DNA of 64,000 nucleotides from Diprion similis (lineage: Eukaryota > Arthropoda > Insecta > Hymenoptera > Diprionidae), in NCBI RefSeq assembly GCF_021155765.1, contig NC_060110.1, positions 11,841,501 to 11,905,500 of the forward strand. Direction: 5' to 3'. Position numbers and translations under genes: made by a program. Under the pieces are notes generated by a model. It had not been told where the DNA came from. It saw nothing but the letters and a program-made list of their open reading frames with translations, and searched no databases. Numbering within the stretch: the stretch's first letter is position 1; every line of letters starts with the position of its first letter. Below, in pieces: positions 1-64,000 of the stretch.

Positions 1-3000
1 GAATTCTCTCGCAAAATTACGTCGGAATAGTGCCTTGAGAAATCAATTTCAGCCTTTTTCAGAATCGTCAAAATTTTCGACAAAAATCCAAAGGGGTTAG
101 CCTTAGTTTTTTCTCGATTTTTAGAGCTGAGAATTTTGCGTCTCTGAATCATTTTGTATGACCCTTTCTAGAGTAATTCGACCACCAGGAACTCAAAAAA
201 CACATGCAAAAGAGCGTAGGACCAACAGCAGAAAAATGACGACGAAAATCTGCAGTTTTTCGGCTGTAACTTTCCAGGCGCTGCTCGCAGCATATTGGGA
301 CTGCGCTCAATCGATTTCTCTCGCAAAATTACGTCGGAATAGTGCCTTGAGAAATCAATTCCAGCCTTTTTCAGAATCGTCAAAATTTTCGACAAAAATC
401 CAAAGGGGTTAGCCTTAGTTTTTTCTCGATTTTCGGAGCTGAAAATTTTGCGTTTCCGAATCGATTCGTATGACCCTTTCTAGAGTAATTCGACCACCAG
501 GAACCCAAAAAACACATGCAAAAGAGCCTAGGACCAACAGCAGAGAAATGACGACGGAAATCTGCAGTTTTTCGGCTGTAACTTTCCAGGCGCTGCTCGC
601 AGCGTATTGGGACTGCGCTCAATCGATTTCTCTCGCAAAATTACGTCGGAATAGTGCCTTGAGAAATCAATTCCAGCCTTTTTCAGAATCGTCAAAATTT
701 TCGACAAAAATCCAAAGGGGTTAGCCTTAGTTTTTTCTCGATTTTTAGAGCTGAGAATTTTGCGTCTCTGAATCATTTTGTATGACCCTTTCTAGAGTAA
801 TTCGACCACCAGGAACTCAAAAAACACATGCAAAAGAGCGTAGGACCAACAGCAGAAAAATGACGACGAAAATCTGCAGTTTTTCGGCTGTAACTTTCCA
901 GGCGCTGCTCGCAGCATATTGGGACTGCGCTCAATCGATTTCTCTCGCAAAATTACGTCGGAATAGTGCCTTGAGAAATCAATTCCAGCCTTTTTCAGAA
1001 TCGTCAAAATTTTCGACAAAAATCCAAAGGGGTTAGCCTTAGTTTTTTCTCGATTTTCGGAGCTGAAAATTTTGCGTTTCCGAATCGATTCGTATGACCC
1101 TTTCTAGAGTAATTCGACCACCAGGAACCCAAAAAACACATGCAAAAGAGCGTAGGACCAACAGCAGAGAAATGACGACGGAAATCTGCAGTTTTTCGGC
1201 TGTAACTTTCCAGGCGCTGCTCGCAGCGTATTGGGACTGCGCTCAATCGATTTCTCTCGCAAAATTACGTCGGAATAGTGCCTTGAGAAATCGATTCCAG
1301 CCTTTTTCAGAATCGTCAAAATTTTCGACAAAAATCCAAAGGGGTTAGCCTTAGTTTTTTCTCGATTTTTAGAGCTGAGAATTTTGCGTCTCTGAATCAT
1401 TTTGTATGACCCTTTCTAGAGTAATTCGACCACCAGGAACTCAAAAAACACATGCAAAAGAGCGTAGGACCAACAGCAGAAAAATGACGACGAAAATCTG
1501 CAGTTTTTCGGCTGTAACTTTCCAGGCGCTGCTCGCAGCATATTGGGACTGCGCTCAATCGATTTCTCTCGCAAAATTACGTCGGAATAGTGCCTTGAGA
1601 AATCAATTCCAGCCTTTTGCAGAATTGTCAAAATTTTCGACAAAAATCCAAAGGGGTTAGCCTTAGTTTTTTCTCGATTTTCGGAGCTGAAAATTTTGCG
1701 TTTCCGAATCGATTTGTATGACCCTTTCTAGAGTAATTCGACCACCAGGAACTCAAAAAACACATGCAAAAGAGCGTAGGACCAACAGCAGAGAAATGAC
1801 GACGAAAATCTGCAGTTTTTCGGCTGTAACTTTCCAGGCGCTGCTCGCAGCGTATCGGGACTGCGCTCAATCGATTTCTCTCGCAAAATTACGTCGGAAT
1901 AGTGCCTTGAGAAATCAATTCCAGCCTTTTTCAGAATCGTCAAAATTTTCGACAAAAATCCAAAGGGGTTAGCCTTAGTTTTTTCTCGATTTTCGGAGCT
2001 GAAAATTTTGCGTTTCCGAATCGATTTGTATGACCCTTTCTAGAGTAATTCGACCACCAGGAACTCAAAAAACACATGCAAAAGAGCGTAGGACCAACAG
2101 CAGAGAAATGACGACGAAAATCTGCAGTTTTTCGGCTGTAACTTTCCAGGCGCTGCTCGCAGCGTATCGGGACTGCGCTCAATCGATTTCTCTCGCAAAA
2201 TTACGTCGGAATAGTGCCTTGAGAAATCAATTCCAGCCTTTTTCAGAATCGTCGAAATTTTCGACAAAAATCCAAAGGGGTTAGCCTTAGTTTTTTCTCG
2301 ATTTTTGGAGCTGAAAATTTTGCGTTTCCGAATCGATTTGTATGACCCTTTCTAGAGTAATTCGACCACCAGGAACTCAAAAAACACATGCAAAAGGGCG
2401 TAGGACCAACAGCAGAGAAATGACGACGGAAATCTGCAGTTTTTCGGCTGTAACTTTCCAGGCGCTGCTCGCAGCGTATTGGGACTGCGCTCAATCGATT
2501 TCTCTCGCAAAATTACGTCGGAATAGTGCCTTGAGAAATCAATTCCAGCCTTTTTCAAAATCGTCGAAATTTTCGACAAAAATCCGAAGGGGTTAGCCTT
2601 AGTTTTTTCTCGATTTTTGGAGCTGAAAATTTTGCGTTTCTGAATCGATTTGTATGACCCTTTCTAGAGTAATTCGACCACCAGGAACTCGAAAAACACA
2701 TGCAAAAGAGCGTAGGACCAACAGCAGAGAAATGACGACGGAAATCTGCAGTTTTTCGGCTGTAACTTTCCAGGCGCTGCTCGCAGCGTATCGGGACTGC
2801 GCTCAATCGATTTCTCTCGCAAAATTACGTCGGAATAGTGCCTTGAGAAATCAATACCAGCCTTTTTCAGAATCGTCGAAATTTTCGACAAAAATCCAAA
2901 GGGGTTGGCCTTAGTTTTTTCTCGATTTTTGGAGCTGAAAATTTTGCGTTTTCGAATCGATTTAAATGACCCTTTCTGGAGCAATTCGACCACCAGGAAC

Positions 3001-5600
3001 TCTAAAAACACATGCAAAAGAGCGTAGGACCAACAGCAGAAAAATGACGACGAAAATCTGCAGTTTTTCGGCTGTAACTTTCCAGGCGCTGCTCGCAGCA
3101 TATTGGGACTGCGCTCAATCGATTTCTCTCGCAAAATTCCGTCGGAATAGTGCCTTGAGAAATCAATTCCAGCCTTTTTCAGAATCGTCAAAATTTTCGA
3201 CAAAAATCCAAAGGGGTTAGCCTTAGTTTTTTCTCGATTTTCGGAGCTGAAAATTTTGCGTTTCCGAATCGATTTGTATGACCCTTTCTAGAGTAATTCG
3301 ACCACCAGGAACTCAAAAAACACATGCAAAAGGGCGTAGGACCAACAGCAGAGAAATGACGACGGAAATCTGCAGTTTTTCGGCTGTAACTTTCCAGGCG
3401 CTGCTCGCAGCGTATTGGGACTGCGCTCAATCGATTTCTCTCGCAAAATTACGTCGGAATAGTGCCTTGAGAAATCAATTCCAGCCTTTTTCAAAATCGT
3501 CGGAATTTTCGACAAAAATCCGAAGGGGTTAGCCTCAGTTTTTTCTCGATTTTTTAAGCTGAAAATTTTGCGTTTCTGAATCGATTTGTATGACCCTTTC
3601 TAGAGTAATTCGACCACCAGGAACTCAAAAAACACATGCAAAAGAGCGTAGGACCAACAGCAGAGAAATGACGTCGGAAATCTGCAGTTTTTCGGCTGTA
3701 ACTTTTCAGGCGCTGCTCGCAGCGTATTGGGACTGCGCCTAATCGATTTCTCTCGCAAAATTACGTCGGAATAGTGTCTTGAGAAATCAATTCCAGCCTT
3801 TTTCAGAATCGTCGAAATTTTCGACAAAAATCCAAAGGGGTTAGCCTTAGTTTTTTCTCGATTTTTGGAGCTGAAAATTTTGCGTTTTCGAATCGATTTG
3901 AATGACCCTTTCTGGAGCAATTCAAACACCAGGAACCCAAAAAACACATGCAAAAGAGCGTAGGACCAACAGCAGAGAAATGACGACGGAAATCTGCAGT
4001 TTTTCGGCTGTAACTTTCCAGGCGCTGCTCGCAGCGTATCGGGACTGCGCTCAATCGATTTCTCTCGCAAAATTACGTCGGAATAGTGCCTTGAGAAATC
4101 AATTCCAGCCTTTTTCAGAATCGTCGAAATTTTCGACAAAAATCCAAAGGGGTTAGCCTTAGTTTTTTCTCGATTTTTGGAGCTGAAAATTTTGCGTTTC
4201 CGAATCGATTTGTATGACCCTTTTTAGAGTAATTCGACCACCAGGAACTCCAAAAACACATGCAAAAGAGCGTAGGACCAACAGCAGAGAAATGACGACG
4301 GAAATCTGCAGTTTTTCGGCTGTAACTTTCCAGGCGCTGCTCGCAGCGTATTGGGACTGCGCTCAATCGAATTCTCTCGCAAAATTACGTCGGAATAGTG
4401 CCTTGATAAATCAATTCCAGCCTTTTTCAGAATCGTCAAAATTTTCGACAAAAATCCAAAGGGGTTAGCCTTAGTTTTTTCTCGATTTTCGGAGCTGAAA
4501 ATTTTGCGTTTCCGAATCGATTTGTATGACCCTTTCTAGAGTAATTCGACCACCAGGAACTCAAAAAACACATGCAAAAGAGCGTAGGACCAACAGCAGA
4601 GAAATGACGACGAAAATCTGCAGTTTTTCGGCTGTAACTTTCCAGGCGCTGCTCGCAGCGTATCGGGACTGCGCTCAATCGATTTCTCTCGCAAAATTAC
4701 GTCGGAATAGTGCCTTGAGAAATCAATTCCAGCCTTTTTCAGAATCGTCAAAATTTTCGACAAAAATCCAAAGGGGTTAGCCTTAGTTTTCTCTCGATTT
4801 TCGGAGCTGAAAATTTTGCGTTTCCGAATCGATTTGTATGACCCTTTCTAGAGTAATTCGACCACCAGGAACTCAAAAAACACATGCAAAAGAGCGTAGG
4901 ACCAACAGCAGAGAAATGACGACGAAAATCTGCAGTTTTTCGGCTGTAACTTTCCAGGCGCTGCTCGCAGCGTATCGGGACTGCGCTCAATCGATTTCTC
5001 TCGCAAAATTACGTCGGAATAGTGCCTTGAGAAATCAATTCCAGCCTTTTTCAGAATCGTCGAAATTTTCGACAAAAATCCAAAGGGGTTAGCCTTAGTT
5101 TTTTCTCGATTTTTGGAGCTGAAAATTTTGCGTTTCCGAATCGATTTGTATGACCCTTTCTAGAGTAATTCGACCACCAGGAACTCAAAAAACACATGCA
5201 AAAGGGCGTAGGACCAACAGCAGAGAAATGACGACGGAAATCTGCAGTTTTTCGGCTGTAACTTTCCAGGCGCTGCTCGCAGCGTATTGGGACTGCGCTC
5301 AATCGAATTCTCTCGCAAAATTACGTCGGAATAGTGCCTTGAGAAATCAATTTCAGCCTTTTTCAGAATCGTCAAAATTTTCGACGAAAATCCAAAGGGG
5401 TTAGCCTTAGTTTTTTCTCGATTTTTGGAGCTGAGAATTTTGCGTCTCTGAATCATTTTGTATGACCCTTTCTAGAGTAATTCGACCACCAGGAACTCAA
5501 AAAACACATGCAAAAGAGCGTAGGACCAACAGCAGAAGAATGACGACGAAAATCTGCAGTTTTTCGGCTGTAACTTTCCAGGCGCTGCTCGCAGCATATT

Positions 5601-7245
5601 GGGACTGCGCTCAATCGATTTCTCTCGCAAAATTACGTCGGAATAGTGCCTTGAGAAATCAATTCCAGCCTTTTTCAGAATCGTCAAAATTTTCGACAAA
5701 AATCCAAAGGGGTTAGCCTTAGTTTTTTCTCGATTTTCGGGGCTGAAAATTTTGCGTTTCCGAATCGATTCGTATGACCCTTTCTAGAGTGATTCGACCA
5801 CCAGGAACTCAAAAAACACATGCAAAAGAGCGTAGGACCAACAGCAGAGAAATGACGACGAAAATCTGCAGTTTTTCGGCTGTAACTTTCCAGACGCTGC
5901 TCGCAGCGTATCGGGACTGCGCTCAATCGATTTCTCTCGCAAAATTACGTCGGAATAGTGCCTTGAGAAATCAATTCCAGCCTTTTTCAGAATCGTCGAA
6001 ATTTTCGACAAAAATCCAAAGGGGTTGGCCTTAGTTTTTTCTCGATTTTTGGAGCTGAAAATTTTGCGTTTTCGAATCGATTAAAATGACCCTTTCTGGA
6101 GCAATTCGACCACCAGGAACCCAAAAAACACATGCAAAAGAGCGTAGGACCAACAGCAGAGAAATGACGACGGAAATCTGCAGTTTTTCGGCTGTAACTT
6201 TCCAGGCGCTGCTCGCAGCGTATTGGGACTGCGCTCAATCGATTTCTCTCGCAAAATTACGTCGGAATAGTGCCTTGAGAAATCAATTCCAGCCTTTTTC
6301 AGAATCGTCAAAATTTTCGACAAAAATCCAAAGGGGTTAGCCTTAGTTTTTTCTCGATTTTTAGAGCTGAGAATTTTGCGTCTCTGAATCATTTTGTATG
6401 ATCCTTTCTAGAGTAATTCGACCACCAGGAACTCAAAAAACACATGCAAAAGAGCGTAGGACCAACAGCAGAAAAATGACGACGAAAATCTGCAGTTTTT
6501 CGGCTGTAACTTTCCAGGCGCTGCTCGCAGCGTATTGGGACTGCGCTCAATCGATTTCTCTCGCAAAATTACGTCGGAATAGTGCCTTGAGAAATCAATT
6601 CCAGCCTTTTTCAGAATCGTCAAAATTTTCGACAAAAATCCAAAGGGATTAGCCTTAGTTTTTTCTCGATTTTCGGAGCTGAAAATTTTGCGTTTCCGAA
6701 TCGATTTGTATGACCCTTTCTAGAGTAATTCGACCACCAGGAACTCAAAAAACACATGCAAAAGAGCGTAGGACCAACAGCCGAAAAATGACGACGAAAA
6801 TCTGCAGTTTTTCGGCTGTAACTTTCCAGGCGCTGCTCGCAGCATATTGGGACTGCGCTCAATCGATTTCTCTCGCAAAATTACGTCGGAATAGTGCCTT
6901 GAGAAATCAATTCCAGCCTTTTTCAGAATCGTCAAAATTTTCGACAAAAATCCAAAGGGATTAGCCTTAGTTTTTTCTCGATTTTCGGAGCTGAAAATTT
7001 TGCGTTTCCGAATCGATTTGTATGACCCTTTCTAGAGTAATTCGACCACCAGGAACTCAAAAAACACATGCAAAAGAGCGTAGGACCAACAGCAGAGAAA
7101 TGACGAAGAAAATCTGCAGTTTTTCGGCTGTAACTTTCCAGGCGCTGCTCGCAGCGTATCGGGACTGCGCTCAATCGATTTCTCTCGCAAAATTACGTCG
7201 GAATAGTGCCTTGAGAAATCAATTCCAGCCTTTTTCAGAATCGTC
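5601..7245 (+). repeat. Five-monomer higher-order unit, copy 1 (1,560-bp period)
   Basis: This stretch matches the sequence 1,560 bp (5 x 312) downstream without a difference that I could find. Private marker substitutions prove the pairing: TCGGGGCTG at 5,737, ATGATCC at 6,398, CAGCCGAAAA at 6,778 and TGACGAAGAAA at 7,101. Upstream of about 5,600 the match stops (GCATATT here against GCGTATC in the other copy). The last 85 bases overlap the start of copy 2, as expected for a tandem duplication by unequal exchange. Confidence 0.9.
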
Positions 7246-8805
7246 AAAATTTTCGACAAAAATCCAAAGGGGTTAGCCTTAGTTTTTTCTCGATTTTCGG
7301 GGCTGAAAATTTTGCGTTTCCGAATCGATTCGTATGACCCTTTCTAGAGTGATTCGACCACCAGGAACTCAAAAAACACATGCAAAAGAGCGTAGGACCA
7401 ACAGCAGAGAAATGACGACGAAAATCTGCAGTTTTTCGGCTGTAACTTTCCAGACGCTGCTCGCAGCGTATCGGGACTGCGCTCAATCGATTTCTCTCGC
7501 AAAATTACGTCGGAATAGTGCCTTGAGAAATCAATTCCAGCCTTTTTCAGAATCGTCGAAATTTTCGACAAAAATCCAAAGGGGTTGGCCTTAGTTTTTT
7601 CTCGATTTTTGGAGCTGAAAATTTTGCGTTTTCGAATCGATTAAAATGACCCTTTCTGGAGCAATTCGACCACCAGGAACCCAAAAAACACATGCAAAAG
7701 AGCGTAGGACCAACAGCAGAGAAATGACGACGGAAATCTGCAGTTTTTCGGCTGTAACTTTCCAGGCGCTGCTCGCAGCGTATTGGGACTGCGCTCAATC
7801 GATTTCTCTCGCAAAATTACGTCGGAATAGTGCCTTGAGAAATCAATTCCAGCCTTTTTCAGAATCGTCAAAATTTTCGACAAAAATCCAAAGGGGTTAG
7901 CCTTAGTTTTTTCTCGATTTTTAGAGCTGAGAATTTTGCGTCTCTGAATCATTTTGTATGATCCTTTCTAGAGTAATTCGACCACCAGGAACTCAAAAAA
8001 CACATGCAAAAGAGCGTAGGACCAACAGCAGAAAAATGACGACGAAAATCTGCAGTTTTTCGGCTGTAACTTTCCAGGCGCTGCTCGCAGCGTATTGGGA
8101 CTGCGCTCAATCGATTTCTCTCGCAAAATTACGTCGGAATAGTGCCTTGAGAAATCAATTCCAGCCTTTTTCAGAATCGTCAAAATTTTCGACAAAAATC
8201 CAAAGGGATTAGCCTTAGTTTTTTCTCGATTTTCGGAGCTGAAAATTTTGCGTTTCCGAATCGATTTGTATGACCCTTTCTAGAGTAATTCGACCACCAG
8301 GAACTCAAAAAACACATGCAAAAGAGCGTAGGACCAACAGCCGAAAAATGACGACGAAAATCTGCAGTTTTTCGGCTGTAACTTTCCAGGCGCTGCTCGC
8401 AGCATATTGGGACTGCGCTCAATCGATTTCTCTCGCAAAATTACGTCGGAATAGTGCCTTGAGAAATCAATTCCAGCCTTTTTCAGAATCGTCAAAATTT
8501 TCGACAAAAATCCAAAGGGATTAGCCTTAGTTTTTTCTCGATTTTCGGAGCTGAAAATTTTGCGTTTCCGAATCGATTTGTATGACCCTTTCTAGAGTAA
8601 TTCGACCACCAGGAACTCAAAAAACACATGCAAAAGAGCGTAGGACCAACAGCAGAGAAATGACGAAGAAAATCTGCAGTTTTTCGGCTGTAACTTTCCA
8701 GGCGCTGCTCGCAGCGTATCGGGACTGCGCTCAATCGATTTCTCTCGCAAAATTACGTCGGAATAGTGCCTTGAGAAATCAATTCCAGCCTTTTTCAGAA
8801 TCGTC
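7161..8805 (+). repeat. Five-monomer higher-order unit, copy 2
   Basis: Second copy of the 1,560-bp block. It carries the same private markers shifted by 1,560 (7,297; 7,958; 8,338; 8,661). The identity ends at 8,806, where this copy has the GTCGAAATT form of a variable site and the first copy has GTCAAAATT. The lack of differences over more than 1.6 kb indicates a very recent duplication or recent conversion. Confidence 0.9.
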
Positions 8806-11800
8806 GAAATTTTCGACAAAAATCCAAAGGGGTTAGCCTTAGTTTTTTCTCGATTTTTGGAGCTGAAAATTTTGCGTTTCCGAATCGATTTGTATGACCC
8901 TTTCTAGAGTAATTCGACCACCAGGAACTCAAAAAACACATGCAAAAGGGCGTAGGACCAACAGCAGAGAAATGACGACGGAAATCTGCAGTTTTTCGGC
9001 TGTAACTTTCCAGGCGCTGCTCGCAGCGTATTGGGACTGCGCTCAATCGATTTCTCTCGCAAAATTACGTCGGAATAGTGCCTTGAGAAATCAATTCCAG
9101 CCTTTTTCAAAATCGTCGAAATTTTCGACAAAAATCCGAAGGGGTTAGCCTTAGTTTTTTCTCGATTTTTGGAGCTGAAAATTTTGCGTTTCTGAATCGA
9201 TTTGTATGACCCTTTCTAGAGTAATTCGACCACCAGGAACTCGAAAAACACATGCAAAAGAGCGTAGGACCAACAGCAGAGAAATGACGACGGAAATCTG
9301 CAGTTTTTCGGCTGTAACTTTCCAGGCGCTGCTCGCAGCGTATCGGGACTGCGCTCAATCGATTTCTCTCGCAAAATTACGTCGGAATAGTGCCTTGCGA
9401 AATCAATACCAGCCTTTTTCAGAATCGTCGAAATTTTCGACAAAAATCCAAAGGGGTTAGCCTTAGTTTTTTCTCGATTTTCGGAGCTGAAAATTTTGCG
9501 TTTCTGAATCGATTTGTATGACCCTTACTAGAGTAATTCGACCACCAGGAACTCGAAAAACACATGCAAAAGAGCGTAGGACCAACAGCAGAGAAATGAC
9601 GACGGAAATCTGCAGTTTTTCGGCTGTAACTTTCCAGGCGCTGCTCGCGGCGTATCGGGACTGCGCTCAATCGATTTCTCTCGCAAAATTACGTCGGAAT
9701 AGTGCCTTGAGAAATCAATACCAGCCTTTTTCAGAATCGTCGAAATTTTCGACAAAAATCCAAAGGGGTTAGCCTTAGTTTTTTCTCGATTTTTGGAGCT
9801 GAAAATTTTGCGTTTTCGAATCGATTGAAATGACCCTTTCTAGAGTAATTCGACCACCAGGAACTCAAAAAACACATGCAAAAGAGCGTAGGACCAACAG
9901 CAGAGAAATGACGACGGAAATCTGCAGTTTTTCGGCTGTAACTTTCCAGGCGCTGCTCGCAGCGTATTGGGACTGCGCTCAATCGATTTCTCTCGCAAAA
10001 TTACGTCGGAATAGTGCCTTGAGAAATCAATTCCAGCCTTTTTCAGAATCGTCAAAATTTTCGACAAAAATCCAAAGGGGTTAGCCTTAGTTATTTCTCG
10101 ATTTTTAGAGCTGAGAATTTTGCGTCTCTGAATCATTTTGTATGACCCTTTCTAGAGTAATTCGACCACCAGGAACTCAAAAAACACATGCAAAAGAGCG
10201 TAGGACCAACAGCAGAAAAATGACGACGAAAATCTGCAGTTTTTCGGCTGTAACTTTTTAGGCGCTGCTCGCAGCGTATTGGGACTGCGCTCAATCGATT
10301 TCTCTCGCAAAATTACGTCGGAATAGTGTCTTGAGAAATCAATTCCAGCCTTTTTCAGAATCGTCAAAATTTTCGACAAAAATCCAAAGGGATTAGCCTT
10401 AGTTTTTTCTCGATTTTCGGAGCTAAAAATTTTGCGTTTCCGAATCGATTTGTATGACCCTTTCTAGAGTAATTCGACCACCAGGAACTCAAAAAACACA
10501 TGCAAAAGAGCGTAGGACCAACAGCAGAAAAATGACGACGAAAATCTGCAGTTTTTCGGCTGTAACTTTCCAGGCGCTGCTCGCAGCATATTGGGACTGC
10601 GCTCAATCGATTTCTCTCGCAAAATTACGTCGGAATAGTGCCTTGAGAAATCAATTCCAGCCTTTTTCAGAATCGTCAAAATTTTCGACAAAAATCCAAA
10701 GGGATTAGCCTTAGTTTTTTCTCGATTTTCGGAGCTGAAAATTTTGCGTTACCGAATCGATTTGTATGACCCTTTCTAGAGTAATTCGACCACCAGGAAC
10801 TCAAAAAACACATGCAAAAGGGCGTAGGACCAACAGCAGAGAAATGACGACGGAAATCTGCAGTTTTTCGGCTGTAACTTTCCAGGCGCTGCTCGCAGCG
10901 TATTGGGACTGCGCTCAATCGAATTCTCTCGCAAAATTACGTCGGAATAGTGCCTTGAGAAATCAATTTCAGCCTTTTTCAGAATCGTCAAAATTTTCGA
11001 CGAAAATCCAAAGGGGTTAGCCTTAGTTTTTTCTCGATTTTTGGAGCTGAGAATTTTGCGTCTCTGAATCATTTTGTATGACCCTTTCTAGAGTAATTCG
11101 ACCACCAGGAACTCAAAAAACACATGCAAAAGAGCGTAGGACCAACAGCAGAGAAATGACGACGGAAATCTGCAGTTTTTCGGCTGTAACTTTCCAGGCG
11201 CTGCTCGCAGCGTATCGGGACTGCGCTCAATCGATTTCTCTCGCAAAATTACGTCGGAATAGTGCCTTGAGAAATCAATACCAGCCTTTTTCAGAATCGT
11301 CGAAATTTTCGACAAAAATCCAAAGGGGTTAGCCTTAGTTTTTTCTCGATTTTTGGAGCTGAAAATTTTGCGTTTTCGAATCGATTTAAATGACCCTTTC
11401 TAGAGTAATTCGACCACCAGGAACTCAAAAAACACATGCAAAAGAGCGTAGGACCAACAGCAGAGAAATGACGACGGAAATCTGCAGTTTTTCGGCTGTA
11501 ACTTTCCAGGCGCTGCTCGCAGCGTATTGGGACTGCGCTCAATCGATTTCTCTCGCAAAATTACGTCGGAATAGTGCCTTGAGAAATCAATTCCAGCCTT
11601 TTTCAGAATCGTCAAAATTTTCGACAAAAATCCAAAGGGGTTAGCCTTAGTTATTTCTCGATTTTTAGAGCTGAGAATTTTGCGTCTCTGAATCATTTTG
11701 TATGACCCTTTCTAGAGTAATTCGACCACCAGGAACTCAAAAAACACATGCAAAAGAGCGTAGGACCAACAGCAGAAAAATGACGACGAAAATCTGCAGT

Positions 11801-14197
11801 TTTTCGGCTGTAACTTTTTAGGCGCTGCTCGCAGCGTATTGGGACTGCGCTCAATCGATTTCTCTCGCAAAATTACGTCGGAATAGTGCCTTGCGAAATC
11901 AATACCAGCCTTTTTCAGAATCGTCGAAATTTTCGACAAAAATCCAAAGGGGTTAGCCTTAGTTTTTTCTCGATTTTCGGAGCTGAAAATTTTGCGTTTC
12001 CGAATCGATTTGTATGACCCTTTCTAGAGTAATTCGACCACCAGGAACTCAAAAAACACATGCAAAAGAGCGTAGGACCAACAGCAGAGAAATGACGACG
12101 AAAATCTGCAGTTTTTCGGCTGTAACTTTCCAGGCGCTGCTCGCAGCGTATCGGGACTGCGCTCAATCGATTTCTCTCGCAAAATTACGTCGGAATAGTG
12201 CCTTGAGAAATCAATTCCAGCCTTTTTCAGAATCGTCGAAATTTTCGACAAAAATCCAAAGGGGTTAGCCTTAGTTTTTTCTCGATTTTTGGAGCTGAAA
12301 ATTTTGCGTTTCCGAATCGATTTGTATGACCCTTTCTAGAGTAATTCGACCACCAGGAACTCAAAAAACACATGCAAAAGGGCGTAGGACCAACAGCAGA
12401 GAAATGACGACGGAAATCTGCAGTTTTTCGGCTGTAACTTTCCAGGCGCTGCTCGCAGCGTATTGGGACTGCGCTCAATCGATTTCTCTCGCAAAATTAC
12501 GTCGGAATAGTGCCTTGAGAAATCAATTCCAGCCTTTTTCAAAATCGTCGAAATTTTCGACAAAAATCCGAAGGGGTTAGCCTTAGTTTTTTCTCGATTT
12601 TTGGAGCTGAAAATTTTGCGTTTCTGAATCGATTTGTATGACCCTTTCTAGAGTAATTCGACCACCAGGAACTCGAAAAACACATGCAAAAGAGCGTAGG
12701 ACCAACAGCAGAGAAATGACGACGGAAATCTGCAGTTTTTCGGCTGTAACTTTCCAGGCGCTGCTCGCAGCGTATCGGGACTGCGCTCAATCGATTTCTC
12801 TCGCAAAATTACGTCGGAATAGTGCCTTGCGAAATCAATACCAGCCTTTTTCAGAATCGTCGAAATTTTCGACAAAAATCCAAAGGGGTTAGCCTTAGTT
12901 TTTTCTCGATTTTCGGAGCTGAAAATTTTGCGTTTCTGAATCGATTTGTATGACCCTTACTAGAGTAATTCGACCACCAGGAACTCGAAAAACACATGCA
13001 AAAGAGCGTAGGACCAACAGCAGAGAAATGACGACGGAAATCTGCAGTTTTTCGGCTGTAACTTTCCAGGTTCTGCTCGCAGCGTATCGGGACTGCGCTC
13101 AATCGATTTCTCTCGCAAAATTACGTCGGAATAGTGCCTTGAGAAATCAATACCAGCCTTTTTCAGAATCGTCGAAATTTTCGACAAAAATCCAAAGGGG
13201 TTAGCCTTAGTTTTTTCTCGATTTTTGGAGCTGAAAATTTTGCGTTTTCGAATCGATTCAAATGACCCTTTCTAGAGTAATTCGACCACCAGGAACTCAA
13301 AAAACACATGCAAAAGAGCGTAGGACCAACAGCAGAGAAATGACGACGGAAATCTGCAGTTTTTCGGCTGTAACTTTCCAGGCGCTGCTCGCAGCGTATT
13401 GGGACTGCGCTCAATCGATTTCCCTCGCAAAATTACGTCGGAATAGTGCCTTGAGAATTCAATTCTAGCCTTTTTCAGAATCGTCAAAATTTTCGACAAA
13501 AATCCAAAGGGGTTAGCCTTAGTTTTTTCTCGATTTTTAGAGCTGAGAATTTTGCGTCTCTGAATCATTTTGTATGACCCTTTCTAGAGTAATTCGACCA
13601 CCAGGAACTCAAAAAACACATGCAAAAGAGCGTAGGACCAACAGCAGAAAAATGACGACGAAAATCTGCAGTTTTTCGGCTGTAACTTTCCAGGCGCTGC
13701 TCGCAGCATATTGGGACTGCGCTCAATTGATTTCTCTCGCAAAATTACGTCGGAATAGTGCCTTGCGAAATCAATTCCAGCCTTTTTCAGAATCGTCAAA
13801 ATTTTCGACAAAAATCCAAAGGGGTTAGCCTTAGTTTTTTTTCGATTTTCGGAGCTGAAAATTTTGCGTTTCCGAATCGATTTGTATGACCCTTTCTAGA
13901 GTAATTCGACCACCAGGAACTCAAAAAACACATGCAAAAGAGCGTAGGACCAACAGCAGAGAAATGACGACGAAAATCTGCAGTTTTTCGGCTGTAACTT
14001 TCCAGGCGCTGCTCGCAGCGTATCGGGACTGCGCTCAATCGATTTCTCTCGCAAAATTACGTCGGAATAGTGCCTTGAGAAATCAATTCCAGCCTTTTTC
14101 AGAATCGTCGAAATTTTCGACAAAAATCCAAAGGGGTTAGCCTTAGTTTTTTCTCGATTTTTGGAGCTGAAAATTTTGCGTTTCCGAATCGATTTGT

Positions 14198-17100
14198 ATG
14201 ACCCTTTCTAGAGTAATTCGACCACCAGGAACTCAAAAAACACATGCAAAAGGGCGTAGGACCAACAGCAGAGAAATGACGACGGAAATCTGCAGTTTTT
14301 CGGCTGTAACTTTCCAGGCGCTGCTCGCAGCGTATTGGGACTGCGCTCAATCGATTTCTCTCGCAAAATTACGTCGGAATAGTGCCTTGAGAAATCAATT
14401 CCAGCCTTTTTCAAAATCGTCGAAATTTTCGACAAAAATCCGAATGGGTTAGCCTTAGTTTTTTCTCGATTTTTGGAGCTGAAAATTTTGCGTTTCTGAA
14501 TCGATTTGTATGACCCTTTCTAGAGTAATTCGACCACCAGGAACTCGAAAAACACATGCAAAAGAGCGTAGGACCAACAGCAGAGAAATGACGACGGAAA
14601 TCTGCAGTTTTTCGGCTGTAACTTTCCAGGCGCTGCTCGCAGCGTATCGGGACTGCGCTCAATCGATTTCTCTCGCAAAATTACGTCGGAATAGTGCCTT
14701 GAGAAATCAATACCAGCCTTTTTCAGAATCGTCGAAATTTTCGACAAAAATCCAAAGGGGTTAGCCTTAGTTTTTTCTCGATTTTTGGAGCTGAAAATTT
14801 TGCGTTTCCGAATCGATTTGAATGACCCTTTCTAGAGTAATTCGACCACCAGGAACTCAAAAAACACATGCAAAAGGGCGTAGGACCAACAGCAGAGAAA
14901 TGACGACGGAAATCTGCAGTTTTTCGGCTGTAACTTTCCAGGCGCTGCTCGCAGCGTATTGGGACTGCGCTCAATCGAATTCTCTCGCAAAATTACGTCG
15001 GAATAGTGCCTTGAGAAATCAATTTCAGCCTTTTTCAGAATCGTCAAAATTTTCGACAAAAATCCAAAGGGGTTAGCCTTAGTTTTTTCTCGATTTTTAG
15101 ATCTGAGAATTTTGCGTCTCTGAATCATTTTGTATGACCCTTTCTAGAGTAATTCGACCACCAGGAACTCAAAAAACACATGCAAAATAGCGTAGGACCA
15201 ACAGCAGAGAAATGACGACGAAAATCTGCAGTTTTTCGGCTGTAACTTTCCAGACGCTGCTCGCAGCGTATCGGGACTGCGCTCAATCGATTTCTCTCGC
15301 AAAATTACGTCGGAATAGTGCCTTGAGAAATCAATTCCAGCCTTTTTCAGAATCGTCAAAATTTTCGACAAAAATCCAAAGGGGTTAGCCTTAGTTTTTT
15401 CTCGATTTTTGGAGCTGAAAATTTTGCGTTTTCGAATCGATTTAAATGACCCTTTCTGGAGCAATTCGACCACCAGGAACCCAAAAAACACATGCAAAAG
15501 AGCGTAGGACCAACAGCAGAGAAATGACGACGGAAATCTGCAGTTTTTCGGCTGTAACTTTCCAGACGCTGCTCGCAGCGTATCGGGACTGCGCTCAATC
15601 GATTTCTCTCGCAAAATTACGTCGGAATAGTGCCTTGAGAAATCAATTCCAGCCTTTTTCAGAATCGTCGAAATTTTCGACAAAAATCCAAAGGGGTCAG
15701 CCTTAGTTTTTTCTCGATTTTTGGAGCTGAAAATTTTGCGTTTTCGAATCGATTTAAATGACCCTTTCTGGAGCAATTCGACCACCAGGAACCCAAAAAA
15801 CACATGCAAAAGAGCGTAGGACCAACAGCAGAGAAATGACGACGGAAATCTGCAGTTTTTCGGCTGTAACTTTCCAGGCGCTGCTCGCAGCGTATTGGGA
15901 CTGCGCTCAATCGATTTCTCTCGCAAAATTACGTCGGAATAGTGCCTTGAGAATTCAATTCTAGCCTTTTTCAGAATCGTCAAAATTTTCGACAAAAATC
16001 CAAAGGGGTTAGCCTTAGTTTTTTCTCGATTTTTAGAGCTGAGAATTTTGCGTCTCTGAATCATTTTGTATGACCCCTTCTAGAGTAATTCGACCACCAG
16101 GAACTCAAAAAACACATGCAAAAGAGCGTAGGACCAACAGCAGAAAAATGACGACGAAAATCTGCAGTTTTTCGGCTGTAACTTTCCAGGCGCTGCTCGC
16201 AGCATATTGGGACTGCGCTCAATCGATTTCTCTCGCAAAATTACGTCGGAATAGTGCCTTGAGAAATCAATTCCAGCCTTTTTTAGAATCGTCAAAATTT
16301 TCGACAAAAATCCAAAGGGGTTAGCCTTAGTTTTTTTTCGATTTTCGGAGCTGAAAATTTTGCGTTTCCGAATCGATTTGTATGACCCTTTTCAGAGTAA
16401 TTCGACCACCAGGAACTCAAAAAACACATGCAAAAAAGCGTAGGACCAACAGCAGAGAAATGACGACGAAAATCTGCAGTTTTTCGGCTGTAACTTTCCA
16501 GGCGCTGCTCGCAGCGTATCGGGACTGCGCTCAATCGATTTCTCTCGCAAAATTACGTCGGAATAGTGCCTTGAGAAATCAATTCCAGCCTTTTTCAGAA
16601 TCGTCAAAATTTTCGACAAAAATCCAAAGGGGTTAGCCTTAGTTTTTTCTCGATTTTCGGAGCTGAAAATTTTGCGTTTCCGAATCGATTTGTATGACCC
16701 TTGCTAGAGTAATTCGACCACCAGGAACTCAAAAAACACATGCAAAAAAGCGTAGGACCAACAGCAGAGAAATGACGACGAAAATCTGCAGTTTTTCGGA
16801 TGTAACTTTCCAGGCGCTGCTCGCAGCGTATCGGGACTGCGCTCAATCGATTTCTCTCGCAAAATTACGTCGGAATAGTGCCTTGAGAAATCAATTCCAG
16901 CCGTTTTCAGAATCGTCAAAATTTTCGACAAAAATCCAAAGGGGTTAGCCTTAGTTTTTTCTCGATTTTCGGAGCTGAAAATTTTGCGTTTCCGAATCGA
17001 TTTGTATGACCCTTTCTAGAGTAATTCGACCACCAGGAACTCAAAAAACACATGCAAAAGAGCGTAGGACCAACAGCAGAGAGATGACGACGAAAATCTG

Positions 17101-18500
17101 CAGTTTTTCGGCTGTAACTTTCCAGGCGCTGCTCGCAGCGTATCGGGACTGCGCTCAATCGATTTCTCTCGCAAAATTACGTCGGAATAGTGCCTTGAGA
17201 AATCAATTCCAGCCTTTTTCAGAATCGTCAAAATTTTCGACAAAAATCCAAAGGGGTTAGCCTTAGTTTTTTCTCGATTTTCGGAGCTGAAAATTTTGCG
17301 TTTCCGAATCGATTTGTATGACCCTTTCTAGAGTAATTCGACCACCAGGAACTCAAAAAACACATGCAAAAAAGCGTAGGACCAACAGCAGAGAAATGAC
17401 GACGAAAATCTGCAGTTTTTCGGCTGTAACTTTCCAGGCGCTGCTCGCAGCGTATCGGGACTGCGCTCAATCGATTTCTCTCGCAAAATTACGTCGGAAT
17501 AGTGCCTTGAGAAATCAATTCCAGCCTTTTTCAGAATCGTCAAAATTTTCGACAAAAATCCAAAGGGGTTAGCCTTAGTTTTTTCTCGATTTTCGGAGCT
17601 GAAAATTTTGCGTTTCCGAATCGATTTGTATGACCCTTTCTAGAGTAATTCGACCACCAGGAACTCAAAAAACACATGCAAAAGAGCGTAGGACCAACAG
17701 CAGAGAAATGACGACGAAAATCTGCAGTTTTTTGGCTGTAACTTTCCAGGCGCTGCTCGCAGCGTATCGGGACTGCGCTCAATCGATTTCTCTCGCAAAA
17801 TTACGTCGGAATAGTGCCTTGAGAAATCAATTCCAGCCTTTTTCAGAATCGTCGAAATTTTCGACAAAAATCCAAAGGGGTTAGCCTTAGTTTTTTCTCG
17901 ATTTTTGGAGCTGAAAATTTTGCGTTTCCGAATCGATTTGTATGACCCTTTCCAGAGTAATTCGACCACCAGGAACTCAAAAAACACATGCAAAAGGGCG
18001 TAGGACCAACAGCAGAGAAATGACGACGGAAATCTGCAGTTTTTCGGCTGTAACTTTCCAGGCGCTGCTCGCAGCGTATTGGGACTGCGCTCAATCGATT
18101 TCTCTCGCAAAATTACGTCGGAATAGTGCCTTGAGAAATCAATTCCAGCCTTTTTCAAAATCGTCGAAATTTTCGACAAAAATCCGAATGGGTTAGCCTT
18201 AGTTTTTTCTCGATTTTTGGAGCTGAAAATTTTGCGTTTCTGAATCGATTTGTATGACCCTTTCTAGAGTAATTCGACCACCAGGAACTCAAAAAACACA
18301 TGCAAAAGAGCGTAGGACCAACAGCAGAGAAGTGACGACGAAAATCTGCAGTTCTTCGGCTGTAACTTTCCAGGCGCTGCTCGCAGCGTATTGGGACTGC
18401 GCTCAATCGATTTCTCTCGCAAAATTATGTCGGAATAGTGCCTTAAGAAATTAATTGCAGCCGTTCTTGGAATTGGCAAAATTTTCGACAAAAATCCAAA
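14198..18500 (+). repeat. Long satellite segment recurring at 26,054-29,732
   Basis: The ordered series of monomer variants starting at 14,198 reappears 11,856 bp (38 monomers) downstream. Markers include the CCGAATGGG variant, the TCGAAAAAC variant, the unit with an intact EcoRI site, three linked stop-free monomers, and the ATGACCCCTTC unit at 16,070. From 17,318 on, the offset changes to 11,232 bp (36 monomers), so two monomers were lost or gained between the copies. The last shared unit is the diverged type containing AAATTAATTGCAGCCG. Confidence 0.8.
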
Positions 18501-21500
18501 GGGGTTAGCCTTAGTTTTTTCTCGATTTTCGGAGCTGAAAATTTTGCGTCTTCGAATCGATTTGTATGACCCTCTCTAGAGCAATTCGACCACCAGGAAC
18601 CTAAAAAACACATGCAAAAGAGCGTAGGACCAACAGCAGAGAAGTGACGACGAAAATCTGCAGTTTTTCGGCTGTAACTTTCCAGGCGCTGCTCGCAGCG
18701 TATTGGGACTGCGCTCAATCGATTTCTCTCGCAAAATTACGTCGGAATAGTGCCTTGAGAAATCAATTCCAGCCTTTTTCAGAATCGTCAAAATTTTCGA
18801 CAAAAATCCAAAGGGGTTAGCCTTAGTTTTTTCTCGATTTTCGGAGCTGAAAATTTTGCGTTTCCGATTCGATTTGTATGACCCTTTCCAGAGTAATTCG
18901 ACCACCAGGAACTCAAAAAACACATGCAAAAGAGCGTAGGACCAACAGCAGAGAAATGACGACGAAAATCTGCAGTTTTTCGGCTGTCACTTTCCAGGCG
19001 CTGCTCGCAGCGTATCGGGACTGCGCTCAATCGATTTCTCTCGCAAAATTACGTCGGAATAGTGCCTTGAGAAATCAATTCCAGCCTTTTTCAGGATCGT
19101 CAAAATTTTCGACAAAAATCCAAAGGGGTTAGCCTTAGTTTTTTCTCGATTTTCGGAGCTGAAAATTTTGCGTTTCCGAATCGATTTGTATGACCCTTTC
19201 TAGAGTCATTCGACCACCAGGAACTCAAAAAACACATGCAAAAGAGCGTAGGACCAACAGCAGAAAAATGACGTAGAAAATCTGCAGTTTTTCGGCTGTA
19301 ACTTTCCAGGCGCTGCTCGCAGCATATTGGGACTGCGCTCAATCGATTTCTCTCGCAAAATTACGTCGGAATAGTGCCTTGAGAAATCAATTCCAGCCTT
19401 TTTCAGAATTTTCAAAATTTTCGACAAAAATCCAAAGGGGTTAGCCTTAGTTTTTTCTCGATTTTCGAAGCTGAAAATTTTGCGTTTCCGAATCGATTTG
19501 TATGACCCTTTCTAGAGTAATTCGACCACCAGGAACTCAAAAAACACATGCAAAAGAGCGTAGGACCAACAGCAGAGAAATGACGACGAAAATCTGCAGT
19601 TTTTCGGCTGTAACTTTCCAGGCGCTGCTCGCAGCGTATCGGGACTGCGCTCAATCGATTTCTCTCGCAAAATTACGTCGGAATAGTGCCTTGAGAAATC
19701 AATTCCAGCCTTTTTCAGAATCGTCGAAATTTTCGACAAAAATCCAAAGGGGTTAGCCTTAGTTTTTTCTCGATTTTTGGAGCTGAAAATTTTGCGTTTC
19801 CGAATCGATTTGTATGACCCTTTCTAGAGTAATTCGACCACCAGGAACTCAAAAAACACATGCAAAAGGGCGTAGGACCAACAGCAGAGAAATGACGACG
19901 GAAATCTGCAGTTTTTCGGCTGTAACTTTCCAGGCGCTGCTCGCAGCGTATTGGGACTGCGCTCAATCGATTTCTCTCGCAAAATTACGTCGGAATAGTG
20001 CCTTGAGAAATCAATTCCAGCCTTTTTCAAAATCGTCGAAATTTTCGACAAAAATCCGAAGGGGTTAGCCTTAGTTTTTTCTCGATTTTTGGAGCTGAAA
20101 ATTTTGCGTTTCTGAATCGATTTGTATGACCCTTACTAGAGTAATTCGACCACCAGGAACTCGAAAAACACATGCAAAAGAGCGTAGGACCAACAGCAGA
20201 GAAATGACGACGGAAATCTGCAGTTTTTCGGCTGTAACTTTCCAGGCGCTGCTCGCAGCGTATCGGGACTGCGCTCAATCGATTTCTCTCGCAAAATTAC
20301 GTCGGAATAGTGCCTTGAGAAATCAATACCAGCCTTTTTCAGAATCGTCGAAATTTTCGACAAAAATCCAAAGGGGTTAGCCTTAGTTTTTTCTCGATTT
20401 TTGGAGCTGAAAATTTTGCGTTTTCGAATCGATTTAAATGACCCTTTCTAGAGTAATTCGACCACCAGGAACTCAAAAAACACATGCAAAAGAGCGTAGG
20501 ACCAACAGCAGAGAAATGACGACGGAAATCTGCAGTTTTTCGGCTGTAACTTTCCAGGCGCTGCTCGCAGCGTATTGGGACTGCGCTCAATCGATTTCTC
20601 TCGCAAAATTACGTCGGAATAGTGCCTTGAGAAATCAATTCCAGCCTTTTTCAGAATCGTCAAAATTTTCGACAAAAATCCAAAGGGGTTAGCCTTAGTT
20701 ATTTCTCGATTTTTAGAGCTGAGAATTTTGCGTCTCTGAATCATTTTGTATGACCCTTTCTAGAGTAATTCGACCACCAGGAACTCAAAAAACACATGCA
20801 AAAGAGCGTAGGACCAACAGCAGAAAAATGACGACGAAAATCTGCAGTTTTTGGGCTGTAACTTTTTAGGCGCTGCTCGCAGCGTATTGGGACTGCGCTC
20901 AATCGATTTCTCTCGCAAAATTACGTCGGAATAGTGTCTTGAGAAATCAATTCCAGCCTTTTTCAGAATCGTCAAAATTTTCGACAAAAATCCAAAGGGG
21001 TTAGCCTTAGTTTTTTCTCGATTTTTGAAGCTGAAAATTTTGCGTTTCTGAATCGATTTGTATGACCCTTTCTAGAGTAATTCGACCACCAGGAACTCAA
21101 AAAACACATGCAAAAGAGCGTAGGACCAACAGCAGAGAAATGACGACGGAAATCTGCAGTTTTTCGGCTGTAACTTTTCAGGCGCTGCTCGCAGCGTATT
21201 GGGACTGCGCTCAATCGATTTCTCTCGCAAAATTACGTCGGAATAGTGTCTCGAGAAATCAATTCCAGCCTTTTTCAGAATCGTCGAAATTTTCGACAAA
21301 AATCCAAAGGGGTTAGCCTTAGTTTTTTCTCGATTTTTGGAGCTGAAAATTTTGCGTTTTCGAATCGATTTAAATGACCCTTTCTGGAGCAATTCAAACA
21401 CCAGGAACCCAAAAAACACATGCAAAAGAGCGTAGGACCAACAGCAGAGAAATGACGACGGAAATCTGCAGTTTTTCGGCTGTAACTTTCCAGGCGCTGC

Positions 21501-24500
21501 TCGCAGCGTATCGGGACTGCGCTCAATCGATTTCTCTCGAAAAATTACGTCGGAATAGTGCCTTGAGAAATCAATTCCAGCCTTTTTCAGAATCGTCGAA
21601 ATTTTCGACAAAAATCCAAAGGGGTTAGCCTTAGTTTTTTCTCGATTTTTGGAGCTGAAAATTTTGCGTTTCCGAATCGATTTGTATGACCCTTTTTAGA
21701 GTAATTCGACCACCAGGAACTCAAAAAACACATGCAAAAGAGCGTAGGACCAACAGCAGAGAAATGACGACGGAAATCTGCAGTTTTCCGGCTGTAACTT
21801 TCCAGGCGCTGCTCGCAGCGTATTGGGACTGCGCTCAATCGAATTCTCTCGCAAAATTACGTCGGAATAGTGCCTTGAGAAATCAATTCCAGCCTTTTTC
21901 AGAATCGTCAAAATTTTCGACAAAAATCCAAAGGGGTTAGCCTTAGTTTTTTCTCGATTTTCGGAGCTGAAAATTTTGCGTTTCCGAATCGATTTATATG
22001 ACCCTTTCTAGAGTAATTCGACCACCGGGAACTCAAAAAACACATGCAAAAGAGCGTAGGACCAACAGCAGAGAAATGACGACGAAAATCTGCAGTTTTT
22101 CGGCTGTAACTTTCCAGACGCTGCTCGCAGCGTATCGGGACTGCGCTCAATCGATTTCTCTCGCAAAATTACGTCGGAATAGTGCCTTGAGAAATCAATT
22201 CCAGCCTTTTTCAAAATCGTCGGAATTTTCGACAAAAATCCAAAGGGGTTAGCCTTAGTTTTTTCTCGATTTTCGGAGCTGAAAATTTTGCGTTTTCGAA
22301 TCGATTTGTATGACCCTTTCTAGAGTAATTCGACCACCAGGAACTCAAAAAACACATGCAAAAGAGCGTAGGACCAACAGCAGAGAAATGACGACGAAAA
22401 TCTGCAGTTTTTCGGCTGTAACTTTCCAGGCGCTGCTCGCAGCGTATCGGGACTGCGCTCAATCGATTTCTCTCGCAAAATTACGTCGGAATAGTGCCTT
22501 GAGAAATCAATTCCAGCCTTTTTCAGAATCGTCGAAATTTTCGACAAAAATCCAAAGGGGTTAGCCTTAGTTTTTTCTCGATTTTCGGAGCTGAAAATTT
22601 TGCGTTTTCGAATCGATTTGTATGACCCTTTCTAGAGTAATTCGACCACCAGGAACTCAAAAAACACATGCAAAAGAGCGTAGGACCAACAGCAGAGAAA
22701 TGACGACGAAAATCTGCAGTTTTTCGGCTGTAACTTTCCAGGCGCTGCTCGCAGCGTATCGGGACTGCGCTCAATCGATTTCTCTCGCAAAATTACGTCG
22801 GAATAGTGCCTTGAGAAATCAATTCCAGCCTTTTTCAGAATCTTCGAAATTTTCGACAAAAATCCAAAGGGGTTAGCCTTAGTTTTTTCTCGATTTTTGG
22901 AGCTGAAAATTTTGCGTTTCCGAATCGATTTGTATGACCCTTTCTAGAGTAATTCGACCACCAGGAACTCAAAAAACACATGCAAAAGGGCGTAGGACCA
23001 ACAGCAGAGAAATGACGACGGAAATCTGCAGTTTTTCGGCTGTAACTTTCCAGGCGCTGCTCGCAGCGTATTGGGACTGCGCTCAATCGATTTCTCTCGC
23101 AAAATTACGTCGGAATAGTGCCTTGAGAAATCAATTCCAGCCTTTTTCAAAATCGTCGAAATTTTCGACAAAAATCCGAATGGGTTAGCCTTAGTTTTTT
23201 CTCGATTTTTGGAGCTGAAAATTTTGCGTTTCTGAATCGATTTGTATGACCCTTTCTAGAGTAATTCGACCACCAGGAACTCGAAAAACACATGCAAAAG
23301 AGCGTAGGACCAACAGCAGAGAAATGACGACGGAAATCTGCAGTTTTTCGGCTGTAACTTTCCAGGCGCTGCTCGCAGCGTATCGGGACTGCGCTCAATC
23401 GATTTCTCTCGCAAAATTACGTCGGAATAGTGCCTTGAGAAATCAATACCAGCCTTTTTCAGAATCGTCGAAATTTTCGACAAAAATCCAAAGGGGTTAG
23501 CCTTAGTTTTTTCTCGATTTTTGGAGCTGAAAATTTTGCGTTTTCGAATCGATTTAAATGACCCTTTCTGGAGCAATTCGACCACCAGGAACCCAAAAAA
23601 CACATGCAAAAGAGCGTAGGACCAACAGCAGAGAAATGACGACGGAAATCTGCAGTTTTTCGGCTGTAACTTTCCAGGCGCTGCTCGCAGCGTATTGGGA
23701 CTGCGCTCAATCGATTTCTCTCGCAAAATTACGTCGGAATAGTGCCTTGAGAAATCAATGCCAGCCTTTTTCAGAATCGTCAAAATTTTCGACAAAAATC
23801 CAAAGGGGTTAGCCTTAGTTTTTTCTCGATTTTTAGAGCTGAGAATTTTGCGTCTCTGAATCATTTTGTGTGACCCTTTCTAGAGTAATTCGACCACCAG
23901 GAACTCAAAAAACACATGCAAAAGAGCGTAGGACCAACAGCAGAGAAATGACGACGAAAATCTGCAGTTTTTCGGCTGTAACTTTCCAGGCGCTGCTCGC
24001 AGCGTATCGGGACTGCGCTCAATCGATTTCTCTCGCAAAATTACGTCGGAATAGTGCCTTGAGAAATCAATTCCAGCCTTTTTCAGAATCGTCGAAATTT
24101 TCGACAAAAATCCAAAGGGGTTAGCCTTAGTTTTTTCTCGATTTTTGGAGCTGAAAATTTTGCGTTTCCGAATCGATTTGAATGACCCTTTCTAGAGTAA
24201 TTCGACCACCAGGAACTCAAAAAACACATGCAAAAGGGCGTAGGACCAACAGCAGAGAAATGACGACGGAAATCTGCAGTTTTTCGGCTGTAACTTTCCA
24301 GGCGCTGCTCGCAGCGTATGGGGACTGCGCATAATCGAATTCTCTCGCAAAATTACGTCGGAATAGTGCCTTGAGAAATCAATTTCAGCCTTTTTCAGAA
24401 TCGTCAAAATTTTCGACAAAAATCCAAAGGGGTTAGCCTTAGTTTTTTCTCGATTTTTAGATCTGAGAATTTTGCGTCTCTGAATCATTTTGTATGACCC

Positions 24501-26999
24501 TTTCTAGAGTAATTCGACCACCAGGAACTCAAAAAACACATGCAAAATAGCGTAGGACCAACAGCAGAGAAATGACGACGAAAATCTGCAGTTTTTCGGC
24601 TGTAACTTTCCAGACGCTGCTCGCAGCGTATCGGGACTGCGCTCAATTGATTTCTCTCGCAAAATTACGTCGGAATAGTGCCTTGAGAAATCAATTACAG
24701 CCTTTTTCAGAATCGTCAAAATTTTCGACAAAAATCCAAAGGGGTTAGCCTTAGTTTTTTCTCGATTTTTGGAGCTGAAAATTTTGCGTTTTCGAATCGA
24801 TTGAAATGACCCTTTCTAGAGCAATTCGACCACCAGGAACCCAAAAAACACATGCAAAAGAGCGTAGGACCAACAGCAGAGAAATGACGACGGAAATCTG
24901 CAGTTTTTCGGCTGTAACTTTCCAGACGCTGCTCGCAGCGTATCGGGACTGCGCTCAATCGATTTCTCTCGCAAAATTACGTCGGAATAGTGCCTTGAGA
25001 AATCAATTCCAGCCTTTTTCAGAATCGTCGAAATTTTCGACAAAAATCCAAAGGGGTCAGCCTTAGTTTTTTCTCGATTTTTGGAGCTGAAAATTTTGCG
25101 TTTTCGAATCGATTTAAATGACCCTTTCTGGAGCAATTCGACCACCAGGAACCCAAAAAACACATGCAAAAGAGCGTAGGACCAACAGCAGAGAAATGAC
25201 GACGGAAATCTGCAGTTTTTCGGCTGTAACTTTCCAGGCGCTGCTCGCAGCGTATTGGGACTGCGCTCAATCGATTTCCCTCGCAAAATTACGTCGGAAT
25301 AGTGCCTTGAGAATTCAATTCTAGCCTTTTTCAGAATCGTCAAAATTTTCGACAAAAATCCAAAGGGGTTAGCCTTAGTTTTTTCTCGATTTTTAGAGCT
25401 GAGAATTTTGCGTCTCTGAATCATTTTGTATGACCCTTTCTAGAGTAATTCGACCACCAGGAACTCAAAAAACACATGCAAAAGAGCGTAGGACCAGCAG
25501 CAGAAAAATGACGACGAAAATCTGCAGTTTTTCGGCTGTAACTTTCCAGGCGCTGCTCGCAGCATATTGGGACTGCGCTCAATCGATTTCTCTCGCAAAA
25601 TTACGTCGGAATAGTGCCTTGAGAAATCAATTCCAGCCTTTTTCAGAATCGTCAAAATTTTCGACAAAAATCCAAAGGGGTTAGCCTTAGTTTTTTTTCG
25701 ATTTTCGGAGCTGAAAATTTCGCGTTTCCGAATCGATTTGTATGACCCTTTCTAGAGTAATTTGACCACCAGGAACTCAAAAAACACATGCAAAAGAGCG
25801 TAGGACCAACAGCAGAGAAATGACGACGAAAATCTGCAGTTTTTCGGCTGTAACTTTCCAGGCGCTGCTCGCAGCGTATCGGGACTGCGCTCAATCGATT
25901 TCTCTCGCAAAATTACGTCGGAATAGTGCCTTGAGAAATCAATTCCAGCCTTTTTCAGAATCGTCGAAATTTTCGACAAAAATCCAAAGGGGTTAGCCTT
26001 AGTTTTTTCTCGATTTTTGGAGCTGAAAATTTTGCGTTTCCGAATCGATTTGTATGACCCTTTCTAGAGTAATTCGACCACCAGGAACTCAAAAAACACA
26101 TGCAAAAGGGCGTAGGACCAACAGCAGAGAAATGACGACGGAAATCTGCAGTTTTTCGGCTGTAACTTTCCAGGCGCTGCTCGCAGCGTATTGGGACTGC
26201 GCTCAATCGATTTCTCTCGCAAAATTACGTCGGAATAGTGCCTTGAGAAATCAATTCCAGCCTTTTTCAAAATCGTCGAAATTTTCGACAAAAATCCGAA
26301 TGGGTTAGCCTTAGTTTTTTCTCGATTTTTGGAGCTGAAAATTTTGCGTTTCTGAATCGATTTGTATGACCCTTTCTAGAGTAATTCGACCACCAGGAAC
26401 TCGAAAAACACATGCAAAAGAGCGTAGGACCAACAGCAGAGAAATGACGACGGAAATCTGCAGTTTTTCGGCTGTAACTTTCCAGGCGCTGCTCGCAGCG
26501 TATCGGGACTGCGCTCAATCGATTTCTCTCGCAAAATTACGTCGGAATAGTGCCTTGAGAAATCAATACCAGCCTTTTTCAGAATCGTCGAAATTTTCGA
26601 CAAAAATCCAAAGGGGTTAGCCTTAGTTTTTTCTCGATTTTTGGAGCTGAAAATTTTGCGTTTCCGAATCGATTTGAATGACCCTTTCTAGAGTAATTCG
26701 ACCACCAGGAACTCAAAAAACACATGCAAAAGGGCGTAGGACCAACAGCAGAGAAATGACGACGGAAATCTGCAGTTTTTCGGCTGTAACTTTCCAGGCG
26801 CTGCTCGCAGCGTATTGGGACTGCGCTCAATCGAATTCTCTCGCAAAATTACGTCGGAATAGTGCCTTGAGAAATCAATTTCAGCCTTTTTCAGAATCGT
26901 CAAAATTTTCGACAAAAATCCAAAGGGGTTAGCCTTAGTTTTTTCTCGATTTTTAGATCTGAGAATTTTGCGTCTCTGAATCATTTTGTATGACCCTTT

Positions 27000-29900
27000 C
27001 TAGAGTAATTCGACCACCAGGAACTCAAAAAACACATGCAAAATAGCGTAGGACCAACAGCAGAGAAATGACGACGAAAATCTGCAGTTTTTCGGCTGTA
27101 ACTTTCCAGACGCTGCTCGCAGCGTATCGGGACTGCGCTCAATCGATTTCTCTCGCAAAATTACGTCGGAATAGTGCCTTGAGAAATCAATTCCAGCCTT
27201 TTTCAGAATCGTCAAAATTTTCGACAAAAATCCAAAGGGGTTAGCCTTAGTTTTTTCTCGATTTTTGGAGCTGAAAATTTTGCGTTTTCGAATCGATTTA
27301 AATGACCCTTTCTGGAGCAATTCGACCACCAGGAACCCAAAAAACACATGCAAAAGAGCGTAGGACCAACAGCAGAGAAATGACGACGGAAATCTGCAGT
27401 TTTTCGGCTGTAACTTTCCAGACGCTGCTCGCAGCGTATCGGGACTGCGCTCAATCGATTTCTCTCGCAAAATTACGTCGGAATAGTGCCTTGAGAAATC
27501 AATTCCAGCCTTTTTCAGAATCGTCGAAATTTTCGACAAAAATCCAAAGGGGTCAGCCTTAGTTTTTTCTCGATTTTTGGAGCTGAAAATTTTGCGTTTT
27601 CGAATCGATTTAAATGACCCTTTCTGGAGCAATTCGACCACCAGGAACCCAAAAAACACATGCAAAAGAGCGTAGGACCAACAGCAGAGAAATGACGACG
27701 GAAATCTGCAGTTTTTCGGCTGTAACTTTCCAGGCGCTGCTCGCAGCGTATTGGGACTGCGCTCAATCGATTTCTCTCGCAAAATTACGTCGGAATAGTG
27801 CCTTGAGAATTCAATTCTAGCCTTTTTCAGAATCGTCAAAATTTTCGACAAAAATCCAAAGGGGTTAGCCTTAGTTTTTTCTCGATTTTTAGAGCTGAGA
27901 ATTTTGCGTCTCTGAATCATTTTGTATGACCCCTTCTAGAGTAATTCGACCACCAGGAACTCAAAAAACACATGCAAAAGAGCGTAGGACCAACAGCAGA
28001 AAAATGACGACGAAAATCTGCAGTTTTTCGGCTGTAACTTTCCAGGCGCTGCTCGCAGCATATTGGGACTGCGCTCAATCGATTTCTCTCGCAAAATTAC
28101 GTCGGAATAGTGCCTTGAGAAATCAATTCCAGCCTTTTTTAGAATCGTCAAAATTTTCGACAAAAATCCAAAGGGGTTAGCCTTAGTTTTTTTTCGATTT
28201 TCGGAGCTGAAAATTTTGCGTTTCCGAATCGATTTGTATGACCCTTTTCAGAGTAATTCGACCACCAGGAACTCAAAAAACACATGCAAAAAAGCGTAGG
28301 ACCAACAGCAGAGAAATGACGACGAAAATCTGCAGTTTTTCGGCTGTAACTTTCCAGGCGCTGCTCGCAGCGTATCGGGACTGCGCTCACTCGATTTCTC
28401 TCGCAAAATGACGTCGGAATAGTGCCTTGAGAAATCAATTCCAGCCTTTTTCAGAATCGTCAAAATTTTCGACAAAAATCCAAAGGGGTTAGCCTTAGTT
28501 TTTTCTCGATTTTCGGAGCTGAAAATTTTGCGTTCCCGAATCGATTTGTATGACCCTTTCTAGAGTAATTCGACCACCAGGAACTCAAAAAACACATGCA
28601 AAAAAGCGTAGGACCAACAGCAGAGAAATGACGACGGAAATCTGCAGTTTTTCGGCTGTAACTTTCCAGGCGCTGCTCGCAGCGTATCGGGACTGCGCTC
28701 AATCGATTTCTCTCGCAAAATTACGTCGGAATAGTGCCTTGAGAAATCAATTCCAGCCTTTTTCAGAATCGTCAAAATTTTCGACAAAAATCCAAAGGGG
28801 TTAGCCTTAGTTTTTTCTCGATTTTCGGAGCTGAAAATTTTGCGTTTCCGAATCGATTTGTATGACCCTTTCTAGAGTAATTCGACCACCAGGAACTCAA
28901 AAAACACATGCAAAAGAGCGTAGGACCAACAGCAGAGAAATGACGACGAAAATCTGCAGTTTTTTGGCTGTAACTTTCCAGGCGCTGCTCGCAGCGTATC
29001 GGGACTGCGCTCAATCGATTTCTCTCGCAAAATTACGTCGGAATAGTGCCTTGAGAAATCAATTCCAGCCTTTTTCAGAATCGTCGAAATTTTCGACAAA
29101 AATCCAAAGGGGTTAGCCTTAGTTTTTTCTCGATTTTTGGAGCTGAAAATTTTGCGTTTCCGAATCGATTTGTATGACCCTTTCTAGAGTAATTCGACCA
29201 CCAGGAACTCAAAAAACACATGCAAAAGGGCGTAGGACCAACAGCAGAGAAATGACGACGGAAATCTGCAGTTTTTCGGCTGTAACTTTCCAGGCGCTGC
29301 TCGCAGCGTATTGGGACTGCGCTCAATCGATTTCTCTCGCAAAATTACGTCGGAATAGTGCCTTGAGAAATCAATTCCAGCCTTTCTCAAAATCGTCGAA
29401 ATTTTCGACAAAAATCCGAATGGGTTAGCCTTAGTTTTTTCTCGATTTTTGGAGCTGAAAATTTTGCGTTTCTGAATCGATTTGTATGACCCTTTCTAGA
29501 GTAATTCGACCACCAGGAACTCAAAAAACACATGCAAAAGAGCGTAGGACCAACAGCAGAGAAGTGACGACGAAAATCTGCAGTTCTTCGGCTGTAACTT
29601 TCCAGGCGCTGCTCGCAGCGTATTGGGACTGCGCTCAATCGATTTCTCTCGCAAAATTATGTCGGAATAGTGCCTCAAGAAATTAATTGCAGCCGTTCTT
29701 GGAATTGGCAAAATTTTCGACAAAAATCCAAAGGGGTTAGCCTTAGTTTTTTCTCGATTTTCGGAGCTGAAAATTTTGCGTCTTCGAATCGATTTGTATG
29801 ACCCTCTCTAGAGCAATTCGACCACCAGGAACCTAAAAAACACATGCAAAAGAGCGTAGGACCAACAGCAGAGAAGTGACGACGAAAATCTGCAGTTTTT

Positions 29901-31367
29901 CGGCTGTAACTTTCCAGGCGCTGCTCGCAGCGTATCGGGACTGCGCTCAATCGATTTCTCTCGCAAAATTACGTCGGAATAGTGCCTTGAGAAATCAATA
30001 CCAGCCTTTTTCAGAATCGTCGAAATTTTCGACAAAAATCCAAAGGGGTTAGCCTTAGTTTTTTCTCGATTTTTGGAGCTGAAAATTTTGCGTTTCCGAA
30101 TCGATTTGAATGACCCTTTCTAGAGTAATTCGACCACCAGGAACTCAAAAAACACATGCAAAAGGGCGTAGGACCAACAGCAGAGAAATGACGACGGAAA
30201 TCTGCAGTTTTTCGGCTGTAACTTTCCAGGCGCTGCTCGCAGCGTATTGGGACTGCGCTCAATCGAATTCTCTCGCAAAATTACGTCGGAATAGTGCCTT
30301 GAGAAATCAATTTCAGCCTTTTTCAGAATCGTCAAAATTTTCGACAAAAATCCAAAGGGGTTAGCCTTAGTTTTTTCTCGATTTTTAGATCTGAGAATTT
30401 TGCGTCTCTGAATCATTTTGTATGACCCTTTCTAGAGTAATTCGACCACCAGGAACTCAAAAAACACATGCAAAATAGCGTAGGACCAACAGCAGAGAAA
30501 TGACGACGAAAATCTGCAGTTTTTCGGCTGTAACTTTCCAGACGCTGCTCGCAGCGTATCGGGACTGCGCTCAATCGATTTCTCTCGCAAAATTACGTCG
30601 GAATAGTGCCTTGAGAAATCAATTCCAGCCTTTTTCAGAATCGTCAAAATTTTCGACAAAAATCCAAAGGGGTTAGCCTTAGTTTTTTCTCGATTTTTGG
30701 AGCTGAAAATTTTGCGTTTTCGAATCGATTTAAATGACCCTTTCTGGAGCAATTCGACCACCAGGAACCCAAAAAACACATGCAAAAGAGCGTAGGACCA
30801 ACAGCAGAGAAGTGACGACGAAAATCTGCAGTTTTTCGGCTGTAACTTTCCAGGCGCTGCTCGCAGCGTATCGGGACTGCGCTCAATCGATTTCTCTCGC
30901 AAAATTACGTCGGAATAGTGCCTTGAGAAATCAATACCAGCCTTTTTCAGAATCGTCGAAATTTTCGACAAAAATCCAAAGGGGTTAGCCTTAGTTTTTT
31001 CTCGATTTTTGGAGCTGAAAATTTTGCGTTTCCGAATCGATTTGAATGACCCTTTCTAGAGTAATTCGACCACCAGGAACTCAAAAAACACATGCAAAAG
31101 GGCGTAGGACCAACAGCAGAGAAATGACGACGGAAATCTGCAGTTTTTCGGCTGTAACTTTCCAGGCGCTGCTCGCAGCGTATTGGGACTGCGCTCCATC
31201 GAATTCTCTCGCAAAATTACGTCGGAATAGTGCCTTGAGAAATCAATTTCAGCCTTTTTCAGAATCGTCAAAATTTTCGACAAAAATCCAAAGGGGTTAG
31301 CCTTAGTTTTTTCTCGATTTTTAGATCTGAGAATTTTGCGTCTCTGAATCATTTTGTATGACCCTTT
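27000..31367 (+). repeat. Higher-order block, 14 monomers
   Basis: This block begins with a characteristic run of three monomers whose minus strand is open for 306 codons. It continues through the ATGACCCCTTC unit (27,926), a unit with AAAATGACGTCGG (28,409), a diverged AAATTAATTGCAGCCG unit (29,486-29,797), and then returns to the three-monomer run at 31,368. Its length is 4,368 bp, exactly 14 x 312. Confidence 0.85.
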
Positions 31368-34300
31368 CTAGAGTAATTCGACCACCAGGAACTCAAAAAA
31401 CACATGCAAAATAGCGTAGGACCAACAGCAGAGAAATGACGACGAAAATCTGCAGTTTTTCGGCTGTAACTTTCCAGACGCTGCTCGCAGCGTATCGGGA
31501 CTGCGCTCAATCGATTTCTCTCGCAAAATTACGTCGGAATAGTGCCTTGAGAAATCAATTCCAGCCTTTTTCAGAATCGTCAAAATTTTCGACAAAAATC
31601 CAAAGGGGTTAGCCTTAGTTTTTTCTCGATTTTTGGAGCTGAAAATTTTGCGTTTTCGAATCGATTTAAATGACCCTTTCTGGAGCAATTCGACCACCAG
31701 GAACCCAAAAAACACATGCAAAAGAGCGTAGGACCAACAGCAGAGAAATGACGACGGAAATCTGCAGTTTTTCGGCTGTAACTTTCCAGACGCTGCTCGC
31801 AGCGTATCGGGACTGCGCTCAATCGATTTCTCTCGCAAAATTACGTCGGAATAGTGCCTTGAGAAATCAATTCCAGCCTTTTTCAGAATCGTCGAAATTT
31901 TCGACAAAAATCCAAAGGGGTCAGCCTTAGTTTTTTCTCGATTTTTGGAGCTGAAAATTTTGCGTTTTCGAATCGATTTAAATGACCCTTTCTGGAGCAA
32001 TTCGACCACCAGGAACCCAAAAAACACATGCAAAAGAGCGTAGGACCAACAGCAGAGAAATGACGACGGAAATCTGCAGTTTTTCGGCTGTAACTTTCCA
32101 GGCGCTGCTCGCAGCGTATTGGGACTGCGCTCAATCGATTTCTCTCGCAAAATTACGTCGGAATAGTGCCTTGAGAATTCAATTCTAGCCTTTTTCAGAA
32201 TCGTCAAAATTTTCGACAAAAATCCAAAGGGGTTAGCCTTAGTTTTTTCTCGATTTTTAGAGCTGAGAATTTTGCGTCTCTGAATCATTTTGTATGACCC
32301 CTTCTAGAGTAATTCGACCACCAGGAACTCAAAAAACACATGCAAAAGAGCGTAGGACCAACAGCAGAAAAATGACGACGAAAATCTGCAGTTTTTCGGC
32401 TGTAACTTTCCAGGCGCTGCTCGCAGCATATTGGGACTGCGCTCAATCGATTTCTCTCGCAAAATTACGTCGGAATAGTGCCTTGAGAAATCAATTCCAG
32501 CCTTTTTTAGAATCGTCAAAATTTTCGACAAAAATCCAAAGGGGTTAGCCTTAGTTTTTTTTCGATTTTCGGAGCTGAAAATTTTGCGTTTCCGAATCGA
32601 TTTGTATGACCCTTTTCAGAGTAATTCGACCACCAGGAACTCAAAAAACACATGCAAAAAAGCGTAGGACCAACAGCAGAGAAATGACGACGAAAATCTG
32701 CAGTTTTTCGGCTGTAACTTTCCAGGCGCTGCTCGCAGCGTATCGGGACTGCGCTCACTCGATTTCTCTCGCAAAATGACGTCGGAATAGTGCCTTGAGA
32801 AATCAATTCCAGCCTTTTTCAGAATCGTCAAAATTTTCGACAAAAATCCAAAGGGGTTAGCCTTAGTTTTTTCTCGATTTTCGGAGCTGAAAATTTTGCG
32901 TTCCCGAATCGATTTGTATGACCCTTTCTAGAGTAATTCGACCACCAGGAACTCAAAAAACACATGCAAAAAAGCGTAGGACCAACAGCAGAGAAATGAC
33001 GACGGAAATCTGCAGTTTTTCGGCTGTAACTTTCCAGGCGCTGCTCGCAGCGTATTGGGACTGCGCTCAATCGATTTCTCTCGCAAAATTATGTCGGAAT
33101 AGTGCCTCAAGAAATTAATTGCAGCCGTTCTTGGAATTGGCAAAATTTTCGACAAAAATCCAAAGGGGTTAGCCTTAGTTTTTTCTCGATTTTCGGAGCT
33201 GAAAATTTTGCGTCTTCGAATCGATTTGTATGACCCTCTCTAGAGCAATTCGACCACCAGGAACCTAAAAAACACATGCAAAAGAGCGTAGGACCAACAG
33301 CAGAGAAGTGACGACGAAAATCTGCAGTTTTTCGGCTGTAACTTTCCAGGCGCTGCTCGCAGCGTATCGGGACTGCGCTCAATCGATTTCTCTCGCAAAA
33401 TTACGTCGGAATAGTGCCTTGAGAAATCAATACCAGCCTTTTTCAGAATCGTCGAAATTTTCGACAAAAATCCAAAGGGGTTAGCCTTAGTTTTTTCTCG
33501 ATTTTTGGAGCTGAAAATTTTGCGTTTCCGAATCGATTTGAATGACCCTTTCTAGAGTAATTCGACCACCAGGAACTCAAAAAACACATGCAAAAGGGCG
33601 TAGGACCAACAGCAGAGAAATGACGACGGAAATCTGCAGTTTTTCGGCTGTAACTTTCCAGGCGCTGCTCGCAGCGTATTGGGACTGCGCTCAATCGAAT
33701 TCTCTCGCAAAATTACGTCGGAATAGTGCCTTGAGAAATCAATTTCAGCCTTTTTCAGAATCGTCAAAATTTTCGACAAAAATCCAAAGGGGTTAGCCTT
33801 AGTTTTTTCTCGATTTTTAGATCTGAGAATTTTGCGTCTCTGAATCATTTTGTATGACCCTTTCTAGAGTAATTCGACCACCAGGAACTCAAAAAACACA
33901 TGCAAAATAGCGTAGGACCAACAGCAGAGAAATGACGACGAAAATCTGCAGTTTTTCGGCTGTAACTTTCCAGACGCTGCTCGCAGCGTATCGGGACTGC
34001 GCTCAATCGATTTCTCTCGCAAAATTACGTCGGAATAGTGCCTTGAGAAATCAATTCCAGCCTTTTTCAGAATCGTCAAAATTTTCGACAAAAATCCAAA
34101 GGGGTTAGCCTTAGTTTTTTCTCGATTTTTGGAGCTGAAAATTTTGCGTTTTCGAATCGATTTAAATGACCCTTTCTGGAGCAATTCGACCACCAGGAAC
34201 CCAAAAAACACATGCAAAAGAGCGTAGGACCAACAGCAGAGAAGTGACGACGAAAATCTGCAGTTTTTCGGCTGTAACTTTCCAGGCGCTGCTCGCAGCG

Positions 34301-34799
34301 TATCGGGACTGCGCTCAATCGATTTCTCTCGCAAAATTACGTCGGAATAGTGCCTTGAGAAATCAATACCAGCCTTTTTCAGAATCGTCGAAATTTTCGA
34401 CAAAAATCCAAAGGGGTTAGCCTTAGTTTTTTCTCGATTTTTGGAGCTGAAAATTTTGCGTTTCCGAATCGATTTGAATGACCCTTTCTAGAGTAATTCG
34501 ACCACCAGGAACTCAAAAAACACATGCAAAAGGGCGTAGGACCAACAGCAGAGAAATGACGACGGAAATCTGCAGTTTTTCGGCTGTAACTTTCCAGGCG
34601 CTGCTCGCAGCGTATTGGGACTGCGCTCAATCGAATTCTCTCGCAAAATTACGTCGGAATAGTGCCTTGAGAAATCAATTTCAGCCTTTTTCAGAATCGT
34701 CAAAATTTTCGACAAAAATCCAAAGGGGTTAGCCTTAGTTTTTTCTCGATTTTTAGATCTGAGAATTTTGCGTCTCTGAATCATTTTGTATGACCCTTT
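31368..34799 (+). repeat. Higher-order block, 11 monomers (deleted version)
   Basis: Same order of monomer types as the preceding 14-monomer block but only 11 monomers (3,432 bp). Three monomers are missing, and a chimeric unit at 32,918-33,229 marks the join. The units around 33,542 to 34,477 correspond to those at 30,110 to 31,045 with an 11-monomer offset. Confidence 0.85.
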
Positions 34800-37285
34800 C
34801 TAGAGTAATTCGACCACCAGGAACTCAAAAAACACATGCAAAATAGCGTAGGACCAACAGCAGAGAAATGACGACGAAAATCTGCAGTTTTTCGGCTGTA
34901 ACTTTCCAGACGCTGCTCGCAGCGTATCGGGACTGCGCTCAATCGATTTCTCTCGCAAAATTACGTCGGAATAGTGCCTTGAGAAATCAATTCCAGCCTT
35001 TTTCAGAATCGTCAAAATTTTCGACAAAAATCCAAAGGGGTTAGCCTTAGTTTTTTCTCGATTTTTGGAGCTGAAAATTTTGCGTTTTCGAATCGATTTA
35101 AATGACCCTTTCTGGAGCAATTCGACCACCAGGAACCCAAAAAACACATGCAAAAGAGCGTAGGACCAACAGCAGAGAAATGACGACGGAAATCTGCAGT
35201 TTTTCGGCTGTAACTTTCCAGACGCTGCTCGCAGCGTATCGGGACTGCGCTCAATCGATTTCTCTCGCAAAATTACGTCGGAATAGTGCCTTGAGAAATC
35301 AATTCCAGCCTTTTTCAGAATCGTCGAAATTTTCGACAAAAATCCAAAGGGGTCAGCCTTAGTTTTTTCTCGATTTTTGGAGCTGAAAATTTTGCGTTTT
35401 CGAATCGATTTAAATGACCCTTTCTGGAGCAATTCGACCACCAGGAACCCAAAAAACACATGCAAAAGAGCGTAGGACCAACAGCAGAGAAATGACGACG
35501 GAAATCTGCAGTTTTTCGGCTGTAACTTTCCAGGCGCTGCTCGCAGCGTATTGGGACTGCGCTCAATCGATTTCTCTCGCAAAATTACGTCGGAATAGTG
35601 CCTTGAGAATTCAATTCTAGCCTTTTTCAGAATCGTCAAAATTTTCGACAAAAATCCAAAGGGGTTAGCCTTAGTTTTTTCTCGATTTTTAGAGCTGAGA
35701 ATTTTGCGTCTCTGAATCATTTTGTATGACCCCTTCTAGAGTAATTCGACCACCAGGAACTCAAAAAACACATGCAAAAGAGCGTAGGACCAACAGCAGA
35801 AAAATGACGACGAAAATCTGCAGTTTTTCGGCTGTAACTTTCCAGGCGCTGCTCGCAGCATATTGGGACTGCGCTCAATCGATTTCTCTCGCAAAATTAC
35901 GTCGGAATAGTGCCTTGAGAAATCAATTCCAGCCTTTTTTAGAATCGTCAAAATTTTCGACAAAAATCCAAAGGGGTTAGCCTTAGTTTTTTTTCGATTT
36001 TCGGAGCTGAAAATTTTGCGTTTCCGAATCGATTTGTATGACCCTTTTCAGAGTAATTCGACCACCAGGAACTCAAAAAACACATGCAAAAAAGCGTAGG
36101 ACCAACAGCAGAGAAATGACGACGAAAATCTGCAGTTTTTCGGCTGTAACTTTCCAGGCGCTGCTCGCAGCGTATCGGGACTGCGCTCACTCGATTTCTC
36201 TCGCAAAATGACGTCGGAATAGTGCCTTGAGAAATCAATTCCAGCCTTTTTCAGAATCGTCAAAATTTTCGACAAAAATCCAAAGGGGTTAGCCTTAGTT
36301 TTTTCTCGATTTTCGGAGCTGAAAATTTTGCGTTCCCGAATCGATTTGTATGACCCTTTCTAGAGTAATTCGACCACCAGGAACTCAAAAAACACATGCA
36401 AAAAAGCGTAGGACCAACAGCAGAGAAATGACGACGGAAATCTGCAGTTTTTCGGCTGTAACTTTCCAGGCGCTGCTCGCAGCGTATCGGGACTGCGCTC
36501 AATCGATTTCTCTCGCAAAATTACGTCGGAATAGTGCCTTGAGAAATCAATTCCAGCCTTTTTCAGAATCGTCGAAATTTTCGACAAAAATCCAAAGGGG
36601 TTAGCCTTAGTTTTTTCTCGATTTTTGGAGCTGAAAATTTTGCGTTTCCGAATCGATTTGTATGACCCTTTCTAGAGTAATTCGACCACCAGGAACTCAA
36701 AAAACACATGCAAAAGGGCGTAGGACCAACAGCAGAGAAATGACGACGGAAATCTGCAGTTTTTCGGCTGTAACTTTCCAGGCGCTGCTCGCAGCGTATT
36801 GGGACTGCGCTCAATCGATTTCTCTCGCAAAATTACGTCGGAATAGTGCCTTGAGAAATCAATTCCAGCCTTTCTCAAAATCGTCGAAATTTTCGACAAA
36901 AATCCGAATGGGTTAGCCTTAGTTTTTTCTCGATTTTTGGAGCTGAAAATTTTGCGTTTCTGAATCGATTTGTATGACCCTTTCTAGAGTAATTCGACCA
37001 CCAGGAACTCAAAAAACACATGCAAAAGAGCGTAGGACCAACAGCAGAGAAGTGACGACGAAAATCTGCAGTTCTTCGGCTGTAACTTTCCAGGCGCTGC
37101 TCGCAGCGTATTGGGACTGCGCTCAATCGATTTCTCTCGCAAAATTATGTCGGAATAGTGCCTTAAGAAATTAATTGCAGCCGTTCTTGGAATTGGCAAA
37201 ATTTTCGACAAAAATCCAAAGGGGTTAGCCTTAGTTTTTTCTCGATTTTCGGAGCTGAAAATTTTGCGTCTTCGAATCGATTTGT
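34800..37285 (+). repeat. Higher-order block, third partial copy running to the array edge
   Basis: It restarts with the three-monomer open run (34,800-35,720) and the ATGACCCCTTC unit (35,726). It then follows the 14-monomer block with one monomer fewer between 36,350 and 36,662. It ends in the diverged AAATTAATTGCAGCCG unit at 36,974, after which two more diverged monomers and the terminal one close the array. Confidence 0.8.
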
Positions 37286-37909
37286 ATGACCCTCTCTAGA
37301 GCAATTCGACCACCAGGAACCTAAAAAACACATGCAAAAGAGCGTAGGACCAACAGCAGAGAAGTGACGACGAAAATCTGCAGTTTTTCGGCTGTAACTT
37401 TCCAGGCGCTGCTCGCAGCGTATTGGGACTGCGCTCAATCGATTTCTTTCGCAAAATTACGTCGGAATAGTGCCTTAAGAAATTAATTGCAGCCGTTCTT
37501 GGAATTGTCAAAATTTTTGACAAAAATCCAAAGGGGCTAGCCTTAGTTCTTTCTCGATTTTTGGAGCTGAAGATTTTGCGTCTCCGAATCGATTTGTATG
37601 ACCCTCTCTAGAGCAATTCGACCACCAGGAACCTAAAAAACACATGCAAAAGAGCGTAGGACCAACAGCAGAGAAATGACGACGAAAATCTGCAGTTTTT
37701 CGGCTGTAACTTTCCAGGCGCTGCTCGCAGCGTATTGGGACTGCGCTCAATCGATTTCTCTCGCAAAATTACGTCGGAATAGTGCCTTGAGAAATCAATT
37801 CCAGCCTTTTTCAGAATTGTCGAAATTTTCGACAAAAATCCAAAGGGGTTAGCCTTAGTTTTTTCTCGATTTTTGGAGCTGAAAATTTTGCATCTCCGAA
37901 TCGATTTGT

Positions 37910-38225
37910 ATGACCCTCTCTAGAGTAATTCGACCATCAGGAACTCACAAAACCAATGCAAAAGAGCGTAGGACCAACAGCAGAGAAATGCCGACGAAAA
38001 TCCCCAGTTTCTTGGCTGTAACTTTTGAAGCGCTGCTCGCAGCGTAGTGGGACTGCGCTTAATCGATTCCTTTCGCAAAATTACGTCGGAATAGTGCTTG
38101 AAAGAATGAATGGCAGCGCTTCCCAGAATCGCCGAAATGTTCGCCAAAAATCCGTAGCGTTTCAATCCAAAAGTTAGCCTCACTTTCATTCTATTCGAAA
38201 AATCTGACGTTTCAGACACGATTTG
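37910..38225 (+). repeat. Diverged terminal satellite monomer at the array edge
   Basis: The last recognisable copy differs from its neighbours at many positions, for example ACCATCAGG, CCCCAGTTTCTTGG and GTAGTGGGAC. It contains the only clear length change that I find: about 13 extra bases near 38,154-38,168, before AAAAGTTAGCC. Similarity fades over roughly 38,180-38,225, where only GTTAGCCTCAC and a remnant of the CGATTTG box remain. This is the expected look of an array boundary that no longer takes part in homogenisation. Confidence 0.85.
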
Positions 38226-39593
38226 CACCGGCGTATATTTTCCGATACCTCGCAGCCCCATAGTCCGCCGCGTCAGCTGCAACAAAACTTCCCTAGCAAA
38301 ATGAGTACAATCTCGTCAAAGATATTCTATTTAATGAATGCCGATCCAAATACAACAGAAAAATTTCCATATCTCCTTGAGGGATAGAAATGCGCATGAT
38401 ATAAGATGCACAAGAGAGAACTCTCAGAGTCACTCACAAAAAGATGATTTTCAAGACGAAAAAATCACCAGTTGCTACAAATAAAAACCACTGCAATGAA
38501 CATAGCACTTTTTACTATGACCCCTGTTCGTTCTCAAGAAATAATTCCTGAACCTCAAGAACCGCATAAGTCAACTCGCGGAACAGTGAAAAATTCATCG
38601 TGCGGAAACAGCAGAAAAGATTTTCCAGTGAAGGTAACAAGATCTGGGAAATTCGAAATTTCGCAAACTTCTGAATTTTCCGGTCAAAATTTGTCGGAAT
38701 CTGAATAATGTCAGAAGCGATTTTTTGATGCACTACACCGACACAAGTACACGAGAGAAATCGATTGCACGTAATCTAGAGTTGTTGCGAACAACGAATT
38801 AAAATTTTGCTATTTTGTCCGCAACTATTTATCATATAAAATTTCAGACGTCTGTTTCGATCTTCTTAAGGGTTAAATAATAGAGAGGAGGCACCCACAA
38901 ACCGTTTCCACAGCACGAAGACTGCGGGTTCCAAACATCGTAAATACAAATTAAACACATATTGTGAATAACGTGTTGGATTTCCGCTAAAAATTTCTAG
39001 ATTTTGTAATTCACTAGCCACTAGAATTGGGATTTCAACCAACTGCACCGACAATGAGTTCTTGCATTCTTCCCGTATAAGATTTTGCATCTGCTGTTGA
39101 TTGAAAACTAGGAAAATCGCACCCAACACAGCCAGTTGAAAACGCTATTAGTTTTGATAATGACGTGTAGTTAGGAAAAAACGGCACCACAACCAAATCC
39201 ATGTTACCGAGAAGAATGATTCCGAAATTATGGTAGAAAAATATTTGTTTCATTATCAGTGGTAAAATAACTGATTCTTTGCATTTTACTGAATAATCAC
39301 TGTTTGCCAAAGATGCATAGAGAATTATTAAAGTTTAGTCCTTTTTGTTTTTCAGAATATGAATATGGTACGTTATATTTGAATATAGTTCTCAACTACT
39401 TGAACAGTTTTTTAGAGCTAGGGTATATCTTCTTTAAAATTGATTTTATTGTCAATTGGTATAAAACTATTATGTATTATTTACATAGATGATTTAACCT
39501 ATCTTAACTACGTAATGGCATGACAGAACTGTCGTTGTCATGATAAAATATATAATAACTGGTGATAATGAGTTGGATGCTACGTAGAGCTCC
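38226..39593. other. Intergenic spacer between satellite and first gene; no gene recognised
   Basis: Short open frames occur (for example 38,472-38,708 plus and 39,035-39,310 minus) but none resembles a known protein or has splice context that convinces me. The right part (about 39,440 on) is probably 3' untranslated sequence of the EF-hand gene: a TTTATT at 39,445-39,450 reads AATAAA on the minus strand, about 145 nt past the stop codon. Confidence 0.5.
39445..39450 (-). terminator. Candidate polyadenylation signal of the EF-hand gene
   Basis: AATAAA on the minus strand, about 145 nt downstream of the TAA at 39,594-39,596. It is the nearest canonical hexamer I see, but cleavage is unproven. 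Confidence 0.4.
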
Positions 39594-42500
39594 TTAGGCG
39601 ACTAATGGGCCCCAGAAATGCTTGCTGGGTTTCGTATGGTCTTCCGTGAGAAAGAAGTCTCTTCCAAGTCTCACAAACTCTTTGCGACTAAGCTTTCCAT
39701 CTTCATTGGTGTCGATGTAGCTGAAACTTACTGCAGCGTCCTGGTAATATTTGGGAAAAAACCTCAATTAGCTTAATGATATTATTATATATTATTTTAC
39801 AGCAAACATATGCAGGGAAGCCGTTTGGCACCTAATCGAATGAACTATTGCTTTTTTCGAAAGATGCAACTCTAGTGGAAAACACACATAATATTACGTG
39901 TAAGGCATGCACATAGACTGTACAGTTTGTCCTCTAACTTGTCGTTCTACAAACTCAAGCCCAACCGGTTCGAATTGTTATCAACAGTTACGAAATACTT
40001 GACATAGAATACTGCTTACTTCACTGGTGAGTCCCAAACATTGGAAAAAGAGTTTGAACTCTTCAACCGAGATTTCTCCACTTTTGTCCTTGTCCACAGC
40101 CTGGAAAATAATACATCAGTGCTTAATCGATTGGACATATTTTTATCCAACTACAGTACGAAAAATCCTCCGAGCAGTATAGCGCAGCTATTTCTCATAA
40201 ATTTATGCGCGCGTGATGTTATTGTGGCTGATCCAGGATGGACTTACCTTGAATAGATAAGGCAGGAAATTGTGACATTTGCATTTGAGGGACTTATCAT
40301 TGAGCACATGATGCATTTCGTCCAAATACTTTTCAACGCCAACGAGATTGTAAGGGCTTATTTCCCCCCACTGTTCCTCCCACATTTCCTGTAAAAACAA
40401 AATTTGTTTATGCTTAATTATTGAGATTCGGTATTTGAAAACAAACAGGAAGTCCAAAAAAGGTTCACAAACAATAATGTTGTGTTCAAAAAATAATATC
40501 AATATCCGCAAAATAAGCAATAAGCTTCGTCAAGGGCAAACCTTCTCTAACGTCACAAAGGTTAATGTATACCTAGATCTTATTTGAATAATCACCGGAA
40601 CAACCGTGAAGAAGTTTTTTTCATCATATTTTCAGCAAATCAATATAGATTTTGAATTTTGTTTACCTTGTTTGTAAAATAATATTTAAGTACGTGGTAA
40701 GGGATTAGGTGTTGGGGTCTCAATCAGAATTTTTTCGTTGTAATCAACACCTCAGGTCTTGGACTAATGCCAAGGCTTTTCTAGAAGGTACAAGGAAGGT
40801 ACGGGCTTATAAATTATTCTACGAAGGCCGTACTTTGTTCCCGCATAGACTGCGTGACTGACCACTTTAATTTAGAATTGTTGGGATTACGAACTCGAAC
40901 CTATTATGCTATTTCAAATCTAAGCAGTGAACATTTGAAATGCAAAAAAATGAAATTGATGTAATAGATTGATGTAGAAATATAGAATTAAATTAATGTG
41001 AATACAAATATTTTGGTAAATCCGGACACGGAAAAACTTTTCATAACAAGAATTTCCATACTGACTGGCAACTTGTGGATATCTCGTAGATTTTGGCGAT
41101 ATTTCTTAGTAAAAGTAGGAAATGTCAATATTTCTACTGTGATAAGTGTTATAAAAATACTAGTTTTTCCTATTCTTACTAACAATAAGAAATATCTTCA
41201 AAAGGTACGAGTAGGGGAATTAATGTTACGAGAAGTTTGTTCATGGCCAAACGACATATACACGCGCAGGAGTTTACTTTTGAAACAGTTGAGTGTACCT
41301 TGGCTATGATCCAGGAGTAAAATTTGAAATGCAATTTCGAAATCTAGATAAATAGAATTATGTCTACTTACACCGAGGACTTTCTGGAATTCTTTTTTGG
41401 CGTCTGGTCCGAGATGTCCCAGGTCAGCAAATCTTTCGCCCAGAAGCATGAAATCATCGTAGCTAATCACCCCGTCCTTATTAACGTCAAGGTGACTGTG
41501 AAGCGTTCGCATTTTTCGTCTCCAGAAAGCAGATTCACCCTGAAAACACAATTTCGCGAGTTATTGAGGTCGAAGATAAATTTCAAAGTGCATCTATTAA
41601 CTTTATTTCGTTTTATTTGCCAATGCTGCGGTTTGAATTATTCACATGATTGCAGATTTCAGATGCTAGAATTTATGTAGGTGAAGGCCACTCAGTGCTC
41701 ATACACATTATAGGTAGATTCAAAACATACGAGTACTCATGGCCTTATAAAGCCGATAAACTGTCAACCGTTGTTGATAACCTCGTTCAGACCACATTGG
41801 ACATTATAGCAAATGATTTAACAACTTTTGCCAAAGATCACTCCAGGCGAGTAATTTCAGATAACGGTATAGAATAATTAGATAGAGTAATCAAAGCGCA
41901 TTATATTGTGCCTCGGCATAACACCACGCACGTAAATGTATTAAACAAACATCAGTACTGCAACTAGTCCTAAAACTCACTCGCAATTATCTTGGTGTCT
42001 GATCGTGAAAAATGAGTTCTTTTCTCAATTAACGAACTCAACAGATACCTGAAATTGAAAAATTGCTAATTTTGAAACCTCCCGAAGCCGGATGCTGTTT
42101 ATAAAAAAAATGGTGATTAATTTTAGAGATTTTCAAATCGACCAAACTGCGTCCCTCGTAATTCCTGATTCGATTCAATGACTACATGTATAGGTAAGGA
42201 GTTGGTGCCCGTTTTTTTATCGCCGATGTAGTGTCTTTATAAAATTTTGATTATGGCTATCACAAAATGTAACTAACGCGTCATTCAATTAAATTAAATA
42301 AATGACTCTGCTACTGCACTCTCTACGCAACAGGCCCAAAATTTAATTTATAAGATAACGTCTACAGGATGTAAAGCAATAAACTTGCGACTTTTTAATC
42401 GCATGACACGAGTACTACCATCGTATCCATGATATTTGAGTCAACTGAGTTATCTGACTCGTAAGAAGATTTTTACGTAAAATATTCAACATAACAAAAT

Positions 42501-45500
42501 TGAAGTCAACGAGATGATTGAAAATAAATATCAGAACAATGATTCGAAATATCGAGGGTCAAGCAATGCAGCTTGTCCATGCGCATAAAAATCCAATCTG
42601 ACGCGTGTTGACTGTTGCCGAAGTGTTTGATTACATATAACGTGTCGCAACCAGAGTACGATATACTTTCAACATTCACTTAACATTTGTACAGCCCTTG
42701 ATAACTCACGGATATTTCAACGGTATCCTCAAAAGCTCTGAAAAATAAATTCCTGCTAATTCGCTACAGCTATAATATAACGAGATGTCCGACATACCAA
42801 AGTTATGGTTTTCGATACGGTAGTTGAACTCTATTACTTGGCATGGTGAAAATACACGAATCCAATCGATTCAGTGGCCCCCTCAAAAATCCGTTTCCAA
42901 TTTAATCCGCCTACCCGCATATAATAATATTGCGTATGCATATATACATATATACATACGAGTATACATATATACAGTAGTTAGTAGGTGCCATGTTGTG
43001 GCTAACGCTGCGAGAACCCGTTTCGTTAACCCGAACGCCTGCATCTAAGATAGAGTGTTAAAAACAGAGTCACTGCTAGTTGAAGGCCACTTTTGCTCAA
43101 GGGCCGCCATAAAAAACACAACAATATAAAGCCTCGTAGAAGGTCGTCATATACGATGATGTAGATATATCGTTAACGGAAGTCCCAACGAGAAATACCA
43201 AACCAAGCACTTTATATACAACGGAATTCTCAAATTTTAATTGGATCTAGTTTCAAACACGTCTGGCAGATTACATTTTCTTTTCGCCAAAATGCAGAGA
43301 ATCGTAATCCCAGATTCTTAGGCGAATTTTTTCCCTAAACATATATTAGAAAAATAATTACTGTTGACGCACGTTCGACCGTTTCACAATTTATTGATAC
43401 CTATTGAAGTTTTTTTTCAAAATGCACTTTCAGAAACATACAATTCTCAGACGCCTGTAACTTCTGAGTCTTCAACTTAAGGTCATATAGTACTCCTACC
43501 TCTACCAACCGAATGAACTCACTATTTTTCTTCGTATATTAAATAAACAAACTAACGGAAAGGATTCAAATTTCGACGATGCATCGCTCTTTTTTAGCGG
43601 AATTCAGAAAAACAGTTAATTGGTGAATACACGTAAAATTTTCAAACAAAAATTGTTTTTTGTACATTTTTTTTTTGTATTTGACCAGATTAATAGAATG
43701 CTGAATGCGTTAACGCTTGTTTTCACAATACTCCTCGGGAAATAGCTCTAAATAAGATGTATATTGTACGTGATGTCTCACAAAACATACCTACTTTGTC
43801 GGTATAACATTTGCTATGAAAAATATATTTTTAAGAACAAAAATTTCATAGAAATTAGGTGCTTACCCGATCGCGTTCCGAGTCTGAATCGTTATCGGAG
43901 TCGCTATCACTTTCATAATCGATAGACGTTGAGGGTCGCGTATGGATCTTCTTACTGTACAACCTTCTCGTCAACTGCGGCATCTGAAAAAGAGGAAAAT
44001 CATATTGAAATTAGTATTTAATCTTGATGCATCCAACGAATACGTTTCAGTCAAAAGGAGTTTCGAATAGATAATAAACCGGTCTTCTCTCCGCAGATCA
44101 AGTGAAAGCGTCACATTTCGTAAGTTTTGATGCCTGGAAACTGTGCGGCTATCTGATGAACTTAATCCTTATACCCATGTCCCATAAACTTATACAAAAT
44201 TCTAATGATTTTTGAAAAACTAGCTTCGCAAAAAGCGGAATAGTTATATTACCGAATGTTATACGAGAATGCATTCGCGACGGGAGAGATAAAAAATTGT
44301 TACATGTTACATTATCTTCTGTTATAATCATTTTTCAAAGCTATCTATCGTTAAAATGTACTAGTATGTGATAGTTTGTTTGCCATTGCAGGTCGCGCTG
44401 TCGCCATGCTGTCGGCGTGAACGGCTCAAGGCTCACAGTAGTTCGTTAACCCGTTAGACAGATGCAGGACAGGCATATTCAGACAAAGCAAATGCAGCAG
44501 CTCTACATCTGAGAACTTCATCAATTAAAGTCTCCACGTAGTAAATACCGTACAAGTACAGCATAACGGCACGGTCGCCTTGTAAATCGTATTGCTTCTA
44601 AAAATAAACAAAGTTCAAAAGATAATGACAGCATTAATTAATTGACCTACTTATTAACGCCGCATAAATTACGTAAAGCAAGTCTCATGTGAAAACAGAC
44701 TTCGACTGGGAGTTGTGGCCGTAAATCCCACCTTTAGACTGTTAGGATTCTCAGTCGTACTGCTAAATAAATATCAAATGGATCAGTATTGAACGTTATA
44801 CAATTTCGAAGGACATACACGCATGCAGAACGCTTAAGGATTTGGAAGAACATTCACAGGGGCCTTGACATTTTTCGAAGAGGCCGGTCAGTCAGTTGTA
44901 AATTTACAGGGGTCGCAGAGATACTAAATTTTGTCACGAGTCTTCATCCCAAGCCGTCCTACAGCATAAATACCGTTACGGTCGCAACTTGAATCTGTAC
45001 AGCAAATTCTACATCGTAGAAAGGTCCAAACCTCAATAATCTTTCAAGCCTCTGAAGGCCTGGAATTTCCATCAGGTAAGTTTTCCTGGACAGGACGAGG
45101 GACTGGGACGCACTATTACGGGCCCAGACGAGCAACAGCTGTTATGCGACACTGACGAGCCAAGAACGATGGATTCCTCGAAACAAACCCCCGCGAAGAT
45201 TACTTTTTTGTCTACTGACGATTGGTTATATCTTTCGGTGTACATATTAATGGTTTAAAAAAAAGTTCGAAATTATTCAAATACAATGACAAACTATGAG
45301 CCACCTTCGTACGTATATTTAAAACAATGAGCCGAATAAATTATGGCATCTTTTTCTCAAACGGAATGAGTAACTCACAACATAGTGAAAGAGAATTATA
45401 AGGCAGAATGGCAAATACTTTGTACTGTATCAGCAAAACGTTATTGGTACGTGATACAATCATTCTTTAGACCAGGCTGGGTGTAAACAAAGTCTGACTC

Positions 45501-46567
45501 AAGTGTGGGACGTACGGCCCAAATTTCACGTAGGCATGCCGCGATAACGCAAAGATCAGGGAGCAGTGTGACGTCAAGTGCGTAAATAAACATTCACGCC
45601 GTTGCAGATACGCTTGCATTCGGACTGCGTGCGACGCCGGCGCATTGTCGGGTCGTTTACCTGCGATGCCTTTTTAGTTTACGTAAGCCGCAGGTGAAGG
45701 TTTCGGCCTAGCGCGCGAAAATTAATGCAGAAAGAAACGCTGTGTTGTTGGGTATATAATATCTAATGTTTATTCATTTTACTGTGATTTAGGTCACAGG
45801 ATTCAAACAAATATGATAAGTAGTAACGTATGTTAATTCTCTAATGCAAATAAGTTTCTTCAAATGCTGGAAATTTTCAGAAATCTGTATATTGAGTTTA
45901 TATTGACAACCAGTGAATGTTACTGCGATGAAAATATATTAACAATAACACAATTAGCTCAATGATAATACTTCAAAAATTTACGTGGCAGAAAATGAAT
46001 GTTTGTTACAGGGATGATTCGTTAAACGATAATCTTCTCGCCGACGAATTTGTATACCGCGAATTTTCTTATAATACATATTCAGAATCGGAAAAAATTA
46101 CATTTAACATATATCGAAAAAATCATTACATTTGCCTTGTGAGAAAAAAGAAAACACTTTTATGCAAATGACCTGCATTCGACAACTGGTACGCGTGCAC
46201 GAGTGGGTCGTGATATATGCGTAGGTGCGTGGAAATTGAATAAACTTTAATTTAACACCTTGTAGGAATAAAAAAATACTTATAAGGCATACAAATGTAA
46301 CGAACTAAGTGAACCCGTAGAACGAGTGCTGCTCAGCTATCTTATTATATGTAATAATTATTATATTATAATAATTTTATGACACGCTAGATGGTAGAAT
46401 TTTAAATCCATCAAATGATTACTGACCTCTGGCTGTTCCTTTAAATTGAAGGATGGCTTTCGAACTCCTATGAATGCCGTAGACATTGCAGGCGTCACTG
46501 TATTTTCCAAAACACCCCGTGTCATTGCAAGTCGCAGACTCGCCCTCAAGAATACTGCAGTTGCCAT
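39594..46567 (-). CDS. EF-hand calcium-binding protein, sarcoplasmic calcium-binding protein-like, 264 aa
   Basis: Six coding exons on the minus strand: 46,427-46,567; 43,867-43,983; 41,372-41,539; 40,248-40,388; 40,020-40,100; 39,594-39,740. All junctions are phase 0 with GT-AG borders. Canonical EF loops are visible: DVNKDGVISYDD in exon 3, DKDKSGEISVEE in exon 5 and DTNEDGKLSRKE in exon 6; the region in exon 4 is a degenerate hand. The protein ends in the family's typical KHFWGPLVA. Exon 1 (47 aa) is Arg/Ser/Ala-rich without acidic residues at its start and looks like a mitochondrial targeting peptide. Exon 2 is an Asp/Ser-rich linker that begins with an ATG placed directly after the acceptor, so a shorter 217-aa form from another first exon is possible. 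The likely role is calcium binding or buffering; location is inferred only from the leader. Confidence 0.88.
41650..41877 (+). mobile_element. Possible decayed retroelement integrase fragment
   Basis: A 75-codon open frame within the intron contains a GRFKTYEYSWP stretch followed about 40 residues later by RRVISDNGIE, then a stop. The spacing and the SDNG word resemble the second part of an rve integrase core (the motif around the second catalytic Asp). No terminal repeats, protease or reverse transcriptase can be seen nearby, so if real it is a small relic. A chance open frame remains quite possible. Confidence 0.25.
42939..42976 (+). repeat. Short TATACA-rich simple-sequence tract
   Basis: Imperfect run of CATATATACATATATACA-like units inside the intron, about 38 bp. 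It is a minor microsatellite with no sign of function. Confidence 0.5.
43984..46426. other. First intron of the EF-hand gene, with a CpG-rich patch
   Basis: About 2.4 kb between coding exons 1 and 2. Around 45,590-45,730 the sequence becomes GC- and CpG-rich. On the minus strand it contains GCATCGCAG followed by GTAAAC, a plausible donor. This could be an alternative non-coding first exon that would splice to exon 2, whose first codon is ATG. Otherwise I see no gene. Confidence 0.4.
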
Positions 46568-48743
46568 TGTTGCATTAACGGTTGAATAATTACTACAACA
46601 ATCTGCTTATTTCGTATTGAATAAAGTGTCGTGAGCAACGATTGAAACGATAGTTTACTTAAAACTAAACCTTGACTCGATGGCGTTCCCCTTTTTGTAG
46701 GGACACCGAGCCACCCCCCTTGTGCGCATGCGCCATGGGTCCGATGGTCGTCTTCGCCTTCCTTTCTCTCTATAGTTTTATTTGTATTCAAGTACATAAT
46801 ACGAACGCCACGAAGCCATGCAGGCATTCATGTGCGCCAAACGCGAGTTATCGTTGTTTATTTTCTCCGTAGAGATAATATACACGTAATGCCCTTTATC
46901 TTGGACGCCTCGACTGGACATTGGAAAGCACGTTCAATTCTTTTCATCTGTCGAAGGTCGAATTTTACTCCATTAAATTATGACTGTGAACTCAAATAAG
47001 ATATGTAATTAGAAAATCGGAAAAAACGTAGTCTCAATAAAGTAACTATATACGTAATGGAAAATAAGAATATGCGCGGAACATGACCAGATACTTGTTT
47101 ACCATATGACTGCGCTTACGTGCTCAGTTGCATGTCCTAGACAAAGTTTTAGTATTGATCAGCACAAAGAGCGTAAACAAATAAGTATGAATTATCTATG
47201 ATAATACGTTCGGATAGAGTACGTATGATCAATTAATATTAATTTTCAACAGTATGCTATGCAAGCTGTTAATCTGCCGAATTCTTTGAATTCTTGGAAA
47301 TTGTAATTGACAATGTGTATCACACTTGAAGGACATTGCAATCATTATACGTATATATAATTACAATGCATCAGCAGTATGCAGATTTGAAATCATTAAA
47401 AATATTGTTTTCAAGGTTAAAACTTTGAAATCTTCAAATTTTAAGATCCTTAAAGCAGCTCCGAGAAAGGCCCATTTCGACACCACTTAGGGTACCAAAA
47501 ATAAATCGAAAGCTCTATTGAACACGAGATTAATTATACACAGATATTTATTAAACACACCACGATTGAACACCGAGAATTGAAGCGATCTCAAAAGTCT
47601 GGTTGGACACAACCCGATTGGTTATCAAGATCGGACACCAACGATTTTGGACACAGCAGAATTAAAAACTAAAATTGGATAAACTCCGATGGACCAAGTA
47701 GTTAAATAAATATTCAAAAACATTCGCTTTTTGCCAAGTTTGAACGCTCTAGTCTGACTACTGGGTTAGTGATGAACAGAAAAATTATTTGGTGTGGACG
47801 CTATGATTCTATTCGTGAAGTAAAATTTAATTAACTTAACTCAAATTTCGAAAAGTTTCAACACGTCAGAAATTTTTTGGATAGATGCGACGTTATAGTG
47901 ATATAATATGCTTTGTTTATTTCAATTAGTACAGAATACGTGCAGACTTTCGAAATGGATATATTACAAATATTAGATATAAAGATTCAAATGATTTTTA
48001 ATAAGTTACCTTGGCTACATGTACAAGATGCGTTTATACTTTGTATTACAGAAATTTGAGTGAAACGGAATTCATTTTCTGAAAAAAGAAAAGTTGTTTA
48101 GACTCTGGTTTTTGATCTTTGTAATATATTTCCACTTTATAATGCAACTCAAGAGAAAATTTAAATTATTAGTGCTATAATTTTTCACCAAATTTCAACA
48201 GGCCCCCATATTCGAAATAAAACTATAGTGCCAACTCTTTCATTGCCTCAAAATGTAAAGGTTTAAATAATGTTTATGCAGACATTGTACTGAATAAACA
48301 AATATCAAGATGTATTGAAATAGTCTATATTCATTTTACAAAGTTGACAAATATTGAAAACAATATTGTACATATAACATAATATAACACAAAACGAACT
48401 GTAGTGATCGTTATCAAGAAAATGATAATATGAAGATATCGTAAATTATTTTATACATGGCATTCTGCCAAAAGCAGCTATTTGTGTAAAACTCAGCGCG
48501 ATTTTAATTACAAATGAATGCATCAAAATTATACTTATATACGTGATACACATACCGTTAAATTTATTCAGAATTATCCAGATTTCACCATTCAGGCACG
48601 GTTTTAGCGTATAACCAATTTGAATTAAATATACAATTTCTTATCTTATGCTTGCTAGTCTCCAGCATATCCATGATTTTTAAATCTTTTTAAAGAATCA
48701 GTATTTAGTTATTGTTCGTAAATATATGCATTGTGTAGAAATT
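46568..48743. other. Spacer between EF-hand gene start and VPS29 end
   Basis: The first part (46,568 to about 46,900) is the probable promoter and 5' leader of the EF-hand gene, with a GC-rich patch at 46,680-46,740. The rest is AT-rich with no recognisable gene. A stretch at about 47,460-47,700 contains loosely repeated words (GATTGAACAC, CGATTGG, GGACAC) that may be an eroded repeat, but I cannot assign it. The end contains the VPS29 3' untranslated region. Confidence 0.5.
48563..48568 (-). terminator. Candidate polyadenylation signal of VPS29
   Basis: AATAAA on the minus strand, about 176 nt beyond the VPS29 stop codon at 48,744-48,746. Confidence 0.4.
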
Positions 48744-50013
48744 TTAACTTTTCTTATATTCAATCCTCTCCACTTTGACTTCGTCTCCAACAAGCTGATA
48801 AACGTATGTCACCACAGTCGAGCTTTGAATATCCATGAGCACAAACGATGGGATAACTGACCTAAAACCAATTTAATAAAATAACGTAAGGTGTGTCAAT
48901 CTAAGCTAAAGACTATACAATGATTGATTTTTAATGTAGAAACAACTCACGTGTCCAAAGGATTGTATGCCCCAGTCGCAGATCCAGGATTGATATAAAA
49001 CTTATTTTCATGCTCATAAGCTTCAAATTTGTGTGTGTGGCCTGATATCAGTATATCAACATCTAATTGTCTCTGAATAAGAGCTAACGATTCCGGATCT
49101 CCCCATGGCACAACTTGATGCCCATGAGAGAGGCCGATTCTAAATTGTCCAACAGTAACAACTTTTTGTTCTGGATAATTAAGGTTCTGCAAACATATGA
49201 AAAAATTATACCCATATCAGATAATCTGTAAATTATTGTAATGTAGAGTAGCTACTCAAGCTCCAAAATAAATTTCCCTGACTTTTTGAGGTTTTGCGGT
49301 AGGAAAAGATCAATTCCTAAACTTTTCTTGAGCTACATGTCATTAATAAAACATCTTGCAAAGGTGTAACAAACTCTAATATTGTTCTTACTACTGCTGC
49401 GTGTTTGAGTAGCTCCAGTCAATTCAAGCGTAACTCATATATAGTCCTATTACGAAAATAGACACATTGTGAAGGAAAAATTTTTAAAATCCAACATTTA
49501 TCAATCTCAAAATACCTCAAATATTAAATTGTCAGGTCAACACAAATATATGTGTGCTGTGAAATTTCTGATTCTTAGTAACGATTTTAGATATGTAGCG
49601 ACTCTCAGTCAGTTAAAAATTTCACAAGGTTTCAGTGGTTTTCAAAATGATCAACCTAGAATTAATGCTCAACAATACAGTCAGACAATTATTTAATACT
49701 CACCTCATCAAAATCTCCTCTAACCACGTGAACATCGCTTGCCAAAGTTTTGAGATAATCGTAGGATTCCTTGGTGCAAAGGTTTCCGGTACATAATATG
49801 TGTTGTATTCTGCCTGGTACTAAAAGTTTTTTAAACTTACTAGGCAGGCTGCTGCATCTGTGCGGAATGTGTAAGTCTCCCAAAACTAATACAAGCTGTA
49901 CGAACATAAGAGTGATTATTACTAATGAAAACAGTTTATTTGAGGTTAGAGCACTCCAAGCATTTTCGTTATTCAATTAAGCATTATTTAAATGAAACTG
50001 CGTTGCTCACCAT
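48744..50013 (-). CDS. VPS29: VPS29, retromer subunit, 182 aa
   Basis: Four coding exons on the minus strand: 50,011-50,013 (only the ATG, followed directly by GTGAGC), 49,704-49,895, 48,951-49,186 and 48,744-48,861. The assembled protein has 182 residues, the same length as the human protein, and aligns with it throughout. The metallophosphoesterase-fold positions are intact: Asp8, His10, Asn39, Asp62, His86, His115 and His117, in DLH, GNLC, GDFDE, SHGHQ and SGHTH contexts. VPS29 is the phosphoesterase-fold scaffold of the endosomal retromer with VPS26 and VPS35, recycling cargo from endosomes; Asn39 replaces the Asp of active enzymes, as in the mammalian protein. The start is fixed by the family's [10 protein letters not shown] opening, which spans the first splice junction. 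It is divergent from RAD9. Confidence 0.97.
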
Positions 50014-50593
50014 GGTTGATCGGTTGATTGCTTCACGGTTCCTTACTTCTTTTATTACTTCCTTCCGTGACAATTGATCGAAATTAGTAACGCGATTAAA
50101 TGTCAGAGGTGGTGTCAGAAGTGGGAGTGACAACTGACAGCACGAGATTCAAGAAAAATCCACCATGTGGGGCTGGTGGTTCGACATAAAGGCTAAAATT
50201 TTGCCGTAGCGGCGTCCTTGCGCGATGAACAAAATGAAGGCTTGTGGTTGGTTCGGAATACGGGAATGTCTTCTACCTATTTTATTTTACAATCTAGAAC
50301 CAATGATAGGGCTTCATTTTTTTTTCTGTCGCTACATTAATATTTCAACTCGAAAACTTGATCCGATGAAATCACGGACGTAAGAAATAACAGTGAATAA
50401 AGATTCTATTTGGATTTTCGTCCCTTTCTCGCGCCTCGTTAGCGGTGTTTGAAAACAAGTGTGTTCACGGCGCGGGAAGAGGCCTTTGACTTTGATCTGG
50501 TTCTATTTTAATTTTTAATTCGGCATAAGAGTTCTTGACAGCCGATGATTATCACCTGAGAATCTCGTATAGTGTAATAATAACTTTTTCATA
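50014..50593. promoter_or_regulatory. Shared divergent promoter region of VPS29 and RAD9
   Basis: 580 bp separate the two start codons, so the 5' leaders and core promoters of both genes must lie here unless further non-coding exons exist. The middle part has several CpGs, unlike the flanks. A GGCGCGGGAA word at 50,469-50,478 resembles an E2F/DP site, 116 bp before the RAD9 ATG; this is a motif match only. Confidence 0.55.
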
Positions 50594-53186
50594 ATGAAAT
50601 GCGTAGTGCCGGGTGCTAACGTCAAAGGTATATTTACATCCGAATTTTTCGTTAAGGTTATGTGAACACTTACACTCAAGAAATGTTCAATTTTGTAATA
50701 TATATCGTTTTACAATAATCTACTTGTTACGCATTCACGTCTCCAGACTCTATCCTACTTTCAACTATTTATTACCCTTACTTGACTCTTCAAGAATACC
50801 TGTACATAATACGTACTGGCTACTGACATTAGAAACTGATTTTGTTTGGAAAGTAATTGAAGATTGTTCGAAATTATTTTTTGCAAACCATGATTCTTCA
50901 TAGTTTTAGCAAAAGCCATTCATTCGTTGGCCAAAATTGGGGATGAGATGTACATCAAACCGCAAGATACAGGAATTTCATTCCAAACTGTAAACATGGC
51001 TAGATCAGCGTACGCTAGTTTCACATTCTCAGAAAGTTACTTTTCGTATTATAGTTATGGTAATTTGGAGGAAGATGATGCTCTGAGGTGTCAAGTTACC
51101 ATGCGCGTGAGTTATTCAATAACTTAATATTGATTTTAGATAATCTGGCGTCATATTTTTTCTACCTAAATCAAACAGACACTTGTTATTATTTTCGCCA
51201 ATGATGTCATTTTCTAGGTAGATCCCTTCAGCCCCTTATTAAAAAACAAGCTGTAGTTTAATAAGTGGTATATCTTGCGATGAAAGAATAAAAAGCTACT
51301 GTGACAAAATTAGGTTTTGAGCAAATTCCTATGTAATTACTATTGTTGTAGAACATCATCCATAAAAATATTCTTAAATATGTTAATTATATATAATTCT
51401 TACAATGTTCTTTATTAATCAGGACATACCAGTCTTCTGACAATATATATACACTTGTCTCATTTTTTTTTGCTCCAATGATCTAAACACACTGAATGAT
51501 TGAATATACCACTGCAATGTATTATTTGTTAATAATAAATCATATGCAGTCTGCAATGGCTGTTTTTAAAGCACCAGGTACTTTGGACCGGCAAGTGGAA
51601 ACCTGCCAAATAAATTTGGAAGCGAATAGCTGTAAACTTGTTTTTGTATTGAAGTATAAAAATGGCATCACAAAAACACATTTTCTACCAATTATTGATT
51701 GCCAAATTTTACAGGTAAATTGAATCACCTGTTATAAATTCATTCACACTCGTTTATTCACTTTTCATAACTCCAAGTTTACCTAGGATCATAATAAAAC
51801 CAGTTACAGTTTGAAAATTGGTAAAGTTTGTTCCGCCAGCTCAATGAGGACACAAAAATGCAGTTTTTATAAGTTCAAATTTTTTCAGGCAGCCTTTTCC
51901 TCTAAATCATCTCCCAATCAACTAACTGCACAGTACAAAGTTCTATCAGATGCAATGCAAAACTTCCAACAGCTAGGTCTAATTGAAATAACTTTGGAAG
52001 TAACGCCACAGAAAGTATTGCTCAGAAACTATGTTGACGATACTTCAGGTAAACAATTCGCTTACTTCATTTCAGAAGAAGTATCACTTGTTACTTACTC
52101 GCAACTACTTAATTTTTTTTTCTTGTGGCGACTAATAAACCACTGCATGTTCTTACTATCATTAAATTAATTACAAACTACTGCTGCAGATTTGTCCAAA
52201 GTTACCAGAACACAGTTAGCACTTGGAGTTGGAGAATTTGAGGAACACAAAATTGGAAAAGATACTGCTATAACTTTTTGTGTAAAAGAATTTAAAGCTC
52301 TTCTAAGTTTTGCGGAAGCAGTGTCCTTGCCAGTTAGCATACACTTTGAAGCAGCAGGAAAGTAAGAAGTGAAAATGTATTATGTTAATGATTACTGTCC
52401 CAAGTTACAAAAAATAATGTCAGTACAGAGAATTGTATAAAGATTTTATGATGATATACCGCGAAAATATCAGTTTTAGATACCGCCTACACGTTATTTT
52501 ATTTTTATTCCAGACCAGTGATATTTGTAATGAAAAGTTTGACATTTGAATCAAGTATAGTTTTGTCTACATTAAACCCTGAAGGAGATACTCGATCAGA
52601 AGCTTCGACATTTCGTAGTCGAGAACAAACAATGCTTAAAAATGCAGCTGCCAGGAAACGAATACCGAAAAAAACTAATGCATCTGCTAGTCGCAAGCCA
52701 AGAAATCAACCAAAAAATGTCAAAGCTAGATACAATACGTCTGCTATTTCACCTATGGAAGTTACAAATATGAAAGTACACAAAAACTATGAGTCACACC
52801 AGGAAGATTTAATGAACACTGACTCAAATGAGGATTGTTTACTTTCAACTGTCGGCATAAAATCAGTCAGTTCGAATATAGCTTATGAAACAAACGTTCG
52901 TCTAAGTACAGAAAATCGCAGTCGAATATCAACTGATTCAATATCAGTTCCGAGTTCGAAAAACACTGCCAAATCAATTTTTTCCACTATAATAAATGAT
53001 GCAGCAAGGTCGGAAACTAACTCTACAGAAATTGTCAAAGAAGATCTTGTTCCCAATTCACCACCAAAACCAGCTAGTAAAAAAGCGAAGACCATTTTCA
53101 AGAAATGTTTTCAAACAACATTTGATCCAAGAATGCTTCCAGGACATGATGTTGTTTTAGCTGAGGATACTGACGACAGTGATTGA
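50594..53186 (+). CDS. RAD9A: RAD9, 9-1-1 checkpoint clamp subunit, 468 aa
   Basis: Six coding exons: 50,594-50,627; 50,904-51,106; 51,550-51,714; 51,889-52,048; 52,190-52,361; 52,514-53,186. The acceptor of exon 2 at CTTCATAG is chosen over TTTTAG six bases later because it restores VLAK, matching VLGK of the human protein. Residues 1 to about 270 form the PCNA-like part (MKCVV start, then DEMYIKP, ARSAYA, ITFCVKEFKALLSFAEA and SIHFEAAGKP). The remaining 200 residues are a Ser/Lys-rich tail with basic clusters (KKAK). The tail closes in VLAEDTDDSD, the position of the TopBP1-binding phosphosite in human RAD9, with Thr in place of Ser. In the family RAD9 pairs with RAD1 and HUS1 and activates ATR signalling at damaged DNA. 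Confidence 0.95.
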
Positions 53187-53871
53187 TATTACTGACATTT
53201 ATCCTTGTACCTTGCAAATAAATGAAAGATTTGTTACTATATATCACAAAATCGGTTGTTACTGCTGGTATGTTTATAATAGGAAAGCAAATTATTATAT
53301 ATAAATAGTTAATATTTTATGATCACTTTTTCAGATGACCATAGGGTACTATAGGCCAAGTAATCGCAATGAGCATATGTCTTCTAAAAATATCAATATT
53401 CAACTATTGTCCTAGAAGTTTTGGGAAAATCTAATTGAGAACAACAAATTCATACGGTTTTCCAACAGTAAACTTTCTTAATTTTTTGGTGGCTTCAACG
53501 TTATAAGTGTGTACATTAAATCAATACATTCGTTTGAGATTCAAAATAATTGTTGAAAATATCAAGAATATATTATAATTGGTTAATTGAATTTGTAGCT
53601 ACAAAATATTTGGTGCCAAATAAATCTAATATTTAAACAAATATTCTTCAACGATATTAACTTGGATTTTCACCAGCACAAAACACAACACATTTCAAAA
53701 ACAACAAAAACTCTGTACAGAAACAATATCATTTATATTGCAAAATCAACGTTTGACTATATTTATGGGTATTCATGAAAATGGAATTACCAGGCACATA
53801 CTTTTCAACCAGCAGAAGGAATTCCGCACTCCGATTACCATATCCTTCAGGACATTTTGATATCACAAACA
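53187..53871. other. Convergent 3' spacer between RAD9 and the HhH gene
   Basis: AT-rich, with no open frame of note. AATAAA at 53,217-53,222, 31 bp after the RAD9 stop, is a good polyadenylation signal for RAD9. No canonical hexamer is obvious for the minus-strand gene. Confidence 0.6.
53217..53222 (+). terminator. Candidate polyadenylation signal of RAD9
   Basis: AATAAA 31 bp downstream of the RAD9 stop codon. Confidence 0.6.
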
Positions 53872-55001
53872 TCAATCAAGAATAATGTTGTTAGCCTGAA
53901 AGAAATTTGATCAATTGATTACGCTGATTATTTGGGTGACTCAAACATGAAGAAACTTTGAACTACATACCGAAAGAAATTGTTTAAAGACTTTTGGAGA
54001 CCATCCAGGCATGTTCTCTAGATCCCTAATGGTTTCCAATTTCCCATTTAGTTTCCTATAAATGATACATTTACTTTTCTCTAATGCTTGAGCTTTTATA
54101 CTTGTGCATTCAAAGACTACTGTGAATTATACCTGTATTGATCCAGCATCATTGCTGTTTTAGGTCCAATACGGGCAAGTGACTCCAATTCTTTTGGCGA
54201 ACCCTGGTTAAGCAATTTCAAAATGTCACTGTTATGAGTACTTTGAACTTCTGTGAGTGAACTATTCATAACCTGATTCTCTTCGCTGACTGTTGTTAAG
54301 GGTGTTTCCGTTTCCACATCGGTATCTTCAGTTTTACTTTGGTAATTGGCTTTACTTGTATTACCAGCTAGCTTTGACTTATTCTGACGAAGCTTTCTAT
54401 CAGATTTTTTTTCACCAATATTACTGGTCAACTTGTGTTTTGGAAGATTTTTTAGTTTATATTTTCTGTGGCTTAGCTTGTTAGGCACCTCATCTGCAGA
54501 TTCATCGGAGTCTTTGTTGTTCGAAAAATTTATTTTTCGTTTTGCACTAAATATTATAGACTTTCGGCGACGTTGAATTCGCTTCGCTTGCTCGTGATTT
54601 TTGGTATCATTTTCTGTTTCTGAATTTTCATAATGTGTTGCTTCATTTACATCAGATGTATTGTGATTACCAGATGAATGAGACTTGTTCGTATTCAATT
54701 TTTTATCAGCGGTTTTTAAGACTTTTCTCACAGTAGATTGAATTGTTTTCTGCAATCTTTCGTTCGACATATCAGATTCCTCATCTCGGGCATCCAGTGA
54801 ATCCAATTTTCTTTTGGTGCCAAATAGAGTTTTTTTCCATTGATTGTCAATTCGCTGAGTTTCTTCATCAGTTTTACCGGCACTATCGGTTTCAAAATTA
54901 CTATTTAATAGTATTTTCCCTTCATTTGCAGACGTACCATTATCACGAGAAAAATCAGTTCCAGCCAGATTTGACTCTTTCTTGTGAATTTCAGGTTCCA
55001 T
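53872..55001 (-). CDS. Motorless HhH-domain paralogue of the kinesin C-terminus, 325 aa
   Basis: Three exons on the minus strand: 54,133-55,001; 53,971-54,055 (85 nt); 53,872-53,895 (24 nt). The last two have the same lengths and phases as the last two exons of the upstream kinesin. The products also match: 30 of 66 residues identical over the HhH helices and tail, including DLEN, QYR and ANN before the stop. About 260 Lys/Ser/Asn/Glu-rich, low-complexity residues precede the HhH (residues 260-325). There is no motor domain. The start ATG at 54,999-55,001 has A at -3 and G at +4. An in-frame TGA lies upstream, and the only nearby acceptor would need an incoming phase that kinesin exon 6 cannot supply, so a separate gene fits best. 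An alternative 3' module of the kinesin is not excluded. By family, HhH motifs bind DNA without sequence specificity. Confidence 0.65.
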
Positions 55002-55951
55002 TCTCACAATAATATAAATTGATTGTTTATAATTATGATAATTTATTCAATATGATATAGTATTAATACTGATATTAACTATCATTATTGGTATATCTAT
55101 GTAAATAATATAATTTTCATTCAAATTCCGCAAACACGTTTCACAAGTTATTACAGGTAAGCATTTAACTTCCAATGAAGAAATACTGTGTTTACAAGTT
55201 TGAATATCAGACACTACTGAGTCTAAAGCTAGAATTAATCCCAATAACAGAGTGGTTCTCAATATTCCAGCTAGGCAGCTACACTTACTATTTATTGTTT
55301 ATCTTATTATGAGAACCATGAATTCCTAGAACTATGACATGAGATATTTTTGATGAAAATATACGGGATCAAGCGCACGTAAACACTATGGTACTATTTA
55401 TTTCTTCTATTGACCAGCTCTAAATTCTACAGTTGCGTGTACGAGTTCAAGTTCAAATCTTGCGCAACCGGCCTGAAAATTAAAATTTTAAAAAGTTCCT
55501 TCATTCAGTTTCAGTCATCATTATCGTGTCTCTTATTTATAACAAAGGAATATGTTAATATCCTGCAAAACGGATTAAAAAGTGAGAAATTATTTCTTTA
55601 ACAATTAGTTGAAAGTTATTCCCAGTGTTCCCAGTAAGACCAGTTAAAAGTCAGTGGTGATAAATTCAAATTTTCCGACTTTATGAGTTATATAGCATGA
55701 TTTTAAGAATAATTGTTGAAACATCTTACTGAAACAATAAATCGAAAGTTTGTGAATACTTTGTTTCAAGTGACTACGATTTTTTATCGCAGAATCGAGC
55801 AAAAAAGAACTTATGAAATAAATATAAAAACGTGGTAGTTAAAATTCGCAAGTAAGTAATTAAATATATTATATATTTTGTTGATATTGCGCACATGTAG
55901 ATACAAAATCGTAAAAAAAATACCACTTTTGGTCTGCAAGCATATGAAATA
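55002..55951. other. Spacer between kinesin gene and its HhH paralogue
   Basis: 950 bp, AT-rich. It must hold the kinesin 3' untranslated region and, if the paralogue is independent, its promoter; a TATAAA-like word lies about 30 bp upstream of the paralogue ATG. TTTATT at 55,398-55,403 reads AATAAA on the minus strand but is 550 nt from the kinesin stop. No further gene seen. Confidence 0.5.
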
Positions 55952-58900
55952 CTATTCCAGATACACGTTGTTTGCCTGAAACAATTAAGGCAAATAATTA
56001 ATACATGTTATACACATACAATAGAATTACTCAAATAACATACATATCGCAGAACTATAGGAACATATTTCTTGGTGTTGTGCTACTGAGGATGCTCAGA
56101 CATAGGACCAGTAACTCCATACATTAAAAAAATACATCTCAACGTTTTGCACACAACCAGAAACACACCCAGTATACGGTTGAAAAAGGATGTCTAAACG
56201 ACTTTGATTATGGAAACTTTGGTCCTGAGTTACCTTCAGAATCGAAGCATGAGTTTATTGGTTTTCAGTATTACAACTTACCGCAAAAAATCTGTCACAA
56301 ACTTTTTTACTCCAAGCGGGGATGTTCTCTAAATCTTTTAAAGATCTGAAGTTTCCATGTATCAATCTGGAATGATGCAATTACTTATGGTTACATTGGT
56401 ATAGCATAATTTACCAAGTGTGCTTTGAACTTGTACATTTTTTATCACTATGTTTATGACTATCCAAAGCTGAGTAACATAGATGATCAGGATTTTAGAT
56501 AACTCACTTTTGGAGATAGAAGTTTTGAAAATTGCATTTTCAGTCACAAATGCGCTTCAAATAATTAAATCGAAATTGCTATTACCTGTATTGATATATT
56601 GTTATCGCTGTTTTCCATCCAATTAGTGGCAAGGCTGTTAGTTGTTCTGCAGTACCGGAGTTTAATATTCTTAAAATGTTGTTACTATGTGCCATTCTTT
56701 TGCGTTTCAACTCTTTTGTTTTATTTTGAGTGTTGTCAGAATGGTCATTGTCTGAACGTTCATGATTCGATCTCTGTGAACCTGGATCTTGCTTCAACAT
56801 CGATTGTAAACAGTTCTCAGTAAATTTCATCATTTTTCTTGAACTGGGACAATCACTTTGTTTACGTTCTGAGATTTTACCAGCATCACGTAGTTCTGTG
56901 TTTGAGGGTCCAGAAAAATCAGTTGTTATAACAGCATTCATCCTTTTTATCAGATTTCCTCGTTGGTGATAAAGTCCAGCTTTTTCCTGATCATCACTCG
57001 TCACGGTCTGTAAAGTTGAATAATATGAAAGTTTTAGTATTCTCTATTTTCAGGAGTTCACTTTTAAAAATTTATTTTCCGAGTGATTTGATTCTTTTAC
57101 TGAAGCTTGATGAACAAATTGTGGTTGCATTGCTAAGAACGGACTCCGTAATTCAAAATCAAAAGCTGAGCATTCACGTTGCATTTCTGCAGATATCTGT
57201 AAAAAAAGAGATAAATTATTTTCTCAGACACGTACAATCTAATACGCATCGATTTCTCACCTCCATTTTCACTGGTAGGTGTAGGTTTGCATTAGTTTTA
57301 TCTTCTGGGGAGCTGCAAAAAGTAATCACTCATTGATGAATTCCTGTATTAGAAACTATGAATCTGTATATTAAAAAATTGATATTAATAATTTACTATC
57401 TGTATAACATTGGGGTAGCAACATTTACGTTATGTATTAACATTTTGCGAATGTGCTGTGACCAAAGGATACATCAATAAGCATTCGGGATATGAATAAG
57501 CATATACCTTGAACAACTATCTTTTTGAAGCGTATCATATTGATATTCCTCTGTTCTGGTCAAGTTTGAGCTTACACGAGTTTCATATTCACTTTCAGTT
57601 TGTAGTTCGCCAATAGAGACTGTTGAAGCCAATGAATGTAAAGGCTCGACAGAGATCAATCCCAGTTGTTCATTTTTTGTAAGTGTGTCTGTGGGCTTTA
57701 ATCGCGCTTCATTTTCTTTAGGATCCTCTTTCATTTGAGCTCGATAAAAATTTGTGTCAGTCTTTTTGAGAATTACAGTACAACTTTTAATCTTGTAGTT
57801 TGATGACGATTCCGACACGGGATCTGTTGCAGGATGCGAAATTAGAATATTGCTTTCAGCTGGTGATAATAGAGCTGAAAGTTGTCGAGTCGTGTCTTTC
57901 AGCTGATCAGTAAATTTGGTACACGAAGTAGTACCGTTCATTTGCAAAGTGTGTATTTCCGCAGTCTTCATATGTTCAGCAAAGTGTAGTGTCTTCATAG
58001 TATTACTGTATTGAGATGGATCAGTAGTCACGCAAGCAACCAAAGATATCAGGCTCCTGCCATCTAAGAAACCTGCAAGGGAATCAGTTTGAAAAAAAAT
58101 GCTTACACATAGAGATACGATTTGGCCCATCAACAAGGATAACCATAAGTTGAAAAATGTGTTTGGAGCCTTGGAATATGTGCGAACGAAGTTGAGCGCA
58201 ATAACAAAGTGTGGTAGTAAAATAAAATTGTTCAGGTATATGATTAATAATCACCTTTCAAAACTGACGTTAACGTACTATTATCGCGCACTGTTGAAAC
58301 AGAATCCTTAGCTGCTGGAATTGATGTAATCACTCTATTTAATATTGAAAGATTTTTATTAACATGACCCTTTTTAACAAATGTTGGATTATTCTCAGTT
58401 TCCGTTTGGTCGAAAATTTCTGATCCTTCAAGATCTACTAGATTTAATTTTGATTCCAGTAACTTTTCTCTGCAACATTATTTTTTTACAATTCACTTAT
58501 AGCATATGTTAAATATAAGTTATACAAAAAATCTGTAATTGTATAGCAAAATATGGTAAAATAGATTGATCATAGACTTTAGATTGCAGCATTACTTGCT
58601 ATCCAAAAACTCGATCTAATTGGATTTGGATTTTCACAGTTATTACAAATACCAATATGAGTAAAATTGGATATCACATGATTATTTACCCATCTGGAAT
58701 CTTAAGGTGAAGCGTCACGATTGTGTGTGATTGCGGATCATTCAATGGCAACAGTTGTTCTTGCTTCAATTCAAGAGCTGCTTTAATGAGTTGAAATCCT
58801 TCTTCTTTGGTTTCGATTTTTTGAACTTTTGGATTGATTGCTGCGTGTTTATGCATCTTAAGTGCAACCCCCATATTCAGTAGATCGTGAGGTTCTTCAT

Positions 58901-60237
58901 CAAATATTTCTATTATTGACACCGAAACTTCAATTGCAATCTGCTCAAAGACATGCTTCACGCATCGCTGTATCAAGCCAGTGGTTTTCCAACTATTCAG
59001 CTATACAAAAAATTTGTTCACAAGTCTTATATAGCCACTGTATATCACAACTCATACATATCTTAAGAAAACATGGGTATTGTTTTATGTAATGTTCTCA
59101 ACAAAATGAGAAAAGTTACAAAGGACTGAATGTAATACGACCCTCTTTTTAAGTTTTACTTTTTAATTGTAAAAATTCAATTTCAATGGTGCATGAAACC
59201 AATGCTATATAGTTGTAATCAACCCTTTGAATTCAATCTGCGTTTACAAAAATTATAATTAACGTAAATTACTAAATGATTTTCTTTTTGTTTTGTTCAA
59301 TATTTCTCTGTTCCTAATACTAATGACAAAGGCATATACTAATATATTAATATTTTCAAGTCTACCTATGTTTCAAAATAAATTTTTTTTTGGAATTATT
59401 TCAGCTTGAAAAAACTTAATTGTCAGTCGAATGTATATTTTCTAATTTTGATTAAATTAAGTTTACTGTAAAATTTCTCCATCTGCAATGTACAAATTAA
59501 ATTAAGAAGAGGTCTGGAAAAATAATCATGCTTTCAATTTTTCAAATATATGAAAAAGCCATTCACAGCTCAAACATCCAGTTACGAACATTCTCGAAAA
59601 TCTTGCATAGAAATATTCGGTTTCAAGTTTGAAGCTTATTGAGGAATAAACAACCAGTGAATTTGTATTGAAAAATTTATTCATCGTGTCAAACACTGAA
59701 TGTAAAATTGAAAAGCATATGTACCGTACTAAAATTTACGGTCAGTCTTTTTTGGTACTTGAAGATGGTTTATCTCACACTATAATCTCACAATCAGTCG
59801 GACTCTGAAATAAGTCCTCTCATACAGTAAGAAAATAAAAATATACAGTGAAAAATTGGATCAAATTAAGCTTACAATCAGTATTGAACATAAAAGAGCA
59901 ATTGAACTTTTATGTAAGTACAATAACTTATTACCAGTGGAAGCAGCGTGCCCATTGTATAAGATTTTCCACTTCCAGTTTGACCGTATGCTAAAATTGT
60001 AGAACTGTAGCCCTGGAGTGTTTTCTCAACAATGGAATATGCAGCTACCTTATAAACACGTTCCTGCGATGCATTCTCCCATTTGATATGATCAAAAGTA
60101 AATAACTCGCCATTAATTTTTAGTGCCCTAGAGTCTTCTGGCACTCTGGATATAACTGAGTTGTTACAATCTGAATTGGGTTTGACGCGTACAGTAACTT
60201 GTACATTGGAACATTTCTTCTTAGATGATGATGCCAT
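55952..60237 (-). CDS. nod: NOD/KIF22-like kinesin-10 (chromokinesin), 703 aa
   Basis: Nine exons on the minus strand: 59,935-60,237; 58,690-59,000; 58,255-58,469; 57,508-58,072; 57,261-57,312; 57,062-57,196; 56,586-57,007; 56,282-56,366; 55,952-55,975. All phases join cleanly. N-terminal motor (about residues 10-320): P-loop GQTGSGKSY at 85-93; a degenerate switch I, NDPQSH at 188-193; switch II DLEGSE at 217-222; and RDxxxLT near 266-272. A Ser/Thr/Glu-rich stalk follows, without an obvious coiled coil. HhH helices lie at about 638-696 and the tail ends ANNVYLE. A motor followed by a C-terminal HhH is the layout of Drosophila NOD and vertebrate KIF22/Kid, which bind chromosome arms and push them toward the spindle equator. 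The start MASSSKKK is chosen because the motor's first strand follows at once; the frame is open further upstream. It is divergent from EndoG. Confidence 0.88.
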
Positions 60238-61015
60238 AACTGCTGCAGCTTTCAGATGTACTTTATAATAAACTAATATTAGGAAGATAGAATTCGTTAA
60301 TGATTCGTTAACGGAAAAATGTTGCGTTTTAGACGTAAGCTCTAATACAGATAAAAATTCATTATAAGGATTCAGTGCTAATCGGTTTCTACATACGTTT
60401 TTAAAACAAACAAAAACCGTTAAAATTTTTTTAAAGCATCTGTGAATCGTATATATTTTACCTTTGAAATATATAACTCGACGGTATTGTGGAACCACCG
60501 CTACATTAGAGAGATTCCGAATCTAAACTCGCTACAAGTCTAGGCAAGTCCCGCGTAATTAGAAGGATCCGTTACGTCTTGCGTCCTTCTTATATTTGAA
60601 CTCCATCTCAAACGATGATCTAAAACAAATGACGAGTCGCAAGAATCATCGAAATTTGCAGCGCGGCGACGTTTGATGATATGATATATTTTCACGCGCT
60701 GAAGTTGAAAACTTCAGTCTACGCCGCGCCACGAATTGTCAAAATTTAGGCTGTAAAATTGCTCCTATTGGCGGCTTCCGATCTATTCTGCAATCTGATT
60801 GGCTTCGGATGGGTCAAAACGAGCGAATGGAGAGTCTCGACGTTGAGTAAGCGCAGCCGACACTGATGTAGGTATGATCAAAGGTAGCCAAATTCTTTGG
60901 CCATCAGCCAAATCGTCTGCTACGGCACGTGGTATAGCATTTTATATCAATAGTTGCATTGTTAGAACTTGATGAGAGAGATTCAAGTTGCCAATTATAG
61001 CAGAAGCTTCAGGTA
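60238..61015. promoter_or_regulatory. Shared divergent promoter region of the kinesin and EndoG genes
   Basis: 778 bp between start codons, with a CpG-bearing centre. Two ATTGG words at 60,767-60,771 and 60,798-60,802 read as CCAAT boxes toward the kinesin, 31 bp apart. TTTGAA at 60,595-60,600 resembles a CHR element. NF-Y boxes spaced by about 31-33 bp together with a CHR are typical of G2/M-expressed genes in animals, which would suit a mitotic or meiotic kinesin; here this is motif reading only. A possible donor (CAAAG|GTAAAAT near 60,460 on the minus strand) suggests a 5'-UTR intron for the kinesin. Confidence 0.45.
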
Positions 61016-62826
61016 ATGGCTTTGAAGATAACCGCGTTAGCCAGTGTTGGTCTCGGAGGATGGTATGCGGGGCAGCTTTTTGAGAAATGGAAACACGTTC
61101 CAAAAGATGGTAACTGTCAGACGAGTTTTCTCTCGAAGTTTAGCATTGAGAAAATGCCAGGACTTCCAATATTTGGAACAGTCTCAGCAGCAACTCCTAT
61201 AGGATCGAACAATAACGATTCATATTTAACGAATCCTTCAACGTCAGCTTCGAGGACTTCGCAGGTATGTTATTTAAATTATAATTTGTAAAGTATTTCC
61301 TAACCCAATTCGTAAGTAGAACATCAACCCAATTTTGATCTATCTCTGAGTTTTAATCCTTCTTGTTTGAACTGCAATTAGCTTCAGGCAACGTACAAAA
61401 TTACATGTTGAATCCGTATCATTTTCAATACTAATAGATAATGAGGTTTGGTTTCCCTGGTCTTGATCATGTCAGATCGTATGATGATTTTGTACTGTCA
61501 TATGACAGACGTAACAGAATTGCCCATTGGGTGTTTGAGCACCTTTCGAAGGACAATGCGAAGTCCAATGGAGACGTTGATAGATCGAAGTGTGAATTCA
61601 AACCTGATGAAACCATTCATCCATTCTTTAGGTAAAGTATCCAGTTCACCTCAAATATTCATAAAGTTGAAGTTCGTAATGTTCGTGTAGCAATGTATGT
61701 TGAGAAAAGTCATATTTTGAAAAGCCAATTCCCTGAAAATCATTTACAATTGAACAATAATGATTTTTACCCTGATGTTTTGTTACGGTACTGTTAGTAA
61801 CTCTAGCCTCGTAAATATTTTATACAATTGCAAAGTAGTTATAACAAGATTTGATGGTTTATTAAATTCCCTCTGCTTTTTCATGCTAGGTCAAACAATA
61901 CAGATTATAAACACAGTGGTTACGATCGTGGGCATTTAGCAGCAGCTGGTAACCACAAAGCGCATCAAAAACACATTGAACAAACATTTTTCCTGTCAAA
62001 TATAGCACCACAAGTAGGGGTGGGTTTCAACAGAGATGCTTGGAATAAACTGGAAAAATATGTGAGAAAGATGACTGAAGTTTACACAGATGTGTATGTT
62101 TGTACAGGGCCGTTGTTTCTTCCCAAGTAAGTACACGTACAAGTTTGCAAGTGGTATGAGAATTTATCATTTAATGCCATTTATGACTTAAAGTTTGGGT
62201 CTTTGACTTCATACAGGTAGCATACTTTTTTATTCATTTTCGTTATAACGCCATTCAATAATTATACATGTATTAACAGAAAAGAAGCTGATGGTAAAAA
62301 GTATATAAAATACGAGGTGATTGGCACAAATCATGTGGCTGTACCTACGCACTTTTACAAGGTAATCGTGGGGCAAACTAAAGATGGCAGATTAGAAATG
62401 GAAGCCTTTGTAATGCCAAATGCTCCAATAGACAGCACGACACCACTTGCAAGTTTTCAGGTATAACAAAGTCGAAATAGCCTTTTTTTGAAAGAAATTT
62501 TTTATCATACCCTATTTTAATCATAAATCAACCTATTCAGACACAATAAAATATAAAACTAATTTTGTGGAATATTATTTGATTCTTTGTCTGAAATATG
62601 ATTGCTTTAAAGACACTTATTTGTCAGGATTTAAATATAAACCCTATTTCCCTGTTATATAACAGGATTCAAAATACACTAATAAGATTCTATTCTACAA
62701 CACCTAATATTGGTATTACAGGTACCACCAGAAAGTGTCGAACGAGCAGCAGGACTTTTATTCTTTGATAAAATATCACGCGACAAATTATCCAAGATAA
62801 ATGGAAAACGCGTTGGATGGACATAA
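61016..62826 (+). CDS. ENDOG: Endonuclease G, mitochondrial DNA/RNA non-specific nuclease, 321 aa
   Basis: Five coding exons: 61,016-61,264; 61,438-61,631; 61,890-62,126; 62,280-62,460; 62,722-62,826; all GT-AG, phases consistent. The protein belongs to the beta-beta-alpha-metal nuclease family. The catalytic DRGH is at 160-163 (His163 general base), and the metal-binding Asn is probably Asn195 in FNRDAWNKLE. Family blocks NHVAVPTHFYKV and VMPNAPI follow. The N-terminus (residues 1 to about 25) has a hydrophobic, glycine-rich segment with few charges, fitting a mitochondrial import or inner-membrane anchor. EndoG resides in the intermembrane space, acts in mitochondrial DNA turnover and can move to the nucleus in apoptosis. 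Length is near that of vertebrate EndoG. The start ATG is the first in frame and is followed by a typical leader. Confidence 0.96.
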
Positions 62827-64000
62827 TGCTTCATCACTATAATAGGAATTGAATGAATTATACACATATAGGGCCTTTTCCTTGACTTTGAACAGAAGGA
62901 ATACATGCTTGCACGTAGAAATGCCTTATTTACATCCGAAGCCTGCTCAATCAAATCTTTATCGCATAATAAAAATATTATGCAGCTTGCTACACCTGAC
63001 CTATAGTTCTTTTACACAGCTTCAAAGGAAACGGCCCTGTAAATATATTTTACTTCTGTTGACTACATCTATAGATTTCTTTTATTTTGTTCGAATTGTA
63101 AATACTCATATACCCTTCCAGTCGGAGCTAAAATTTTGAATTAACGAGAGCAAAACATATAGTTGAGTTTCTTAAAAAACACTATGTGTTATGTAAATGA
63201 TATTTTCACTTTCAAGTCAGTAACAAAATAACAGCTCCTATTGGTGCCACATGACCCACAATGCGTGTTTAAATATACCCAAGACCTGTTGTACCACAGC
63301 AAATTGAAATTGAGCTGAACTTTAAGGTGTACTTGAGAGCACGAATCCAGTTCTACAAATGGATAAAAATGAAATTAAGATCTACTTTAATTTCAAATAA
63401 CACAGAGTAATCGGGTCTCATATGTAGATACTGTACAAATTTTTTCTTGTCTTCGGTTTTTCGCAATGTAAATATTACCGCATCATGAGCAAAAAAAATA
63501 TACAGATAAATATTTTCAAATGACTTGCAAATTTCATCATTCTGTACTAGCCCATGTCCCATTAACTTAATATCAATGAATTTCAGAGTAATATGGGGTA
63601 AATTTACCATCCAAACATTTTTCATTCAAGTTCTGTAAAAAAAAATAAAAATTTTATATTTACATGTTTTGGAATAAATGTATACAATTTTATTTTGTAC
63701 AACAAGCTGATTTATATGCTTTAATATAGTAAAGGAGCACTGTTTGATGATTTTCTGTTTTACGAATTGTAAAAGTAATTATATAAACTTCGTACAGACC
63801 TATTCTCTCTCTATGAAATATGTTCATTAATACCTGTTTCGAAATTAATTTGATACTGATTGAAGTTGTATTTCATATTAGACTTGCTGCTACCGTATAG
63901 CTGTGTACTACGAGTGGATATTTTGCAAATAAATTTTATTACAGATATACTATAATTCTGATCTTATTATTACAACTGAAGTTTTATGTAAGCAGAACTA
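62827..64000. other. Downstream of EndoG; possible last exon of another gene on the minus strand
   Basis: AATAAA at 62,968-62,973 is a probable EndoG polyadenylation signal. On the minus strand a long T-run ending in TTACAG abuts 63,632. The phase-0 frame from there runs 19 codons to a TGA at 63,573-63,575 and could be a terminal exon of a gene entering from the right. An overlapping 90-codon ATG frame (63,353-63,625) has AT-rich codons and no recognised similarity. The rest (63,640-64,000) is AT-rich with no gene seen. Confidence 0.3.
62968..62973 (+). terminator. Candidate polyadenylation signal of EndoG
   Basis: AATAAA about 142 nt past the EndoG stop codon. Confidence 0.5.

Follow-up and report, generated by a model that had tools for sequence, protein, structure and literature searches.

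The window analysed here, a 64,000-nucleotide stretch of the Diprion similis genome (NC_060110.1, positions 11,841,501 to 11,905,500), contains two minus-strand gene models, kinesin A and gene B, which lie between a plus-strand RAD9-like gene (stop at 53186) and a plus-strand EndoG-like gene (from ~61001); coordinates without a contig or locus label are window positions. The gene order is VPS29 - RAD9 - gene B - kinesin A - EndoG, in which the names of the neighbours are what we take them to be from their translations. A tandem satellite occupies positions 4-38153 (312 bp unit, 122.3 copies, 95% matches), and a related array of 7.7 copies is present near a kinesin gene on another contig (locus L030, 1-2392), with full-length pieces that are 81-87% identical to one window satellite unit. 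A minus-strand reading frame at 41198-41560 (DVNKDGVISYDDF) is presumably EF-hand-like. An Rfam search of 53000-61000 gave no match.

Kinesin A runs from 60237 to 55952 on the minus strand and has nine exons encoding 703 residues in one clean frame, with all introns GT-AG. Exon 1 (59935-60237) carries the start codon and the P-loop GQTGSGKS, exon 2 (58690-59000) has DPQSH at the usual kinesin SSRSH position of switch I, exon 3 (58255-58469) carries the switch II motif DLEGSE, and exon 4 (57508-58072) covers the end of the motor and the linker. These are followed by exon 5 (57261-57312), exon 6 (57062-57196), exon 7 (56586-57007; 422 nt, with the first half of a helix-hairpin-helix (HhH) domain at 56586-56677), exon 8 (56282-56366; 85 nt) and exon 9 (55952-55975; 24 nt, encoding ANNVYLE and the stop). 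The motor matches the Pfam Kinesin family at 4.8e-55 (residues 30-312). Its two best matches among solved motors are Khc (109.7 bits) and Drosophila Nod (PDB 3dc4; 109.0 bits), and in chained tblastn pieces Nod is ahead of Khc by 38.9 bits, although locus L016 leans to Nod more strongly (45.7 bits). Kinesin A is probably a NOD-like kinesin of the kinesin-10 (NOD/KIF22) type.

The canonical switch I motif is absent from kinesin A, whereas the P-loop and the switch II DxxG are kept; Nod itself keeps SSRSH, and its DLAGSE corresponds to DLEGSE in kinesin A. A genome search with the kinesin family gave at least 72 matches, which were grouped by position into ~25 loci, and SSRSH was seen in 21 of 25 stretches, representing 20 of the 24 other kinesin loci, in a six-frame pattern scan, to which a motif split by an intron would be invisible; it was not seen in L029, L030, L034 and L035. 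Kinesin A is thus unusual in switch I by its sequence, which does not imply that it is unique. Switch I has an established role in ATP hydrolysis, and because its residues are lost in kinesin A the ATPase may be weak or dead. L034 (C2:5054397-5054771) is a divergent kinesin fragment with the P-loop GQTGTGKS and no SSRSH in its 9.9-kb piece. Two other loci, L014 and L016, were considered as a second kinesin-10 and are tentatively set aside on their motifs, from which we take them to be KIF17-like and KIF21-like, respectively.

Gene B lies downstream of kinesin A on the same strand (55001-53872) and has three exons encoding 325 residues, as defined by GT-AG sites and open frames. Exon 1 (54133-55001; 869 nt) contains the ATG, an N-terminus of ~260 charged residues and the first half of an HhH domain (54133-54224). 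Exon 2 (53971-54055; 85 nt) encodes the second half, is bounded by tatag and gtatgt sites in phases 2 and 0, and has an acceptor score of 3.3; exon 3 (53872-53895; 24 nt) encodes ANNIILD and the stop, and its acceptor scores 10.6. The start codon has A at -3 and G at +4. The stop-free run of 309 codons at exon 1 has a chance probability of ~7e-10 at one given place with the local noncoding composition, a value that ignores the many possible places and is even so far from chance. A codon model trained on two genes, kinesin A (including the tail homologous to gene B) and the RAD9-like gene, scores exon 1 at 0.359 bits per codon in frame, compared with 0.009 and 0.075 in the other two frames, and every quarter of the exon scores above zero. 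Noncoding pieces, the same ones that were used in training the model, average -0.105 (sd 0.050, maximum 0.004). Exon 1 therefore looks coding over its whole length. The 685 nt that separate the stop of gene B from that of the RAD9-like gene contain no AATAAA or ATTAAA; downstream of the kinesin A stop, AATAAA occurs at ~550, 655 and 905 nt.

The three exons of gene B repeat the last three exons of kinesin A in tandem, as originally predicted: the GT-AG sites and open frames are in place, and the last 66 residues of the two proteins align without gaps with 30 of 66 identical. Extending the comparison to the last 80 residues gives a score of 177, compared with a mean of 23.4 (sd 4.6, maximum 48) in 1000 shuffles. 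The exon lengths had been described as identical; this is true of the 85- and 24-nt exons, whereas the HhH exons measure 422 and 869 nt. The phases and the stop-proximal ANN do agree as described: in each tail, one intron follows QYR in phase 2 and the next precedes ANN in phase 0. Since gene B has kept these introns, the copy was made at the DNA level and not via RNA, which argues against a retrocopy origin.

Comparison of the two HhH copies over 66 codons (NG86) gives dN 0.44, dS 1.26 and omega 0.35, the last being a paralogue comparison that averages over both branches. Bootstrap ranges are 0.72-2.50 for dS and 0.16-0.64 for omega, and omega reached 1 or more in none of 485 replicates, the remaining 15 of 500 having been dropped as saturated. 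The tail copies are judged old from this divergence, with a dS estimate short of full saturation. Frame disruption and neutral evolution in relatives had been named in advance as evidence against the original prediction; the frame of gene B is intact in this genome, and the HhH copies show constraint relative to each other.

The HhH domain of gene B appears to be the better-kept of the two. With the Pfam HHH_3 profile (cut-off 27 bits), gene B scores 33.2 bits (5.8e-8) and kinesin A, just under the cut-off, 25.2 bits. When the HhH alone was compared with solved structures, human KIF22 (PDB 2edu) was the top match for both, at 47.1 bits for gene B (1.6e-11; 1.8e-10 in a separate search of solved structures) and 32.0 bits for kinesin A (1.1e-6). 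Inspection of the alignments by eye indicates that gene B keeps the KIF22-type RIGPK and the glycine of the second hairpin, where kinesin A has IGWK and an alanine; the hairpins of kinesin A are altered (IGWKTA, PAWSKK). Neither the better-kept HhH of gene B nor the altered motor and hairpins of kinesin A figured in the original prediction. Over 63 positions, gene B and kinesin A share 29 identities, gene B and human KIF22 28, and kinesin A and KIF22 24. This comparison of three sequences weakly suggests that kinesin A and gene B are each other's nearest kin and that kinesin A is evolving somewhat faster.

The N-terminus of gene B was originally predicted to be a different, basic segment of 260 residues beginning at its own ATG. 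The ATG and the difference from the kinesin stand, and "basic" needs tempering: with 47 K+R, 43 D+E and a pI of ~9.0, the segment is highly charged and mildly basic. By the charge-hydropathy criterion, its first 255 residues and the kinesin A linker both come out as disordered. It contains an internal repeat of 58 residues, detected as an ungapped self-match, with copy 1 at residues 18-75 (54777-54950, minus strand; core LFGTKRKLD) and copy 2 at residues 109-166 (54504-54677, minus strand; core IFSAKRKIN), which share the core (L/I)F..KRK(L/I). The ungapped score of 68 was reached by none of 300 shuffles, and the gapped score of 70 by none of 500. Two loose PP1-docking matches (residues 146 and 154) adjoin copy 2 and are absent from copy 1; these patterns were sought after the sequence had been seen, 0.02 are expected per shuffle for the stricter pattern, and they amount to no more than a lead. 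Aurora, CDK, D-box and KEN patterns in gene B are near or under shuffle expectation.

Relatives of gene B and its HhH domain were sought in the rest of the genome. Gene B exon 1 matches only itself at E < 1; four weaker matches follow (E 1.45 to 5.87), among them the kinesin A HhH exon. The human KIF22 HhH finds gene B alone (E 0.01) and misses kinesin A. Kinesin A exon 7 finds itself, gene B (E 1.2) and C13:1546010-1546258 (E 0.07). The last of these (L003 / L037) resembles the linker-encoding portion of exon 7 (26%) and is interrupted by two stops, and an HhH profile run on L003 and L037 found nothing. The HHH_3 genome search gave six matches, gene B exon 2 (E 1.46) and five other loci that we take from their translations to be SRBD1/Tex, EEPD1 (two), SPT6 and TEFM; it missed gene B exon 1 and the kinesin A exons, so a split HhH can escape it. 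A profile built from kinesin A, gene B and KIF22 was run over the window and 37 loci, some overlapping kinesin A or gene B, and its best match beyond these two was an EEPD1-like locus (E 0.0016). The 37 loci include 9.9-10 kb downstream of the motor at the 24 other kinesin loci, one of them in two pieces; tails further off would be missed, and in L023 the last motor exon (C4:18682870) seemingly lies beyond the piece. Within these searches, no KIF22-type HhH other than those of kinesin A and gene B was found. Virus and prokaryote collections gave 21 and 67 pattern matches for relatives of gene B exon 1, none of which was confirmed; these collections carry no information on the spread of gene B among insects.

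The original prediction left two possibilities, that the downstream set encodes a separate protein or that it supplies the kinesin with an alternative C-terminus selected by splicing. Alternative splicing commonly uses duplicated terminal exons, and kinesin exons 2, 4 and 7, which end in phase 2, could join either gene B exon 2 (at 54055) or the AG before the gene B ATG in frame. Candidate acceptors were scored with a model built from 13 local introns, which gives a flattered 8.6-14.6 on those same training introns. On this scale, the AG directly before the ATG scores -2.7, and joining kinesin exons 5 or 6, which end in phase 0, to it would lead to a stop at the fourth codon. The acceptor at 55096 scores 5.8 and sits before an in-frame stop, and downstream of it no acceptor scoring 5 or more was found for joining the kinesin to gene B exon 1, which has no good acceptor. 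The gene B exon 2 acceptor, at 3.3, would have to compete with the kinesin's own, which scores 10.7 and is 2.3 kb nearer, and splicing into exon 2 would give no account of why exon 1 codes for 260 residues. Better acceptor-like sites lie upstream of the gene B frame, for example at 55472 (11.2), and could belong to a 5' untranslated exon of gene B or to a joined kinesin transcript. We regard the alternative C-terminus as unlikely; the coding exon 1, the context of the ATG and the lack of a good acceptor favour a separate motorless HhH gene, which gene B probably is.

A separate gene could also have arisen by duplication of the whole kinesin gene followed by loss of the motor, instead of duplication of the tail, and the resulting protein would be the same. 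In favour of this route, similarity between linkers that evolve fast would be expected to fade. Against it, the N-terminus of gene B has no detectable relation to the kinesin A linker: scores as high as theirs were reached by 223 of 1000 and 163 of 1000 shuffles, and homology between the two was not upheld. The absence of a motor from the downstream set, part of the original description, is borne out by Pfam, whose matches to gene B at E <= 1 are HhH families and, weakly, Sox_N, with no kinesin. Searching the genome with the kinesin profile placed no match at E <= 0.001 in gene B or between gene B and the kinesin A motor exons. This route to gene B is rather improbable. Gene B could instead be what is left of a second, decaying kinesin gene, or a young pseudogene. 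The missing motor, the one weak splice acceptor and the lack of AATAAA past its stop would agree with this, but it is very improbable given 325 stop-free codons, coding bias throughout, GT-AG sites, an HhH nearer to KIF22 than that of kinesin A, and the low omega.

We therefore favour, with some confidence, the reading that gene B is a separate protein-coding gene that arose when the 3' end of a kinesin-10 gene was duplicated in tandem at the DNA level, with its own ATG and a new N-terminus. The duplicated segment would have included, as a minimum, the three HhH exons of a NOD/KIF22-type gene together with their introns, and the copy would now start at an ATG within a long exon encoding a different, disordered and highly charged N-terminus that arose partly by internal duplication. 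The product would most likely be a nuclear chromatin-binding protein acting without motor activity, its binding of chromatin or DNA being proposed by analogy with the HhH of KIF22. Its charged repeats may be docking sites or additional DNA contacts. Competition with the kinesin for DNA, as originally suggested, is conjecture; gene B might also help the kinesin or have nothing to do with it.

Among known proteins, the closest to the gene B tail is human KIF22 (Kid, a kinesin-10): their gap-free alignment has 28 of 63 residues identical, and RIGPK is kept. KIF22 has a motor, a coiled coil and a second microtubule-binding region, as described in passages of PMC9302971, whereas gene B has no motor and has a repeated N-terminus. 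Gene B likewise differs from Nod in having no motor. ComE operon protein 1, TEFM and EEPD1 are of the same HhH family and match gene B at 26.5 bits or less in PDB comparisons, compared with 47.1 for KIF22; the SPT6- and SRBD1/Tex-like loci of this genome are also of this family and lie far from any kinesin match. Passages of a 2006 comparison (PMC1434745) report that the kinesin-10 HhH occurs in plants and animals, which may have gained it independently, and that one member has been shown to bind DNA. Searches of mainly open-access literature on HhH kinesins, NOD/KIF22 in insects and kinesin paralogues gave, among the matches listed, no description of a motorless HhH neighbour of a kinesin, which is weak evidence of absence.

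A bolder and quite improbable extension of the favoured reading is that in this lineage a kinesin-10 has given up its chromosome-binding half to a separate neighbouring gene, making a split chromokinesin. Kinesin A would keep the motor, without a canonical switch I and with an altered HhH, gene B would keep the KIF22-like DNA-binding fold, and the repeated basic motifs of gene B, near its loose PP1-docking sites, might bring partners to chromosomes, perhaps including the kinesin. Duplicating a gene and losing a domain is nothing unusual; what makes this case notable is that the two genes form a pair and that the motorless one has the better-kept DNA-binding half. If gene B is expressed, it would be a free-standing chromokinesin tail, a DNA-binding half separated by nature, and could be used to probe which NOD/KIF22 functions need a motor, all the more since a catalytic motif is missing from the kinesin next to it. 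Should the two genes prove ancient within their group, they would exemplify the subfunctionalisation of a segregation motor.
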